This document shows positions 1 to 64,000 of a stretch of DNA of 64,000 nucleotides, one piece after another. A program made the translations under genes and the position numbers. Under the pieces are notes generated by a model. It had not been told where the DNA came from, did not search any database, and worked only from the letters and a program-made list of their open reading frames with translations. Source of the stretch: Oceaniglobus roseus (GTDB taxonomy: Bacteria > Pseudomonadota > Alphaproteobacteria > Rhodobacterales > Rhodobacteraceae); assembly GCF_002869745.1 (NCBI RefSeq), contig NZ_PNOS01000028.1:1-64000 (forward strand), read 5' to 3'. The stretch's first letter is position 1, and each line of letters starts with the position of its first letter.

Positions 1-72
1 CTCCAGGTCCGCATAGCCGTCCTCAACGGCTACACCGCGCTCGGCATCCCCGTCACAGAGGCCGTGGGATAA
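1..72 (+). CDS. 3' end of an unknown gene (partial)
   Basis: An open frame enters from the left edge and stops at TAA (70-72). It encodes about 23 residues with the high third-position GC of the other genes, ending ...GIPVTEAVG. Too little is present to name a family. It reads in the same direction as the oxidase gene that follows after about 250 bp. It could be a chance open frame. Confidence 0.35.
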   Translation, partial: LQVRIAVLNGYTALGIPVTEAVG

Positions 73-319
73 GTCTGTCCGGGGAAAGGGGAACCTCGGT
101 CGCCAGGTGATTTGCGCAACAGAGCCGACGTGACCGGATATCCCTCCCGCCCAAGGGAAGCCTCCATTCTACCTTGACGGGAATCCGCCTTGGGTTTACT
201 CTACGTCAATCGCTATTGAAACCACTTGCTCAGATTGGGACGTTTCCGATTTCTTCGCCGGATTCCGCCGGCGCCCCTCTCAGATTCCGAAAATTTATGG
301 CAGCATGTGGAGGTTTTCC
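73..319. other. Upstream region of the multicopper oxidase operon
   Basis: About 250 bp without a convincing gene. It is less GC-rich than the coding DNA, particularly around 185-240, as expected of a promoter region for the large oxidase gene. I could not identify a convincing -35/-10 pair or an operator palindrome. The only clear signal is the Shine-Dalgarno GGAGG at 309-313, just before the oxidase start. Confidence 0.4.
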
Positions 320-3300
320 ATGACCTATGCTGTAGCCTTCCGGTCGATCTCTGTAATTTTATTCGCTTTTACAATGTCTTGCGTGCTGGCGCACCAAGCG
401 GTGGCGGCCATTGAAGGGTCCGAGAAACAGCCGGTGCCGATCACACCTCCAGCGGCGGCATCCCCCGTCTGCACGGCCCGGAACACCGTGCTCGCCCGCG
501 TCGTCGCGCTCGAGCAAATATACGTCTACAACCGCTTCGGTGCGTTCAACCCTGGCGGGATGCTCTATGCGCTGCGCCGCGACGTGGTGGTCAGTGACGG
601 CGAGGGGGGGGCGGGGGGCGGTCTTGCGGACGGCGACGCGATCCCGCTGCTGCCCGATGCCGCCACGGACGAGGCGCTGGCGGGCAATGTGCGCCTGCGC
701 GAGGACAAGCGCCCCCGTCCCATCGTCCTTCGGGTGAACGAGGGTGACTGCCTGCGCGTCGAGTTCACGAACCTGCTGTCGCCCGACCGCGACGGCGAGG
801 AGCATGTCGTCGATCCCCAGACGTTCGAAGAGATCTCCATCGACTCGGACGAGCCGGCGACACGGTCGGCGTCGATCCACGTCAACGGTCTGGAACTCTC
901 GGGATCGATCGCGTCGGACGGAACCGACGTGGGGTTCAATCCCTCGGCGCTGGCCGCGCCGGGCGAGACGAAGACCTACACCTGGATCGCCAGGAAGGAG
1001 GGCGGCTACCTCCTCTATTCGATGGCCGCGGCCGCGGGCGGGGAGGGCGACGGCGGGCAGCTGGGGCTGGGCCTGTTCGGGTCGGTCAACGTCGAACCGG
1101 CCCGATCCTCATGGTATCGCTCGCAGGTGACGGGGCCGCAACTGGCCGCCGCGACGACCGGAACGACCGAACTCGGCACGCCGGTCATCGGCGACTACGA
1201 CGTCGCCGATGCGGCGGGTGTGCCGATCCTCAACATGGTCATGCCGCTCTCCGGGAACGATTACGCGGACCGCGAGCTTGTGCACAGCGACATCAACGCG
1301 ATCGTCGACGTGAGCGCGAACGGAGAGCCTTGCGACCTGATCCTCGGGCCCGGCAGCGCATGTGGCCAGCCGTTCCGGGAGTTCACCGTGATCTTCCACG
1401 ACGAGCTGACCGCCGTTCAGGCCTTCCGGGAACTGGAGGACGAGGAAAACCCGATCCACGCGCTTCGCGACGGCATGGGGATCAACTACGGTGCCGCCGG
1501 GCTGGGCGCGATGGTGCTGGCCAACCGCGCCGGCATCGGACCGGCCAGGGACTGCGTGGAATGCAAGCTCGAGGAGTTCTTCCTGACCTCCTGGGCGATG
1601 GGCGATCCGGCGCTGGTGATCGACCGCGATGCCGACGGCAAGGCGCTGCGCGCGCTCTATCCCGACGATCCGTCGAACGTGCACCACTCCTACCTCGGCG
1701 ACCCGGTGCGGTTCCGCAACCTGCACGCCGGCCCGAAGGAGACCCATGTCTTTCACCTGCACGCGCACCAGTGGACCCAGGACTGGCACGATCCGGATTC
1801 GGTCTACCTCGACAGCCAGACGATCTCGCCCGGGGCATCCTTCACCTACGAGGTTCACTACGGCGGTTCCGGCAACCGCAACCTGACGCCGGGCGATTCG
1901 ATCTTCCACTGCCACCTCTACCCGCATTTCGCGCAGGGCATGTGGGAGCTGTGGCGCACCCATGACGTGTTCGAGGCGGGCACCGCCGACCGCGCGCTGC
2001 CGGACGGAGAGATCGCGGGCGGCACGCCCAACCCCGCCGTCGTGCCGATGCCCGAGACACCGCTGCCGCCGATGCCCAGTGCCGGGTTCCGCGGCTATCC
2101 GTTCTATGTCGCGGGCATCCCCGGCCATCGTCCGCCGCAGGCGCCGCTCGACATCGACCCCGATGCCTATGCCGAGGATACGGCCGACACCCTGATGCGT
2201 CACGTCGTTCTTGCCGGAGAGCGCGAGACCGGGACCGCGCCCTTCGGAACGGACGCCGACGGCAATCCCAAGGACCTGGAGGCGAAGTATTTCGACACGA
2301 CCATCCCCGAGGACGACCCGATGGGGCAGGCGAACCGCATCGCGGCCCGCGTGCGCGAACAGAACGCCAACCCGGCGCTCTTCGGTCTGGCGGCGAAGCT
2401 GACCAAGGCCTGGATCCGCAAGCTGCCGCTCGACGGCACGCCCGAGGAGAAGACCGCGATGGAGTTCCACGCCGGTCTCGGCCCCGACGCCGTGACCGTG
2501 GAGCGTTCGCTCTACGGTGTGCCCGAGAAGGCCTACCCGAGCTGCCTGTCGGACGGCACCTGCAACTCGGCGGACACCAGCGTGCTGTTCCGCGTCAACG
2601 GCTATGCCCCGATGCCCGGTGCGCCCTTCGCGGACCCCTGCGCGAAGCGGTTCTATCTCGGCAAGGCGGGCGACGATCCGGAGGATCCCGGCCTGTGGCG
2701 GGAGCTTGCGGCGGAACGCCGGTACCGGGCGGCCTACCTGCAATTCGACATGCCGGTGAACAAGCACGGCTGGCACGATCCGCAGGCCCGCATCATCGCG
2801 CTGGAGGAGGACGCCGCCGCGATCCTCGACCACAGCCGCGCGCCCGAGCCGTTCTTCTTTCGGGCGAACTCCGGCGAGTGCGTGGTCTTCGAGGCGACGA
2901 ACCTGATGCCGTCGAACCTGAACCTCGACGACTTCCAGGTGTTCACGCCGACCGACACGGTCGGGCAGCACATCCATCTGGTGAAGTTCGACGTGACCGC
3001 CTCCGACGGGTCCGGCAACGGCTGGAACTACGAGGACGGCACCTTCTCGCCCGACGAGATCCGCGAGAGGATCATCGCCAGCAACGCCTTCCGCGGGACG
3101 GCCGAGCTGCGGCCCCTGACGCACCGCCTGTTCCGGCCCGGCGGTGCTCTGGCGGGCGATCCGCGCGGCCAGTGCCCGGCGACGCTTCCGGCGGATCCGC
3201 AGGCGGCCGAGCTTGCGCTGGCGGCGCATCCCTGGTGCGGCGCGCAATCGACGATCCAGCGCTGGTGGGCCGATCCGCTGCTGAACCAGAACGGCGTCGA

Positions 3301-6037
3301 CCGGTCGATCCGCACCGTCTTCACCCACGACCATTTCGGCCCGAGTTCGGCGCAGCAGCACGGCTTCTACGCCGCCCTGGTCATCGAACCCGACGGATCG
3401 AGCTGGCAGTCGCTCGCCGGCAAGACATTCGGCGGCGAGCAGGCCGGTGCACAGGTCGTGAAGCGTGCCGACGGCGGCCCGACCTCGTTTGCCGCGAACA
3501 TCGTCGTGCCTGGCCGGGACGGCGCGCCGGCCCGCAGCACCCGCGAATACAACATGGCGATCGCCGATTTCGCGCTGCTCTACACCGCGCCGCCGGAGAA
3601 CAAGCCGATCAGCCCGCCGGGCCAGCTGGACCACGACCTCCCCGAGATGGTCTTCGACTCCACCTTGCCCCGGCCCGAAGGCATCTCGGTCAGCGATCCG
3701 GGCGGGCAGGTGATCAACTACCGCAACGAGCCGGTGCCGGGACGGGTCGGGCAGGCGAACGACAACGGCAAGTGGTCGCTGCGGACCTTCGATCCGACGC
3801 GGGCATCCGCCTGCAGGGCCGCGCTGGAAACCGCGCGCGAGGTGGGCGGCACGACCCTGCCGGACGTCCGGATCAGCGATTGCCGCGACGGACCATGGGG
3901 CCCCGCCGAAGCCGCGGCCTGCGAGGCGCGCGTGGTGGCCGCCCTCTGCGACCCGAGCGACCTGGCCAACGTCTTCTCCAGCCATGCCCATGCCGGGCAG
4001 GATCAGGCGATCCGCGACGCCATCGCCGCCGACGGGCTGGTCTACGACACCCGGCGCATCTTCATGGAGAACTACCTCGCCCGCGACTGCGTCGACACCG
4101 AGGATCATCTCTGCGCCGAGCCCGCCGGGCTGCGGCGCGACGGCGATCCCGGCACGCCGCTGCTTGCGGCGCGCGAGGGCGACGACGTCGACATCCGCCT
4201 GGTGCAGGGCGCGCAGGAGGAGAACCACATCTTCTTCTTGAACGGCACCAAGTGGCTGGCGGTCCCCGGATCGGCGAACAGCGGCTACCGCGCCGCGCAG
4301 CACATCGGCATTTCCGAACATTTCGAGTTCAACATCAACATCCAGGACCCGTCGCCGCAGCTGAGCAAGGACCATCTTTACGGCACCACTGCGACCGACA
4401 ACTTCTGGGACGGGCAATGGGGCCTGATGCGGGTCGTCGCGCAGGATCAGCTGATGGCCCGTCCGGGCGGCGGACCGGCCCCGCTGTCCAGGCTGCCGAC
4501 CAACGGTGCGTCGGACATGCTGGTGAACGCGTTCCAGGACAACTGCGCGCCGCAACTGCCGCGCCGGATCTTCCGCGTCGAGGCGTGGCGGCTGAGCGAC
4601 CTTGCCGGCGGTGGCCCGTCCTATCACGGCAGCCGCGACATCACGGATCCGAACGCGCGGATCTTCGTGCTGGCGGGCATCGACACGCAGGGACCGACGC
4701 CCGCGGGCGGCCCCCCGCCGGCGCTGGTGACCGAGGTCGCGCGCGACGCCTCCGACCTCGCGCTGATCCGCGACGGTGCGAAGGCACCCGAGCCGCTGAT
4801 CCTGCGCGCCCGTGCCGGAGAATGCATCGAGGTCGAGCTGACCAACATGCTGGTCCTGCAGCCCGAGGACCTGACCGATCCGGCCAACTGGTCGTGGAAC
4901 ATGATGCCGCCCATCGCGGACGGCCTGAACTTCAACCAGGTGCGCATGTCGGATGCGGTGGGATTGCATGCCCAGCTCGTCGCGGGCAACGCGGTGCTGA
5001 ACGATGGCTCCGCCGTCGGTCTCAACAACACCACGCTGGCCTATCCCTGCGATGCCGCGGCCGGGAGCGAGTTCTGCGGCAGCGCCGACAGCCTGCCGGA
5101 CGGCAAGTACCTCTGGGACAACCGGGTCACCTATCGCTGGTATGCGGGCGACTGGACCAAGGGGGCAGGGGACGCCGCGCCGACCTTCACCCCGGTCGAG
5201 TTCGGCGTCGCCGGGCTGCAGGATTTTGCCGATGTCATCAAGGGTGGATCGCACGGCCTGATCGGTGCGCTGGTGATCGAGCCGGTCGATGCGACCTGGC
5301 GGACCGACTGCGACGTGCTTCGGGGCCGCGACGACGTCACGCCCGAGAACCGGCGCCAGTGCCTCAATGCCGCGGCCACGGTGACGGTGCCCGGGCAGAC
5401 GCCGTTCCGCGAGTTCGTCGTGATCTACCAGAACGACGCGAGCCTGCGCTACCGCGGCGAGGCGCTGGCGAACCTGCGCAACGGCGACGATGCCGAGGAT
5501 TCCGGCCAGAAGGCGTTCAACTACCGGTTCGAGCCGTTCTGGACCCGGCTCGACGCCAACCCGGCCGCGGATCCCGAAACGATGATGGACTACGACTACG
5601 GCAACCTTCTGTCGTCGAAGCCCGAGGACGGTTTCGGCGATCCGTCCACACCGCTCTTCACCGTCGCCGCGGGCACGCCGGTGCGGTTCCGCATCGTCGA
5701 GCCCGCAGGCCATCCGCGCAACGGGGCCTTCACGCTGTCGGGCCACGACTGGGTCAACTACCCGTGGAGCGACGCATCGACGGTGCAGACTGCCGATCCG
5801 GGGCCGCAGAACCGCGTCGGCGTGGTCAACGCGGTGGGTCCCGGGCGGCACGAGAACGTCCTGCTGGAGCGGGCAGGCGGGGTCGAGAACATCACCGGCG
5901 ACTTCCTCTATCGCACTCCCCTCGGGTTTGCCTTCGGCGGCGGTCAGTGGGGAATCATGCGGGTCTTCGATCCGGCGGCCTGCGACGGCGGCGTGATCCG
6001 CGACGACCGCACCGGCCTGACCCAGGTCTGCGAGTGA
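320..6037 (+). CDS. Giant six-cupredoxin multicopper oxidase, MnxG/McoA-like
   Basis: Predicted exported multicopper oxidase of about 1905 aa. An ATG lies at 305, but the ATG at 320 has GGAGG six bases upstream and gives a normal signal peptide (hydrophobic core in the first 30 residues, then AVAA), so 320 is preferred. Three cupredoxin pairs are visible. Each begins with a GE/GDC-x-E-x-TN strand (GDCLRVEFTN, SGECVVFEATN, AGECIEVELTN) and ends with a GxWGxMRV or QGMWEL strand. The second domain has H476-x2-HLHAH and HCHLYPHFAQGM (H530, C531, H532, H536, M541), a full type 1 site plus half a trinuclear centre. The third domain supplies H884/H886 and H1003/H1005, the other half. The last pair has lost the ligands. 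Length and architecture match the Pseudomonas MnxG/McoA Mn(II) oxidases. The substrate here is inferred, and other metals or organics are possible. It heads an operon with the next three genes. Confidence 0.85.
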   Translation: MTYAVAFRSISVILFAFTMSCVLAHQAVAAIEGSEKQPVPITPPAAASPVCTARNTVLARVVALEQIYVYNRFGAFNPGGMLYALRRDVVVSDGEGGAGGGLADGDAIPLLPDAATDEALAGNVRLREDKRPRPIVLRVNEGDCLRVEFTNLLSPDRDGEEHVVDPQTFEEISIDSDEPATRSASIHVNGLELSGSIASDGTDVGFNPSALAAPGETKTYTWIARKEGGYLLYSMAAAAGGEGDGGQLGLGLFGSVNVEPARSSWYRSQVTGPQLAAATTGTTELGTPVIGDYDVADAAGVPILNMVMPLSGNDYADRELVHSDINAIVDVSANGEPCDLILGPGSACGQPFREFTVIFHDELTAVQAFRELEDEENPIHALRDGMGINYGAAGLGAMVLANRAGIGPARDCVECKLEEFFLTSWAMGDPALVIDRDADGKALRALYPDDPSNVHHSYLGDPVRFRNLHAGPKETHVFHLHAHQWTQDWHDPDSVYLDSQTISPGASFTYEVHYGGSGNRNLTPGDSIFHCHLYPHFAQGMWELWRTHDVFEAGTADRALPDGEIAGGTPNPAVVPMPETPLPPMPSAGFRGYPFYVAGIPGHRPPQAPLDIDPDAYAEDTADTLMRHVVLAGERETGTAPFGTDADGNPKDLEAKYFDTTIPEDDPMGQANRIAARVREQNANPALFGLAAKLTKAWIRKLPLDGTPEEKTAMEFHAGLGPDAVTVERSLYGVPEKAYPSCLSDGTCNSADTSVLFRVNGYAPMPGAPFADPCAKRFYLGKAGDDPEDPGLWRELAAERRYRAAYLQFDMPVNKHGWHDPQARIIALEEDAAAILDHSRAPEPFFFRANSGECVVFEATNLMPSNLNLDDFQVFTPTDTVGQHIHLVKFDVTASDGSGNGWNYEDGTFSPDEIRERIIASNAFRGTAELRPLTHRLFRPGGALAGDPRGQCPATLPADPQAAELALAAHPWCGAQSTIQRWWADPLLNQNGVDRSIRTVFTHDHFGPSSAQQHGFYAALVIEPDGSSWQSLAGKTFGGEQAGAQVVKRADGGPTSFAANIVVPGRDGAPARSTREYNMAIADFALLYTAPPENKPISPPGQLDHDLPEMVFDSTLPRPEGISVSDPGGQVINYRNEPVPGRVGQANDNGKWSLRTFDPTRASACRAALETAREVGGTTLPDVRISDCRDGPWGPAEAAACEARVVAALCDPSDLANVFSSHAHAGQDQAIRDAIAADGLVYDTRRIFMENYLARDCVDTEDHLCAEPAGLRRDGDPGTPLLAAREGDDVDIRLVQGAQEENHIFFLNGTKWLAVPGSANSGYRAAQHIGISEHFEFNINIQDPSPQLSKDHLYGTTATDNFWDGQWGLMRVVAQDQLMARPGGGPAPLSRLPTNGASDMLVNAFQDNCAPQLPRRIFRVEAWRLSDLAGGGPSYHGSRDITDPNARIFVLAGIDTQGPTPAGGPPPALVTEVARDASDLALIRDGAKAPEPLILRARAGECIEVELTNMLVLQPEDLTDPANWSWNMMPPIADGLNFNQVRMSDAVGLHAQLVAGNAVLNDGSAVGLNNTTLAYPCDAAAGSEFCGSADSLPDGKYLWDNRVTYRWYAGDWTKGAGDAAPTFTPVEFGVAGLQDFADVIKGGSHGLIGALVIEPVDATWRTDCDVLRGRDDVTPENRRQCLNAAATVTVPGQTPFREFVVIYQNDASLRYRGEALANLRNGDDAEDSGQKAFNYRFEPFWTRLDANPAADPETMMDYDYGNLLSSKPEDGFGDPSTPLFTVAAGTPVRFRIVEPAGHPRNGAFTLSGHDWVNYPWSDASTVQTADPGPQNRVGVVNAVGPGRHENVLLERAGGVENITGDFLYRTPLGFAFGGGQWGIMRVFDPAACDGGVIRDDRTGLTQVCE

Positions 6038-6049
6038 CCGGAGATGGCC

Positions 6050-8119
6050 ATGCCCCACGCACCCGTCGTCGTCCTGGCCGCAGCAACCGCGGCAACCGCC
6101 GCAGCGTTTCTTGCCGCCCCGCTCCTGCGCCGCGACACAAGCGCAGGGGTTCCCTTCTACCTGACCGGCGAAATCTGCAGCGCCGATGACACCCGGTTCC
6201 CGCCGATCGAAGTTGCCGCCGAAGACCCGGCAACTCCTGCCGGGGCCGACCACGGCCACGGCGCGCCGCGGCACTCCGCAGCCGCCTGGCAGATGCCGTT
6301 CACCACGGACTTCGACCCGGACACCGCAAAGGTCAGCTTCGCGCTCAGCCCGGTCGACGGGGACGGGATCGTCGCGGGCGAGGAGGTGCGCGCGACGGTG
6401 AAGATCACCGACGGCGCCAGCGGCCTGCCCGTTTCGGGGCGCAGCATCGCGGGCTGGATGATGTTGCAGCGCAATGCGCAGGTCTCGGCGGAGTTGCCCT
6501 GCAGCGCCAAGGCCAGGCTGTTCACGCAGGGGCGCGTGACGGCGCGGCCCGACGTCGACCTGAACACGTCGCGGATGCTGGTGCTGAACCGCGACGGATC
6601 CATCGCCGTCGTCAATCCGCAGGTCGATTTCACCATCACCCAGATGGAGGGCGTGATCCCCTTGCCCGGCGTCCCGGCCGACTGGGCGAAGTCGGACGAC
6701 GGCCAGACCGTCTACGTCTCGCTGCCGGTCTTCGGGGCCGTGGCCGTCATCGACACGCGGGCCTTCCAGATCACCGGCCTGATCGAATTGCCCAAGGGCA
6801 GCATGCCGACGCGCCTTCTGGCCCTGGTGCGGGGCGAACTGGCGGTCTACCTCTCGGCCCCCGGCACCGTCACCATCGCCCGCCCGGACGGCACCGGCCA
6901 GACGACGCCCGTCCCGGTCGGCCCCGCTCCGGTCGCGATGGTCCGCGACGGGGGCGGCAGCCTCTATGCGGCATCGTCCGACGGGCAGATCGTCCGCATC
7001 GACACCGAGACCGGCAGGCGGATCGCCAGCGGACAGACCGACGCCGGAGAGCCGTCGCTCGCCTGGTCGCCCCTCGACCGCACGCTCTACGCGGCGTCCC
7101 GCAGCGCGACGCGGATCGTCGCGCTGGACCCCGCGAAGCTGGGCCTGCGCGGACAGATCGCCACGGCGCCCGGTGTCTATGCCATGGCCATCGTCCCGGC
7201 GCAGCGCCATCTGATCGCGCTCAACCGCGACACGGACACGATGACGCTGATCGACACCCGCATGAACCAGACGGTGGCGCAAGGCCGCGTGGCCGGACAG
7301 CCGGTCGAGGTGACCTTCTCGCACGACTACGTCTATGTCCGGGGCCTGGCGGGCGATCACTTCACCGTCGTCGACCTGGCAGAGCTTGCAGAGGGCAGGA
7401 TCGCGCCCATCGACATCCAGTCCGCCGCGAGCCCCGTCCGTCCGCGCGAGGCCCTGTCGCGGGCGACGATGGTCGCGCCCTACGGTCACGGCGCGCTTGT
7501 CGGCAACGCGGACGAGGCCGTCGCCTATTACTACATGGAAGGGATGAACAGCCCGATGGGGACGGTCAAGACCTACGGCAAAAGCGTGCAGGGATTGATG
7601 ACCATCGACCGGGGCTTCCGCGAAGTCCTGCCCGGCCTGTACGAGACGACGGCAAGGCTGCCCTTCGGCGGAACCTACGACATTCCGATCGCGGTCGATG
7701 CCGATGGCCATGTGTCCTGCTTCAGCGCGACGGCCCGGCCCGCTGCGCCGACCGCGGAAAAGGTCGACCGCGTGGCGCTGCGCGTCGAGCCGGTCGAGGA
7801 CGCGACCCTCGTCGCCCGCCACGCCGGCAGGGTCGTCATCCGTCTGGTCGACGAGGCCACCGGCGCGCCGAGCGATGGGCTGAAGGACGTGAGGCTCCTG
7901 GCATTTTCCACGGGCGGCACCTGGCAGGCGCGCGCCTGGGCGACCGGCCTCGGCGACGGGCGCTATGCCGGGGCATGGACATTCCCGAAACCCGGCCGTT
8001 ACGGCCTCAGTCTCGAGGTGGCCTCCCTCGGGATGCGTTTTGCGGATCGCCAGCCCCTCTATCTCAGTGTCGGCGCGCCGCCAGTCATCGAAGTCGGCGA
8101 GAAGGAGATCATCCCATGA
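6050..8119 (+). CDS. Exported beta-propeller protein with YtkA-like ends
   Basis: About 689 aa, 12 bp after the oxidase. ATG codons occur at 6044 and 6050; 6050 has CCGGAG at a better distance. The N-terminus MPHAPVVVLAAATAATAAAF is a signal peptide or membrane anchor, followed by a His-rich DHGHGAPRH stretch. Residues about 85-165 (DPDTAKVSFALSP...) resemble the YtkA/FixH beta-sandwich. About 190-490 form repeated YVSLPVFGAVAVIDT/VRIDTETGR-type blades of a YncE/lactonase-like propeller. The last 100 residues (DGLKDVRLLAFSTGG... YGLSLEV) look like a second YtkA-like domain. No catalytic motif is recognised. Position suggests an extracytoplasmic partner of the oxidase, perhaps in metal delivery or assembly (inference). 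Its stop overlaps the next start (ATGA). Confidence 0.75.
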   Translation: MPHAPVVVLAAATAATAAAFLAAPLLRRDTSAGVPFYLTGEICSADDTRFPPIEVAAEDPATPAGADHGHGAPRHSAAAWQMPFTTDFDPDTAKVSFALSPVDGDGIVAGEEVRATVKITDGASGLPVSGRSIAGWMMLQRNAQVSAELPCSAKARLFTQGRVTARPDVDLNTSRMLVLNRDGSIAVVNPQVDFTITQMEGVIPLPGVPADWAKSDDGQTVYVSLPVFGAVAVIDTRAFQITGLIELPKGSMPTRLLALVRGELAVYLSAPGTVTIARPDGTGQTTPVPVGPAPVAMVRDGGGSLYAASSDGQIVRIDTETGRRIASGQTDAGEPSLAWSPLDRTLYAASRSATRIVALDPAKLGLRGQIATAPGVYAMAIVPAQRHLIALNRDTDTMTLIDTRMNQTVAQGRVAGQPVEVTFSHDYVYVRGLAGDHFTVVDLAELAEGRIAPIDIQSAASPVRPREALSRATMVAPYGHGALVGNADEAVAYYYMEGMNSPMGTVKTYGKSVQGLMTIDRGFREVLPGLYETTARLPFGGTYDIPIAVDADGHVSCFSATARPAAPTAEKVDRVALRVEPVEDATLVARHAGRVVIRLVDEATGAPSDGLKDVRLLAFSTGGTWQARAWATGLGDGRYAGAWTFPKPGRYGLSLEVASLGMRFADRQPLYLSVGAPPVIEVGEKEIIP

Positions 8120-9633
8120 CACGCTTCATCCTCGCCGCCTTGGCGGCCTTTCTGCCGGGCACTGCCATGGCGCAGGACATGGCGCACCAGTTCCTGCTGG
8201 TCGGCCAGATCGAGAGCCTGACCGTCGACGACCAGACCGATCCCCTGTCCGGAGCCGTCATCAAGGTGCACGGGATCGAGGTGACCCTGCCGAAGAACCT
8301 GATCATCCAGATGCCGGCGCGGTATCTGACGGCGAAGGACATCGTCGAGCTGAACCCCGCGGCGCCGGGGGTGAACTCGGGTCTCGCCCTCGCCGACAAC
8401 CCGCCGCCCCTGGCCAGCTTCGAGGCGACGGTGGTGGGCAACATCGTCGGCGCGCGCTACATCGCCGGACTGGTCTGGATCTCGCAGCATTCGCTGGCCG
8501 AAGGGGCGGGCTACATCAGGGACATCGGCCCCGACGGAGAGATCCATCTTGTCGCCGACCCTGATCCGGCCGCCCCGGCGCAGCCGGTCACCCGGATCCG
8601 CATCAACGATCCGAACGGCGTCTTCGCGCCGCCCGATCCCTTGGCCGACGAACGCTTCATGGTCGACGAGGCGAACCCGACGATCCATGCCGGCACCGGC
8701 TATCCGATGTGCATCGCCCATGCCGGTGCGCCGGGCGAATGCCCCGCCGCCAATCGCCCCCTCGGCCCTGACGGCGCGCCGCTCGGCACCTTCGTGATGG
8801 GGCCCGCGGGTCTGCCCGGATCGCCCGCCGGGGCGCTGCCGATCCCGCCGTGCCCGGGCTGCGACCAGACGCGGCAGGCCCCCCTGATGCCGGGGGACTA
8901 CATCATCTACGCCGGCACGCTGGCGAAGGACGGGGCGGATCTCTACGTCTCGGCCCATACGGTCGAGGCGAACGTCGGCATCTACACGGCGCCGGGCGTC
9001 GACCCGGCCTATGTGCTGATCGAAGGGTCGTTGATCGGCACCCAGGGCCCCCTGATCCCGCGGGATCCGGCCGTGCCCGGCAACACCCTTCCGCAGGAGA
9101 CCCAGGACCGGCTTAAGATCGAGGGGGTCACGACCGACCCCAGCCGGGCGATCGAGCTCTACGCGATCGACGTGAACGAGACCACGGGCGGCACGACCTT
9201 GCGACTGTTCAACACCGTCCCGGCCCAGCCTGCGCCCCTGGGGCGATACCGCCTGATCCTCGGCTCCCGCGCCAACGCATTGTTCGACGCGGGTGGCACC
9301 CTGGTCGGTGCGCCGCGGGAACTGATGGCGCGGGTGGCCAGCGGTGCGAACCTCGATGGCCAGCCCGTGCCGGAACTTCCGCTCGCGGCCCACGGCCTGG
9401 TGGCGGGCCAGTACGTGGCGCCCTTCGGGGAGTTCATCTTCGCGGAGAACAAGGTCTTCGGCGATCCGATCCTGCCCGACAACTTCGACTGCCTGCCGTT
9501 CCTGCTGAAGGGCTCGGGTCCGCTGACGACGACCGGCGCCGCCGGACCTGTCGTCGGCCCGCTCGATCCATGGCCGGACGCCGTGCCGCGACCCGCGGCC
9601 GTCAACTGTGGTCCGCGGCCGAAGCCGCTGTAG
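8116..9633 (+). CDS. Secreted protein of unknown function, oxidase operon
   Basis: 505 aa. The start at 8116 overlaps the previous stop by ATGA and has AAGGAG eight bases upstream, so the genes look translationally coupled. A clear signal peptide (MTRFILAALAAFLPGTAMAQ) points to export. The body is rich in Pro, Gly and Asp and contains a Cys-rich patch (about residues 195-255: CIAHAG, GECPAAN, PPCPGCDQ) that could bind metal or form disulfides. I recognise no family. Conserved placement behind a giant oxidase would support a role with it; that is inference. Confidence 0.7.
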   Translation: MTRFILAALAAFLPGTAMAQDMAHQFLLVGQIESLTVDDQTDPLSGAVIKVHGIEVTLPKNLIIQMPARYLTAKDIVELNPAAPGVNSGLALADNPPPLASFEATVVGNIVGARYIAGLVWISQHSLAEGAGYIRDIGPDGEIHLVADPDPAAPAQPVTRIRINDPNGVFAPPDPLADERFMVDEANPTIHAGTGYPMCIAHAGAPGECPAANRPLGPDGAPLGTFVMGPAGLPGSPAGALPIPPCPGCDQTRQAPLMPGDYIIYAGTLAKDGADLYVSAHTVEANVGIYTAPGVDPAYVLIEGSLIGTQGPLIPRDPAVPGNTLPQETQDRLKIEGVTTDPSRAIELYAIDVNETTGGTTLRLFNTVPAQPAPLGRYRLILGSRANALFDAGGTLVGAPRELMARVASGANLDGQPVPELPLAAHGLVAGQYVAPFGEFIFAENKVFGDPILPDNFDCLPFLLKGSGPLTTTGAAGPVVGPLDPWPDAVPRPAAVNCGPRPKPL

Positions 9634-9648
9634 CCGAGGGACTCCGCC

Positions 9649-10221
9649 ATGGCACTGAACATCACCGACGTTCCCGACCGGGCGACCTTCGCCGCCGATC
9701 CCGAAGCGGATTTCCAGCCCTGGACCGGCATTGCCTCCGACGGGAACACGCTGCGCTTCACCCGCATGCGCTCGGCGCAGCGACGGTCATGGTGCGCCAT
9801 CGACGACGCCCGGCAGATGCGCCGCCTGACGCAGGGCCTGAGCTTCAACGGCCATTTCCCGACGCCGGGCGAGGTCCTGATCACGACCAACCAGATCCCG
9901 AGCCAGTCCTTCGCGCTGAGCTTCGACCTCCCGGTGCGCGGTGTCGGACTCGACGTGGAACCGGCGCCGGCCGCGGTCGTGCCGGGGCAGGGCTTCAAGG
10001 TCAGCCTCGTGCTTGCCGACACCACGACCATGGAGTCGGTGGAGGTGGAGAAGATGGGCGCCATAGGCGGATGCGTCTTCATCGGCGCCAGTTGCGACAG
10101 TGACCGCATCGACCGGATGATCGTCCGGGTCGCCTTGGTGGACGGCGGCGGGCAGGAAGATCCGGTGGAGTTCGCGGTCAACCGGATGGAGCTGTTGGCA
10201 CCGGTCGGCAATATCGTCTGA
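9649..10221 (+). CDS. Uncharacterised beta-rich protein, last gene of oxidase operon
   Basis: 190 aa, 15 bp after the preceding gene, start MALNITDVPDRATF. No signal peptide or membrane segment is visible, unlike its three operon partners. The C-terminal half (RGVGLDVEPAPAAVV... GCVFIGASCDSDRIDRMIVRVAL... FAVNRMELL) has the strand pattern and FIGxS-SDxxI signature of extracellular beta-sandwich domains found just before sorting signals in PEP-CTERM-like proteins, although no sorting signal follows. Function unknown. Leaderless export or a cytoplasmic role are both open. Confidence 0.65.
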   Translation: MALNITDVPDRATFAADPEADFQPWTGIASDGNTLRFTRMRSAQRRSWCAIDDARQMRRLTQGLSFNGHFPTPGEVLITTNQIPSQSFALSFDLPVRGVGLDVEPAPAAVVPGQGFKVSLVLADTTTMESVEVEKMGAIGGCVFIGASCDSDRIDRMIVRVALVDGGGQEDPVEFAVNRMELLAPVGNIV

Positions 10222-10414
10222 CGTCCTCGACGGGCCGGGGCAGATATCGAGGCGCAGCGCAGCGGTCCGGGCCGGACTGCCCGCCACGGGCGCGACGCCA
10301 TGGCGCAGTCTTCGGCCTTCGCCGCGGGTCGGCCCCGGCCGCATCCGGACATCGCGCGCGCTTCCCGGCACGCGCCGCGCGCCGCCCCGGCCGTCCTGAC
10401 GGGGGCGGCCGGGT

Positions 10415-12774
<2,360 letters not shown>

Positions 12775-12937
12775 TCAGGCGGGATGCAGCGGCCGGGGCC
12801 TTGGACTGCGATTGTTGCGGGGCGATCCACCGGGCGGCGGACCGCCCCGTGACTTCTTTGCGCGGCATCGCACGGGGCCCGGCCGCACGCGTCGAAAATT
12901 GCGACACAGGGCGCGGGAAACGCGACGGCGCGCGCCC

Positions 12938-14983
12938 TCAGATGTCCTTCACCAGCCTGAGCGCATCGTAGATCGCGGCGTGGGTGTTGCGCGCGCTGAC
13001 GGCGTCGCCGATGCGGAACAGGCGGAACCGGCCCTCCGGGTTCGCCACCACGTCCTGCGGCCGCCCCTCGATCAGCGCGTCGTGGTCGACCGCCCCGCCG
13101 TTCGACGACAGCGGCTTCAGCTCGAAGTACAGCTCGTCCAGCGGCAGCGTGCCGTAGTTGACCACCACCTGGTCATAGACCTTCTCGGTGGTCAGAGCGC
13201 TGTAGTCGGTGCCGATCACGGCCTTCAGCCGGTTGCCCTCGCGCGTCACGCCCTTCAGGCGGCGCGTGACGGTGAAGGTGACGTCCCTGTGCTGCAGCGA
13301 CCGCATGTAGGGCACGAGGTTCATTCCCATGATCTCGGGCGCGAAGGTGCGGTCGGGGGTCATCACCTCGACGCTCGACCCGGCCTCCGCGGCGACCTCG
13401 GCCGCCATCAGGCCCGGATGATCGCCGCTTTCGTCGTAGATCAGCACGCTCTGGGCGGGTTTCACGTCGCCCGCGATGAGGTCCCAGGCGCTCACGACGT
13501 GGGGCTCGTCCGAACCCTTCTCGAACAGCTCGGTGTTCGGCAGGCCGCCGGTGGCCACGATCACCACGTCGGGATCCAGCGCGATGACGTCGTCGGCCGT
13601 GGCCCAGGTGTTGAACCGGAACGCGACGTCGCGCGCGGCGCATTGCGCCATCCGCCAGTCGATGATCGACATCATCTCGCGCCGCCGCGGGTTGCGCGCG
13701 GTGAGGCGGATCTGGCCGCCGGGATCGCCCTGCGCCTCGAACACGGTCACCGCATGGCCCCGCTCGGCGGCGACCCGGGCGGCCTCGAGACCCGCCGGCC
13801 CCGCGCCGACGATCACCACCGTCTTCCGCTCAGCCGCCGGGGCGATGGTGTGGGGCATCGTCAGCTCGCGCCCGGTGGCGGCGTTGTGGATGCACAGCGC
13901 CTCTCCCCCCTGGTAGATCCGGTCGAGGCAGTAGGTGGCGCCGACGCAGGGGCGGATGTCTTCCTCGCGCCCCTCCATGATCTTCCTCACGACATGGGGG
14001 TCGGCCATGTGGGCCCGCGTCATGCCGACCATGTCCAGCAATCCCGCCGCAACCGCGTGGCGGGCCGTCGCCACGTCGGGGATCTTCGCGGCATGGAAGG
14101 TCGGCATTCCCGTGGCCTTGCGCACCGCGCCCGCGAAGTCGAGATGCGGCGCGTTCTTCATGCCCTGCACCGGGATCACGTCGGTCATCGCGGGGTCGGT
14201 GTGGATGCGGCCCCGGATCACGTTCAGGAAATCGACGAGCCCCGTCGCCGCCAGCCGCTTCGAGATCTCGATGCCTTCCTCCGGCGTGATCCCCCCGGCC
14301 TCGGCCTCGTCGGCCGTGTAGCGCAGGCCGACGATGAAATCGCTGCCCACGCGCTTCCGGATGCCGGTGAGGACGTCCATCAGCAGCTGCATCCGGCTGT
14401 CCAGCGTCTGCGCGCCATAGGGCCCGTCGAGGTCGTTGGTCAGCGGCGACCAGAACTGGTCCAGCAGGTGGCCGTAGACCTGCAACTCGATCCCGTCCAT
14501 GCCGCCCGCCTGCATCCGCTCGGTCGCGTCGACGAAATCCGAGACGATGCGCGCGATGTCCCAGTCCTCGGCCCGCTTCGGGAAGGCCCGGTGCGCCGGT
14601 TCGCGGTGCTTCGACGACGACACCGAGGGCAGCCAGTCCCCCTTGTTCCAGGCCGTGCGACGCCCGAGGTGGGTGAGCTGGATCATCACCGCGCAGCCGT
14701 GGTCGTGGCAGGCGTCCGTCAGCTGCCGGATCCACGGCACCACCTCGTCCTTGTAGGCGAGGACGTTGTTGAACACCGGCGGGCTGTCCTTCGACACCGC
14801 CGCCGATCCGGCGGTCATCGCCAGCGCCACGCCCGCCTTCGCCCGCTCGGCGTGGTAGGCGGCATAGCGTTCCTTCGGCATCCCGTCCTCGGGATAGGCG
14901 GGTTCGTGGCTCGTCGTCATGATGCGGTTGCGCAACGTGAGATGCTTGAGCGTGTAGGGCTGGAGGAGGGGATCGGTGGACAT
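12938..14983 (-). CDS. FMN/FAD N-methyl demethylase, old-yellow-enzyme family (DgcA/StcD-like)
   Basis: 681 aa. Start at 14983 (MSTDPLLQPYTL), with CCGGAG eight bases upstream; an open frame extends further upstream but without a ribosome site. The N-terminal half is an NADH:flavin oxidoreductase TIM barrel (TLRNRIMTTSHEP, GCAVMIQLTHLGRR, GMDGIELQVYGHLLDQFWSP). Between the halves is a Cys-rich region (CVGATYCLDRIYQGGEALCIHNA) for a [4Fe-4S] cluster. The C-terminal half has the FAD motif VVIVGAGPAGLEAARVA. This is the layout of trimethylamine dehydrogenase, dimethylglycine demethylase DgcA and N-methylproline demethylase. It likely performs the step after the Rieske oxygenase. Confidence 0.8.
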   Translation of the reverse strand: MSTDPLLQPYTLKHLTLRNRIMTTSHEPAYPEDGMPKERYAAYHAERAKAGVALAMTAGSAAVSKDSPPVFNNVLAYKDEVVPWIRQLTDACHDHGCAVMIQLTHLGRRTAWNKGDWLPSVSSSKHREPAHRAFPKRAEDWDIARIVSDFVDATERMQAGGMDGIELQVYGHLLDQFWSPLTNDLDGPYGAQTLDSRMQLLMDVLTGIRKRVGSDFIVGLRYTADEAEAGGITPEEGIEISKRLAATGLVDFLNVIRGRIHTDPAMTDVIPVQGMKNAPHLDFAGAVRKATGMPTFHAAKIPDVATARHAVAAGLLDMVGMTRAHMADPHVVRKIMEGREEDIRPCVGATYCLDRIYQGGEALCIHNAATGRELTMPHTIAPAAERKTVVIVGAGPAGLEAARVAAERGHAVTVFEAQGDPGGQIRLTARNPRRREMMSIIDWRMAQCAARDVAFRFNTWATADDVIALDPDVVIVATGGLPNTELFEKGSDEPHVVSAWDLIAGDVKPAQSVLIYDESGDHPGLMAAEVAAEAGSSVEVMTPDRTFAPEIMGMNLVPYMRSLQHRDVTFTVTRRLKGVTREGNRLKAVIGTDYSALTTEKVYDQVVVNYGTLPLDELYFELKPLSSNGGAVDHDALIEGRPQDVVANPEGRFRLFRIGDAVSARNTHAAIYDALRLVKDI

Positions 14984-15090
14984 GGGCGACTCCGGTTGAT
15001 CGCCGCAGGATTGCCGCGAATGTACAGTTGTGTCAATTAAATGTTCAGACGTGTTGAGTTCGCTTGCCTTGGCCGCCGGTTCGCGCCTAG
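14984..15090. promoter_or_regulatory. Divergent promoter/operator region, betaine locus
   Basis: About 110 bp between the demethylase (minus) and the TetR gene (plus). It contains an AT-rich island (15020-15060). On the minus strand there is a perfect -35 TTGACA (15036-15031), though its -10 is poor. This is the natural site for TetR autorepression and control of the demethylation genes, but no clean palindrome stands out. Confidence 0.45.
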
Positions 15091-15738
15091 ATGCCGCCGA
15101 TGACACAGGTTTCAGATCCCGATGAGAAGACCCGCGGATGGCGGGGGTCGCGCGAGCTCTGGCTTGCCGCCGCCCGTGAGACGCTGATCGAGTCGGGTGT
15201 CGACGCGGTGAAGATCCAGCCGCTCGCCGCGAAGGTCGGCCTCGCGCGGACGAGCTTCTACTGGTTCTTCGAGGATCGCGCGCAGCTGCTGCGGGCCCTG
15301 CTCGACGATTGGCACCGGAGCAACACGGCGCCTCTCGTCCAGGCCACGGAAGCCTATGCCGAAACGATCGCCGAGGCGGTGCTGAACGTGATCGGCGTCT
15401 TCCTGTCGGACGGCTTCGAACCCCGTCTCGACCTTGCCGTGCGCGGCTGGGCCATGAACTCCGACGAGGTGGCCGCCCTGACCGCCGCGGCCGATGCCGA
15501 GCGGCTGGCCGCGCTCCAGGCCATGTTCGTCCGCTTCGGCTGCGACTCCGACGAGGCCGACGTGCGCGCGCGCACCATGTACCTCGTGCAGGTCGGCTAC
15601 ATCTCGATGCAGATGCAGGAGGACATCGCCCTCCGCCTCTCGCGGATCCCGAACTACGTGAAGACCTTCGCCGGCCAGGCGCCGAGGCCGGAGGAGATGG
15701 AGCGCTTTTGCGCCAGGCTGGGCCTGTCCGGCCCGTGA
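15091..15738 (+). CDS. TetR/AcrR family transcriptional regulator
   Basis: 215 aa; a second ATG at 15100 is possible and neither has a clear Shine-Dalgarno. The N-terminal helix-turn-helix is standard TetR (LAAARETLIESGVDAVKIQPLAAKVGLARTSFYWFFEDRAQLL, residues about 23-66), followed by an alpha-helical ligand domain. It is divergent from the betaine demethylase gene with about 110 bp between starts, so it likely senses the substrate or an intermediate and represses that gene and perhaps the Rieske pair. Ligand unknown. Confidence 0.85.
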   Translation: MPPMTQVSDPDEKTRGWRGSRELWLAAARETLIESGVDAVKIQPLAAKVGLARTSFYWFFEDRAQLLRALLDDWHRSNTAPLVQATEAYAETIAEAVLNVIGVFLSDGFEPRLDLAVRGWAMNSDEVAALTAAADAERLAALQAMFVRFGCDSDEADVRARTMYLVQVGYISMQMQEDIALRLSRIPNYVKTFAGQAPRPEEMERFCARLGLSGP

Positions 15739-15787
15739 AGTCTCGGGCCGAAGAGGTGCCGGTGAGCGCCGACCGGGTGCTCGCAGC

Positions 15788-16027
15788 TTACCCCCGAGGC
15801 CGCCCCGCCCGGCCGTCCCGCGCCGCGCGGTAGACGTGGAGGCGGATCGCCGTGGCGAGCCCCGTCTCGGGGTGGCGCTTCGCGTCGATCTCGGCGGCGA
15901 GGTCGTTGATGGGGCGCCCCTCTGCCGCGGCCAGCGCCCGGAAGCCTTCCCAGAAGTCGTCCTCGAGCGAGACCGAGGTGCGGTGCCCCCGGAGCGTCAG
16001 CGAGTGCTTCCGCGGCCGGTCAATCAT
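15788..16027 (-). CDS. Ribbon-helix-helix domain protein
   Basis: 79 aa. The sequence RKHSLTLRGHRTSVSLEDDFWEGFRALAAAEGRPINDLAAEID has the strand-helix-helix pattern of the RHH_4 family. It starts inside the end of the DUF4169 gene (8 bp overlap), so it is in one operon with DUF4169 and fumC, an arrangement repeated in many alphaproteobacteria. DNA binding is likely from the fold; the target is unknown. The C-terminus is Arg/Gly-rich. Confidence 0.8.
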   Translation of the reverse strand: MIDRPRKHSLTLRGHRTSVSLEDDFWEGFRALAAAEGRPINDLAAEIDAKRHPETGLATAIRLHVYRAARDGRAGRPRG

Positions 16028-16202
16028 CCCCGGTCTTGTGCTGGTCGAGCGTGCGGGCCGCCTTCGCGTTGCGGTCGGCCTCCAGCGCCTTCTCGGCCTT
16101 GGTGCGGCCGTGCTTCGCCGAGTTGGCGTCGGCCTTCGCCCTGGCCTCGGCGCGCGCCCGGGCCTTGCGGGCGCGGTTGAGGTTGATGGGCGTGTCGCTC
16201 AT
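16020..16202 (-). CDS. DUF4169 family small basic protein
   Basis: 60 aa, almost entirely helical and charged (INLNRARKARARAEARAKADANSAKHGRTKAEKALE), a composition typical of DUF4169. No function is established for the family. It sits 7 bp after fumC and overlaps the RHH gene, so it is expressed with both. The very basic Ala/Arg helix could bind nucleic acid, but this is only suggested by composition. Confidence 0.8.
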   Translation of the reverse strand: MSDTPINLNRARKARARAEARAKADANSAKHGRTKAEKALEADRNAKAARTLDQHKTGDD

Positions 16203-16209
16203 CGCGGGT

Positions 16210-17601
16210 TCACTCGGGGCCGATCATTTTCTCGGGGCGCACCACGGCGTCGAAGGTCTCGCCGTCGACGAAGCCAAGCGCGATGGCCTCTTCGCGCAGC
16301 GTCGTGCCGTTCCGGTGGGCGGTCTTGGCGACCTTGGTGGCGTTGTCGTAGCCGATGGTGGGGGCCAGCGCCGTGACCAGCATCAGGCTTTCGCGCATCA
16401 GCTTGCCGATCCGCTCCTCGTTGGCCTTCGTGTCCTTCAGCATCCTGAGGGTGAAGCTGTCCGCGGCCTGGCCGAGCAGGGTCATCGACTGGAGCAGGTT
16501 GTAGGCCATCATCGGGTTGTAGACGTTCAGCTCGAACTGGCCCTGCGAGCCCGCGAAGCCGATCGCCGCGTCGTTGCCGAGGATGTGGGCGCAGACCTGG
16601 GTCAGGGCCTCGGCTTGGGTGGGGTTGACCTTGCCCGGCATGATCGAGCTGCCGGGTTCGTTCTCCGGCAGGATCAGTTCGCCCAGGCCCGAGCGGGGAC
16701 CGGAGCCGAGGAGGCGCATGTCGTTGGCGATCTTGTAGCAGGCCATGGCGGCGGCCTTGATCGCGCCCGACATGAACACCATGGCGTCGTGGGCCGCCAG
16801 CGCCTCGAACTTGTTCGGGGCGGTGACGAAGGGCAGGCCGGTGATCTCGGCCATGCGCGCCGCCACGTCCTCGGCCCAGCCCTGCGAGGTGTTGAGGCCG
16901 GTGCCGACGGCGGTGCCGCCCTGGGCGAGCTCGTGGAGGCCGGGCAGCGCCAGCTCGATACGGTGGATCGCGTTCCGGATCTGCTGGGCGTAGCCGGAGA
17001 ATTCCTGGCCGAGCGTCAGGGGCGTCGCGTCCTGGGTGTGGGTGCGGCCGATCTTGATGATGTCGCGGAACTCTTCGGCCTTCCGCTCCAGCTCTTCGGC
17101 GAGCGTGGTCAGGCCGGGCAGCATCACCTCGTGGGCCGTGGTGGCGGCGGCGATGTGCATGGCCGTCGGGAAGGTGTCGTTCGACGACTGGCCCATGTTG
17201 CAGTGGTCGTTCGGGTGCACCGGCTTCTTCGAGCCGATCTCGCCGCCGAGGACCTCGATCGCGCGGTTCGCGATGACCTCGTTGGCGTTCATGTTCGACT
17301 GGGTGCCCGAGCCGGTCTGCCAGACGACCAGCGGGAAGTTGTCGTCGAACTTGCCGTCGATGACCTCGCCCGCCGCCTGGATGATCGCGTCGGCGATCTT
17401 TCCGTCGAGCTTGCCGGTGGCCTTGTTCGACTGGGCGCAGGCCTTCTTGATGACGCCGAGCGCGCGGACGATGGCGACCGGCTGACGTTCCCAGCCGATG
17501 GGGAAGTTCATCAGCGACCGCTGGGTCTGGGCGCCCCAGTACTTGTCGGCGGGCACCTCGAGGGGGCCGAAGCTGTCGGTTTCGGTGCGGGTTGCGCTCA
17601 T
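16210..17601 (-). CDS. fumC: Class II fumarate hydratase
   Basis: 463 aa, the usual FumC length. Interconverts fumarate and malate in the TCA cycle without an iron-sulfur cluster. Start at 17601 ([16 protein letters not shown]) with GGAGG five bases upstream. Superfamily signatures present: [14 protein letters not shown], the [21 protein letters not shown] substrate loop, and the mobile signature loop [13 protein letters not shown] with the catalytic Ser. First gene of the fumC-DUF4169-RHH operon. Confidence 0.96.
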
Positions 17602-17674
17602 CTCGGCCTCCGTCTGCTGTTCGGCCAACCTCTTAGGCGGGGCCGGGCGGAAAGGCAATTCCGGCGGCGCGCGC

Positions 17675-18130
17675 TCAGGTCTTGCGGAAGCTGTCGAGGC
17701 TGACGACCTGCGCGGCGGGGCTCGGCAGGGCGTCGTCGCCGTCGTCGTCGTCCTCGGGATCGTCGTCGCCGTCGTGGTCCTGGGTCTCGAACCTCAGGCC
17801 GAACTCCACCGAGGGGTCCACGAAGGTGCGGATCGCGTCGTAGGGGATGTAGAGCGGCTCGGGGTTGTCGCCGAAGTTGAGGGTGACGGAGAAGCCGTCG
17901 TCGGTCACTTCGAGGTTGTCGAACCAGTGCTGCATGACCACGGTCATTTCCTCGGGGTAACGGTCGGACAGCCAGTCGGCGATCTCGACATCCGGGTGCA
18001 GCGTGTCGAAGGTGATGAAGAAGTGGTGATCCCCCGGCAGGCCGTTGGCGGCGACGCCGGTCAGCACCTCCTGGATCAGGCCCCGCATCGCGCGGTGCAT
18101 CAGATTTCCGTAATCGATCCTGCGCGACAT
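17675..18130 (-). CDS. sspB: SspB-family ClpXP adaptor
   Basis: 151 aa. Alphaproteobacterial SspB homolog: a folded N-terminal substrate-binding domain ([16 protein letters not shown]... [18 protein letters not shown]... [18 protein letters not shown]) that binds ssrA-tagged proteins. A long acidic linker of about 20 Asp/Glu-rich residues follows, then a C-terminal tail ([14 protein letters not shown]) of the kind that docks ClpX. It delivers tagged polypeptides to ClpXP. Start at 18130. The ssrA gene lies only about 2.8 kb away, so tag and adaptor can be compared directly. Confidence 0.9.
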
Positions 18131-18212
18131 CGTCGGTCCCCGGGTGCGTTCGCTCCACAATATCGGATTCGGATGCGATGCCAAGTCTGGCTCCGGCGAT
18201 TTCTTCCTGTCG

Positions 18213-19475
18213 TCAGGTCGCGCCGAGCGCGTGGAGCCCCGCGCCCGCCGCCGCCATGACCGCGAGGACCAGCGGCAGCGGCCAGTGCCGCCCGAGCAGC
18301 AGGAGCGCGGCAAGGGCCGTCAGGGCGAGGGCGGGCCAGGACAGGGTCGCGGGATCGGGGCGGAGCAGGTGCAGCGGCCCGAGCGTGACGGACTCGACGC
18401 GGGCGAACAGGACGTGGAGCGCGAACCAGAGCGAGAGGTTCAGGATCACGCCCACCACCGCCGCGGTGATCGCCGCCAGCGCGCCCGTCAGCCGGGGGCG
18501 CGCCGCGATCCGGTCGAGCCAGGGCGCGCCGGCGAAGATCCACAGGAAGCAGGGCACGAAGGTGACCCAGAGCGTGACCGTCGCGGCGAGGAGCGCCAGA
18601 GGCAGCCCGCCCGCGCCGTAGCCCGCCAGGAAGCCGACGAACTGGGTGACGAGGATCAGCGGTCCCGGCGTGGTCTCGGCCAGCCCGAGCGCGTCGATCA
18701 TCTCGGCCGTGGTCAGCCAGCCGTGGTGCGCCACGACCTCCTGCGTCATGTAGGCGAGCACGGCATAGGCGCCGCCGAAGGTGACCACGGCGAGGCGCGA
18801 GAAGAACAGGGCGACTTCCAGCAGGAACGTCTGCCCGAGCGCCGCCAGCAGGGCGAGGGGCGCGGCCCAGAGGCCGAGCCAGAGCGCGACCGTCGCCGGG
18901 GTGCGCGGCCTCTGGCCCGCGGGCGGAGCGGGCATCCCGGCCGGGCGGGCGGTCGCGGCGCCCCAGAGCGCGGCGAGGGCGATGATCAGCGGGAAGGGCA
19001 GGTGCAACAGGAAGATGGCGAGGAAGGAGAGCGCGGCGACGATCCAGTGCGCCCGCCCCTTCAGCGCGCGCCGCGCGACCTTCAGCAGCGCCTCGACCAC
19101 GACGATCACGACGGTTGCCTGGATCCCGAGGAACAGCGCCCGGACCAGGGGCACGCCGCCGAACAGCGCATAGCCGATGGACAGCGCGAGGATGACCAGC
19201 GCGCCGGGCAGGACGAACAGCAGCCCCGCGAGAAGCCCGCCGGGGGTGCCGCGCAGCTTCCAGCCGGCATAGGTGGCAAGCTGCATCGCCTCGGGGCCGG
19301 GCAGCAGCATGCAGAACGAGAGGGCGTTCAGGAACTCGCGTTCGGTGAGCCAGGGGCGGCGGTCGACCAGCTCGCGGTGCATGAGGGCGATCTGCGCGGC
19401 GGGGCCGCCGAAGGACAGAAGGCCGATGCGCCCGAAGACGGCGAAGAGCTCTCTCATGCCTGGGGCCGTCGCCAT
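18213..19475 (-). CDS. chrA: Chromate transporter, ChrA family (two-domain)
   Basis: 420 aa inner-membrane protein with about 10-12 hydrophobic segments. Two homologous CHR halves are visible: LLSFGGPAAQIALMH ... LLPGPEAMQLATYAGW in the first and AVVTFGGAYAVLAYMTQEVV ... TTPGPLILVTQFVGF in the second. Long-chain ChrA proteins export chromate, probably in exchange with sulfate or protons. The start is uncertain: the Met at 19475 or one six codons later. No chromate regulator is adjacent, so specificity is by homology only. Confidence 0.9.
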   Translation of the reverse strand: MATAPGMRELFAVFGRIGLLSFGGPAAQIALMHRELVDRRPWLTEREFLNALSFCMLLPGPEAMQLATYAGWKLRGTPGGLLAGLLFVLPGALVILALSIGYALFGGVPLVRALFLGIQATVVIVVVEALLKVARRALKGRAHWIVAALSFLAIFLLHLPFPLIIALAALWGAATARPAGMPAPPAGQRPRTPATVALWLGLWAAPLALLAALGQTFLLEVALFFSRLAVVTFGGAYAVLAYMTQEVVAHHGWLTTAEMIDALGLAETTPGPLILVTQFVGFLAGYGAGGLPLALLAATVTLWVTFVPCFLWIFAGAPWLDRIAARPRLTGALAAITAAVVGVILNLSLWFALHVLFARVESVTLGPLHLLRPDPATLSWPALALTALAALLLLGRHWPLPLVLAVMAAAGAGLHALGAT

Positions 19476-19574
19476 GGCTGCGCCTGTTCCGCCGTCGTCC
19501 CGGCATGGCTGGCACGGGGCAGGGGACGAGGCAAGGACCTTGTGGAGCGCCCTGCGCTTCGACGTCGGTGACGG

Positions 19575-20801
19575 TCAGGCGGTGCTGCCGACCTCTGACG
19601 TTTCGCCGTCGAGAACGTCCCGAGGATCCACGGCCGAATGCGCCCGGCGCCAGCAGACCCAGAGCCCGAGCAGGAGCAGCGGCGCCATGACGCCGATGCC
19701 AAGCGCCTCGGACAGGGGGCGGTGGAACGGCGGGGCGAGGAACAGCGCCGACAGCACGGCCAGCTCGGCCCGCCCCGCGCCTGTCCGCCGGATGTGCCGG
19801 TAGAGCAGCAGCAGCGCCGCCGCGGTGGTGCAGAGGTCGTAGTGGAAGGCATAGGGCGGCAGCAGCGGCGTCGCCAGCAACAGCGCGGCCGCCCGCGGCT
19901 CGAACGCGCCGCCGAAGCGCCACAGCCGCCAGACCAGCGCCACGAGGCCGACGGCCAGCACGAGGTGGACCGCCAGCGCCGCGCCCGGCGCCAGGCCCGC
20001 CCGCGCCAGCGCGGCGAAGGGCGTGACCTGCTGGTCCCAGAGATCGCCCGACCACATCGCGGCACCGAGGGCCGGTCCGTCCGCGGCCAGCATCCGCCAG
20101 TATTCCGGCCCGAAGGCGGCGAGCGACACGGCGATGCCGGCAACCGCCACTGCGGCGGCCGCGGCCGTCTCGCGCACCTGTCCCGAGGCAAGCAGCGCCA
20201 CCGGCAGCAGCAACCCCAGATGCGGCTTGATGACGAGGAGCCCGGCACCGAGCGCGATCCAGCCCGTCCGACCCTCCCGCATCCCGGCCAGGGCGAGGCA
20301 GGCGAGCGCGCCCGTAAGAAGTCCGTTCTGCCCCTGTCCTACCGTGATCCAGACCGCCGGGGCCAGGGCGAAGGCCGCGAAGACCGGACCCGGCAGCGGA
20401 CCGCCGAGCCGCCGCAGCGCCGCGGCCCAGAGCCCGAGCGACAGCGCGAGGAACAGCACCAGTGCTACCGGGTAGGACAACCGGGCGAAGGGCGTGACGG
20501 CGAGGTGCCAGGTCGGCGGATAGTGCCAGAGCAGGACATCGCCGATCCCTGCCGCCTGCCGTTCGAGTTCCAGGAGGGTGTCGGGATCGAAGGCGGCGAG
20601 GGGGCGGCCTTCGAGCGCGAGGCGGCCCGCGCTCCAGAACGCCGAGAAGTCGCCGCCGAAGCCCGGCACTCCGCCGCTGCCGCCCGCCAGCATCGGCAGG
20701 CACGCCAGCACCCCGAGCGCCAGGGCTAGGATGAACACCCTGCCGAGCGTGGCCAGGCGCGACTCGAGCGCTGTGGTCGCGGGTGAATCGTCAGGTTGCA
20801 T
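19575..20801 (-). CDS. GT87/DUF2029-type polytopic glycosyltransferase
   Basis: 408 aa with about 10 transmembrane segments. Start at 20801 (MQPDDSPATTALESR), with GGGAG eight bases upstream. The FGGDFSAFWSAGRLALEGRP stretch after the first membrane segment, WHYPPTWHLAVTPF and the GQGQNGLLTGAL segment match the DUF2029/GT87 family, which uses polyprenyl-phosphate sugars for cell-envelope glycans. The Asp of GGDFSAF is the expected catalytic acidic residue. Substrate unknown; no glycan cluster surrounds it. Confidence 0.85.
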   Translation of the reverse strand: MQPDDSPATTALESRLATLGRVFILALALGVLACLPMLAGGSGGVPGFGGDFSAFWSAGRLALEGRPLAAFDPDTLLELERQAAGIGDVLLWHYPPTWHLAVTPFARLSYPVALVLFLALSLGLWAAALRRLGGPLPGPVFAAFALAPAVWITVGQGQNGLLTGALACLALAGMREGRTGWIALGAGLLVIKPHLGLLLPVALLASGQVRETAAAAAVAVAGIAVSLAAFGPEYWRMLAADGPALGAAMWSGDLWDQQVTPFAALARAGLAPGAALAVHLVLAVGLVALVWRLWRFGGAFEPRAAALLLATPLLPPYAFHYDLCTTAAALLLLYRHIRRTGAGRAELAVLSALFLAPPFHRPLSEALGIGVMAPLLLLGLWVCWRRAHSAVDPRDVLDGETSEVGSTA

Positions 20802-20881
20802 CCGGCGTCTCCCTTTCGGGCGGACGTTCGTCGGGAGACATGGCCGCAACGTGGCGCGGGCGGGGCATTCGGGGAGAAAGT

Positions 20882-20907
20882 GCAGGCTTCTGTTGCCAGG
20901 TGCCTGC
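20882..20907 (-). terminator. Possible terminator after ssrA
   Basis: Inverted repeat with six-base arms GCAGGC (20882-20887) and GCCTGC (20902-20907), located just past the coding piece of ssrA on the minus strand. On the minus strand it is followed by ACTTTCTCC, only a weak U-tract, so it is a tentative terminator. Confidence 0.4.
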
Positions 20908-20909
20908 GA

Positions 20910-21191
20910 ACCCCGCCTTACGCGGCTAGGCGCAAGGACTTAATTTTCGATCACTCGAACCGCTTAGGCGGCCAGAGCAACCGGAGCATGGTTGTTGTTG
21001 GCAACTATACTTTACGGACCGATAACGGTGGTACCTCACCGGGTGAAAGCAACAGCTTTAGACGTTTGTCGATCCTGTTTCGGCCCCATGGTCCCCCAAC
21101 AAGGGATCTTGGTGGAGCCGCCGGGTACCGCCCCCGGGTCCAATCCGCTTATTACCTGCGCGTTTATCACCATAGTCCGGCGAACCGGACA
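20910..21191 (-). ncRNA. ssrA: tmRNA, circularly permuted two-piece form
   Basis: Rescues stalled ribosomes and tags nascent chains for proteolysis. Read on the minus strand, the acceptor piece comes first (about 21191-21110), ending GGCGGCTCCACCA with CCA at 21112-21110. A short removed loop follows (21109-21088). The coding piece starts at 21087 with GGGGCCG, which pairs all seven bases with CGGCTCC of the acceptor arm. The tag frame (21002-20967) reads ANNNHAPVALAA and is followed by TAA (20966-20964). Permutation is the known state of alphaproteobacterial tmRNA. Mature ends are estimated. The tag differs from the ANDNRAPVALAA form known in Rhodobacter. Confidence 0.95.
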
Positions 21192-21197
21192 GCATTG

Positions 21198-21226
21198 ATA
21201 GTAGGGTCGGCGGCAGCGCTTTTCAA
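21198..21226 (-). promoter_or_regulatory. ssrA promoter
   Basis: On the minus strand, TTGAAA (21226-21221) is separated by exactly 17 bp from TACTAT (21203-21198), close to the sigma-70-type consensus. The expected start about seven bases on (near 21191) coincides with the beginning of the tmRNA acceptor piece. Confidence 0.7.
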
Positions 21227-21233
21227 GACGGAG

Positions 21234-21255
21234 AAGGCGGCCCCGGGGCCGCCTT
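21234..21255 (-). terminator. Terminator-like perfect palindrome after csbD gene
   Basis: A perfect 22-base inverted repeat (AAGGCGGCCCC and its complement), 29 bp beyond the CsbD stop codon and just upstream of the ssrA promoter. The bases after it on the minus strand are pyrimidine-rich but not a run of T, so it may be a weak intrinsic terminator insulating ssrA from the CsbD gene. Confidence 0.55.
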
Positions 21256-21284
21256 CGGTCATTTCCGGTCCTGCGCCGGGGGCG

Positions 21285-21479
21285 TCACCGCTTGCCGTCG
21301 ACCGCGTCCTTGATCGCGCCCTTCACCTTGCCCGAGGCCGACTGCGCATGGCCCTTCGCCTTCTGGGCCTCGCCCTCGGATTCCAGGCGCCTGTTGTCCG
21401 TGGCCTTGCCCACGGTGGATTTCACGGCACCGGCCGCCTTGTTGGCCGCACCCTTGGCCTTGTCGCTCATCTCACTCAT
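21285..21479 (-). CDS. CsbD family stress-response protein
   Basis: 64 aa, start MSEMSDKAKGAANK at 21479 with AAAGGA upstream. The repeated SDKAKGAANKAAGAVKSTVGK... KAKGHAQSASGKVKGAIKDAVDG pattern is typical of CsbD-like proteins: small, hydrophilic, Ala/Lys/Gly-rich helices induced by general stress. Biochemical role unknown. It stands alone between ssrA and the Tad-like genes, with a terminator-like hairpin after it. Confidence 0.85.
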   Translation of the reverse strand: MSEMSDKAKGAANKAAGAVKSTVGKATDNRRLESEGEAQKAKGHAQSASGKVKGAIKDAVDGKR

Positions 21480-21741
21480 GACGATGTCCTTTCGAGGATG
21501 GCTCCTTCCGGCGAAACGCGCCGCGGAGATGCGCTGTGAACGCGCGATTCGAAGCGCAGTTCCCGTGGTGGGATCGGGGATCACGCGGACGTGCGCGTGG
21601 CCGTCGATGCCCGCATTTTACTACCTCCGCTTGATTAACCTTAATCGGGCCATGGCGGCTTCCCGCTTTGGCCACATTTCCCGACCAGTAGATGTCCTCG
21701 TGGCGTATTTTCTTGCCGGATCAAAGGGAAAGAGGGACGAC
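21480..21741. promoter_or_regulatory. Divergent region upstream of csbD and tad-like genes
   Basis: About 260 bp. An AT-rich segment near 21620-21650 contains the perfect palindrome GATTAACCTTAATC (21633-21646). It includes TTAAC, the half-site bound by the alphaproteobacterial response regulator CtrA, which often controls surface appendage genes. Whether this is a CtrA site is inference from a short match. Confidence 0.35.
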
Positions 21742-22143
21742 GTGCGGAAAATCCTTGAGCGTTTCGGAAATTTCCGGTCTCGTGAAGAAGGCTCGATGAC
21801 CATCGAGTATGTCCTGTGGGTCTGCTACATGGTCGGGCTTTTCTGCATGTCGGCGGACGGAACGATGCTCATGCACCAAAAGTCGGTCCTCTACGATGCG
21901 GCGCGCGATGCCTCTCGGCAGGTCGCCCTGGGCCTGCGCAGCGAATCGGAGGCCGAGGAGGGGATCCGCGCGCGCTTCGGCAACGATCCCGCCTATGACG
22001 TCGCGATCTCGATCTCGAACGGCTACGTCACCTCGCAGGTCAGCCTGCCGTTCAGCAGTGCCACGATCTTCAGCGACAGCTTCGCCGGCGACGCCCGGCT
22101 GGTCTCGCGCAACACGATGTGGCTGGAGGTGACGGGCGGCTGA
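21742..22143 (+). CDS. TadE-like pseudopilin/pilus assembly protein
   Basis: 133 aa, predicted to start at GTG 21742 (GAGGGA upstream). After a short basic, Arg-rich leader (FGNFRSREEGSMTIEYVLWVCYMVGLFC) comes one hydrophobic segment with the EEGS-x-TIEYV motif typical of TadE-type pseudopilins: a conserved Glu at the start of the membrane helix. The rest is a small periplasmic domain. It is followed 70 bp later by a TadG-like gene. No TadA ATPase or Flp pilin is in the window, so these two act with a tad locus elsewhere or separately. Confidence 0.75.
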   Translation: MRKILERFGNFRSREEGSMTIEYVLWVCYMVGLFCMSADGTMLMHQKSVLYDAARDASRQVALGLRSESEAEEGIRARFGNDPAYDVAISISNGYVTSQVSLPFSSATIFSDSFAGDARLVSRNTMWLEVTGG

Positions 22144-22213
22144 GCCGCCTGACGCCGAACGCTCCGCAGATTTTCAGGCGCGGCCACGCGCCAAGATCCA
22201 GGATTTTTCGACC

Positions 22214-23686
22214 ATGACTTTCGGATCCACCCTTCACCGTACCGGCCGCTCCGACGCCCTGCGCCGCCGCCTTGGCGCCTTCGCCGCGGCGCTGCGGCGC
22301 GAGGAGGGCGGCGGCACGATCAGCGCGCTGTTCTGGTCGGTGACGATGATGTCGCTCAGCGGCGTCGCGCTGGACGGGGCCAACGCCTGGCGCGAGCGGG
22401 TCGAGATGCAGGGCGCCGCGGATGCCGCCGCGCTGGCGGCGGTGGCGCTGATCGACGACCGGGAAGCGGGTCGGGCGACGGCGGAAGAGCTCACCCGGCG
22501 CAACCTCGGCGATGACCTGGCCGGGCGGATGTTCACAGCGGACAGCGTGAAGTACGGGCGGATCGACCCGGTCAGCGGCGCCTTCCGGGAAGGCGCGGGC
22601 GACGCGGTGAAGGTCGAGCTGGCGCGCAGCACGGCCGATGGCACGGGGCTGGGCACCTACCTGCTGCGGGTCTTCGGCTTCGACAGCTGGGACATCCGCG
22701 TGGCCTCCGTCGCCGGTCTGGCCGACGGCGCGGGCACCGCGGCGCCCCAGGGCTGCGAGGCGGCGACGATCATCTCGACCGGCAACCTCGGCTTCGGCGG
22801 CTCGAACATCTTCGACGCCCCGGTCTGCCTGCACGGCGCGACCCGGATCCAGGGGGGCGGGGCGAACTTCTACGGCAAGGGCGTGCGGCTGAGCTCGACC
22901 AACTACGGCGACATCATCCCCGGCAACGTCAAGAGCTACAACGGCACCCCGAGCGCCACGGCCGAGGAGGTCGCCATCGCGCGCACCCTGACACCGACCG
23001 TGATCCCGATGCTCGGCGAGGTGCAGACGCGGCTGCGCAACGAGCTTCGGGGCCGCGACGGCGAGACCTACCAGGGCTCGACCCTGCCGCCCTATTTCAA
23101 GGGGGCGAAGATCGTGGTGCTGACCGACCAGAACGCGCAGTTCGTCGGCGACGACGCGCAGAACCAGGGCGGGCGGCGCACCGTGGTGAAGGACAACACG
23201 ATCTACTACGCGCCGAAGTCGGCGCAGTTCGCCGGCAACACCGATGCGCAGAACGTGGCCATCGTCGTCGAGGACCGGCTTGGCATCGGCGGCGGCAACG
23301 ACCTGGCCTTCAGAAACGTCTTCTTCTTCGCGGGCGGCACCATCCAAGCGGCGGGCGACGTCGACTGGGGCGATCCGGACACCTTCTGCGACACCGGCTT
23401 CTTCAACACCTACCTGCTGGCGCGCGACACGGTCAGCTTCGGCGGCGGCGCGGGGGTCTACGGCGTGCTGGCCGCGGCGCCGCGGATGAGCACGGGCGGC
23501 GGCATGACCTCGGCCGGGGGGCTCTATATCGAGGGCGATCCTGGCGCCTACGGCCACATGCAGCTGGGCGGCAACGCGCATATCACCGGCTGCGGCAAGG
23601 CGCTTTCGGCCGATCCCGCCATGCCGATCAGCGCCGCGCGGCCGAGCGAGCCCGTGCGCACCCGCCGCTCGGTCCTCAAGATGTGA
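22214..23686 (+). CDS. TadG-like (Flp/Tad domain) surface protein
   Basis: 490 aa. The N-terminus (LRREEGGGTISALFWSVTMMSLSGVALDGANAWRERVEMQGAADAAALAAVA) is the Tad domain: EEGG, one membrane helix, then D-x-AN and the QGAADAAALAA helix. No von Willebrand domain follows. Instead there is a Gly/Asn-rich repetitive region (STGNLGFGGSNIFDAP, GGGANFYGKGVRLSST, IQAAGDVDWG, LYIEGDPGAYGHMQLGGNAHI) that looks like a beta-helix or solenoid. It probably is anchored in the inner membrane with the solenoid outside. Role in pilus assembly is by family. Confidence 0.75.
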   Translation: MTFGSTLHRTGRSDALRRRLGAFAAALRREEGGGTISALFWSVTMMSLSGVALDGANAWRERVEMQGAADAAALAAVALIDDREAGRATAEELTRRNLGDDLAGRMFTADSVKYGRIDPVSGAFREGAGDAVKVELARSTADGTGLGTYLLRVFGFDSWDIRVASVAGLADGAGTAAPQGCEAATIISTGNLGFGGSNIFDAPVCLHGATRIQGGGANFYGKGVRLSSTNYGDIIPGNVKSYNGTPSATAEEVAIARTLTPTVIPMLGEVQTRLRNELRGRDGETYQGSTLPPYFKGAKIVVLTDQNAQFVGDDAQNQGGRRTVVKDNTIYYAPKSAQFAGNTDAQNVAIVVEDRLGIGGGNDLAFRNVFFFAGGTIQAAGDVDWGDPDTFCDTGFFNTYLLARDTVSFGGGAGVYGVLAAAPRMSTGGGMTSAGGLYIEGDPGAYGHMQLGGNAHITGCGKALSADPAMPISAARPSEPVRTRRSVLKM

Positions 23687-23723
23687 CGCCGCGGCCTTTG
23701 CCTTCCCTTAACGACCGCCGCGC

Positions 23724-24776
23724 TCAGGCGGGCACGTCCCACGAGGCGCCGGGAGGCAGGAGGCGGAAGCGCTCGGCGCTCACGTCCCGTGCCGAGAGCG
23801 CCTCACTCAACAGTGCCGGGGGATCCTCCCGCGCCTCGTCGGTCAGCTGGAACGTGCCCCAGTGGTGGGCGACGGCGTGGCGCGCGCCGCTCAGCAGGAA
23901 CCCGGCGACGGCCTCTTCCGGGTTCTGGTGCTGCGGCCGCATGAACCAGCGCGGGGCGTAGGCGCCGATCGGCAGCAGCGCCACGCGGTAGGGGCCGTGG
24001 GCGGCGGCGCTCCGGTAGGGACGGCCCTCTTCGAAGCCGGTGTCGCCGATGACCAGGATCCGGCCCGCGCCGGTCTCGACGGCGAAGGCGGCCCAGAGCG
24101 CCATCCGCCGGTCGCGGGTGCCCCGGGCCGACCAGTGGTGGCAGGGCAGCAGGCGCACCGTCAGATCCGGCAGGGAAAGGGTGTCGTCCCAGTCGCCCGC
24201 GCGCGCGTCGATGCCCGGAATCGCCTCCTCCAGGATCCTGTCGTTGCCGAGCGGCGTGATGACAGGCATCCCGTGGACCCCGTGCAGCCGTTCCAGCGTG
24301 GCAAGGTCGAGGTGGTCGTAGTGGTTGTGGCTCAGCAGCACGGCGTCGATCGGCGGCAGGTCCGCGAAGGCGATGCCGGGGCGGGTGACGCGGGCGGGAC
24401 CGGCGAAGCTGAACGGTGAGGCGCGGTCGGACCAGACGGGATCGGTCAGGATGTTGCGCCCCGCCGCCTGGATCAGCAGCGTCGCGTGGCCGACCATGGT
24501 CACGCGCAGACCGTCGACGCGGGGGACCGGGCGCGTCGGGGTGATCGCCACGGACCCGGGCCAGGCGGCCCTGTCGCCGTTGAACTGCCAGCGCAGGAAG
24601 TCGCGGAAGCCCCGGGGCGGGGTGCCGCCGGGGTTGTAGAAGCGGGTGCCGTCGAAATGGTCGCTGACCGGGCCGCCGTAGTAGCGGTTGCCCCCGGTCG
24701 CGGCGCGCAGCGCGCCGGTGGCGGCGCCCGCGGTTCCGGCCAGGCCGAGAAGGGTGAGGACGGAGCGGCGCTTCAT
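23724..24776 (-). CDS. MBL-fold metallohydrolase (UlaG / NAPE-PLD-like)
   Basis: 350 aa. The N-terminus MKRRSVLTLLGLAGTAGAATGAL has an arginine pair and hydrophobic core, resembling a Tat or lipoprotein-less export signal. The body is a metallo-beta-lactamase fold with the dinuclear zinc motif LLSHNHYDHLD, further His in LLPCHHWSARG, Asp in VIGDTGFEEG and a final AHHWGTF. The GPARVTRPGIAF and RWFMRPQHQNPEEAV segments match the NAPE-hydrolysing phospholipase D / UlaG branch. Substrate unknown; perhaps a periplasmic phosphodiesterase. Confidence 0.85.
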   Translation of the reverse strand: MKRRSVLTLLGLAGTAGAATGALRAATGGNRYYGGPVSDHFDGTRFYNPGGTPPRGFRDFLRWQFNGDRAAWPGSVAITPTRPVPRVDGLRVTMVGHATLLIQAAGRNILTDPVWSDRASPFSFAGPARVTRPGIAFADLPPIDAVLLSHNHYDHLDLATLERLHGVHGMPVITPLGNDRILEEAIPGIDARAGDWDDTLSLPDLTVRLLPCHHWSARGTRDRRMALWAAFAVETGAGRILVIGDTGFEEGRPYRSAAAHGPYRVALLPIGAYAPRWFMRPQHQNPEEAVAGFLLSGARHAVAHHWGTFQLTDEAREDPPALLSEALSARDVSAERFRLLPPGASWDVPA

Positions 24777-24855
24777 TCCGGGATCCCGTGCTGCGAGACC
24801 CCGGAAGATGCGCCGGGGGGCCTGCCGGTCAAGGGCACCGGCAGGCCGGAGCGGC

Positions 24856-25902
24856 TCAGAAGCCCGCCTTGATCTTCTCGAAGGCCTCGGACTGCTTCTC
24901 GCGCAGTTCGTTGCTCATCGGCAGCTGGGCAAGCACCGGCGCGTCGATCTGGCCGAGGCCGACAGCGGCCAGCGCCTCTTCGCCGACGTCCGCCATCGCC
25001 TTCGCGTTCGACTGGCCATAGCCCGCGTCGAGCAGCGCCTGGGTCGAGGAGGGGTCGAGCATGGCGTTCAGGAAGTCGTAGCCGAGTTCCGGGTCGCCCT
25101 CGCCGTCCTTCAGCCGGACGTAGCCGCAGAGCCAGAGCGACGAGCCTTCCTTGGCCTCGCGCTGGAAGCCGATGGGGAAGTCCTGCTCGGCCATGGTCGG
25201 CAGCGTCTCGTTCCAGGCCCAGCCGACCAGCACCTCGCCGGTGGCCATCAGCTGCGCCAGCTCGGCCGGGTCGGTCCAGTAGGTCCGGAGCAGCGGATGG
25301 ACGTCCCGCAGCCATTGCGCCGCCGCCTCGAACTGCTCGTCCGTGGCGCTGGTCCAGTCGGTGGTGCCGGTGGCGAGATAGGCCAGCGCGAAGGCGTCGT
25401 CGACGTTGTCGGGCAGTGTCATGCGCTGGTCGTACTTCGGGTTCTTGAACACGTCGAGCGAGGCGACGTCTTCCTCCGGCACTTCCTTCGTGTTGTAGGC
25501 GATCGCGGTCGAGCCGTAGTCGGTCGGAACGAAATAGACGTCCGAGGCGGCGGCGCCGACGTCGGTGCCGGTCAGATCCTTGTTCAGGTCGCCGTACGCC
25601 GGGATCTTCGAGGTGTCCCAGGGCTCGAGGATGCCCGACTCGACCCACTTCGTCACCGAACCGGCGCAGACGTGGCTGACATCGGCGCGGAAGCCCGAGC
25701 GGAGCTTCTGGAACGCTTCCTCCTCGTCGCCGAAGAAGGCGAACTCGGGCTCGCCGCCGTGCTTTTCCGCGTATGTCGAGTGGAAGGCCGGATCTTCGAA
25801 CCCGGGATAGTCGAACACCAGCAGGCCCTTGTCCTGAGCGGCCGCGGCGCCCGCGATCAGGGCAAGGGCGGTGGCGGAAGCCAGAGCGCGATGAAGGGTC
25901 AT
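24856..25902 (-). CDS. Periplasmic polyamine-type ABC substrate-binding protein (orphan)
   Basis: 348 aa with signal peptide MTLHRALASATALALIAGAAAAQ and GAGGA six bases upstream. The fold is a PotD/PotF-type binding protein (LLVFDYPGFEDPAF, ADVSHVCAGSVTKWVESGILEPWDTSK, VYFVPTDYGSTAIAYNTKEV, LVGWAWNETLPTMAEQDFPIGF). No permease or ATPase gene is near. It therefore serves a transporter encoded elsewhere or acts as a sensor. Ligand uncertain: putrescine/spermidine class by similarity. Confidence 0.85.
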   Translation of the reverse strand: MTLHRALASATALALIAGAAAAQDKGLLVFDYPGFEDPAFHSTYAEKHGGEPEFAFFGDEEEAFQKLRSGFRADVSHVCAGSVTKWVESGILEPWDTSKIPAYGDLNKDLTGTDVGAAASDVYFVPTDYGSTAIAYNTKEVPEEDVASLDVFKNPKYDQRMTLPDNVDDAFALAYLATGTTDWTSATDEQFEAAAQWLRDVHPLLRTYWTDPAELAQLMATGEVLVGWAWNETLPTMAEQDFPIGFQREAKEGSSLWLCGYVRLKDGEGDPELGYDFLNAMLDPSSTQALLDAGYGQSNAKAMADVGEEALAAVGLGQIDAPVLAQLPMSNELREKQSEAFEKIKAGF

Positions 25903-26016
25903 TCTTGTCCTCTACTGTAGGATTATGGTTTCCGCAGACGCTATGCGGTCCGGTCCGACTGAACAAGGGAGAACCGGCTGGCGCAAGGGGTCAAACCTGC
26001 GTCAGCGCCTGATTTT

Positions 26017-26751
26017 TCATCGTCCCCGGGCGGCGGACGGCGCCGCGCCGCGGCGGGCCATGACCGTGGCGGCCAGTTCGCAGGTATAGCGTTCCAGCGT
26101 GCTCAACGCGCCATCCATGGCGGCGGCGTCGCGGCGGGCGAGGGCGGCCGCGATGGCGCCGTGCAGGTCGAGGATGCGGGCCCGGTCGCGGGCGGTGAAG
26201 ATGATCATGTTCATCAGCGGCTCGATCGCCTCGATGGCGCCCGCCAGCTGGTAGGACAGCACCGGGTTGGCGGCGCTGTCGACCAGCGCGCGGTGGAAGG
26301 CGACGTCGGAGGCGCAGAACGCCTCGTCGCTCAGCGCCGGATCGCCCTGGCGGGCGAGCTCCCGGTCCATGCGGGCGAGGTGGCCGGGCGTGCGTCGTGC
26401 AGCGGCCAGCGCGGTGCAGGCGCGTTCCAGCGCGAAACGGGCCTCGCAGGCGGTGTCGAAGTCCACGGCGTTCATCGACAGCAGGAGCGTCGCGGTCGTC
26501 ACCTGCTGGTCCTGCGCCTCCTCGAACGACAGCCGCCGCACGAAGGCACCGCCGGTTGCGCCGCGGCGGGTGCGGATCAGGTTCTGCGCGGCAAGCCGCT
26601 TCAGCGCCTCCCGCACGGTGGGGCGGGAGACGCCGAACTGCTCGGCAAGCTCGGCCTCGGAGGGCAGGCGCGCGTCGACGATCAGCGCGCCCGAGACGAT
26701 GGCATCGCGGATTTCGCCGGCGATCCGGGCCGAGAGGTCCTGTTCGGTCAT
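26017..26751 (-). CDS. GntR family regulator, FadR/FCD subfamily
   Basis: 244 aa, started at 26751 (MTEQDLSARIAGEIRDAI) because GAAGGA lies seven bases before it; a Met six codons upstream is possible. N-terminal winged helix (LPSEAELAEQFGVSRPTVREALKRLAAQNLIRTRRGATGGAFV), C-terminal all-helical FCD ligand domain with the DVAFHRALVDSA metal-site Asp/His. It is divergent from the DUF2182-DUF1326-DinB-dmdA-acuI run, with a near-perfect palindrome between. Roseobacters carry a GntR-type repressor beside dmdA-acuI, so this may be its counterpart (inference). Confidence 0.88.
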   Translation of the reverse strand: MTEQDLSARIAGEIRDAIVSGALIVDARLPSEAELAEQFGVSRPTVREALKRLAAQNLIRTRRGATGGAFVRRLSFEEAQDQQVTTATLLLSMNAVDFDTACEARFALERACTALAAARRTPGHLARMDRELARQGDPALSDEAFCASDVAFHRALVDSAANPVLSYQLAGAIEAIEPLMNMIIFTARDRARILDLHGAIAAALARRDAAAMDGALSTLERYTCELAATVMARRGAAPSAARGR

Positions 26752-26802
26752 GTCGCGATCCTTCGCCATATCCGTCGCCGTTCGGCGGCCCGGCGCGGGC
26801 GG

Positions 26803-26832
26803 AAATGTCAGACGATTAATTGTTTGACATTT
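26803..26832. promoter_or_regulatory. GntR operator palindrome
   Basis: A 30-bp inverted repeat with arms AAATGTCA and TGACATTT around an AT-rich core (GATTAATTG); 26 of 30 positions obey the dyad. It is centred between the GntR gene (start 26751) and the DUF2182 gene (start 26884), where bound repressor would block both promoters. No second copy is visible before dmdA or acuI. Confidence 0.75.
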
Positions 26833-26883
26833 AACTACCGCCACCCGAAACCTGCAAGGGCGACCGTGTCATCGGGAGTCTTG

Positions 26884-27657
26884 ATGCCGTCCTTCCTTCC
26901 CCTGCGCAGCGTCCTGTGGATCGGCTTCTTCGCCGTGATCCTTGTGGCTTGGTGGGTGATGTTCGACATGTCGCGGTCGATGGGCACGGACCTGTTCGGG
27001 CGGATGCCGACCGGCATGGCCGGGATGGAGCGTCCGATGGCGTCGCCGGGCTTCGCCACCCTGGCGCCGATGTGGGCGGTGATGATGGCGGCGATGATGC
27101 TGCCGACGCTGGTGCCGACCCTGCGCGCCTACGAAGATCTGATCCGCGCCGCCGACGGCTCGCGCGCGGGCTGGCTCGGGGTGATCCTCGGATATTTCAC
27201 GGTCTGGATCGGCTTCGCGCTGCTCATCGCGGCGGCGCAGGTAGCGCTGACGGGGGCGGGGCTTCTCGACGCCATGGGCGCGGCGACGGCCGGCTGGGCA
27301 AGCGGCGCGCTGCTGGTCGCCGCGGGCGCGTTCCAGTTCAGCCGGATGAAGGCGGTCTGCCACGGGGTCTGCCATTCGCCGATGTTCTACTTCCTCGGCC
27401 ACTGGCGCGCCGGCTTCGTGGGCGGTCTGCGAATGGGCCTTGGCCTTGGCGCCTTCTGCGTCGGCTGCTGCTGGATGATCATGGCGCTTGGCTTTGCGGG
27501 GGGCGTGATGAACCTGTTGTGGATGGGCCTCGCGACGCTGTTCATGGTGGCCGAGAAGCTGCCGCAACTCGCGCACCGCGTCGTCCGGCCTGCGGGGGTC
27601 GCGCTGATGCTGGCGGGGGCGGCGGTCTGGATGCAGGCCCTCGGGCTTTTGGGATAG
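26884..27657 (+). CDS. DUF2182 integral membrane protein
   Basis: 257 aa, start MPSFLPLRSVLWIGFFAVILVAWW, GGGAG five bases upstream. About six transmembrane helices, rich in Met, His and Cys: FDMSRSMG, APMWAVMMAAMMLPTLVPTL, MKAVCHGVCHSPMFYFLGHW, CVGCCWMIMALGF. These CxxxC and Met clusters are the hallmark of DUF2182, described as a predicted metal-binding membrane protein. It is paired with the DUF1326 gene 11 bp on, a common pairing. Metal (copper?) is unproven. Confidence 0.88.
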   Translation: MPSFLPLRSVLWIGFFAVILVAWWVMFDMSRSMGTDLFGRMPTGMAGMERPMASPGFATLAPMWAVMMAAMMLPTLVPTLRAYEDLIRAADGSRAGWLGVILGYFTVWIGFALLIAAAQVALTGAGLLDAMGAATAGWASGALLVAAGAFQFSRMKAVCHGVCHSPMFYFLGHWRAGFVGGLRMGLGLGAFCVGCCWMIMALGFAGGVMNLLWMGLATLFMVAEKLPQLAHRVVRPAGVALMLAGAAVWMQALGLLG

Positions 27658-27668
27658 GAGGGGCGGAG

Positions 27669-28379
27669 ATGGCGGAGACGAGGAAGCGCGCGCCGGCGGA
27701 CCGGCTGACGGTGCGGGACCGGATCGTGCAGCAGATGGGCAACCCGACGCGGCGCAAGATGCAGCCGGCCGAGTGGCGGATGCAGGGCGAGCTGTTCCTG
27801 AACTGCTCCTGCACCACCTTCTGCCCCTGCGTCGTGTCGCTGGGGGCGCATCCGCCGACCGAGGGCCACTGCCACGCCTGGATGGCGATCGCGGTGGACA
27901 AGGGCCATTTCGAGGGCGAGCCGCTGGACGGCATCAACATCGGCCTGCTCGTGGATATCCCGGGGCGGATGGGCGAGGGCAACTGGAAGGTCGCCGCCTA
28001 CATCGACGAGCGCGCCTCGCAGAAGGCCTACAACGGCCTCCTGAAGATCCTGTCGGGCGCGGCGGGCGGCACCACCGGCCTGTTCACCTTCCTCGTCTCC
28101 GAAATCATCGGCGCCGAGCGCGAGAAGGTCGAGATCGTACGGGACGGCCGCAGGCGGTCGATCGTGATCGGCCGCAAGATCCAGGGCGAGATCGAGATGA
28201 TCGGCGGCAAGTCGGCGGAGCATCCGGTGATGGTGACGAACTCGAAATACTGGATGGGGCCGGACATCATCGCGGCACAGGGCGTCAAGTCGAAGGTGCG
28301 GGACTATGGCCGGGTCTGGGACTTCGGCGGCAAGTCCGCCGAGATCTGCCCGATTGACTGGTCGGGGCCCGGAAAGTGA
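27669..28379 (+). CDS. DUF1326 domain protein
   Basis: 236 aa, 11 bp after DUF2182. Contains the family core FLNCSCTTFCPCVVSLGAHPPTEGHCHAWMAIAVDKGHFEGEPLDGINI, in which Cys and His cluster (NCSCTTFCPC, GHCHAW), then a beta-rich body. Cytoplasmic, no signal. The DUF1326/DUF2182 pair is recurrent in proteobacteria but has no assigned reaction. The Cys/His cluster suggests a metal or heme site handed to or from the membrane partner (inference). Confidence 0.85.
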   Translation: MAETRKRAPADRLTVRDRIVQQMGNPTRRKMQPAEWRMQGELFLNCSCTTFCPCVVSLGAHPPTEGHCHAWMAIAVDKGHFEGEPLDGINIGLLVDIPGRMGEGNWKVAAYIDERASQKAYNGLLKILSGAAGGTTGLFTFLVSEIIGAEREKVEIVRDGRRRSIVIGRKIQGEIEMIGGKSAEHPVMVTNSKYWMGPDIIAAQGVKSKVRDYGRVWDFGGKSAEICPIDWSGPGK

Positions 28380-28397
28380 TGGGGAAGTGATGCCGAC

Positions 28398-28907
28398 ATG
28401 ATGACGCCCGAGCTGTGCCGGACGCTTGCCCGCTACAACAGGTGGCAGAACCTGAACCTCTACGGCGCGGCCTCGACGCTGGACGACACGGCGCGGCGGC
28501 AGGACCGGGGCGGCTTCTTCCGCTCGATCCAGGAGACGCTGTCGCATCTGGTCTGGGGCGACCAGACCTGGATGTCGCGCTTCGCGGGCTGGGAGAAGCC
28601 CGCCGTCGGCATCCCCGGCAGCGCCGCCTTCATGCCGCTCTGGGACGAGATGTGCGCGCGCCGGGCCGAGATGGATGGCAAGCTCGTCATCTGGGCCGAC
28701 ACGCTGGAAGAGCCGGACCTGGCCGGCGAGCTCGCCTGGTTCTCGGGCGCGCTCGGGCGGGACGTGAGCCGGCCCAAGGCGATGTGCGTGATGCACATGT
28801 TCAACCACCAGACCCACCACCGCGGGCAGGTCCACGCGATGCTGACGGCGGCCGGGGCGAAGCCGTCGGACACGGACCTGTTCGTGATGCCGGAGGATTT
28901 CTCCTGA
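28398..28907 (+). CDS. DinB family protein
   Basis: 169 aa four-helix DinB/YfiT-like protein. The three metal-ligand histidines are visible: SHLVWGDQTW near residue 49 and FNHQTHHRGQ near residues 134-139. Members include metal-dependent thiol S-transferases (bacillithiol, mycothiol) and uncharacterised enzymes. Two adjacent ATG codons (28398, 28401). It lies 18 bp after the DUF1326 gene and 64 bp before dmdA, so it probably shares their transcript. Confidence 0.85.
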   Translation: MMTPELCRTLARYNRWQNLNLYGAASTLDDTARRQDRGGFFRSIQETLSHLVWGDQTWMSRFAGWEKPAVGIPGSAAFMPLWDEMCARRAEMDGKLVIWADTLEEPDLAGELAWFSGALGRDVSRPKAMCVMHMFNHQTHHRGQVHAMLTAAGAKPSDTDLFVMPEDFS

Positions 28908-28971
28908 GCGCCCCGGCCGTTGCATCCGCCAGTGCATCCGCCGGTGCGTCCGGCCCCCCGAGAGGTATCCG

Positions 28972-30078
28972 ATGGCCCTGATCTCTCCGTCCCGGCGGCT
29001 GCGCCGTACCCCCTTTTCCGACGGCGTGGAGGCGGCCGGGGTCAAGGGGTACACCGTCTACAACCACATGCTGCTGCCCACGGTCTTCCGGTCGGTCGGG
29101 GAGGATTACCGCCACCTGAAGACCGCCGTGCAGGTCTGGGACGTGGCCTGCGAGCGGCAGGTGGAGCTGCGCGGGCCCGACGCGGCGCGGCTGATGCAGA
29201 TGCTGACGCCGCGCGACCTGAGGGGGATGCTGGCCGGTCAGTGCTTCTACGTGCCGATGGTGGACGAGACGGGGGGCATGCTGAACGATCCCGTGGCGGT
29301 GAAGCTGGCCGAGGACCGCTGGTGGATCTCCATCGCCGACAGCGACCTGCTGCTCTGGGTCAAGGGCATCGCCTATGGCTATCGCCTCGACGTGCTGATC
29401 GACGAGCCCGATGTCTCGCCGCTGGCGGTGCAGGGACCGAAGGCGGAGGAACTGATGGTGCGCGTCTTCGGCGAGGCGATCCGCGCCGTGCGCTTCTTCC
29501 GCTTCGGCTGGTTCGGCTTCCAGGGCCACGACCTGCTGATCGCGCGCTCGGGCTATTCCAAGCAGGGGGGCTTCGAGATCTACGTCATCGGGTCCGAGGT
29601 CGGGATGCCGCTCTGGGACGCGCTGTTCGCCGCGGGCGCGGATCTGGACGTGCGGGCAGGCTGTCCGAACCTGATCGAGCGGATCGAGGGCGGCCTGCTG
29701 AGCTATGGTAACGACATGACGCGGGAGAACACGCCGCACGAATGCGGGCTGGGGCGCTTCTGCAACGTCGAGACGGCGATCGGCTGCATCGGACGCGACG
29801 CGCTTCTGCGTGTGTCGATGGAGGGTCCGGTGCGCCAGATCCGCGCGATCGAAATTCCCGGCGATCCGGTGCCGCCCTGCGACCGGATCTGGCCGCTGAC
29901 GGATGGCAGGGGGCGGCGGGTCGGCCGCGTGACCTCGGCCGCGGCCTCGCCCGATTTCGGCGGCAACGTCGCGATCGGCATGGTGCGGATGACCCACTGG
30001 GACGAAGGCACCCGGCTGGTGGTCGAGACGCCGGTTGGGGAGCGGGAGGCCGTCGTGCGGGAGAGGTTCTGGTTGTGA
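28972..30078 (+). CDS. dmdA: Dimethylsulfoniopropionate demethylase DmdA
   Basis: 368 aa. Transfers a methyl group from DMSP to tetrahydrofolate, giving methylmercaptopropionate, the first step of the demethylation pathway in marine bacteria. It is a GcvT-fold (aminomethyltransferase-like) protein whose diagnostic blocks agree with roseobacter DmdA: GVEAAGVKGYTVYNHMLLPTVF, VQVWDVACERQV, SPLAVQGPKAEELMVRVFGEA, SGYSKQGGFEIYV, AGCPNLIERIEGGLLSYGNDMTRENTP. GAGAGG lies seven bases upstream of ATG. acuI follows 226 bp on, the usual roseobacter pairing. Confidence 0.93.
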   Translation: MALISPSRRLRRTPFSDGVEAAGVKGYTVYNHMLLPTVFRSVGEDYRHLKTAVQVWDVACERQVELRGPDAARLMQMLTPRDLRGMLAGQCFYVPMVDETGGMLNDPVAVKLAEDRWWISIADSDLLLWVKGIAYGYRLDVLIDEPDVSPLAVQGPKAEELMVRVFGEAIRAVRFFRFGWFGFQGHDLLIARSGYSKQGGFEIYVIGSEVGMPLWDALFAAGADLDVRAGCPNLIERIEGGLLSYGNDMTRENTPHECGLGRFCNVETAIGCIGRDALLRVSMEGPVRQIRAIEIPGDPVPPCDRIWPLTDGRGRRVGRVTSAAASPDFGGNVAIGMVRMTHWDEGTRLVVETPVGEREAVVRERFWL

Positions 30079-30116
30079 TCGCCGCGCACCCTCTTCCGGC
30101 GTTGCGCTGGTTCGGG

Positions 30117-30170
30117 GTGCGGGACCGGGGCTCTGCCCCGGACCCCGGGATATTTAAGAAAGCAAAGATG
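30117..30170 (+). repeat. Dispersed GC-hairpin repeat, copy 1
   Basis: A 54-bp intergenic element between dmdA and acuI: GTGCGGGACCGGGG, a five-base loop, CCCCGG, then ACCCCGGGATATTT and GCAAAGATG. Its GC stem followed by a short T run could act as a terminator. A second, inverted copy lies at 48409-48461. Confidence 0.8.
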
Positions 30171-30304
30171 ATGGGGTGCTGGGGAGGGTTCACGCTTTCC
30201 CTGTTGCTCGAAGACCGTCGAACTGGTGCCGAGGCGCGGTGGCGGACTTGTTGGAACCCGGGGAGGCGTGGAGCATCTTCGGAAGTGGAAGAAGGAGGAA
30301 CGCG

Positions 30305-31294
30305 ATGTTCAGGGCTCTGGTGGTCGAGAAGGACGAGGACGGCAAGACCCGTGCGGGCGTGCAGGAGATCGGCGAGGACCGGCTGCCCGAGGGGGACGTG
30401 ACCGTCGCGGTCGAGTACTCGACGGTGAACTACAAGGACGGGCTGTGCATCGGGCCGGGCGGCGGGCTGGTGCGGAAATATCCGCATGTGCCGGGAATCG
30501 ATTTCGCCGGGGTCGTGGAGACGTCGGAGGACGGTCGGTACAGGCCCGGTGACAAGGTGGTGCTGACCGGCTGGCGGGTCGGCGAGGTTCACTGGGGCGG
30601 CTACGCCGAAAAGGCGCGGGTGAAGGCCGACTGGCTGGTGCCGCTGCCCGAGGGGCTGACCACGCGGCAGGCGATGGCCGTCGGCACCGCCGGCTTCACC
30701 GCGATGCTGGCGGTGATGGCGCTGGAGGATCACGGGCTGAAGGCCGGGGCGGGGCCGGTGCTGGTGACGGGGGCCGCCGGCGGGGTCGGCTCGGTCGCGG
30801 TGGCGGTGCTCTCGGCGCTCGGTCACGAGGTGGCGGCGGTGACGGGGCGGCCGGAGACCGGGGACTATCTGAAGGAGCTCGGGGCGTCGCGGATCGTCGC
30901 GCGGGAGGAGATTGCCGAGACGGTGAAGCGGCCGCTGGAGGCCGAGACCTGGGCGGGTTGCGTCGATGCCGTGGGCGGCGCGATGCTGGCGCGGGTCCTG
31001 GGGCAGATGAAGTACGGGGCGAGCGTCGCCGCCGTGGGTCTGGCGGGGGGGGCCGCGCTGCCCGCCACGGTGATTCCCTTCCTGCTGCGCGGCGTGAACC
31101 TGCTGGGCATCGATTCGGTGATGCAGCCCTACGAGAACCGGGTCCGCGCGTGGAAGCGGATCGCCGAGGTGCTGCCGATGGACAGGCTCGAGGCGATGGT
31201 GGTGCCCGCGGTGCTGGAGGATCTGCCGAGGCTCGGGGGCGACATCCTCAAGGGGCAGGTGCGGGGCCGGGTCGTCGTGGACGTGAAGGGCTGA
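30305..31294 (+). CDS. acuI: Acryloyl-CoA reductase AcuI, YhdH-type MDR oxidoreductase
   Basis: 329 aa. NADPH-dependent reduction of acryloyl-CoA to propionyl-CoA, detoxifying acrylate made from DMSP. Medium-chain reductase without the zinc-binding residues; NADP-binding loop VTGAAGGVGSVAV at residues 154-166. AcuI blocks STVNYKDGLCIG, YPHVPGIDFAGVVE, DKVVLTGWRVGEVHWGGYAEKARV and VGTAGFTAMLAV are present. Start at 30305 with GGAGG six bases before it. Linked to dmdA as in roseobacters. A large hairpin (31304-31334) follows the stop. Confidence 0.9.
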   Translation: MFRALVVEKDEDGKTRAGVQEIGEDRLPEGDVTVAVEYSTVNYKDGLCIGPGGGLVRKYPHVPGIDFAGVVETSEDGRYRPGDKVVLTGWRVGEVHWGGYAEKARVKADWLVPLPEGLTTRQAMAVGTAGFTAMLAVMALEDHGLKAGAGPVLVTGAAGGVGSVAVAVLSALGHEVAAVTGRPETGDYLKELGASRIVAREEIAETVKRPLEAETWAGCVDAVGGAMLARVLGQMKYGASVAAVGLAGGAALPATVIPFLLRGVNLLGIDSVMQPYENRVRAWKRIAEVLPMDRLEAMVVPAVLEDLPRLGGDILKGQVRGRVVVDVKG

Positions 31295-31303
31295 GGTCCG
31301 GGC

Positions 31304-31334
31304 GCGGCGGTGCGGGACGGTCCCGAGCCGCCGC
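31304..31334 (+). terminator. Hairpin after acuI
   Basis: Outer arms GCGGCGG (31304-31310) and CCGCCGC (31328-31334) enclose an inner stem CGGGA/TCCCG. It lies 9 bp after the acuI stop. No T-tract follows, so termination is only suggested by position. Confidence 0.45.
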
Positions 31335-31507
31335 ATTCCGCCCGGTGCCGACCACGGCACCTTCGGCGAACGCCAGGCCTGCCCCAAGTCGGCGCCGGAG
31401 AGAGGGCCGATAAAGCAGCGCTGTTGCAGCGATGAAGTGCGAGTCTGGGAAGATCGTTTCCCGTCGCCCCCCGCCGCCAAGGGCGGTTGTCACCGGGAGG
31501 GGGGGAG

Positions 31508-31584
31508 TGGCGCGGTTGACGGGGCTCGAACCCGCGACCCCCGGCGTGACAGGCCGGTACTCTAACCAACTGAGCTACAACCGC
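31508..31584 (-). tRNA. tRNA-Asp (GTC)
   Basis: 77 nt on the minus strand including encoded CCA (31510-31508). The acceptor stem GCGGTTG pairs with CAACCGC; the D-arm is AGCTCAGTTGGTTAGAG, the anticodon loop CTGTCAC gives anticodon GTC, and the T-loop is GGTTCGAGCC. All arms are complete. Confidence 0.97.
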
Positions 31585-31594
31585 GCGTGGGGGC

Positions 31595-31623
31595 TGATTA
31601 GGCTGTGCGCCGGATGGCGTCAA
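31595..31623 (-). promoter_or_regulatory. Likely tRNA-Asp promoter
   Basis: Minus strand TTGACG (31623-31618), 17 bp, then TAATCA (31600-31595), ending ten bases before the tRNA 5' end. The -35 is strong and the -10 weak. Confidence 0.45.
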
Positions 31624-31647
31624 GCGCCGAAACCCGCTGCGGCGGAA

Positions 31648-32148
31648 TTATTTGCAGGCGGCGGCGAGAGGGGCGAGGCGGGTCCAGATCACCGGGAAGG
31701 TGACGACCGGCACGCCGAGCAGGACCTCGTCGATCCGCGCGCCCTCGGTGCCGCCGAGACCGCGGTAGAATGCGCGGGCGGGGTGGTTGTCGGCCAGCAC
31801 GGTAAGCCAGACGCGGGCCTCGTCTTCCGGAATCAGTGCCACCGCGGCGGCCATGAGCCAGCGGCCGATGCCGCCGCCGCGGCGCTCCGGGTCGACGTGG
31901 AGATTGTCGATGTAGGGCCAGCCCTGGTTGCGCTTCAGCCGGAGGAATCCGGCGAGCGTGTCTCCGTCGCGGGCCACGATCACGCCTTCGGGCAGGCTCG
32001 CCCATGTCCGCGCCATGTGCTCGGTCAGGGGCGCGCCGAGGGGGCCTTGCCCGAGGAGCGGGCCGTAGGCGGCGCGCCAGCTGGCCGTGTGGAGCGCGCT
32101 GAGGGCCTCGAGGTCGGCGGGGCGGGCGGGATCGACCGTCAGGCTCAC
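31648..32148 (-). CDS. GNAT family N-acetyltransferase
   Basis: 166 aa. Start GTG at 32148 overlaps the stop of the pirin gene (GTGA), so it is translationally coupled. GNAT core: LTVDPARPADLEALSALHTASWRAAYG at the N-terminus, the acetyl-CoA loop NLHVDPERRGGGIGRWLM (R/Q-x-x-G-x-G/A) and LTVLADNHPARAFYRGLGG. Acceptor substrate unknown. The small two-gene operon with pirin gives no further clue. Confidence 0.87.
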   Translation of the reverse strand: MSLTVDPARPADLEALSALHTASWRAAYGPLLGQGPLGAPLTEHMARTWASLPEGVIVARDGDTLAGFLRLKRNQGWPYIDNLHVDPERRGGGIGRWLMAAAVALIPEDEARVWLTVLADNHPARAFYRGLGGTEGARIDEVLLGVPVVTFPVIWTRLAPLAAACK

Positions 32149-33083
32149 CGGTCGGGCAGGGGGATGAACTCGGCGCTGTCGCCCGCGGGCAGCTGGAATC
32201 GGCCGTGTTCCCAGTCGCCGCGCCGCCAGGCCTCCTTCGCCTCGTCGATCCGCTCCTTCGACGAGGCAACGAAGTTCCACCAGATGTGCCGCGAGCCCTC
32301 CAGCGTCTCGCCGCCGAGCAGCATCACCCGTGCGCCCTGCGCGCCCGCGGTCATCGAGACGCGGTCGCCGGGGCGGAAGACCATCATCCGGCCGGCCGCG
32401 AAGGTCTCGCCCGCGATGGTGACCTCGCCCGCGACGACATAGGCGCCGCGGTCCTCGTGGTCGTCTGGCAGGGGCAGCTTCGCGCCGGGGTCGAGCAGGG
32501 CATCGAGGTAGAACATCTCGGACGGTGTCCTGACCGGGGCGCGTTCGCCGTAGGCGGTGCCGAGGATCAGGCGCAGCCGCTTGCCCTCGCCCTCGAGCTC
32601 GGGAAGGTCGGCCTTGGCGGCGTGCTGGAAGCTGGCCGGGTCGTCCTCGCGATCCTTCGGCAGGGCGACCCAGGTCTGGATGCCGAAGAAGGGCATGGGA
32701 CCCGCCTGCGTCGCGTCGTCGGTGCGTTCGGAATGGGTGATGCCGCGGCCCGCGACCATCCAGTTCACCGCGCCGGGTTCGATCCAGGCGTCGGTGCCGA
32801 GCGAATCGCGGTGATGCATCCGCCCGTCGAAGAGGTAGGAGATCGTGGCGAGGCCGATGTGGGGGTGGGGGCGGACGTCGAGCCCCTTCCTCGGCAGGAA
32901 CTCGGCGGGGCCCATCTGGTCGAAGAAGATGAAGGGTCCGACCATCTGGCGGCGCGGCGCGGGCAGGGCGCGGCGCACCTCGAAGCCGCCGAGGTCGCGG
33001 GCGCGGGGGACGATGACGGTCTCGATGGCGTCCACGGCGTCGCCGGTGGGGCAGTCGGGGTCAAGGGCGGGGTTCCAGCTCAT
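32145..33083 (-). CDS. Pirin family protein
   Basis: 312 aa. Start at 33083 (MSWNPALDPDCPTGD), AGGAG eight bases upstream. Bicupin with the metal site VRPHPHIGLATISYLFDGRMHHRDSLG (His-x-His ... His) and ITHSERT; RALPAPRRQMVGPFIFFDQMGPAEF is typical of pirin. Bacterial members include quercetin 2,3-dioxygenases and redox regulators; the reaction here is unknown. Downstream GNAT gene overlaps. Confidence 0.9.
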   Translation of the reverse strand: MSWNPALDPDCPTGDAVDAIETVIVPRARDLGGFEVRRALPAPRRQMVGPFIFFDQMGPAEFLPRKGLDVRPHPHIGLATISYLFDGRMHHRDSLGTDAWIEPGAVNWMVAGRGITHSERTDDATQAGPMPFFGIQTWVALPKDREDDPASFQHAAKADLPELEGEGKRLRLILGTAYGERAPVRTPSEMFYLDALLDPGAKLPLPDDHEDRGAYVVAGEVTIAGETFAAGRMMVFRPGDRVSMTAGAQGARVMLLGGETLEGSRHIWWNFVASSKERIDEAKEAWRRGDWEHGRFQLPAGDSAEFIPLPDR

Positions 33084-33135
33084 GGCGCTCTCTCCTGTTC
33101 CAGCCTTGCCAGCCAACGCCGGGGGGCGGGCGGGG

Positions 33136-34488
33136 TCAAGGGGCGGTGCGTGGCGTGACCGACAGGCGGATGCCGTCGCGGGCGCGCACGGTCAGGTGGG
33201 CGACGGGAACGGGGGTGTGGCCTGCGACGGGCGCGACCTGCCAGCGGGCGAGCAGGGTGGCGAGCAGCAGCGGCCCCTCGACCATGGCGAACCCCGCGCC
33301 GGTGCAGACGCGGGCGCCGCTGGAGAAGGGAATGTAGGCCTCGCGCAGGCAGGCGCGGCCGTTCTCGGTGGCGAAACGCTCGGGGTCGAAGCCATCGGGA
33401 TTGTCCCATAGGCGCGTGTGGCGATGAAGGTGCCAGGGGCTGAGGACGACCTGCGCGCCCTTCGGGGCGGTGCGGTCTCGGAAGCTCTCGCGCCGCGTCG
33501 TCTCGCGCACCATCATCGGCACGGGCGGGTAGAGGCGCAGCGTCTCGCGGAACACCTCGCGGGTGAAGCGGAGGGCGGAGAGGTTAACGAACTGCGGGTC
33601 GGCCATGAACTGCCGTGCTTCCGTGGCGCAACGGTCCTGCGCCTCGGGATGCGTCGCAAGCAGGTAGAGCGCCCAGGCGAGGGCGGAGGCGCTGGTCTCG
33701 TGGCCCGCAAGGAAGAAGATCGCCACCTGGTCCACCATCTCGGGCGTCGAGAGGGGGGTGCCGGTGACGGGATCGACCGTTGTCATGATCTTCGTGGCGA
33801 GGTCGTCGGGGGCATGACCCGCGTCGATCTCGGCCTGCCGCGCCTCGGTCAGGGCGGTGATGAGGCGGCGGATGGTGCGGGCGGTCTCGCGCGTCCGGCG
33901 CCCATGGAAGCGGGGCAGCCAGCGGGGCAGGGGCACGAAGGCCGCGAGGTTCACGATGGGCTGGCTGCGCTGGTGGGCGCGGAACTGATCGAACACCTCG
34001 GCGGCGACGGCGTGCTCGATCGGGATCGAGAACAGGGTGCGGAAGATCACGTCGGCGGCGGCGTGGGAGGTCTCGGGCTCGATATCCTGCGCGCTGGGGG
34101 TGATGCGGTCGGCGGCGGCCTGACCGGCGGCCAGCATCGCCGGGAAGGTGTCGCGCAGGCGGCCGCCCTCGAAGGCGGGGTCGATGATGCGGCGCTGGCG
34201 TTTCCAGGTCTCGCCGTTGGTCAGGAACACCGAATCGCCGAGGAGCGGGCGCAGGCCCTCGCCGATGCGGGCCGACTTGGGGAAGTCCATGGGGCGGGTG
34301 TTCAGCACCTCGCGCAGGAGCTTCGGGTCGTTCACCATGTAGCTGCGGAAGAACGGCGTGCGGAACTCGGCCATCCAGGCGCGGTAGAGCTTTTCCGGCT
34401 GGGCCGAGAGGATGTCGTCGCGGAACAGCTTCAGGTAGCGCCGGAGCGACACCTTCTCGGGACGCGCCGCCGGTTTCGGGGGAATCAT
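33136..34488 (-). CDS. Cytochrome P450
   Basis: 450 aa. Start ATG at 34488 overlaps the hydrolase stop (ATGA). All P450 marks are present: I-helix AGHETS (261-266), K-helix ExxR (E315-R318), PERF (369-372), and the heme loop FSSGARVCTG (388-397) with Cys395 as the heme ligand. The FFLAGHETSASALAWALYLLATHP stretch resembles CYP102/CYP4-like class II enzymes more than CYP101, but there is no fused reductase. Substrate unknown. Redox partners must come from elsewhere, possibly the ferredoxin-NADP reductase at 39-40 kb. Coupled to an unusual membrane hydrolase. Confidence 0.93.
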   Translation of the reverse strand: MIPPKPAARPEKVSLRRYLKLFRDDILSAQPEKLYRAWMAEFRTPFFRSYMVNDPKLLREVLNTRPMDFPKSARIGEGLRPLLGDSVFLTNGETWKRQRRIIDPAFEGGRLRDTFPAMLAAGQAAADRITPSAQDIEPETSHAAADVIFRTLFSIPIEHAVAAEVFDQFRAHQRSQPIVNLAAFVPLPRWLPRFHGRRTRETARTIRRLITALTEARQAEIDAGHAPDDLATKIMTTVDPVTGTPLSTPEMVDQVAIFFLAGHETSASALAWALYLLATHPEAQDRCATEARQFMADPQFVNLSALRFTREVFRETLRLYPPVPMMVRETTRRESFRDRTAPKGAQVVLSPWHLHRHTRLWDNPDGFDPERFATENGRACLREAYIPFSSGARVCTGAGFAMVEGPLLLATLLARWQVAPVAGHTPVPVAHLTVRARDGIRLSVTPRTAP

Positions 34489-35759
34489 GCGGCCATGGAG
34501 GTGTGGCGGGAGGCCGCCACGTCGATGCGCGAGCGGCTGTGCGGCCGGCCCTCGTAACGGGCGGCGAGGGTCAGGGGGCCTGCGGTGATGCGGAAATAGT
34601 CGTAGTCCTTCGGCCGGTCGAAGGCGCAGAGGTACTGGAAGTGCAGGCGGAAGAACTGGCGCTTGAGTTTCGCCCAGGTCTCCGGCGCGAGGCTCTGCGT
34701 GAAGGCGGCGGAGAAGACCAGCGGCCATTTCTGGTCCGGCGGCGCGACGCCTGTAACGGCCACGGGATCGCAGAGCGCGAAGGCGCAGCCGTCGCCCGGT
34801 GCGGTGACGTCGACCCATGTCAGCTCGCTCCGCGCGGAGAGATAGTGGAGGTCGGCCCTGAGTCGGGTGGCCCTGGGCAGGAAGCTGACCATCGGGATCA
34901 CCTGCCCGAGCGACAGGAAGGACAGGGCGGGGCCGTTGGCGGGCACCTGGCCGCTGCGGATCAGGTCGGCAAGACAGGAGACGGCGAGGTGGGCGCCGGA
35001 GGAATGGCCGACGACCAGCACCTCGTCCAAATCGCCTTGCAGGGCAGCGGCGATGGTGGCGGTGAACTCGGCCATCCGCTTCTCCAGCGCGGGCGGGTTC
35101 GCGCCGCCGTATTTCGCCGAGAATGCATAATCGTGCATCAGGTAATAGGCGTAGATCCGGCCGTCGTTCTTCTTGAACCAGCGCAGGATCAGGAGGCCGA
35201 CGGCGAGGCCGAGCGCGGCCGAAAGGGCATGGCCGGGCCAGAGCGCCGGATGCCAGGTCGAAAGGTCGGGTCGGATCAGGCGGGAGGCTTCCGCGATGGC
35301 CCAGGACAGCAGCGCATAGGCGGCGGCGGCGACGACACAGGCGAGCAGCAGTTGCAGCAGCAGCACCCCCACGGGATAGAGCGCGGCGACGACCGGCCCT
35401 TTCCGGAGCCACATCAGGCGGCGCATGGCGCCCGAGGCGATGTAGACCCAGGCGGTGCGCAGGAGCTGCCAGTAGGTCGCGGGGATGGTCGAGGACATCG
35501 AGCCCCGCACGATGTCGGACCAGATCAGCACCTCGACATCCGCCTCGACGGTGTGGCCGTCCATCCGTCCGGTGACGCTCCAGCCGTATCGGGCCCCCTT
35601 CCGGGGGCGCAGGGCGACCTCGTAGCCCGAGATCCGCGCCTGGTCGGCGGCTTCGCGGCGGTACATCTCGCGGTAGCGGCGGGGATGGATCGGGTCGTAG
35701 CCGGGGATGTAGAACACCCGCCGCCGTCGGACCTGACCTGCCGTGCGCTCGCGCTCCAT
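34485..35759 (-). CDS. Membrane-associated alpha/beta hydrolase with GHSSG motif
   Basis: 424 aa. Contains the nucleophile elbow VLVVGHSSGAHLAV (GHSSG at 251-255). The N-terminus RRRRVFYIPGYDPIHPRRYREMYRRE resembles the oxyanion-strand region of lipases. Two hydrophobic segments (about 123-156 and 176-193) interrupt the sequence before the elbow, suggesting membrane insertion. Later acidic/His candidates include DVTAPGDGCAFALCDPV and SRHTSM. The four-base overlap with the P450 gene implies the two act together, perhaps on a lipid or fatty ester. No closer family is recognised. Confidence 0.75.
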   Translation of the reverse strand: MERERTAGQVRRRRVFYIPGYDPIHPRRYREMYRREAADQARISGYEVALRPRKGARYGWSVTGRMDGHTVEADVEVLIWSDIVRGSMSSTIPATYWQLLRTAWVYIASGAMRRLMWLRKGPVVAALYPVGVLLLQLLLACVVAAAAYALLSWAIAEASRLIRPDLSTWHPALWPGHALSAALGLAVGLLILRWFKKNDGRIYAYYLMHDYAFSAKYGGANPPALEKRMAEFTATIAAALQGDLDEVLVVGHSSGAHLAVSCLADLIRSGQVPANGPALSFLSLGQVIPMVSFLPRATRLRADLHYLSARSELTWVDVTAPGDGCAFALCDPVAVTGVAPPDQKWPLVFSAAFTQSLAPETWAKLKRQFFRLHFQYLCAFDRPKDYDYFRITAGPLTLAARYEGRPHSRSRIDVAASRHTSMAA

Positions 35760-35823
35760 CGCCTCATCCCCTGACCTGCGTCGGCGACGCTAGCAGAGGA
35801 TGGGGGCGAAAATAAGCCTGCGC

Positions 35824-36576
35824 TCAGCCGAGTGTGGCGAGGGCGGGGAAGGTTTCCAGCAGCCAGTACGAGAAGCTGGCGAAACCGCCCGTCAGCATCA
35901 ACAGTCCGATGGTCCAGAGCAGCAGGCCCATGATCCGCTCGATCCGCTCCATGTGCCGCTTCATCCAGGCCATCACGCCGGACAGGCGGGGGAAGAAGGC
36001 CGCGACCAGCAGGAACGGGATGCCGAGCCCCGCGGCATAGACGCCGAGCAGGCTGGTGCCCCGGACGATCGAGCCCTCGGAGGCGGCGAGGCCCAGGATC
36101 GCGCCAAGCTGCGGGCCGATGCAGGGCGTCCAGCCGAAGGCGAAGGCAAGACCGAGGACATAGGCCCCGAAGGTCGAGCCGCCCCGGTCGCCCGCGTCCA
36201 TCCGCGCCTCGCGTTCGAGGAAGGGGATGCGGAAGGCGCCGACGAAATGGGCTCCGAAGATCATCACGACGATGCCGGCGACGATGTTGAACCACTCCTG
36301 GTACTGCAGGAACAGCCGTCCGAAGGTGGAGGCGGTGAAGCCCAGCAGCAGGAACACCGTGGACAGGCCGAGGACGAAGAACAGCGCCGCCATGATCGGC
36401 CGCCGCCGGGTGTCGCCGGTGCCCGACATCTCGGCCATGGTGATCCCTCCCATGTAGGCGAGGTAGGGCGGCACGATCGGCAGCACGCAGGGGCTGAGGA
36501 AGCTCAGAAGCCCTCCGACGAGGGCGACGAGCATGGCGGGAAGCAGGCCCGCGTCGAGGATCTCGATTCCGAACAT
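35824..36576 (-). CDS. ccdA: Cytochrome c biogenesis / thiol transporter CcdA
   Basis: 250 aa with six hydrophobic helices. Passes electrons from cytoplasmic thioredoxin to periplasmic thiol proteins for heme c attachment or disulfide reduction. The two redox cysteines are visible in GLLSFLSPCVLPIVPPYLAYMGG and GLAFAFGWTPCIGPQLGAIL. Length and topology are normal for CcdA. It is not in an operon with other ccm genes here. Confidence 0.93.
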   Translation of the reverse strand: MFGIEILDAGLLPAMLVALVGGLLSFLSPCVLPIVPPYLAYMGGITMAEMSGTGDTRRRPIMAALFFVLGLSTVFLLLGFTASTFGRLFLQYQEWFNIVAGIVVMIFGAHFVGAFRIPFLEREARMDAGDRGGSTFGAYVLGLAFAFGWTPCIGPQLGAILGLAASEGSIVRGTSLLGVYAAGLGIPFLLVAAFFPRLSGVMAWMKRHMERIERIMGLLLWTIGLLMLTGGFASFSYWLLETFPALATLG

Positions 36577-36680
36577 GGCTCCTGCTTAGGGCAGGGTGGC
36601 GCCCGCGTCACGGGGCCTTGCGACGGATGGCGTTACAAATCGCCGTGGACAATCTGAAACATTTGCGCGACTCTGAGGGC

Positions 36681-36938
36681 ATGGACGACACGGATGCGGA
36701 ACTGGATGCTCTGGGGCTGCTGTGCCCATTGCCCGTGCTGAAGGCGCGCAAGCGGCTTGGTGCGCTCGAACCCGGGCAGATCCTGAAGATGCTGGCGGAC
36801 GATCCCGCCGCCGTGGTCGATGTGCCGCATTTCTGCGCCGAGGCCGGCCATGCCCTGCTGGAGATGCGCACCGAAGGTGCGGTGCTGACCTTCCTTATAA
36901 AGCGCGGCCACAAGGCGCCGGGACTGGCGGGCCGCTGA
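36681..36938 (+). CDS. TusA-like sulfurtransferase domain protein
   Basis: 85 aa from the ATG at 36681; an upstream in-frame ATG at 36618 would add 21 residues but lacks family similarity. DALGLLCPLPVLKARKRLGALEPGQILKMLADDPAAVVDVPHFCAEAGHALL is the TusA/SirA core with the reactive Cys in CPxP. Members carry persulfide sulfur for tRNA thiolation or sulfur oxidation. No tusBCDE partner is nearby. Confidence 0.87.
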   Translation: MDDTDAELDALGLLCPLPVLKARKRLGALEPGQILKMLADDPAAVVDVPHFCAEAGHALLEMRTEGAVLTFLIKRGHKAPGLAGR

Positions 36939-36977
36939 GCGGCGCGGGACCGGTTCTGGGCCTGTTCTGGGCCCGAC

Positions 36978-37658
36978 TCAGGCGCGGCGCAGGATCAGCA
37001 GGCGGTTGTTGGCGGGCATCGCGATCAGCGCGGCGAAGTCGAGCCCGTGCGGCGCTGCCTTCTCCCTTATCTCGGCCGTGTCGCGCAGGCCCCAGTCCGC
37101 GTTCTCCGCGCGCAGGTTCGCATCGAAGGCGGCGTTGCCGGGGCCGGTCTGCACGCCGGGCTCGGTCATCGGGCCGTAGAGGATCAGCAGGCCGCCCGGC
37201 GCAAGGGCCTTGCCCGCGCCTGCGAGGATGCCGTGCAGCACCGCGACGGGGGCGATGTGGATCACGTTCATCGCGATCACCGCCGCGAGCGGCCCGAGCG
37301 CCGTCACCTCCGGCGCCGCGGCCCAGTCGGCGGCGGCGTCGAGGTCCAGCGGCGCGGGCAGGGACAGGCCCAGGTGCGCGGCCCATGCGGCGGCCGAGGC
37401 GCGGTGGCCCGCGTCGGGGTCCGAGGCCTGCCAGGCGAGGCGCGGGATGGCGAGGGCGAAGTTCGCCGCGTGCTGCCCGGTGCCGCTGCCGATCTCCAGC
37501 GCGGTGCCGGAGGCCGAGGCGAGCCACGGGGCGAGCGCCGCGATCACCGGCGGCGAATTGCGCGCCACGACGCGGGAGAAGAGCCTCCCGTCGGGCGCGC
37601 TTTCGACATTCGCGGGGGAATAGCGGGCGGTGTGCCCGCTCGTCGGCGCGCCGGTCAT
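36978..37658 (-). CDS. DUF938 SAM-dependent methyltransferase-like protein
   Basis: 226 aa. Starts MTGAPTSGHTARYSPANVESAPDGRLFSRVVARNSPPV, the conserved opening of DUF938, then the SAM-binding motif ALEIGSGTGQHAANFA and AVIAMNVIHIAP. The C-terminus (GLRDTAEIREKAAPHGLDF, MPANNRLLILRRA) also matches. Methyl acceptor unknown. It follows infC by 19 bp on the same strand. Confidence 0.87.
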   Translation of the reverse strand: MTGAPTSGHTARYSPANVESAPDGRLFSRVVARNSPPVIAALAPWLASASGTALEIGSGTGQHAANFALAIPRLAWQASDPDAGHRASAAAWAAHLGLSLPAPLDLDAAADWAAAPEVTALGPLAAVIAMNVIHIAPVAVLHGILAGAGKALAPGGLLILYGPMTEPGVQTGPGNAAFDANLRAENADWGLRDTAEIREKAAPHGLDFAALIAMPANNRLLILRRA

Positions 37659-37677
37659 TCCGCCGCGCCGGGTCGCA

Positions 37678-38220
37678 TCACTTGGTCGGGCCGATCAGCA
37701 TGACCATCTGGCGGCCTTCCATCTTCGGGAAGTTCTCGACCTTGCCGATTTCCTTGGTGTCCTCGGCCACCCGCTCCAGCAGGTCGCGGCCCAGGTTCTG
37801 GTGCGCCATCTCGCGGCCGCGGAAGCGGAGCGTGACCTTCACCTTGTCGCCGTTCTCGAGAAACTTCACCACGTTGCGCATCTTCACGTCGTAATCGTGG
37901 ACGTCGGTGTTCGGGCGGAACTTGACCTCCTTGATCTCGATGATCTTCTGCTTCTTCCGCGCCTCGCTCTCGCGCTTCTGCTGTTCGTACTTGAACTTGC
38001 CGAAGTCCATGATCTTGACGACGGGGGGCGTGGCGTTCGGCGAGATCTCGACCAAGTCCAGCCCGGCCGCTTCGGCCAGCTGCAGGCCCCGTTCGGGAGA
38101 GACGACGCCGATGTTCTCGCCCTCGGCACCGATCAGGCGGATTTCGGACGCCCGGATGCGTTCGTTGACACGGGGACCGGTGTCGCGCACCGGCGGGGCG
38201 TTATGAGGTCTGCGAGCGAT
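37678..38220 (-). CDS. infC: Translation initiation factor IF-3, predicted AUC start
   Basis: 180 aa. Binds the 30S subunit and enforces correct start-codon selection. N-domain ([24 protein letters not shown]), linker ([16 protein letters not shown]) and C-domain ([45 protein letters not shown]) are complete. No ATG, and only a GTG at 38190, is available near the N-terminus. The conserved leader [19 protein letters not shown] begins at an ATC codon (38220-38218) with AAGGA eight bases upstream. Rare start codons are the known autoregulatory device of infC, so I place the start there. Confidence 0.95.
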
Positions 38221-38252
38221 GGTGGTGTTCCTTGTTTTGTTGGGTATGGCGG

Positions 38253-38281
38253 AAAATAGCCACTGAGCGCGCCCGGTTCAA
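38253..38281 (-). promoter_or_regulatory. infC promoter
   Basis: Minus strand TTGAAC (38281-38276), 17 bp, TATTTT (38258-38253). The predicted transcript would begin near 38246, giving a short leader of about 25 nt with the Shine-Dalgarno AAGGA before the AUC start. Confidence 0.6.
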
Positions 38282-38399
38282 GCGACGTTTGGAGCATCGG
38301 GGCCCCGCAGGGCGGGAAACCGCAGAAAGCGCCGTTTTGCAGGGGAACCTGAAGGGGCCGGAAGCACTGATCCGGCAAAACCGATCACAGGAGATGACC

Positions 38400-38996
38400 A
38401 TGCGTACTACAGCTACCGCCGCGGCCGCGCTGGCCGCCGTTTTCCTTGTCGCCGCCTGCAACGACGACGACGACGCGACCGAGAATACCGAGACCGGCGC
38501 CGTCGTGCAGCCGAGCGAGGAAACGACCGACACCGCCGCCATGGACAGCGGCGCGACCATGACCGAGGACACGGCGAGCGCCGGGTCCACGGCGAGCGAC
38601 CCCGCACCGGCCGCCTCGGGAGACACCGCCATGGGCACCGCCGCCGCGACGGAGGAAGAGACCTCGCGCACCGGCGCCGCCTCGCAGGAAGCGTCGAATG
38701 CCGCGGCCGATGCCGCCGCCTCCGGCCAGAACCCGACGACCGAAGCCACCGACGACACCCGCCAGGCCTCCGAGGACTCCGGCACGGTGGGCGCGACGGC
38801 CGACCAGCAGGAACTGGCGCAGATCCTTACGGTCGAGAACTTCGACCTGCCGCGGGTCGAGGAAGCGATCCGTGGCTCGGATCTCGACACCGCCCGGCAG
38901 GACTCGCTGCTGGAAGAGGTGCAGCAGGCGCAGAACGATCCGGCGCAGCTGGAAACGGTGCTGCCCGAGGTCCGCGACGCCCTCGGCGTGGAGTGA
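38400..38996 (+). CDS. Acidic low-complexity lipoprotein, unknown function
   Basis: 198 aa. ATGs at 38394 and 38400; 38400 has AGGAG six bases away. MRTTATAAAALAAVFLVAACNDDDD is a lipoprotein signal with lipobox VAAC; the Asp after the Cys (CNDDDD, Asn at +2) favours outer-membrane or periplasmic retention by general rules. About 110 residues of Ala/Thr/Asp/Glu-rich, probably disordered sequence follow. A compact C-terminal helix pair (LAQILTVENFDLPRVEEAIRGSDLDTARQDSLLEEVQQA) is at the end. No family recognised. Confidence 0.7.
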   Translation: MRTTATAAAALAAVFLVAACNDDDDATENTETGAVVQPSEETTDTAAMDSGATMTEDTASAGSTASDPAPAASGDTAMGTAAATEEETSRTGAASQEASNAAADAAASGQNPTTEATDDTRQASEDSGTVGATADQQELAQILTVENFDLPRVEEAIRGSDLDTARQDSLLEEVQQAQNDPAQLETVLPEVRDALGVE

Positions 38997-39017
38997 TCTT
39001 TGGACAGACAATGGATT

Positions 39018-39043
39018 GGGCGCCCCCCGCGGGCGCCCTTTGC
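39018..39043 (+). terminator. Bidirectional terminator between lipoprotein and fpr
   Basis: Eight-base arms GGGCGCCC (39018-39025 and 39031-39038) with a five-base loop, then TTTGCCTTT on the plus strand. It lies between two convergent genes. Confidence 0.7.
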
Positions 39044-39046
39044 CTT

Positions 39047-39874
39047 TCAGCCGACGAAGGCCTTCTCGACCACGTATTCCGCGGGATCGCTGTTGGCGCC
39101 CTCGCGCAGGCCGAAGCCTTCGAGGATTTCCTTCAGGTCGGTGTTCAGCCCCATCGAGCCGCAGACCATCGCCCGGTCCGTTTCCGGGGAGATCGGCGGC
39201 ACGCCGAGATCGGCGAACAGCTCGCCCGAGCGCAGCTTGGCGGTGATCCGGCCCATCCGCGGGCTCTGCTCCCGCGTCGTCGTGGGATAGTAGCGCAGCT
39301 TGTCCCCCACCAGCTCGCCGATCAGCGGATCGTCCTTCAGGCTGTCCACCAGTTGCCGCCCGTACTCAAGCTCGGCCACGTCGCGGCAGGTGTGGGTCAG
39401 GATCACCTCGTCGTAATCCTCGTAGGTCTGCGGTTCGCGGATCAGCGAGGCAAAGGGGGCGATCCCGGTGCCGGTGGCGAAGAACCACAGCCGCTTGCCC
39501 GGCAGCAGCGCGTCGTGGACCAGCGTGCCCACGGGCTTCGGGCGCAGGATGATCTGGTCGCCCGGCTGGATGTGCTGGAGCTTCGAGGTGAGCGGGCCGT
39601 CCTGCACCTTGATCGAGTAGAACTCCAGCTCGTCGTCCCAGGCGGGGGAGGCGATGGAATAGGCGCGCAGAAGCGGCTTCTGCTTTCCGGTCTTCGGATC
39701 CGGATCGCCCATGAGACCGATCATCACGAACTCGCCCGAGCGGAAGCGCAGGGAGGCCGGCCGCGTCACCCGGAACGAGAACAGCCGGTCGGTCCAGTGC
39801 TTGACCGAGGTCACGGTCTGCGCGTCGGGCAGGGTGGGGGTGGAGACGTTGTTCACGCGTACATGCTCGTTCAT
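39047..39874 (-). CDS. fpr: Ferredoxin--NADP(+) reductase
   Basis: 275 aa, bacterial Fpr type. FAD site RAYSIASPAWDDELEFYSI, NADP site FFATGTGIAPFASLIRE, TFHTC-equivalent LTHTCRDVAELEYG, and the C-terminal VCGSMGLNTDLKEILEGFGLREGANSDPAEYVVEKAFVG ending close to the Rhodobacter enzyme. Supplies reduced ferredoxin or flavodoxin. It lies downstream of the sulfur assimilation genes on the same strand (82 bp after the DUF934 start region end) and could feed the ferredoxin-dependent sulfite reductase. Confidence 0.93.
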   Translation of the reverse strand: MNEHVRVNNVSTPTLPDAQTVTSVKHWTDRLFSFRVTRPASLRFRSGEFVMIGLMGDPDPKTGKQKPLLRAYSIASPAWDDELEFYSIKVQDGPLTSKLQHIQPGDQIILRPKPVGTLVHDALLPGKRLWFFATGTGIAPFASLIREPQTYEDYDEVILTHTCRDVAELEYGRQLVDSLKDDPLIGELVGDKLRYYPTTTREQSPRMGRITAKLRSGELFADLGVPPISPETDRAMVCGSMGLNTDLKEILEGFGLREGANSDPAEYVVEKAFVG

Positions 39875-39955
39875 AATGGCGATACGGGCAAGGGCCCGTC
39901 CTCTCGTGTCGGTTGGATTGCTAGCGCACGAACGATCCCGTGGGAAGCCCCGGGA

Positions 39956-40336
39956 TCAGCCGCGCAGCCGCGACTGATAGTCATGGGCGCGCCAGTCGGC
40001 GCGGGCCAGCCACTGGTCCTCGGGCTGGCGGGCGGCGAGAGCCGCGTCGATCTCGACCTCGTCGAACCCCGCGCGCCGCGCCATCGCGTACTGGTCGGCG
40101 ATGACATGCCCCTTCGCCCGAAGCCGTCCGCGGAAGCCGCGCAGGCGAAGCAGGCGGGCGATGGTGAAGCCGCGCCCGTCGGAAAAGCCGGGGAAGGCGA
40201 CGCGGATCGCCTCGACCCCGTCGAGGTCCAGCGCCGCGACGTCTGCATCGGGGGCAAGGTCCAGCGTCCCCGGACCCTCGAACCCGGCGGCGAACGTTTC
40301 GGGGCCGAAGCCGTCGTCGGTCACGATCACTGTCAT
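39956..40336 (-). CDS. DUF934 domain protein, sulfur assimilation operon
   Basis: 126 aa from the ATG at 40336 (MTVIVTDDGFGPETF), which has GAAGG eight bases upstream. A longer frame to 40399 lacks a ribosome site. Conserved DUF934 blocks: DGVEAIRVAFPGFSDGRGFTIARLLRLRGFRGRLRAKGHVIADQYAMARRAGFDEVEI. The family is found almost only next to cysH/cysI; some call it CysX-like or an oxidoreductase subunit, without a proven role. Confidence 0.85.
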   Translation of the reverse strand: MTVIVTDDGFGPETFAAGFEGPGTLDLAPDADVAALDLDGVEAIRVAFPGFSDGRGFTIARLLRLRGFRGRLRAKGHVIADQYAMARRAGFDEVEIDAALAARQPEDQWLARADWRAHDYQSRLRG

Positions 40337-40417
40337 CTTTCGAACCTTCTTCGCGATTTCGTGGGCATTTTCCTGCCCGAAATAGTCAATTTCCGACATT
40401 GCCGCTGGCGCGATGCC

Positions 40418-41161
40418 TCACGCGGCCGCACCGCGGACCAGCTTGCCGTTGACGAAATGGATGCCGCATTCGTCCTTGTCGCGGCCCCGCCAGCGCCCGG
40501 CGCGTTCGTCCTCGCCTGCGGCCACCGGGCTGGTGCAGGGCGCGCAGCCGATCGAGCGGTACCCCTTCGCCACCAGCGGGTGCCGGGGCAGGCGGTTGTT
40601 GACGATATAGTCCTGCACGTCCCCGCGATTCCAGTGGGCCAGCGGATTGACCTTGATCCGCCCCGTGCCCGGCTCGGCCTCGAAGAAGTCGAGCGCCGCG
40701 CGGGCCGCGCCCTGGTAGCGCTTGCGCCCGGTGATCCAGCCGTCGAAGGGGGCCAGCGCCTCCTGCAGGGGCCGGGTCTTCCTGAGCGCGCAGCAGGCGT
40801 CGGGATCGCTCTTGTGGAGCATCGCGTCGGGATCGACGAGGAACAGCGCGTCGCGGTCGGGACGGCGGATGCGCAGATCGCTCAGCCCGAGGCGCGTGGC
40901 GACCTCCTGCTGGTAATCCAGCGTCTCGGGGAACAGCATCTCGGTGTCGAGGAAGATCACCGGCACCGTGCGGTCGATCACGCTGACCATGTGCAGCAGC
41001 GCCACCGATTCGGCCCCGAAGGAGGACACCATGGCAAGGCTGCCGACCTGCGGGTCGGAGAGGGCGTGGGCAAGGACCGCCGTGGCGCCGTGGTGGGCGT
41101 AGCGGCGGTTCAGTTCGGCCACCCGCTCGGTCGCGGGGGCGAGGGGAGCTTCAAGCGGCAT
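40418..41161 (-). CDS. cysH: Adenylyl-sulfate (APS) reductase, CysH family
   Basis: 247 aa. Reduces activated sulfate to sulfite using thioredoxin. FGAESVALLHMVS is the nucleotide PP-loop region and ECGIHF (231-236) carries the catalytic Cys232. The pairs CC (123-124) and CAPC (206-209) are the [4Fe-4S] ligands that mark APS-type enzymes rather than PAPS reductase. The start at 41161 lies 11 bp inside the sulfite reductase gene, so the two are coupled. Confidence 0.92.
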   Translation of the reverse strand: MPLEAPLAPATERVAELNRRYAHHGATAVLAHALSDPQVGSLAMVSSFGAESVALLHMVSVIDRTVPVIFLDTEMLFPETLDYQQEVATRLGLSDLRIRRPDRDALFLVDPDAMLHKSDPDACCALRKTRPLQEALAPFDGWITGRKRYQGAARAALDFFEAEPGTGRIKVNPLAHWNRGDVQDYIVNNRLPRHPLVAKGYRSIGCAPCTSPVAAGEDERAGRWRGRDKDECGIHFVNGKLVRGAAA

Positions 41162-42815
41162 CGGCGCGGGCCTCCGGGTAAAGCGCGGCCTTGAACGGAG
41201 CAAGGCCGAGGCGGCGGTAGGTCTGGAGGAAGGTCTCCGAAGCGTCGTGGCGGTGGTCGAGATAGGCCCAGACCAGACGCTCGATGGCCGGAACGATCTC
41301 GTCCGCCGAGAAGCCGGGACCGGCACGCTCGCCGATCACCGTCGTCTCGGTGCCGTCGCCGCCGAGCGTGATCTGGTAGTTCTCCACCCCCGCGCGGTCG
41401 AGCCCGAGGATGCCGATGTGGCCGACGTGGTGATGGCCGCAGGCGTTGATGCAGCCCGATATCTTGATCTTCAGCGCACCGATCTCGTGCTCCAGCTTCA
41501 GCTCCTCGAACCGGGTCGCGATCTCCTGCGCCACGGGAATCGAGCGGGCGGTCGCCAGCGCGCAGTAGTCCATGCCGGGGCAGGCGATGATGTCGGAGAT
41601 CAGGCCGATGTTCGCCGTGGCAAGGTCGGCCCCCTTGAGCGCCTTGTGGATCGCCGGGAGGTACGCCTTGTGGACGTGCGGCAGGATCACGTTCTGCTCG
41701 TGGCTGATCCTCAGCTCGTCGTGGCCGAAGGTCTCGGCCAGGTCGGCCAGAACGCGCATCTGCGCGGCGGTCGCGTCGCCCGGGGTCGCGCCGGGCTTCT
41801 TCAGCGAGACCGAGACGATGGCGTAATCCGGGTTGCGGTGGGCGGCGAGGTTCGTGTCGGCCCAGGCGCGATAGACCGGATCGGCCAGCGCGGCGTCGTG
41901 GGCGGAGGTGTTGGCGCCGGTCCATGCGGGCGCGGCGAAGGCGTCCTGGATCTCGGCGAAGAGCTGGCGGTCGACGCCCGAGAACTGCGGTTTCAGCGCG
42001 GCGAAACGCTCCTCGACCAGCGCGCGGATCTCTTCGATTCCATGCTCGTGCACGGTGATCTTGATGCGCGCCTTGTACTTGTTGTCGCGCCGCCCGAGCA
42101 GGTTGTAGACCGAGACGATGGCCTCGGCATAGGGCAGCAGGTCGGCCTCGGGCAGGAAGTCTCGGATCACCTTGCCGATCATCGGGGTGCGGCCCAGGCC
42201 GCCGCCGACGATCATGCGGTAGCCAAGCTCTCCCGCGTCGTTGCGCAGGATCTGGATGCCGATGTCGTGGGCGCGGATCACCGCGCGGTCGGCCTCTGCG
42301 CCGGTCACGGCGATCTTGAACTTGCGCGGCAGGAACTGGAACTCCGGGTGGTCGGTGGACCACTGGCGCAGCAGCTCGGCCACCGGGCGCGGATCGGCGA
42401 CCTCGTCGGCGGCGGCGCCGGCGAAATGGTCCGCGGTGACGTTCCTGATCGTGTTGCCCGAGGTCTGGATGGCGTGCATCCCGACATCGGCCAGCGCCTC
42501 CAGCATGGCGGGGACGTCGCAGAGCTCGGGCCAGTTGTACTGTATGTTCTGGCGGGTGGTGAAGTGACCATAGCCCTTGTCCCACCGCTCGGCGATCATC
42601 GCGAGCTGGCGCATCTGGCGGCTGTTCAGCGTGCCGTAGGGAATCGCCACGCGCAGCATGTAGGCGTGCAGCTGGAGGTAGAGCCCGTTCATCAGGCGCA
42701 GCGGCTTGAACTCGTCCTCGGTCAGGCTGCCGTCGATGCGGCGTTCGACCTGGGCGCGGAACTCGGCCACGCGGTTCCGGACGAAGGCTTCATCGAAGTC
42801 GTTGTAATGGTACAT
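41151..42815 (-). CDS. cysI: Assimilatory sulfite reductase hemoprotein
   Basis: 554 aa. Six-electron reduction of sulfite to sulfide with siroheme and a [4Fe-4S] cluster. Both duplicated nitrite/sulfite reductase halves are present; cluster ligands C412 and C418 (CPGMDYC) and C455 and C459 (CINACGHH). GHFTTRQNIQYNW and TSGNTIRNVTADHFAG are the usual anion-binding blocks. No flavoprotein subunit (CysJ) is encoded, so electrons probably come from ferredoxin, matching the fpr gene downstream. Confidence 0.93.
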   Translation of the reverse strand: MYHYNDFDEAFVRNRVAEFRAQVERRIDGSLTEDEFKPLRLMNGLYLQLHAYMLRVAIPYGTLNSRQMRQLAMIAERWDKGYGHFTTRQNIQYNWPELCDVPAMLEALADVGMHAIQTSGNTIRNVTADHFAGAAADEVADPRPVAELLRQWSTDHPEFQFLPRKFKIAVTGAEADRAVIRAHDIGIQILRNDAGELGYRMIVGGGLGRTPMIGKVIRDFLPEADLLPYAEAIVSVYNLLGRRDNKYKARIKITVHEHGIEEIRALVEERFAALKPQFSGVDRQLFAEIQDAFAAPAWTGANTSAHDAALADPVYRAWADTNLAAHRNPDYAIVSVSLKKPGATPGDATAAQMRVLADLAETFGHDELRISHEQNVILPHVHKAYLPAIHKALKGADLATANIGLISDIIACPGMDYCALATARSIPVAQEIATRFEELKLEHEIGALKIKISGCINACGHHHVGHIGILGLDRAGVENYQITLGGDGTETTVIGERAGPGFSADEIVPAIERLVWAYLDHRHDASETFLQTYRRLGLAPFKAALYPEARADAA

Positions 42816-42843
42816 CTTGCTGCTCCTGGGCTGCGGGCGTCGC

Positions 42844-43143
42844 TCAGCGGATTTCCTGCTTGCCGTGCGGATAGTTGGAGGGGCCGCGGGTGCGGAAGGC
42901 CTCGCGGAAATGGACCGGCTCGGGGCCCGTCGCGCCTTTCGCCGCGTCGGCGAGATAGGCGCCGACGGCGACGTCGGGCTGGGACTGCGCCTGGAGAAGG
43001 CGAAGCTGGGCGTGGGCCTCGTCCTCGATCAGCTCGGCCTCGCGGATGTCGCGGGACCATCTGTCGTCCTCGGTCAACCAGATGGCGTCGCCCTCGAGCA
43101 GGGCGTTGGCGGTGACGACTTTGGGGGTGAACTGGCGGCTCAT
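42844..43143 (-). CDS. DUF2849 domain protein
   Basis: 99 aa. ATG at 43143 overlaps the cysG stop (ATGA). QFTPKVVTANALLEGDAIWLTEDDRWSRDIREAELIEDE is the DUF2849 signature. The family occurs in alphaproteobacterial sulfur operons between cysG and cysI; its role is not known, perhaps a small accessory of the reductase. N-terminal beta region, C-terminal basic tail. Confidence 0.87.
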   Translation of the reverse strand: MSRQFTPKVVTANALLEGDAIWLTEDDRWSRDIREAELIEDEAHAQLRLLQAQSQPDVAVGAYLADAAKGATGPEPVHFREAFRTRGPSNYPHGKQEIR

Positions 43144-44570
43144 GCGAAGGCCTCCTGAAGGGGTGAAACTCGGGTGGGACCTCTATGGACGTCGCGCATG
43201 ACAGCCGTATGCACGGCGTCGCGCGGCGCGAGGCCGAAGAGGGTCAGGGCCGGGCCGGTGAGGGCCGCGCGGGACAGGGTCGGCTCCAGCTCGGACAGCG
43301 TCGTCGCGATCACACGCTGGTCGGGGCGCGAGGCGTTCTCGATCACCGTCACCGGAGTGTCGGGATCGGCGCCGTGCATCAGCAGCCGGCCCTGGATGAA
43401 GCGGGCGGACTTCTTGCCCATGTAGATCGCGGCGACCTCGCCCGGCGCGGCGAGGGCGTGCCAGTCGTGGTCGGCGAAGCCCTTCATGTCGTGGCCGGTC
43501 AGGAACCGGACCGAGGAGTTGCGCTGCCGCTTCGTCAGGCTCTGCCCGATCCCGGCGACGGCGGCGCTCGCGGCGGTGATGCCCGGGACGATGGACCACG
43601 AAAGCCCCGCCGCCTCGACCGCCTCGATCTCCTCGTCGAGCCGTCCGAAGACGGTGGGGTCGCCGGATTGCAGCCGCACGACATGGGCGCCCGCGCGGCC
43701 ATGCTCGACGATCAGGGCGTTGATGTCGCCCTGCGCCATGGCGGCGCCGAAGCCTTCCTTGCCGGCGTCGATCAGGGTGGCCTCGCGGCGGGCGAGTTCC
43801 AGGATCTCGGGCGTGACCAGCCGGTCGTGAATCACCACGTCGGCCTCGTGCAGCGCGCGGCGGGCCTTCAGGGTCAGAAGCTCGGGGTCGCCCGGACCGG
43901 CGCCGACGAACTCCACCCGGCCGGGTTTCGGCGCGGTGTCGAGGTGGTCGGCCAGCAGCCTGTCGAGCGCGCCCTCCAGCGCGTCGGCCCCGCCCGCGTC
44001 GATCGCGCGGGGGCCCGCGTTGAAGTAGTAGTCGGACCAGAAGGCACGGCGTTTCGCGCCGAACGGCAGCGCCTCGACCTTCGCGCGGAAGGCCTTGCCG
44101 ATGCGGGCGAGGGTGCCGAGGACGGGCGGCAGGCGCTCTTCCAGGTCCTTCTTGATCGCGCGGGCCAGCACCGGGGCCGCGCCTTCGGTTCCGATGGCGA
44201 TGGTCACGGGGTCGCGGTCGACGATGGCCGGGGTGATGAACTGGCTGTCTTCCAGGTTGTCGACGATGTTCACCAGCGCGCCGTCGGCATGGGCGATGGC
44301 GGCGGTGCGGGTATCCTCGGCCGCGTCCTCGTCGGCGGCATAGAACAGCGCGGCGCAGAGCGTGTCGCCGGGTTCAAGACGACGCTCGACCAGTTTCAGG
44401 CGCCCCGCCTCGGCCCAGGCGCGGATCTCGGGCGCGGGATCGGCGGCGAAGACGGTAAGGTGCGCCTCGGTCTTCAGCAGCAGCCGGAGCTTGGCGAGCG
44501 CGGCGTCGCCGCCCCCCGAAAGGACGATGCGGCGGCCCGCGACGGCGAGGAAGATCGGAAAATGTTGCAT
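43140..44570 (-). CDS. cysG: Siroheme synthase CysG
   Basis: 476 aa. Start at 44570 (MQHFPIFLAVAGRRIVLSGGGDAALAKLRLL). The N-terminal part is the precorrin-2 dehydrogenase/ferrochelatase (VLSGGGDAALAK, NIVDNLEDSQFITPAIVDR). The C-terminal part is uroporphyrinogen-III methyltransferase (VEFVGAGPGDPELLTLKARRALHEADVVIHDRLV, SGDPTVFGRLDEEIEA, PGITAASAAVAGIGQSLT). It makes siroheme for the sulfite reductase downstream. First gene of the operon, divergent from the Lrp regulator. Confidence 0.93.
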   Translation of the reverse strand: MQHFPIFLAVAGRRIVLSGGGDAALAKLRLLLKTEAHLTVFAADPAPEIRAWAEAGRLKLVERRLEPGDTLCAALFYAADEDAAEDTRTAAIAHADGALVNIVDNLEDSQFITPAIVDRDPVTIAIGTEGAAPVLARAIKKDLEERLPPVLGTLARIGKAFRAKVEALPFGAKRRAFWSDYYFNAGPRAIDAGGADALEGALDRLLADHLDTAPKPGRVEFVGAGPGDPELLTLKARRALHEADVVIHDRLVTPEILELARREATLIDAGKEGFGAAMAQGDINALIVEHGRAGAHVVRLQSGDPTVFGRLDEEIEAVEAAGLSWSIVPGITAASAAVAGIGQSLTKRQRNSSVRFLTGHDMKGFADHDWHALAAPGEVAAIYMGKKSARFIQGRLLMHGADPDTPVTVIENASRPDQRVIATTLSELEPTLSRAALTGPALTLFGLAPRDAVHTAVMRDVHRGPTRVSPLQEAFA

Positions 44571-44704
44571 GGCGCGTTCCCTGTTCTTCGGGAAAATATA
44601 GAACATCGTTCCGGTTTTTCGCCATACGGGGCTTCCACTAAGGACATTCGTTCGCCATAGCTGGCCGAACGGAACATCTGATCGCGACGGAGGGAAAACG
44701 GCGA
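44571..44704. promoter_or_regulatory. Divergent cysG / lrp regulatory region
   Basis: 134 bp. On the minus strand TATATT (near 44600-44595) may be the cysG -10; no good -35 precedes it, as for activated promoters. GAAC-ATC-GTTC (44601-44611) and a longer dyad TTCGTTCGCC / GGCCGAACGGAA (44647-44674) share the GAACG motif and are candidate binding sites for the adjacent Lrp-type protein. Confidence 0.5.
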
Positions 44705-45166
44705 ATGACTGTCCGCATAGACGAGATGGATCGCAAGATCCTGTCCGCGCTCCAGGCCGACGCCTCGCAGTCGATGGACGACATCGCGAAGGCGGTGGGG
44801 TCGTCGAAGACACCGGTCTGGAACCGGATCCGCAAGCTGCGCGAGGCGGGGGTGATCGGCCAGCAGACGGTGGCGCTGGATGCCGAGGCACTGGGATTCG
44901 AGGCCTGCTTCTTCGTGCTGATCCGCACGTCCGAGCACGAGGCCGCCTGGCAGAAGCGGTTCCTCGAGGCCCTGCGTGCCCGCCCCGAGGTGCAGGAGGC
45001 GCATCGCCTCGCGGGCGACATCGACTATATCCTGAAGGTCCGGGTGAAGAACGCGCGGGCCTACGACGTGTTCTACCAGGCGCTGATCTCGGAGGTGAAG
45101 ATCCACAACGTCACGGCGCTTCTGTCGATGGAAGAGCTGAAGTCGACCACGATGCTGCCGTTGTGA
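44705..45166 (+). CDS. Lrp/AsnC family regulator
   Basis: 153 aa. N-terminal helix-turn-helix (IDEMDRKILSALQADASQSMDDIAKAVGSSKTPVWNRIRKLREAGVI) and C-terminal RAM domain (EAHRLAGDIDYILKVRVKNARAYDVFYQALI) that binds amino-acid ligands. Divergent from cysG with possible dyads between. It likely regulates the cysteine operon in response to a sulfur amino acid or its precursor; members beside cysG-cysI in alphaproteobacteria are positioned the same way. Confidence 0.9.
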   Translation: MTVRIDEMDRKILSALQADASQSMDDIAKAVGSSKTPVWNRIRKLREAGVIGQQTVALDAEALGFEACFFVLIRTSEHEAAWQKRFLEALRARPEVQEAHRLAGDIDYILKVRVKNARAYDVFYQALISEVKIHNVTALLSMEELKSTTMLPL

Positions 45167-45203
45167 AGTGGCGGCGGGGGTGGTCCCCGCCGCCCGCATG
45201 GCT

Positions 45204-45710
45204 TCAGTTCGTGGGGGCGCTGTGGCCGGAGTGGTCCATGCCTTCCATCTTCCGCTCTCCCGCGGCCTCGACGTTGAAGGTCACGTCGAGCGTGCCCGCC
45301 TTCTCGAAGACGAGGGTGGCGGGGATCTTCGCGCCTTCTTCCAGGCCCCCCTTCAGCCCCATGAACATGACGTGCAGGCCGCCCGGCGCAAAGGTGACCG
45401 TCTCGCCCGCCGGGATCGCCACGCGCTCCTGATGGATCATGGTGGCGACACCGTCCTTCGATTCGGAGGCGTGCATCATCACCTTCGGGAAATCGGCGCG
45501 CACCTCGACCAGCGCGTCGTCCTCGGTGCCGGTGTTGGTGATCGTGAGATACCCCGCGCCGGTCTTGGCGACGGGGCTGGTGGCCGTGGCCATCGGGTGG
45601 TTCACGGTCAGGCTGCCCACGGTGTACTCGTGGGCCAGCGCGGGGGCGGCTGCGAAGGGGGCAGCCAGAAGCAGGGCCAGAACGGCCGGTTTCATGCGGA
45701 TCATTGTCAT
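45204..45710 (-). CDS. Periplasmic copper chaperone PCu(A)C
   Basis: 168 aa with signal peptide MTMIRMKPAVLALLLAAPFAAAPALA. Core PNHPMATATSP..., VMMHASES and GLHVMFMGLK give the H-M-x10-M-x21-H-x-M copper(I) motif; the C-terminus adds MEGMDHSGHS, a second Met/His site. It delivers Cu(I) to the CuA/CuB sites of cytochrome oxidase. Followed by a small Cys/His-rich protein gene on the same strand, upstream. Confidence 0.93.
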   Translation of the reverse strand: MTMIRMKPAVLALLLAAPFAAAPALAHEYTVGSLTVNHPMATATSPVAKTGAGYLTITNTGTEDDALVEVRADFPKVMMHASESKDGVATMIHQERVAIPAGETVTFAPGGLHVMFMGLKGGLEEGAKIPATLVFEKAGTLDVTFNVEAAGERKMEGMDHSGHSAPTN

Positions 45711-45764
45711 GTCTTTCCTGTGCGCGCGTCGGCGCGGTGCGTCCTGTTCGGCGAAGTCGGCAGC

Positions 45765-46118
45765 TCAGGCGCGGGGTGGCGCGCGGGAGCCGCCGCCGGG
45801 CACGGGGCAGGAGAGGTCGGGTGCGGTGCGGCCCGCCGGCGTGGCGTCGCCGAGGGCGGTCGCCACGGGCCGTGCCGGAGCATCGGGCAGGGGCGGCAGG
45901 ACCGCCGCGCCGACAAGGCGGCAGGCATCGCAGCGGTCGTGATCGTGGCTCTGCCCGCCGGGATGGGCATCGGCGCAGAGGTCGGAGAGCGTGAATCCCG
46001 CCGCGAGAAACCGTTCGAGCGCCGCGTCGGGCGCCCGGTGCGCGAACCCCGCCAGCGTGCTCGCCAGCAGGATCAGCGCTGCCGTGAGGACGTTCAGGAG
46101 GGGCCCGACCGGGCGCAC
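45765..46118 (-). CDS. Small Cys/His-rich exported protein (DUF2946-like)
   Basis: 117 aa, probable GTG start at 46118. One N-terminal hydrophobic segment (LLNVLTAALILLASTLAGFA), then LCADAHPGGQSHDHDRCDACRLVGAA with a HxxxxxHDHDxCxxC cluster, and a Pro/Gly-rich tail with a further Cys. This resembles DUF2946-type proteins found beside copper genes. It lies just upstream of the copper chaperone on the same strand, so a copper-related role is plausible but unproven. Confidence 0.6.
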   Translation of the reverse strand: MRPVGPLLNVLTAALILLASTLAGFAHRAPDAALERFLAAGFTLSDLCADAHPGGQSHDHDRCDACRLVGAAVLPPLPDAPARPVATALGDATPAGRTAPDLSCPVPGGGSRAPPRA

Positions 46119-46131
46119 GGGACCCCGGCGC

Positions 46132-47352
46132 TCAGAAGAACGCCTGCAGCCCGGTCTGGGCGCGGCCGAGGATCAGGGCGTGGACGTCGTGGGTGCCTTC
46201 GTAGGTGTTCACCGTCTCGAGGTTGACCATGTGGCGGATCACCTGGAACTCTTCCGAGATCCCGTTGCCGCCGTGCATGTCCCGCGCCGCCCTGGCGATG
46301 TCCAGCGCCTTGCCGCAGTTGTTGCGCTTCATCATCGAGATCGTCTCGGGCGAGGCCTTGCCCTGCTCCATCAGCCGCCCGAGCCGGAGCGACCCCTGGA
46401 GGCCGAGCGAGATCTCGGTCTGCATGTCGGCGAGCTTCTTCTGGAACAGCTGGGTCTGGGCCAGGGGCTTGCCGAACTGCTTGCGGTCGAGCCCGTACTG
46501 GCGCGCGGCGTGCCAGCAGAACTCGGCCGCGCCCATGACGCCCCAGGAGATGCCGTAGCGGGCGCGGTTCAGGCAGCCGAACGGGCCCTTGAGGCCTTCC
46601 ACGTTCGGCAGGAGCGCGTCCTCGCCCACCTCGACGCCCTCCATCACGATCTCGCCGGTGGTGGAGGCGCGCAGGCTGATCTTGCCGCCGATCTTCGGCG
46701 CGGAGAGCCCCTTCATCCCCTTCTCCAGGATGAAGCCGCGGATCTTGCCGCCATGGGCCTCGGACTTGGCCCAGACGACGAAGACGTCGGCGAAGGGCGC
46801 GTTCGAGATCCACATCTTCGAGCCGGAGATCGAATAGCCGCCGTCGGTCTTCCTCGCCACCGTCTTCATCCCGCCGGGGTCGGAGCCCGCATCGGGTTCC
46901 GTCAGCCCGAAGCAGCCGATCAGCTCGCCCGCGCAGAGCTTCGGGAGGTACTTCCGCCGCTGCTCCTCCGAGCCGTAGGCGTGGATCGGGTAGATCACCA
47001 GCGAGCTCTGCACCGACATCATCGAGCGATAGCCGGAGTCGACCCGCTCGATCTCGCGCGCGATCAGCCCGTAGGTGACATAGCCCGCGCCGAGGCCGCC
47101 GTATTCCTCGGGCAGGGTGCAACCCAGCAGCCCGGCCTCGCCCATCTTCGCGAAGAGCGAGGGGTCCGAGGTCTCGTCGCGATAGGCCTCGATCACCCGC
47201 GGCTGCAGCACGTCCTGCGCGAAGGCGCGGGCGGCGTCGCGCAGCATCCGCTCGTCCTCGTCAAGCTGGTCCTCGATCAGGAAGGGGTCTTCCCAGGTGA
47301 ACCGGGCCATGTCCGGCGCGTCCTTGGCGGAAATCGGCGTGGTCACGTTCAT
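46132..47352 (-). CDS. gcdH: Glutaryl-CoA dehydrogenase
   Basis: 406 aa acyl-CoA dehydrogenase. Oxidative decarboxylation of glutaryl-CoA to crotonyl-CoA in lysine/tryptophan breakdown. FAD-binding [18 protein letters not shown] and [17 protein letters not shown]; catalytic Glu in [39 protein letters not shown] and [16 protein letters not shown] are characteristic of GcdH. GAGGAG lies eight bases before the ATG. It is a single-gene unit, divergent from coxD. Confidence 0.92.
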
Positions 47353-47476
47353 CGCGGGGCTCCTCTCGTGGCGGGTCGCGGCAGACTACCCCGGCGCGCC
47401 GACAGGTGCAATCGCACCCCGGCCCGCTTGACTGTCCTGCGACCAGATGCAGCTATGGCGCAAGCCGGAGGAGCCC

Positions 47477-48388
47477 ATGACCGAAATCCCGACATCCATC
47501 GACGCGGTGCAGCGCATGCTGGCGGACGAGGACTATGTCTGCGACCGCCCGCTCGCGGTGGTGACGTTCCTCGCGCTGAAGCTCGGCCGTCCGCTGTTCC
47601 TCGAGGGCGAGGCGGGGGTCGGCAAGACCGAGATCGCCAAGGCCATCGCGAAGGGCCTCGGCCGCAGGCTGATCCGCCTCCAGTGCTACGAGGGGCTCGA
47701 CGCCGCCTCCGCGGTCTACGAGTGGAACTTCGCCGAGCAGATGATCGCCATTCGCACCGCCGAGGCGGCGGGTGGCGCCGACCGCGACCTGCTGAAGTCC
47801 GAGCTCTTCACCGAGGAGTACCTGATCGCCCGCCCGCTGCTCCAGGCCATGCAGCCCCAGCCCGGCGGCGCGCCGGTACTGCTGATCGACGAGCTCGACC
47901 GCACCGACGAGCCGTTCGAGGCCTTCCTGCTGGAAGCCCTGTCGGATTTCGCGGTGACGATCCCCGAACTCGGCACCATCGCCGCCAACGAGCCGCCGAT
48001 CGTGATCCTGACCTCGAACCGCACCCGCGAGGTCCACGACGCGCTGAAGCGGCGCTGCCTCTACCACTGGGTCGACTATCCCGCCTTCTCCCGCGAGATC
48101 GAGATCCTGCAGGCCCGCGCCCCTGAGGCCGGCAGCACCCTCAGCCGCGAGGTCGTCGCCTTCATCCAGAAGCTCAGGACCGAGGACCTGTTCAAGTCCC
48201 CCGGCGTCGCCGAGACCATCGACTGGGCCAAGTGCCTGCTGGCCCTCGACATCATGGAGCTCTCGCCCGAGGTCATCGCCGACACGCTGGGCGCGATCCT
48301 GAAGTACCAGGACGACATCCAGAAGATCCAGGGCTCCGAGGCCGCCCGCCTCCTCACCGAGGTCCGCGCCGAACTCTCCCCCGCCTGA
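47477..48388 (+). CDS. coxD: MoxR-type AAA ATPase CoxD
   Basis: 303 aa, start at 47477 with GGAGG six bases upstream. AAA+ ATPase: Walker A GEAGVGKT (44-51), Walker B LLIDELDR (135-142), sensor TSNRTREVHDAL. CoxD is known to help mature the copper-sulfur site of CO dehydrogenase together with CoxE/CoxF. It is followed by the VWA protein gene (CoxE), so the pair is a MoxR/VWA chaperone. Other genes of the enzyme lie 4-12 kb downstream. Confidence 0.88.
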   Translation: MTEIPTSIDAVQRMLADEDYVCDRPLAVVTFLALKLGRPLFLEGEAGVGKTEIAKAIAKGLGRRLIRLQCYEGLDAASAVYEWNFAEQMIAIRTAEAAGGADRDLLKSELFTEEYLIARPLLQAMQPQPGGAPVLLIDELDRTDEPFEAFLLEALSDFAVTIPELGTIAANEPPIVILTSNRTREVHDALKRRCLYHWVDYPAFSREIEILQARAPEAGSTLSREVVAFIQKLRTEDLFKSPGVAETIDWAKCLLALDIMELSPEVIADTLGAILKYQDDIQKIQGSEAARLLTEVRAELSPA

Positions 48389-48408
48389 CAGCGATGCGCT
48401 CCACGCCC

Positions 48409-48461
48409 CATCTTTGCTTCCCAAATATCCCGGGGTCCGGGACAGAGCCCCGGTCCCGCAC
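48409..48461 (-). repeat. Dispersed GC-hairpin repeat, copy 2 (inverted)
   Basis: 53 bp in the coxD-coxE gap, nearly identical as a reverse complement to 30117-30170: GTGCGGGACCGGGGCTCTG, then CCCGGACCCCGGGATATTT and GCAAAGATG. The loop and the bases after the T run differ slightly. Orientation is opposite to the flanking genes here. Confidence 0.8.
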
Positions 48462-48553
48462 CCTCCACGTCCGCATCGCCAGCAGCAGCGCGCCCCGGGG
48501 GGCGCGGGGGGCGGGACGCCCCCCGCCTCCGCCCGGCAAGGAAGGCTGACGTC

Positions 48554-49813
48554 ATGGTGACGCTCCCCGACCTCGAACTTCCCGAGAACCCGAAGCTCGC
48601 CCACAACATCGCCTGGTTCGCCCGCGCGCTCCGGGCCGCCGGGCTGCCGATCGGCCCCGGACGCGTGATGGAGGCGATCCGCGCGGTGGCGGCGGCGGGG
48701 TTCACCGACCGGCGCGACTTCTACTGGACGCTCCACGCCTGCTTCGTCTCCCGGGCCGAGCAGCGGGCGGTGTTCGACCAGATCTTCCGCCTCTACTGGC
48801 GCGATCCCCGCTATCTCGAACACATGATGTCGCTGCTGACCCCCGCGATTCGCGGTGTCGCCGAGGAGCGCACCGCGAGGCCTGCCGAGAAGCGGGCGGC
48901 GGAAGCGCTGCTCGACGGGGTCGAGCGGGAGGCGCCGGAGCTGCCCGAGCGCGAGGACGCGCAGGAGATCGAGATCGACGCATCGCGCACGGCGAGCGGG
49001 GAGGAACGGCTGCGCTCCCTCGATTTCGAGCAGATGAGCAACGCCGAGATGGCCGAGGCGCGGCGGATCCTCGCCCGGCTGTCGCTGCCCGTGCGCCCGC
49101 TCGCTTCCAGGCGCACGCGGGCCGATGCCCGCGGCCGGATCGCCGACTGGCGCGCCACCCTGCGCGCGGCGATGCGGCAGGGGGGCGAGGTGCGGGCGCT
49201 CGCGGCGAAGACCCGCCGCCAGCGCTGGCCGAACCTCGTGGTGCTCTGCGACATCTCCGGCTCGATGAGCCAGTATTCCCGCGCGGTGCTGCATTTCCTG
49301 CATGCCGTCAGCAACCACAAGGGCGCGGGCTGGGCGAAGGTCCATGCCTTCACCTTCGGCACCCGGCTGACCAACATCACCCGCCACCTCGCCACCCGCG
49401 ACGTCGATGCCGCGCTGGCCGCGGCGGGCGCCGAGGCGCAGGACTGGGAGGGCGGCACGAAGATCGGCGCCTCGCTCCACCGCTTCAACCGCGACTGGTC
49501 GCGGCGGGTGCTGGGGCAGGGGGCCGTGGTGCTGCTGATCACCGACGGGCTGGAGCGCGACGATCCCGGGCAACTGGCGCGGGAATGCGAGCGGCTGCAC
49601 CTCTCGGCGCGGCAGGTGATCTGGGTGAACCCGCTTCTGCGCTTCGACGGCTTCGCGCCGAAGGCGAAGGGCGTGCTCGCCATGCTGCCCCATGTCGATT
49701 CGCTCAGGGCCGGGCACAACATCGACTCCCTCGCTGCCCTGGCCGAGGCGCTGGCCGCCCGCGACCGGACCGTTCCGGGCGAACGTCTGGCGTCTGTCGC
49801 CGCGCGCGCCTGA
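48554..49813 (+). CDS. coxE: VWA domain protein CoxE
   Basis: 419 aa. The C-terminal half is a von Willebrand type A domain: MIDAS DISGSMSQYSRA (233-), VHAFTFGTRLTNITRHL, and LITDGLERDDPGQL. The N-terminal half has charged helices (AEERTARPAEKRAAEALLDGVEREAPELPERED). It works with CoxD in maturation of CO-dehydrogenase-type enzymes. It is separated from coxD by 165 bp holding a dispersed repeat. Confidence 0.88.
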   Translation: MVTLPDLELPENPKLAHNIAWFARALRAAGLPIGPGRVMEAIRAVAAAGFTDRRDFYWTLHACFVSRAEQRAVFDQIFRLYWRDPRYLEHMMSLLTPAIRGVAEERTARPAEKRAAEALLDGVEREAPELPEREDAQEIEIDASRTASGEERLRSLDFEQMSNAEMAEARRILARLSLPVRPLASRRTRADARGRIADWRATLRAAMRQGGEVRALAAKTRRQRWPNLVVLCDISGSMSQYSRAVLHFLHAVSNHKGAGWAKVHAFTFGTRLTNITRHLATRDVDAALAAAGAEAQDWEGGTKIGASLHRFNRDWSRRVLGQGAVVLLITDGLERDDPGQLARECERLHLSARQVIWVNPLLRFDGFAPKAKGVLAMLPHVDSLRAGHNIDSLAALAEALAARDRTVPGERLASVAARA

Positions 49814-49963
49814 TCCCGGACCGGCACCGGACCGGCAGGGCGGAAAGCCGCCTGAGACCGTGGCCGGACACGCTCCGTCGCGTCGCCGCGCGGAACCTCA
49901 GGGGTCATCGCGGGTTTGGATGCCCAAGAGATGTGCGTGAAGATCAGTACAAAGGAATACCCC

Positions 49964-51985
49964 ATGCGACCGTCCCTCAGGACAACAACCGCCCTGCTTG
50001 CCAGCCTTGCCCTGGTGGTGCCGACCGTGGTGCCGGCGCAGACCGGCAACGCCGCCGGTGACAAGGTCTCGACCTGTGCCGCCGACGATCCCAACTGCGA
50101 TCCGAACGCCGTGGCCAAGGACCTCGCGGACAAGCTGAAGGAAAAGGCCGATGCGGCCGATCCCTCAGCCAAGGCGAACCGCGAGGCCGAGAAGGCCGCG
50201 AAGCAGCAGGCCCGCGAGGCCGAGAAGGCCGCCAAGCAGCAGGCCCGCGAAGCCGAGAAGGCCGCCAGGCAGGAGGCCCGCAAGGCCGAGAAGGCGCAGG
50301 CCGATGCCGACGCGAAGGCCGCGGCGCAGGCCGACGCCGACGCCGACGCCAAGGCCGTGAAGCAGCAGGCCGATGCCGACGCGAAGGCCGCTCAGGACGC
50401 CGACGCCCGCAAGGCTGCGAAAGCGCAGGCCGACGCCGACGCCAAGGCCGCCGAGGCCGTGAAGCAGCAGGCCGATGCCGATGCGAAGGCCGCCCAGGAT
50501 GCCGAGGTCCGCAAGTCCAGGAAGGCCGAGCGCGAGGCCCGCGAAGCGGCCGAGGCCAAGGCCGCTGCCGACGCGCGCACCGAGACCCAGGCCAATGTCG
50601 GCGCCAAGGCCAAGGCCGAAGCCGACGCCCGCGCCGCAGCGGATGCCGCCGTCACGAACCAGGACGCGACCGATCCCGCCCGCAAGGCGCCCCGCCGCGC
50701 CGAGCGCAATGCCGACGGCACAGCTGCCGCCACCACGACGGCGCAGGACGGCGATCCGGCGGCGGCTACCACGCAGCAGGACGATCCGGCCGCCCAGACG
50801 ACCGACGCCAACCAGCGCGAGACCCCGGAGGAGCGCGCGGCCCGTCTCGCGGCCCGCGAGCAGCGCCTGAAGGAGGGCGAGGCACGCCGCGCCGCCCAGG
50901 CCGAGCGCCTGGCACAGCAGGCCGAGCGCGCGAAAGCCTCGCAGGCCGCCACTGCCGACGGCGACGCCGCCGCGAATGCCAAGGTCACGGAAGAGACTGT
51001 GACCGAAGCCAACTCGCGCTCCTCGAACGAGGACTTCTCGGGCCAGATCAAGGCCGATACCAACCCCGAAGTGACGGCGACGGCCCAGGCGCCGGAGAAG
51101 GACGACGGTCTCTCGAAGCTCGAGAAGGCGCTTCTGCTCGGCGCCGGCGCTCTGGCGATCGGCACGATGATCCAGGGCAACCGGCAGGTCGTCGGCACGT
51201 CGCCCGACCGCGTCGTGGTCGCGGATCCGAACGGCGGCTACCAGCTGCTGAAGGATGACAACGCCCTGCTGCGCCAGCCGGGCAACAACATCCAGACGCA
51301 GACCTTCGACGACGGCTCGACCCGCACGGTGGTGACGCGCGAAGACGGGAGCCAGGTGGTGACGATCCGCGATAACGACATGCGGGTGCTGCGCCGCACG
51401 CTGGTGCGGACGGACGGCAGCGAGGTTCGGCTGATCGACGATACGGCGACGGTGGAGCCGGTCGACTTCTCCGCGCTGCCGCAACCGGCGCCGCAGGTCG
51501 AGTACAGCTCGAACGAGCGTGACCTTCGCGCGGCGCTCGAGCGCGAGCAGGCTATCAATCGCCGCTTCAGCCTGGCGCAGATCCGCGACATCAAGGAAGT
51601 GCGCAACCTCGCCCCGGCGGTGGAACTGGACGGGATCAACTTCGCGACCGGCTCGGCCGCGATCCGTCCCGAGGAAGCCAACAAGCTGGCCGATCTCGGT
51701 CTCCAGATCACCCGCATGATCGAGGAGGATCCGTCTGAGGTGTTCCTGGTCGAGGGCCACACCGATGCCGTGGGCTCTGCCGCGTCGAACCTGATCCTGT
51801 CCGACCGCCGGGCCGAATCGTTGGCGCTGGCGCTGACCGAGTACTTCGACGTGCCGCCGGAGAACCTTGTCGTGCAGGGCTATGGCGAGTCGGACCTGAA
51901 GGTGCCGACCGAGGGCGCGGAACCGGCCAACCGCCGTGCCGACCTGCGCCGGATCACGCCGCTTCTGCAGACCGCGCAGAACTGA
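49964..51985 (+). CDS. OmpA-family outer-membrane protein with long repeated helical region
   Basis: 673 aa. Start at 49964 (AAAGGAA upstream; signal peptide MRPSLRTTTALLASLALVVPTVVPAQ). Residues about 60-300 are an Ala/Lys/Glu/Asp-rich helical region with exact 11-residue units REAEKAAKQQA (33-bp DNA repeats at 50180-50212, 50213-50245, 50246-50278) and then (K/A)QQADADAKAAQDA units. After a low-complexity Thr/Asp segment come a hydrophobic stretch (LEKALLLGAGALAIGTMI) and a beta region. The last 120 residues are an OmpA domain (GINFATGSAAIRPEEANKLADLG, LVEGHTDAVGSAASNLILSDRRAESL) that binds peptidoglycan. The long helix may span the periplasm. Confidence 0.85.
   Translation: MRPSLRTTTALLASLALVVPTVVPAQTGNAAGDKVSTCAADDPNCDPNAVAKDLADKLKEKADAADPSAKANREAEKAAKQQAREAEKAAKQQAREAEKAARQEARKAEKAQADADAKAAAQADADADAKAVKQQADADAKAAQDADARKAAKAQADADAKAAEAVKQQADADAKAAQDAEVRKSRKAEREAREAAEAKAAADARTETQANVGAKAKAEADARAAADAAVTNQDATDPARKAPRRAERNADGTAAATTTAQDGDPAAATTQQDDPAAQTTDANQRETPEERAARLAAREQRLKEGEARRAAQAERLAQQAERAKASQAATADGDAAANAKVTEETVTEANSRSSNEDFSGQIKADTNPEVTATAQAPEKDDGLSKLEKALLLGAGALAIGTMIQGNRQVVGTSPDRVVVADPNGGYQLLKDDNALLRQPGNNIQTQTFDDGSTRTVVTREDGSQVVTIRDNDMRVLRRTLVRTDGSEVRLIDDTATVEPVDFSALPQPAPQVEYSSNERDLRAALEREQAINRRFSLAQIRDIKEVRNLAPAVELDGINFATGSAAIRPEEANKLADLGLQITRMIEEDPSEVFLVEGHTDAVGSAASNLILSDRRAESLALALTEYFDVPPENLVVQGYGESDLKVPTEGAEPANRRADLRRITPLLQTAQN
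50180..50278 (+). repeat. Three tandem 33-bp repeats in the OmpA-family gene
   Basis: Direct repeats starting CGCGAGGCCGAGAAGGCC, encoding REAEKAA(K/R)Q(Q/E)A three times with few base changes. A decayed fourth unit (RKAEKAQADA) follows. The unit length of 11 residues is that of right-handed coiled coils. Confidence 0.85.
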
Positions 51986-52005
51986 TCCGCTCACATGGCG
52001 AAAGC

Positions 52006-52034
52006 GGGCCGCTCCCTTGGGGGCGGCCCTTTTC
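52006..52034 (+). terminator. Intrinsic terminator after the OmpA-family gene
   Basis: Arms GGGCCGC (52006-52012) and GCGGCCC (52023-52029) with a 10-base loop, followed by TTTTCTTTG. A typical Rho-independent terminator 20 bp after the stop. Confidence 0.85.
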
Positions 52035-52114
52035 TTTGCGCAAGGATCGGATCGCCCGGAGGGGGTGGCCGCGGGCAGGATCGACGCAGGTTCACGATCC
52101 GAAAGGCCGATCCT

Positions 52115-52579
52115 ATGCTGCGCTGTCTTCCCCTCGATGCCGATTTCGTCGCCTCCGTCCGCGCGGGCGGTCCCGATGCCAATGGACAGCCTGCAGAGCG
52201 GGCGGTGTCCGGCGGTTCGGGCACGCCCTGCCGCTCCTGCCTGCGGGACGTGCCGGAGGGCGCCGCCATGCTGATCCTCGCCGCACAACCATTTCCGGCG
52301 CTCCAGCCCTACGCGGAAACGGGTCCGGTCTTCCTCTGCGCCGGGGACTGCCGGCCATGGGACGGAGAGGGGATGCCGCCGATCCTCGAAACCTCGCCGG
52401 ATTACCTGCTGAAGGGTTACGGGGCGGATCACCGCATCGTCTACGGCACCGGCCGGGTGGTGGCGCGGGCGGAGGTGGCCGGTTATGCTGCGGGGCTGCT
52501 GGAAGATGCGCGGATCGCCTTCGTCGACGTCCGCTCGGCCCGGAACAACTGCTTCCAGACACGGATCGTGGCGGGGTGA
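52115..52579 (+). CDS. DUF1203 domain protein
   Basis: 154 aa, start MLRCLPLDADFVASVRAGG at 52115 (AAAGG upstream). Conserved DUF1203 features: CRSCLRDVPEGAAMLILAAQPF, YAETGPVFLCAGDC, YLLKGYGADHRIVYGTGRVV and the C-terminal FVDVRSARNNCFQTRIV. Several conserved Cys are kept. No function is known for the family. It sits alone between a terminator and the XdhC-like gene, so it may open that operon. Confidence 0.87.
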   Translation: MLRCLPLDADFVASVRAGGPDANGQPAERAVSGGSGTPCRSCLRDVPEGAAMLILAAQPFPALQPYAETGPVFLCAGDCRPWDGEGMPPILETSPDYLLKGYGADHRIVYGTGRVVARAEVAGYAAGLLEDARIAFVDVRSARNNCFQTRIVAG

Positions 52580-52643
52580 GGGGCGGCGGCCCCCTCGACA
52601 TTCCTTCCGGCGCGCGGAATGATCCGGGCGAAGGAGCATGCCC

Positions 52644-53615
52644 ATGACCCCCGGATTCGACGACATCCCCGAAACCGCCCTGGCCTGGCACCGCGCGGGC
52701 AAGGGTGCGGCGCTGGCCACGGTGATCGAGACCTGGGGATCGGCCCCGCGCCCCGTGGGCAGCCAGCTGGCGATCTCGGGCGAGGCCGAGATCGCGGGCT
52801 CGGTCTCGGGCGGCTGTGTCGAGGGCGCGGTGGTGGCCGAGGCGCTGGAGGCGGTCGAGGACGGCGGCGCGCGGCTGCTGGAGTTCGGGGTGAGCGACGA
52901 CGAGGCCTTCGCCGTGGGGCTGGCCTGCGGCGGCCGTATCCGGGTGATGGTGGAGCCCGTGGGGCGCGACCTGCCCGAGGAGATGCTGGCCGAGCTGGCG
53001 GCGCGGCGCGAGCAGCGTCAGCAGGCGGCTTATGTCGTGAATACAAGGACATGGGATCGAAAGCTCGCGTCGCGTGAGAGCTTTCCCGACCGGTTCCGGC
53101 TGGACCGCTCGGGGTTCGAGGAGGATGGCGAGACCTTCGTGGCGATCCACAATCCGCCGCTCAGGATGGTCGTCGTCGGCGGCGTTCACATCGCGCAGCC
53201 GCTGATGCAGCTGGCGCGGCTGACCGGGTACGACGCGGTGCTGGTGGACCCGCGAGAGGCCTTCGCCTCGGCCGCGCGGTTCCCGGGCGAGGTGCTGCTG
53301 CACGACTGGCCGGACCAGGCGCTGACGGACTTCGGGCTGGACGCGCGCACCGCGGTGGTGACGCTGACCCACGATCCGAAGATCGACGATCCGGCCATCG
53401 AGACGGCGCTGAAGTCCGACGTCTTCTACCTCGGCTGTCTCGGCTCCACGCGCACCCATGCGAAGCGGGTGGCGCGGCTGGAGGAGCAGGGGTTCGGCGC
53501 GGACGACATCGCGCGGATCCATGCGCCGGTGGGGCTGGACATCGGGGCGCGGTCCCCGGCCGAAATCGCCGTGGCGGTGATGGCGGAGATCACCCAGAGG
53601 CTGCGGCAGGGCTGA
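52644..53615 (+). CDS. XdhC/CoxI family molybdenum-cofactor insertion protein
   Basis: 323 aa, started at 52644 because AAGGAG lies seven bases upstream (an ATG at 52638 is too close to it). The XdhC N-domain (GKGAALATVIETWGSAPRPVGSQLAI, GSVSGGCVEGAVV) and the C-terminal Rossmann domain (MVVVGGVHIAQPLMQLARLTGY, FYLGCLGSTRTHAKRVARL) are both present, as in CoxI. It probably sulfurates and inserts the Mo cofactor into the CoxL-like subunit encoded downstream. The next gene overlaps it by one base (TGATG). Confidence 0.9.
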   Translation: MTPGFDDIPETALAWHRAGKGAALATVIETWGSAPRPVGSQLAISGEAEIAGSVSGGCVEGAVVAEALEAVEDGGARLLEFGVSDDEAFAVGLACGGRIRVMVEPVGRDLPEEMLAELAARREQRQQAAYVVNTRTWDRKLASRESFPDRFRLDRSGFEEDGETFVAIHNPPLRMVVVGGVHIAQPLMQLARLTGYDAVLVDPREAFASAARFPGEVLLHDWPDQALTDFGLDARTAVVTLTHDPKIDDPAIETALKSDVFYLGCLGSTRTHAKRVARLEEQGFGADDIARIHAPVGLDIGARSPAEIAVAVMAEITQRLRQG

Positions 53616-54637
53616 TGGAATTCGGCACGACTCCCCTGGCGGAGGCGGGCGGCGCCATCCTCGCCCATTCGGTGATGGCCGGAAAGAAGCGGCTCAGGAA
53701 GGGTCTGATCCTGGAGGAAGGGCACCTGGCGGCGCTGGCGGAGGCCGGGGTTGCGGAGGTGACGGTGGCACGGCTCGGGCCCGGGGACGTCCACGAGGAC
53801 GAGGCGGCGCGGCGGCTCGCGGCGGCGGTGCTGAGCGAGTCCTCGGGATTGCGCGCGTCGGAGGCGTCGACAGGGCGGGTGAACCTTTACACCGAGGGGC
53901 GCGGGGTGGTGCAGGTCGACCGGGCGGCGGTGGACGCGGTGAACCGGATCGACCCGGCGATCACGCTTGCCACGGTGCCGGAGTTGCATCACATGGGCGA
54001 AGGCGGCATGGCCGCGACGATCAAGATCATCGCCTACGGCGTTTCCGGCGAAGCGCTGGAACGGGCCGAGGCGGCGGCGCGGGGGGCGCTGCGGCTGGCG
54101 CCGGTGAAACTGCGCGACGCCGTGCTGATCCAGACCTCGCTGACGGGGGACGGCGGCGAGAAGGGGCGCAAGGCCATCGCGGCGCGGATGGAGACGCTGG
54201 GGCTCGACCTCGTTGCCGACGTCGTGGTGGCCCACGAGGAAGGCGCGATCACGGCGGCGCTGCGGGAGGCGAAGGGGGACCTGGTGCTGATCCTCACCGC
54301 CTCGGCCACATCGGACATCCGCGACGTGGCGCCCTCGGCCGTCCGGGCGGCGGGGGGGCACGTGCAGCACTACGGGATGCCGGTGGACCCCGGGAACCTG
54401 CTGTTCACCGGCGATCTGGACGGCCGGCCCGTGATCGGGCTTCCGGGCTGCGCCCGCTCGCCCGCCCTGAACGGCGCAGACTGGGTGCTGGAACGCGTGG
54501 CCTCGGGCATCGCGGTGACGCCGGAGGACATCATGGGGCTGGGGGTCGGGGGGCTCCTGAAGGAGATCCCGACGCGGCCCCGTCCCCGCGAGGGCAAGGG
54601 GCGGAGCCGGGAGGCGGCCGGGAGCGATGGCACGTAA
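53615..54637 (+). CDS. Molybdopterin-binding (MoeA/MogA-like) protein
   Basis: 340 aa; TGATG overlap with the XdhC-like gene. N-terminal segment EFGTTPLAEAGGAILAHSVMAGKKRLRKGLILEEGHLAALAEAG is MoeA-like; the C-terminal LILTASATSDIRDVAPSAVRAAGGHVQHYGMPVDPGNLLFTGDLDGRPVIGLPGCARSPALNGADWVLERVASG is a MoCF-type molybdopterin-binding domain. Such proteins accompany form II cox genes and probably handle Mo cofactor, perhaps cytidylylated, for the enzyme. It ends inside the following sulfatase gene (11 bp overlap). Confidence 0.85.
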   Translation: MEFGTTPLAEAGGAILAHSVMAGKKRLRKGLILEEGHLAALAEAGVAEVTVARLGPGDVHEDEAARRLAAAVLSESSGLRASEASTGRVNLYTEGRGVVQVDRAAVDAVNRIDPAITLATVPELHHMGEGGMAATIKIIAYGVSGEALERAEAAARGALRLAPVKLRDAVLIQTSLTGDGGEKGRKAIAARMETLGLDLVADVVVAHEEGAITAALREAKGDLVLILTASATSDIRDVAPSAVRAAGGHVQHYGMPVDPGNLLFTGDLDGRPVIGLPGCARSPALNGADWVLERVASGIAVTPEDIMGLGVGGLLKEIPTRPRPREGKGRSREAAGSDGT

Positions 54638-56243
54638 CGTCCTGTTCATCATGGCCGACCAGCTGAGGTGGGATTACCTGTCGTGCTACGGCCACCCGCA
54701 TCTGCAGACGCCCAACATCGACGCCCTTGCGGCGCGGGGCGTGCGCTTCACCAACGCCTATGTCCAGTCGCCGTTCTGCGGGCCGAGCCGGATGAGCACC
54801 TATACCGGGCGCTACTGCCGCAGCCACGGGTCGACCTGGAACGGCATCCCGCTGCGCGTGGGCGAGCGGACCATTGGGGACCATCTGCGCCAGATCGGGG
54901 TGCGCCCGGTCATCGTCGGCAAGACGCATATGCGGCCGGATGTCGAGGGGATGGAATGGCTCGGCATCGACCCGGCAAGCGAGATCGGCGTGACGCTGGC
55001 GGAATGCGGCTTCGAGCCGTTCGAGCGGGACGACGGGCTGCATCCCCGCGGCTATGACGATGCGCCGGAGTATAACCGCTGGCTGAACGAGCGGGGCATC
55101 GGGGGCGAGAACCCGTGGAACGACCGCGCCAACTCGGCGCGCGGCGACGACGGGGAGCGGCTGACGGGGTGGCTCCTGAAGCACTCGAACCGGGCTGCGG
55201 ACATCCCCGAAGAGCTGTCGGAGACGCCCTACATGACGACGCGGGCGATGGAGTTCATGGAAGCGGCGGGCGAGGGGCCCTGGCTGTGCCACCTCAGCTA
55301 CATCAAGCCGCACTGGCCCTACATCGTGCCCGCGCCCTACCACGACATGTATGGCGCCGCGCACGTGGTGCCGCCGGTGCGCGCCGAGGCCGAGCGCGAG
55401 ACGGATCACCCGGTGTTCCGTGCCTACCAGCAGTCGCGCATCTGCCGGACCTTCGCGCGCGACGAGGTGCGGGAGCGGGTGATCCCGGCCTACATGGGGC
55501 TGATCCGGCAGATCGACGACCAGCTCGGGCGGCTGTTCGCCTTCATGGAGGCGCGGGGGCTGATGGAGGAGACGATGATCGTCTTCACCTCGGACCACGG
55601 CGATTACCTCGGCGATCACTGGATGGGCGAGAAGGACCTGTTCCACGACTGCTCGGTCAAGGTGCCGCTGATCGTCGCGGACCCGCGGGCGGGGGCGGCG
55701 CGGGGGGCGGTGTCGGACGCGCTGGTCGAGGCGATCGACCTCGCGCCGACCTTCCTGTCCTTCTTCGGCGGCGCGCCGAAGCCGCATATCCTGGAGGGCC
55801 GCGACCTGTCGCCGCTGCTTCGCGGCGAGGCGCCCGGCGATTGGCGCGCGTACGCGGTGTCGGAATACGACTACGCGACGCGCGAGGCGAGGAAGGTGCT
55901 GGGCACGGCCGGCGACGCGTCGCAGCTGTTCATGGTGCGGGACGCGCGCTGGAAATACGTCCATGCCGAGGGGTTCCGGCCGATGCTGTTCGACCTGGAA
56001 CGCGATCCGGACGAGCTGGAGGATCTGGGCGCAAGCGGCGATGCGGAGCACGCGGCGGTGCGCGCGCGCATGGCCGGGGCGCTCTTCGCCTGGGCGCGGC
56101 GGCACCACAGCCGGGTGACGGTGACGCCCGAACGGCTCGACTCGATGCTGGCGTCGGACGACACGGAAGGCATCGTCATCGGCGTCTGGGACGAGGCTGA
56201 GTTCGCGCGGCTGAACGGCCGCCCCGTCGGGCCGCGGGACTGA
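54627..56243 (+). CDS. Sulfatase-fold hydrolase, phosphonate monoester hydrolase-like
   Basis: 538 aa, beginning 11 bp inside the previous gene. The alkaline-phosphatase-superfamily metal site opens with NVLFIMADQLRWDYLSC; the nucleophile motif is CGPSR (C51-R55), in which Cys is normally converted to formylglycine. Further metal ligands are in FTSDHGDYLGDHWMGEKDLFHD and LCHLSYIKPHWPYIVP. Overall pattern is closest to Rhizobium/Burkholderia-type phosphonate monoester/phosphodiester hydrolases and arylsulfatases. A maturase is not encoded here. Its presence inside a CODH-like cluster is unusual. Confidence 0.88.
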   Translation: MARNVLFIMADQLRWDYLSCYGHPHLQTPNIDALAARGVRFTNAYVQSPFCGPSRMSTYTGRYCRSHGSTWNGIPLRVGERTIGDHLRQIGVRPVIVGKTHMRPDVEGMEWLGIDPASEIGVTLAECGFEPFERDDGLHPRGYDDAPEYNRWLNERGIGGENPWNDRANSARGDDGERLTGWLLKHSNRAADIPEELSETPYMTTRAMEFMEAAGEGPWLCHLSYIKPHWPYIVPAPYHDMYGAAHVVPPVRAEAERETDHPVFRAYQQSRICRTFARDEVRERVIPAYMGLIRQIDDQLGRLFAFMEARGLMEETMIVFTSDHGDYLGDHWMGEKDLFHDCSVKVPLIVADPRAGAARGAVSDALVEAIDLAPTFLSFFGGAPKPHILEGRDLSPLLRGEAPGDWRAYAVSEYDYATREARKVLGTAGDASQLFMVRDARWKYVHAEGFRPMLFDLERDPDELEDLGASGDAEHAAVRARMAGALFAWARRHHSRVTVTPERLDSMLASDDTEGIVIGVWDEAEFARLNGRPVGPRD

Positions 56244-56439
56244 GCGCTCCGGACTTCGCATCCCGCCGCAACTTCGCCCCCGCACTGCCTGAAAAGGCTG
56301 CACTTCTTCGCCGCGACCGCGACCAAGGGAGGGGTGGACGCAAGTTTCGTGCGCGCGGGAGGTATGTGGCGAAATGGGTGGTTCTCAAACCGATTCAATG
56401 GTGATTAACTCGCCGCGAAAGACGCAGAGGGAGGTATCC

Positions 56440-56925
56440 ATGGCGAAGGTTTCGATGCGCGTGAACGGCAAGTCCGTGTCCGCCGATGTGGAGGGGCGCA
56501 CGCTTCTCGTGGAGATGCTGCGCGGGCCGCTGGGTCTGACCGGCACCCATGTGGGTTGCGACACCAGCCAGTGCGGCGCCTGTGTGGTTCACGTGAACGG
56601 CAAGGCGGTAAAGGCCTGCACGATGTTCGCCGCCGAGGCCGAGGGGGCCGAGGTCACCACGATCGAGGGGATGGCGAACGCCGACGGCTCGCTCGGGACG
56701 ATCCAGCAGGCGTTCCAGGACTATCACGGGCTTCAGTGCGGCTTCTGCACGCCCGGCATGGTGATGAGCGCGGCGGCGCTGCTGAAGGACAACCCGAAGC
56801 CGACCGAGAGCGAGATCCGCCACTACCTCGAAGGCAACATCTGCCGCTGCACGGGCTACCACAACATCGTCAAGGCGATCCAGGCGGCCAGCGGCCAGGA
56901 CGTGGGCGCCATCGCGGCGGAATAG
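56440..56925 (+). CDS. coxS: CO-dehydrogenase-type [2Fe-2S] small subunit
   Basis: 161 aa, start at 56440 with GGAGG upstream. The N-terminal plant-type cluster has C40, C45, C48 and C60; the C-terminal helical domain has C100, C103, C135 and C137 (CGFC ... CRC). These carry electrons from the Mo site to FAD. The gene order S-L-M is that of form II cox operons. 196 bp upstream holds the probable promoter. Confidence 0.93.
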
Positions 56926-56955
56926 GCGCGGGGCTGCGAACGCCGGGATCTTTTT

Positions 56956-56982
56956 GAGTATTTTCAGCAAGAACAAGCGGGG
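56956..56982 (+). repeat. Dispersed GAGTATTTTC repeat, copy 1
   Basis: 27 bp between coxS and coxL reading GAGTATTTTCAGCAAGAA then CAAGCGGGG, preceded by a T run. An inverted, slightly diverged copy is at 60417-60444. Confidence 0.65.
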
Positions 56983-57047
56983 GCCGGTATGGTCCAGCCC
57001 CTGCGGCAGCGGCGGGGACGCGCCCCGCGATCTGGGAGGATCAGACA

Positions 57048-59492
<2,445 letters not shown>

Positions 59493-59505
59493 GGAGCGAG
59501 AGCAG

Positions 59506-60294
59506 ATGTATTCTTTCGAACTGGTACGGCCCAAGAGCCTGGCCGAGGCCCTGTCGGCGCTGAAGGAGGAGGATGCCCAGGCGCTTGGCGGCGGGCAGAC
59601 CCTGATCCCGACGCTGAAGCAGCGGCTGGCGCAGCCCTCGAAACTGGTGAGCCTGTCGGCCATCGACGAGATCAAGGGCGTCTGCGTGGACGACGACGGG
59701 CGCCTGTGCATCGGCGGCGGCACCACTCACGGCGAGATCGTGGCGAGCGCGGGGGACTACCCGGCGCTGGTCTCGCTCGCCTCGCGGATCGGCGACCCCG
59801 CGGTGCGGAACCGCGGGACGATCGGCGGCTCGATCGCCAACAACGATCCCTCGGCCTGCTATCCCGCGGCCTGCCTCGCCAGCAACGCGACGATCTGCAC
59901 CGACCACCGCGAGATCCCCGCGGACGAGTTCTTCCAAGGCATGTTCATGACCGCGCTGGAAGAGGGCGAGATCGTCACCGAGGTGCGCTTCCCCGTGCCG
60001 CAAAAGGCCAATTACCAGAAGTTCGCGCAACCGGCCTCGCGCTTCCCGCTGGTCGGCGTGTTCGTGGCCAGGTTCTCGGACGGGGTGCGGGTGGCGATCA
60101 CCGGCGCGTCGGAAGGCGGCGTGTTCCGCTGGACCGAGGCGGAAGAGGCGCTGTCTGACAACTTCTCGCCCGAGGCGATTGAGGGGCTGACCGCCTCGGC
60201 CGATGGTCTGATCACGGACCTGCACGGCTCGGCCGCCTACCGGGCGCACCTGATCAAGGTGCTGACCGGCCGCGCGGTGAAGGCCGCCGCCTGA
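59506..60294 (+). CDS. coxM: CO-dehydrogenase-type FAD-binding medium subunit
   Basis: 262 aa, start MYSFELVRPKSLAEAL at 59506, 13 bp after coxL. FAD motifs GGGQTLIP near residues 28-35 and TIGGSIANNDPSACYPAA near residue 105. C-terminal CO_deh_flav_C domain (NYQKFAQPASRFPLVGVFVARF). Transfers electrons from the Fe-S clusters to quinone or another acceptor. Last gene of the cox cluster; a GC hairpin follows. Confidence 0.93.
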   Translation: MYSFELVRPKSLAEALSALKEEDAQALGGGQTLIPTLKQRLAQPSKLVSLSAIDEIKGVCVDDDGRLCIGGGTTHGEIVASAGDYPALVSLASRIGDPAVRNRGTIGGSIANNDPSACYPAACLASNATICTDHREIPADEFFQGMFMTALEEGEIVTEVRFPVPQKANYQKFAQPASRFPLVGVFVARFSDGVRVAITGASEGGVFRWTEAEEALSDNFSPEAIEGLTASADGLITDLHGSAAYRAHLIKVLTGRAVKAAA

Positions 60295-60329
60295 CCCCGC
60301 CGACCCCATCGGGGTGAGGCAAGGAACAG

Positions 60330-60359
60330 GGCGCCGTCCGGAGCGATCCGGGCGGCGCC
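60330..60359 (+). terminator. Hairpin after coxM
   Basis: Arms GGCGCCG (60330-60336) and CGGCGCC (60353-60359) with an inner CCGG/CCGG stem, 35 bp after the coxM stop. No U-tract follows, so it is a probable but atypical terminator. Confidence 0.5.
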
Positions 60360-60416
60360 TCCGCATTCGCGGGGCCTGACCCGTGCGACCAGGGTACCAC
60401 CGCAAACGCCTCACCG

Positions 60417-60444
60417 CCCCTGCTTCTTCTTTGTGAAAATACTC
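60417..60444 (-). repeat. Dispersed GAGTATTTTC repeat, copy 2 (inverted)
   Basis: 28 bp; its reverse complement GAGTATTTTCACAAAGAA then GAAGCAGGGG matches 56956-56982 at most positions. Located after coxM, in the opposite orientation. Confidence 0.65.
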
Positions 60445-60497
60445 CCGCCGGAGGCATCCCGCCTTCTCCATCCGTGCTTCCCTCCGGGCCCAAGGCA

Positions 60498-60542
60498 TCA
60501 TTTTCCTCAAGGAAAATGACCCGGTTTCCTCGAGGAAACCGG
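60498..60542. repeat. Double hairpin element, unit 1
   Basis: Two adjacent perfect inverted repeats: TCATTTTCCT/AGGAAAATGA (60498-60519, two-base centre) and CCGGTTTCCTC/GAGGAAACCGG (60521-60542). Same layout as unit 2 at 60604-60648. Confidence 0.85.
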
Positions 60543-60603
60543 AACCCGCCCGGATCCTGGCGCCGCGCCCGGGCGGACATGATCCTGTCCGAACGCGAGG
60601 GGT

Positions 60604-60648
60604 CCATTTTCCTTCAGGAAAATGGTCCGGTTTTCTTGAGAAAACCGG
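60604..60648. repeat. Double hairpin element, unit 2
   Basis: CCATTTTCCT/AGGAAAATGG (60604-60625) followed by CCGGTTTTCT/AGAAAACCGG (60627-60648). Substitutions relative to unit 1 are compensated on the opposite arm, so base pairing is conserved. The 61 bp between units is GC-rich, with no gene. Confidence 0.85.
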
Positions 60649-60671
60649 GCCCCGTCGGGTCGGTCGCCCGC

Positions 60672-60706
60672 AACGAAAGGGCCGCCCCCCTTTCGGGGAG
60701 CGGCCC
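60672..60706 (-). terminator. Intrinsic terminator of the FAS1 gene
   Basis: On the minus strand: GGGCCGC-CCCC stem around a GAAA loop (60706-60679), followed by TTTCGTT. Lies about 100 bp after the FAS1 stop. Confidence 0.7.
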
Positions 60707-60808
60707 TCGGCACTCGTCACATGGCTCACTCTTGAAGCATCACACTCGTCAAGGTCACCCGATGCACATACAGGGTCCGGGTAAAGGAGCCGTACTCGTC
60801 ACGAAACT

Positions 60809-61927
60809 TCAGCGGGGCAGGAGCACGCCGTCGATGACGTGGATCACGCCGTTGGACTGCTTCACGTCGGGGATCGTCACCTCGTAGGCGTCGCCCTTCT
60901 CGTCGAAGATGAAGACCCGGCCCGAGGGCGTGACCTTTGCCGACAGCGCGTCGCCCGAGACGGCGGTGAAGTTGTAGAAACCGTCGCGGCTGGCTTTTGC
61001 CTTCGCCACGATGTCGGCAGCCGACGAGTTGCCGGACACGACGTGGTAGGTCAGGATCTTGGTCAGCTGGTCCTTGTTCTCGGGCTTCAGCAGGGTCTCG
61101 ACGGTGCCCGCGGGAAGCTTCTCGAACGCTTCGTTCGTCGGCGCGAAGACGGTGAAGGGGCCTTCGCCGTTCAGCGTGTCGACCAGCCCCGCGGCCTTCA
61201 CCGCGGCGACGAGGGTGGTGTGGTCGGCCGAGTTCACCGCGTTCTCGACGATGGTCTTGTTCGCGTACATCGGCGCGCCGCCGACCATCGGGTTGTCGCC
61301 CTCGGCCATCGCGGTGTCCGTGGCCGGCATGGCGGCCCCGCTGTCGCCCGCCGCCTTCTCGGGCGCGGGCAGGAGCACCTTGTCGATTACGTGGATCACG
61401 CCGTTCGACTGCTTCACGTCGGCGATGGTGACATGGGCCACGCCGCCGGTCTCGTCCGTCAGGGTGATGCTGTCGCCGTCCATCTTCGCCTTCAGCACGC
61501 AGCCGCCGACGGTGTTGACGTCATGCTCGCCGCCGTCGTCCTGGATCATGCCCGCGATGGCGTCCGACATGGCGTCGGCGGCGACCACGTGGCAGGTCAG
61601 CACCTTGGTCAGCATGTCCTTGTTCTCGGGCTTCAGCAGGGTGTCGACGGTGCCGGCGGGCAGGGCGTCGAAGGCGGCGTTCGTCGGTGCGAAGACGGTG
61701 AAGGGGCCGGGGCCGCTCAGCGTCTCGACCAGGCCCGCCGCCTTGACCGCGGCGACCAGCGTGGTGTGGTCGGCGGAGTTCACGGCGTTCTCGACGATGT
61801 TCCTGTCGGCGAACATCTCGGCTCCGCCCACCATGGGGTTGCCGCCGGTGTGGGACGCGGCGAAGGCGGTGCCGCCCGCCAGGGCGAGGGAAGCGATCAG
61901 GGTCGTCGTCTTCAGAAGGTTGCGCAT
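60809..61927 (-). CDS. Secreted tandem fasciclin (FAS1) protein
   Basis: 372 aa, start at 61927 with signal peptide MRNLLKTTTLIASLALAGGTAFA. Two FAS1 domains (about 35-175 and 205-372), each with NAVNSADHTTLVAAVKAAGLV, GPFTVFAPTN and VKQSNGVIHVIDxVLLP. They are so alike that a fairly recent internal duplication is evident. A Thr/Ala/Pro linker joins them. The first domain has an extra Cys pair (LTCHVV, GGCVLK). FAS1 proteins mediate adhesion or matrix binding. Monocistronic, with its own terminator. Confidence 0.92.
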   Translation of the reverse strand: MRNLLKTTTLIASLALAGGTAFAASHTGGNPMVGGAEMFADRNIVENAVNSADHTTLVAAVKAAGLVETLSGPGPFTVFAPTNAAFDALPAGTVDTLLKPENKDMLTKVLTCHVVAADAMSDAIAGMIQDDGGEHDVNTVGGCVLKAKMDGDSITLTDETGGVAHVTIADVKQSNGVIHVIDKVLLPAPEKAAGDSGAAMPATDTAMAEGDNPMVGGAPMYANKTIVENAVNSADHTTLVAAVKAAGLVDTLNGEGPFTVFAPTNEAFEKLPAGTVETLLKPENKDQLTKILTYHVVSGNSSAADIVAKAKASRDGFYNFTAVSGDALSAKVTPSGRVFIFDEKGDAYEVTIPDVKQSNGVIHVIDGVLLPR

Positions 61928-61989
61928 CGTGGATCTCCCGGTTGGTCGCACCGGTCTGCGGTGCGTCATGGGGAGACCCACGGGGCGAC

Positions 61990-62014
61990 ACGGCGGCGAG
62001 TTTCACGCCGCCGT
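61990..62014 (-). terminator. Hairpin after the ASKHA gene
   Basis: Nine-base arms ACGGCGGCG (61990-61998) and CGCCGCCGT (62006-62014) with a seven-base loop, 26 bp beyond the ASKHA stop codon. It lacks a T-tract on the minus strand. Confidence 0.45.
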
Positions 62015-62040
62015 CAGAAAATGTGCGGCGGGCGTGAGGC

Positions 62041-64000
62041 TCAGCCGCGCCGCCGCCTGCGCCGCCCGCCGTCCGCGCCGTCGCCGTTGGTGTTGAAGCT
62101 GACCTCGGGCAGGGTCACGATCTGTGCGAGTTCCGGGAAAGGATCGGTGGCGTGGGGCAGGGCGTTGGCGTTGACGAAATGCTCCTGGAAGCGGGGGGCG
62201 ATGGCGGTTTCGACCTTGGTGATCTTTCCCACCGTCGCCTCGATCTCGCGCCGGGACGCGCGGTTCAGGAGGGCGATGCGCGCACCGGTGCCCGCCGCAT
62301 TGCCCGCGCTGCGGACATGGGAGAGCGGCGCGTCGGGGATCATGCCGAGGACCATGGCGTGCTTCGGCGAGATGTGCGCACCGAAGGCGCCAGCCAGCAC
62401 CATGCGCTCCACCCTGTCGGCGCCGAACTCGTCCATCAGCAGGCGGGCACCCGCGTAGAGGGCGGACTTGGCCAGCTGGATCGCGCGGATGTCTCCTTGT
62501 GTGACGGTGATCTTCGGGCCGCCCTCGGCCGTGGCGTCGTGGATGACATAGGCGTGGGTGCGGCCCTCGGGGATCATCCGCTCGGTGCCGCATTGTTCGG
62601 CCGAGCCGATCAGGCCCGAGGGGTCGACGAGGCCGGCCATGCGCATCTCGGCCACCGCCTCGATGATGCCCGAGCCGCAGATGCCGGTGATGCCGGTGCC
62701 TTTCGTGGCCTCGTGAAAGCCCGGCTCGTCGGACCAGAGGTCGCAGCCGATGACGCGGAAGCGGGGCTCCTTCGTGGCGGGGTCGATGGTGATCTTCTCG
62801 ATCGCGCCGGGGGCGGCGCGCTGGCCGGACGAGATCTGCGCGCCCTCGAAGGCGGGGCCGGTCGGGGAGGAGCAGGCGAGGACGCGGCGGGTGTCGCCGA
62901 GCAGGAGCTCGGCGTTGGTGCCGACATCGACGATCAGGGTGAGCTCGGGCTGCTTGCCGGGCTCCTCGGACAGCGCCACGGCGGCGCAGTCGGCGCCGAC
63001 ATGGCCCGCGATGCACGGCAGGATATAGGCCTTGGCGGCGGGGTTCAGGCTGTGGAGGTCGAGATCCTTCGCCTCGAGGTTCAGGGCGGAGGAGGTCGCC
63101 AGCGCGAAGGGCGCCTGGCCCAGTTCCACCGGGTCGATGCCGAGCAGCAGGTGGTGCATCACCGGGTTGCAGACGATCACCGTTTCGACCACGGCGCGGG
63201 GATCGACGGCGGATTGGGACGCGATTTCGACGGCGAGGTCGTTGATCGCGGCGCGGACGGCGTCGGTCATCTCGGTGTCGCCGCCGGGGTTCATCATCAC
63301 GTAGGAGACGCGGCTCATCAGGTCCTCGCCGAAGCGGATCTGCGGGTTCATGATCCCCGCTGAGCCGAGGATGCGGCCATCGGAGAGGTCGCAGAGATGG
63401 GCGGCGATGGTGGTCGAGCCGAGGTCGATGGCGAGGCCGTAGAGCCCCTGTTCGTAGAGGCCGGGCCAGAGGTCGACCAGGGTGGCGGGCTGTTCCTCAT
63501 GGGGCTGGTGCAGCGCGACGGTGACCTGCCAGTTGCCCTTCCTGAGCGTCGGCTGGAGCTTCCGCAGCACCGGTAGGGAGGCGGTCACGGGGCCGGTATT
63601 CCACTGGGACTCCAGGGCCTTGACCAGCCGCTCCATGTCGCCGGAGGGTTCGTGCATGTCCGGCTCTTCCACCTCGACGAAGTAGAGGCGGGTGGCGGGG
63701 TCCATGGCGATGGTGCGGGCGGTGGCCTCCTTGCGGACGACCTGCTTGTGGACCTGGGATTCGGCCGGGACGTCGATCACCACGTCCTTCTGCACGGTCG
63801 CCTGGCAGCCGAGGCGGCGGCCCTCCTTCATCCCGCGCTTGGACTTGTAGCGCTCCTCGACGCTGTTCCACTCCGAAAGCGCGTCGCGTTCGACGGTAAC
63901 CCCGTGTTTCGGAAAGGATCCGTAGCCCGGGGAGACCTGGCATTTCGAGCAGATGCCCCGGCCGCCGCAGACCGAATCGAGGTCGACGCCAAGCTGGCGG
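62041..64000 (-). CDS. ASKHA/2Fe-2S corrinoid-activation-type protein (RamA/RACo-like), partial
   Basis: Runs off the right edge; 653 residues are visible. The first residues seen are QLGVDLDSVCGGRGICSKCQVS, and with LGCQATV further on they form a plant-type [2Fe-2S] domain (C-x4-C-x2-C...C). The large C-terminal part is the ASKHA ATPase domain: AIDLGSTTIAAHLCDL, NPQIRFGEDLMSRV, IVDVGTNAELLLGD, GSGIIEAVAEM and AGAFGAHI. Such proteins reduce Co(II) corrinoids back to Co(I) for methyltransferases acting on methylamines, betaines or methoxy compounds. A corrinoid protein is expected upstream, beyond this window. Confidence 0.88.
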   Translation of the reverse strand, partial: RQLGVDLDSVCGGRGICSKCQVSPGYGSFPKHGVTVERDALSEWNSVEERYKSKRGMKEGRRLGCQATVQKDVVIDVPAESQVHKQVVRKEATARTIAMDPATRLYFVEVEEPDMHEPSGDMERLVKALESQWNTGPVTASLPVLRKLQPTLRKGNWQVTVALHQPHEEQPATLVDLWPGLYEQGLYGLAIDLGSTTIAAHLCDLSDGRILGSAGIMNPQIRFGEDLMSRVSYVMMNPGGDTEMTDAVRAAINDLAVEIASQSAVDPRAVVETVIVCNPVMHHLLLGIDPVELGQAPFALATSSALNLEAKDLDLHSLNPAAKAYILPCIAGHVGADCAAVALSEEPGKQPELTLIVDVGTNAELLLGDTRRVLACSSPTGPAFEGAQISSGQRAAPGAIEKITIDPATKEPRFRVIGCDLWSDEPGFHEATKGTGITGICGSGIIEAVAEMRMAGLVDPSGLIGSAEQCGTERMIPEGRTHAYVIHDATAEGGPKITVTQGDIRAIQLAKSALYAGARLLMDEFGADRVERMVLAGAFGAHISPKHAMVLGMIPDAPLSHVRSAGNAAGTGARIALLNRASRREIEATVGKITKVETAIAPRFQEHFVNANALPHATDPFPELAQIVTLPEVSFNTNGDGADGGRRRRRRG

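Follow-up and report, generated by a model that had tools for sequence, protein, structure and literature searches.

A predicted six-domain, MnxG-type multicopper oxidase and its four-gene cluster in Oceaniglobus roseus

A 2013 paper (PMC3618234) describes MnxG from Bacillus SG-1 and related strains as carrying its A, B and C, D copper motifs in reverse order, while MofA, another long Mn oxidase, and MoxA are given in the same source as having the usual motif order. Among six-domain oxidases, all of the bacterial enzymes analyzed in PMC3600357 were assigned a domain 2/domain 3 trinuclear site and a blue copper confined to domain 2; ceruloplasmin and hephaestin, which also have six cupredoxin domains, are described in that paper as having a trinuclear site between domains 1 and 6 and blue sites in domains 2, 4, and 6. 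MnxG of Pseudomonas putida GB-1 is 1944 aa long (PMC3600357), and the mnxG operon of that strain is reported to contain mnxG and genes for a beta-propeller protein, two SCO1/SenC proteins, an ABC-binding/cytochrome protein, and SurA (PMC11409713; PMC8218464).

Here we describe an oxidase gene of this kind in a 64,000-nucleotide stretch of Oceaniglobus roseus DNA (contig NZ_PNOS01000028.1, positions 1 to 64,000; referred to below as the window). The oxidase is the first gene in the window, and its frame is open for 1910 aa from position 305 and, with the ATG at 320 as start, for 1905 aa; all residue numbers are counted from that ATG (Table 1). The N terminus, read by eye, has a hydrophobic stretch resembling a Sec signal. 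Pfam recognized only fragments of the protein (Cu-oxidase_3 at residues 172-260 and Cu-oxidase_2 at residues 460-541). The resemblance to MnxG, which the initial annotation had noted for size and left to a profile search, held up well in two such searches. The NCBIfam MnxG model NF041487 matched the oxidase with most of its length covered (E 7.3e-268, 891.9 bits), and the MnxG chain 9bxa ranked first in a PDB profile search with the oxidase core (E 4e-215), with an identical motif order. After 9bxa, 40 further PDB chains were listed at E <= 1e-6, starting at 2.3e-09; these are 276-343 aa long, and most are named copper oxidase or two-domain laccase, with many under the latter name. A PHROG match (E 0.28) was dismissed as chance, and a scan of viral contigs with the oxidase core alignment returned 62 pattern stretches and no relative.

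Bacillus MnxG, as represented by 9bxa (1227 aa), shares the six-domain layout and has a domain 2 set (HxxHxH, HCH) followed by a domain 3 set (HxH, HDH), but it is about 700 aa shorter than the window oxidase, which is similar in length to MnxG of P. putida GB-1. In the 9bxa chain, Ala takes the place of H536, which we infer to be an engineered T1 change because the Priestia relative, a natural protein, retains His. Bacillus MnxG also has the partners MnxE and MnxF. Because the window oxidase reached 892 bits against a curated NF041487 cutoff of 3100 bits, which places it under the level set for MnxG equivalogs, and because its position in the tree described below is apart from the nearest MnxG-like proteins, the oxidase is, judged by sequence, an MnxG-type member of the bacterial six-domain class but not MnxG in the strict sense. 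We consider it very likely that the gene encodes an MnxG-type multicopper oxidase with six domains, presumably secreted or periplasmic; this level of confidence applies to the architecture and mechanism class and not to the substrate.

Table 1. Positions in the window of the oxidase gene, its predicted copper motifs, the genes behind it, and the stretch shared with Loktanella atrilutea.
Feature	Positions	Strand	Details
Six-domain MnxG-type multicopper oxidase	305..6037	+	1905 aa from ATG at 320
Domain 2 motif ETHVFHLHAHQW	1739..1774	+	Residues 474-485; H476 (T1), H479 and H481 (trinuclear); roles by homology to multicopper oxidases
Domain 2 motif HCHLYPHFAQGM	1907..1942	+	Residues 530-541; H530, C531, H532, H536, M541
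Domain 3 motif HIHLVKFD	2969..2992	+	Residues 884-891; H884, H886
Domain 3 motif FTHDHFGPSSAQQH (begins FTHDH)	3320..3361	+	Residues 1001-1014; H1003, H1005
Codon of H1303, domain 4	4226..4228	+	Leftover T1-type His position; invariant in 21/21 rows
Partner 1, beta-propeller protein with YtkA-like stretch	6044..8119	+	691 aa; Pfam/NCBIfam, tblastn
Partner 2 (unk3)	8116..9633	+	505 aa; no family match; ATGA overlap with partner 1
Partner 3 (unk4)	9649..10221	+	190 aa; no family match; tblastn
Collinear stretch	169..10221	.	Versus L013:7836-17879; 86.4% nucleotide identity; ends with fourth gene

Copper binding by the oxidase is predicted to involve twelve residues (H476, H479, H481, H530, C531, H532, H536, M541, H884, H886, H1003, and H1005), which make up the full classical set for one T1 and one trinuclear site. 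It had been claimed earlier that all ten expected ligands could be placed; the positions stand, with exact residue numbers, while the count does not, as the list given there itself comes to twelve. The accompanying assignment of the T1 site and half of the trinuclear site to domain 2 and of the other half to domain 3 agrees with the alignment to MnxG. To the window protein we aligned 20 other long homologues (2 from genome-contig loci, 10 from among the 30 plasmid records with matches, and 8 from other genomes); strong matches in genomes G857, G954, G826, and G1267 were left out. Six rows (L038, L042, L047, L048, L049, and L050) span the whole frame between stops, with no start chosen, and two (L044 and L050) are short, L050 being cut by a contig end. 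Each of the twelve ligand columns is identical in 20 or more of the 21 rows, the sole departure being Phe in place of M541 in the Rubrobacter row. Columns conserved to this degree number 166 of 1905 overall, with 62 in domain 2, 39 in domain 3, and none in domain 6 (domain limits as set in this analysis), and against that rate chance was rejected as the source of the ligand pattern. Motifs C and D lie upstream of motifs A and B, that is, the domain 2 set comes before the domain 3 set, and this order is identical in all 21 homologues, including the 1228-aa Priestia protein. The initial annotation had taken the order as something that sets this oxidase apart. That view has to be given up: the order has been published for Bacillus MnxG and bacterial six-domain oxidases and is common to the whole alignment, and the reversed order of copper sites is already familiar from this enzyme class and is not new. 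An AlphaFold model of residues 51-1090 built from a 3-row alignment had a mean pLDDT of 26.7 and was unusable for judging whether the histidines converge in space; the low confidence is probably due to the shallowness of the alignment. As a separate observation, H1303 is invariant throughout the homologues even though the rest of the T1 site of domain 4 is gone.

Three genes follow the oxidase on the same strand. The YtkA-like stretch of the propeller protein encoded by the first of them scored 20.1 bits, under the Pfam cutoff of 25.9. By tblastn, the propeller protein was matched at 15 of the 20 homologous loci, adjoining the oxidase in each; at L079 it lies upstream of the oxidase on the other strand. 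Matches to unk3 were found in 4 of the 20 other loci (L012, L013, L037, and L049), all belonging to the oxidase clade of the window, and matches to unk4 in only 2 (L012 and L013); the four-gene cluster is present in the window, L012, and L013. At two further loci (L050 and L076) the sequence ends within or close behind the oxidase gene, so the absence of unk3 there says little. The unk3 protein carries a CPGC motif. Its PDB match to 9oh5 (E 0.0017, residues 402-459 only) was rejected as chance, and an AlphaFold model from a 3-row alignment had a mean pLDDT of 28.0.

As in the Pseudomonas mnxG operon, the gene after the oxidase encodes a beta-propeller protein, a match by description (PMC11409713); unlike that operon, the window cluster has two further genes that gave no Pfam match to SCO1/SenC, ABC-binding/cytochrome, or SurA proteins. 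The window cluster lacks both SCO and cytochrome c genes, and the same genome has two SCO1/SenC genes, both on other contigs. Seven relatives have an SCO gene, four by annotation (L037, L039, L041, and L046) and three by Pfam (L049, L077, and L078). On plasmids of Roseomonas, Sphingobium, and Paracoccus yeei, both SCO and cytochrome genes are annotated, and L049 has both by Pfam. At L077 and L078, the propeller proteins have YtkA over the cutoff, and SurA-type and SCO genes lie behind them; these loci are near the MnxG model, scoring 2183 bits in a single match and 1156, 450, and 330 bits in three. L077 has the kinds of genes found in the mnxG operon of P. putida GB-1, in a different order and with YtkA in its propeller protein.

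Elsewhere in the window, positions 1-71, at the contig start and just upstream of the cluster, carry the last part of a further reading frame (LQVRIAVLNGYTALGIPVTEAVG followed by a stop), which may belong to a repeat at which the assembly broke. Positions 10415-15106 on the minus strand contain genes resembling those for the glycine betaine monooxygenase subunits GbcB and GbcA and an OYE-type oxidoreductase, with all matches under the NCBIfam cutoffs. An alphaproteobacterial (permuted) tmRNA, ordinary for the group, lies at 20879-21230 on the minus strand.

In a tree of the 21 rows, the oxidases of the window, L013, L012, L037, and L049 form one clade (99/98). It is separate from L076-L079 and L038, which include the proteins nearest the MnxG model; the tree contains no protein over the MnxG cutoff, and the Rubrobacter and Priestia rows, both on long branches, may be grouped together falsely. 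The carriers of unk3 are exactly the five members of this clade, with L050 and L076 truncated near the oxidase. The closest named full-length match is that of Loktanella atrilutea DSM 29326 (L013), which has 91% protein identity over the full length and all four genes. Unlike the cluster, the flanks of L013 have no nucleotide match to the window in the 7.8 kb before and the 3.8 kb behind it. Since the 86.4% nucleotide identity is confined to the cluster and the flanks do not match, the pattern of this ~10-kb cluster fits transfer as a unit, with only 168 bases of the window compared on the upstream side. The GC content (69.2% versus 69.5%) does not mark the cluster as foreign. In the flank of L012, positions 18149-19255 match window positions 18406-19413 at 69-70% nucleotide identity, in two pieces. 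The remaining clade members, on plasmid pRo-1 of Roseomonas gilardii (L037) and in genome G506 (L049), likewise have propeller and unk3 homologues beside the oxidase, but SCO and cytochrome c genes are present there too, and their oxidases have 45% identity to the window protein.

Oxidase matches of any strength are rare. They were found in 2 of the 61 nearest relatives and in none of the 5 same-genus genomes, one of which is 75% complete. Wider searches gave matches in 6 of 248 genomes of the family (one weak), 4 of 385 of the class (two weak), and 4 of 398 of the phylum (one weak); each of these counts, like that for the nearest relatives, includes the genome of the window itself. In the class of G506, 8 of 369 genomes have matches (two weak). 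None of the genomes in the class (385), phylum (398), or G506-class (369) searches was over the MnxG cutoff. Matches also occur in 30 plasmid records, and long relatives extend to further alphaproteobacteria, a second class of the phylum, and Rubrobacter and Priestia plasmids. A setting distant from Pseudomonas, as proposed earlier, is in keeping with the alphaproteobacterial tmRNA and with Loktanella as the source of the closest named full-length match. We offer as a modest new lead that unk3 is a partner seen only in its own oxidase clade. A bolder reading would make the window, Loktanella, Hyphomicrobiales-MAG, Roseomonas, and G506 oxidases a separate branch of long oxidases with unk3 as a dedicated partner; the Loktanella-type cluster would have dropped the SCO/cytochrome partners and moved between genomes as a ~10-kb unit, and the branch would amount to a functional subtype in its own right, which may load copper or handle the oxidized product in its own way. 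This is speculative, and we regard it as unlikely.

In the mechanism that we propose, an electron donor would be oxidized at the T1 copper of domain 2 (H476, C531, H536, and M541) or close to it, and electrons would presumably pass along H530-C531-H532 to a trinuclear cluster made up of H479, H481, H530, and H532 from domain 2 and H884, H886, H1003, and H1005 from domain 3, where O2 would be reduced to water. The oxidase is probably secreted or periplasmic, and the propeller/YtkA-like protein and the unk3 and unk4 proteins encoded behind it are likely to serve as partners in maturation or product handling. The substrate is the least certain part of this proposal. Kinship and the propeller neighbor make Mn(II) the likeliest candidate, with a chance that we would put slightly above even.

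The alternative that weighs most keeps the same architecture and assigns it a substrate other than Mn(II), e.g., Cu(I), Fe(II), or an organic donor, with a function in metal detoxification or iron handling; we regard this as a serious contender whose chances are somewhat below even. The oxidase groups apart from the nearest MnxG-like proteins and scores far under the MnxG equivalog cutoff, and the rarity of its relatives (6 of 248 genomes in the family, including its own), together with the 30 plasmid records, resembles the pattern of an accessory gene. The Rubrobacter relative, moreover, lies near CopC, CopD, ZIP, and cation-diffusion genes. Another route of Mn oxidation may also exist in the same genome, since it has one animal-heme-peroxidase match, over the cutoff, at G000 contig C9:34169-34744; MopA is an animal heme peroxidase (PMC11409713). 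Against a non-Mn substrate stands the propeller-YtkA neighbor, which is common to mnxG-like loci.

The order of the copper motifs calls for an explanation of its own. Internal repeats detected by blastp (domains 1-2 with 5-6, E 9.8e-10; domains 3-4 with 5-6, E 1.1e-9; domains 1-2 with 3-4, E 5.8e-4) and a segment-wise match along 9bxa, both at the level of sequence, support a division of the protein into six cupredoxin domains arranged as three tandem pairs. The layout of three-domain laccases (A and B N-terminal, C and D C-terminal, about 500 aa) does not fit. When the three repeats were aligned across eight homologues, ligand positions were filled only in domain 2, which has the T1 site and half of the cluster, and domain 3, which has half of the cluster; elsewhere, the window protein keeps single histidines at homologous positions, namely, 187 in domain 1, 1303 in domain 4, and 1550 in domain 5. 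The repeat alignment thus upholds the initial annotation in its claim that the last cupredoxin pair has lost its ligands (domain 5 keeps His1550 and domain 6 has none), and the loss extends to domains 1 and 4 as well. A trinuclear site of the ceruloplasmin type is absent, as domain 1 has one His and domain 6 none at the ligand positions; where ceruloplasmin and hephaestin have a domain 1/domain 6 cluster and blue sites in domains 2, 4, and 6, the window oxidase would have a domain 2/domain 3 cluster and a blue site in domain 2 only.

Two-domain oxidases form trimers with copper clusters between neighboring units, so a fused six-domain chain would have three such sites, between domains 2 and 3, 4 and 5, and 6 and 1. 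The three cupredoxin pairs may have arisen by repetition of a two-domain unit, and if only the domain 2/domain 3 site survived of the three possible inter-pair clusters, the motif order would come to look permuted. Comparison of the repeats suggests that three tandem two-domain units with only this site kept are the best explanation of the "permuted" order. A true circular permutation, i.e., rearrangement of a three-domain oxidase gene such that the C-terminal domain came ahead of the N-terminal one, would account for the raw motif order (C and D before A and B), but the threefold internal repeat fits site loss from a six-domain ancestor, a scheme already published in PMC3600357, and both the leftover histidines at equivalent positions in the other pairs and the similarity to two-domain oxidases in the PDB point the same way. 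On the internal repeats and leftover ligands we set circular permutation aside as highly improbable.

It is also very improbable that the gene is a decaying or noncatalytic paralogue, as might be read from the four of six domains without a full ligand set and from its absence from all 5 same-genus genomes searched (one 75% complete), given that all 12 ligands are retained, that 1905 codons run without a stop, that the Loktanella homologue is 91% identical over its full length, and that the four-gene cluster recurs in the window, L012, and L013.

With these results, the long MnxG-type oxidases known so far gain a Loktanella-like cluster, and the striking motif order proves common to every homologue examined. 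Heme-peroxidase (MopA) routes of Mn oxidation are better known in alphaproteobacteria. Two alphaproteobacteria with a heme-peroxidase Mn route are named in PMC3618234. If the oxidase described here oxidizes Mn(II), it would add a multicopper-oxidase route in alphaproteobacteria, and unk3 provides a handle on what sets this branch of oxidases apart.
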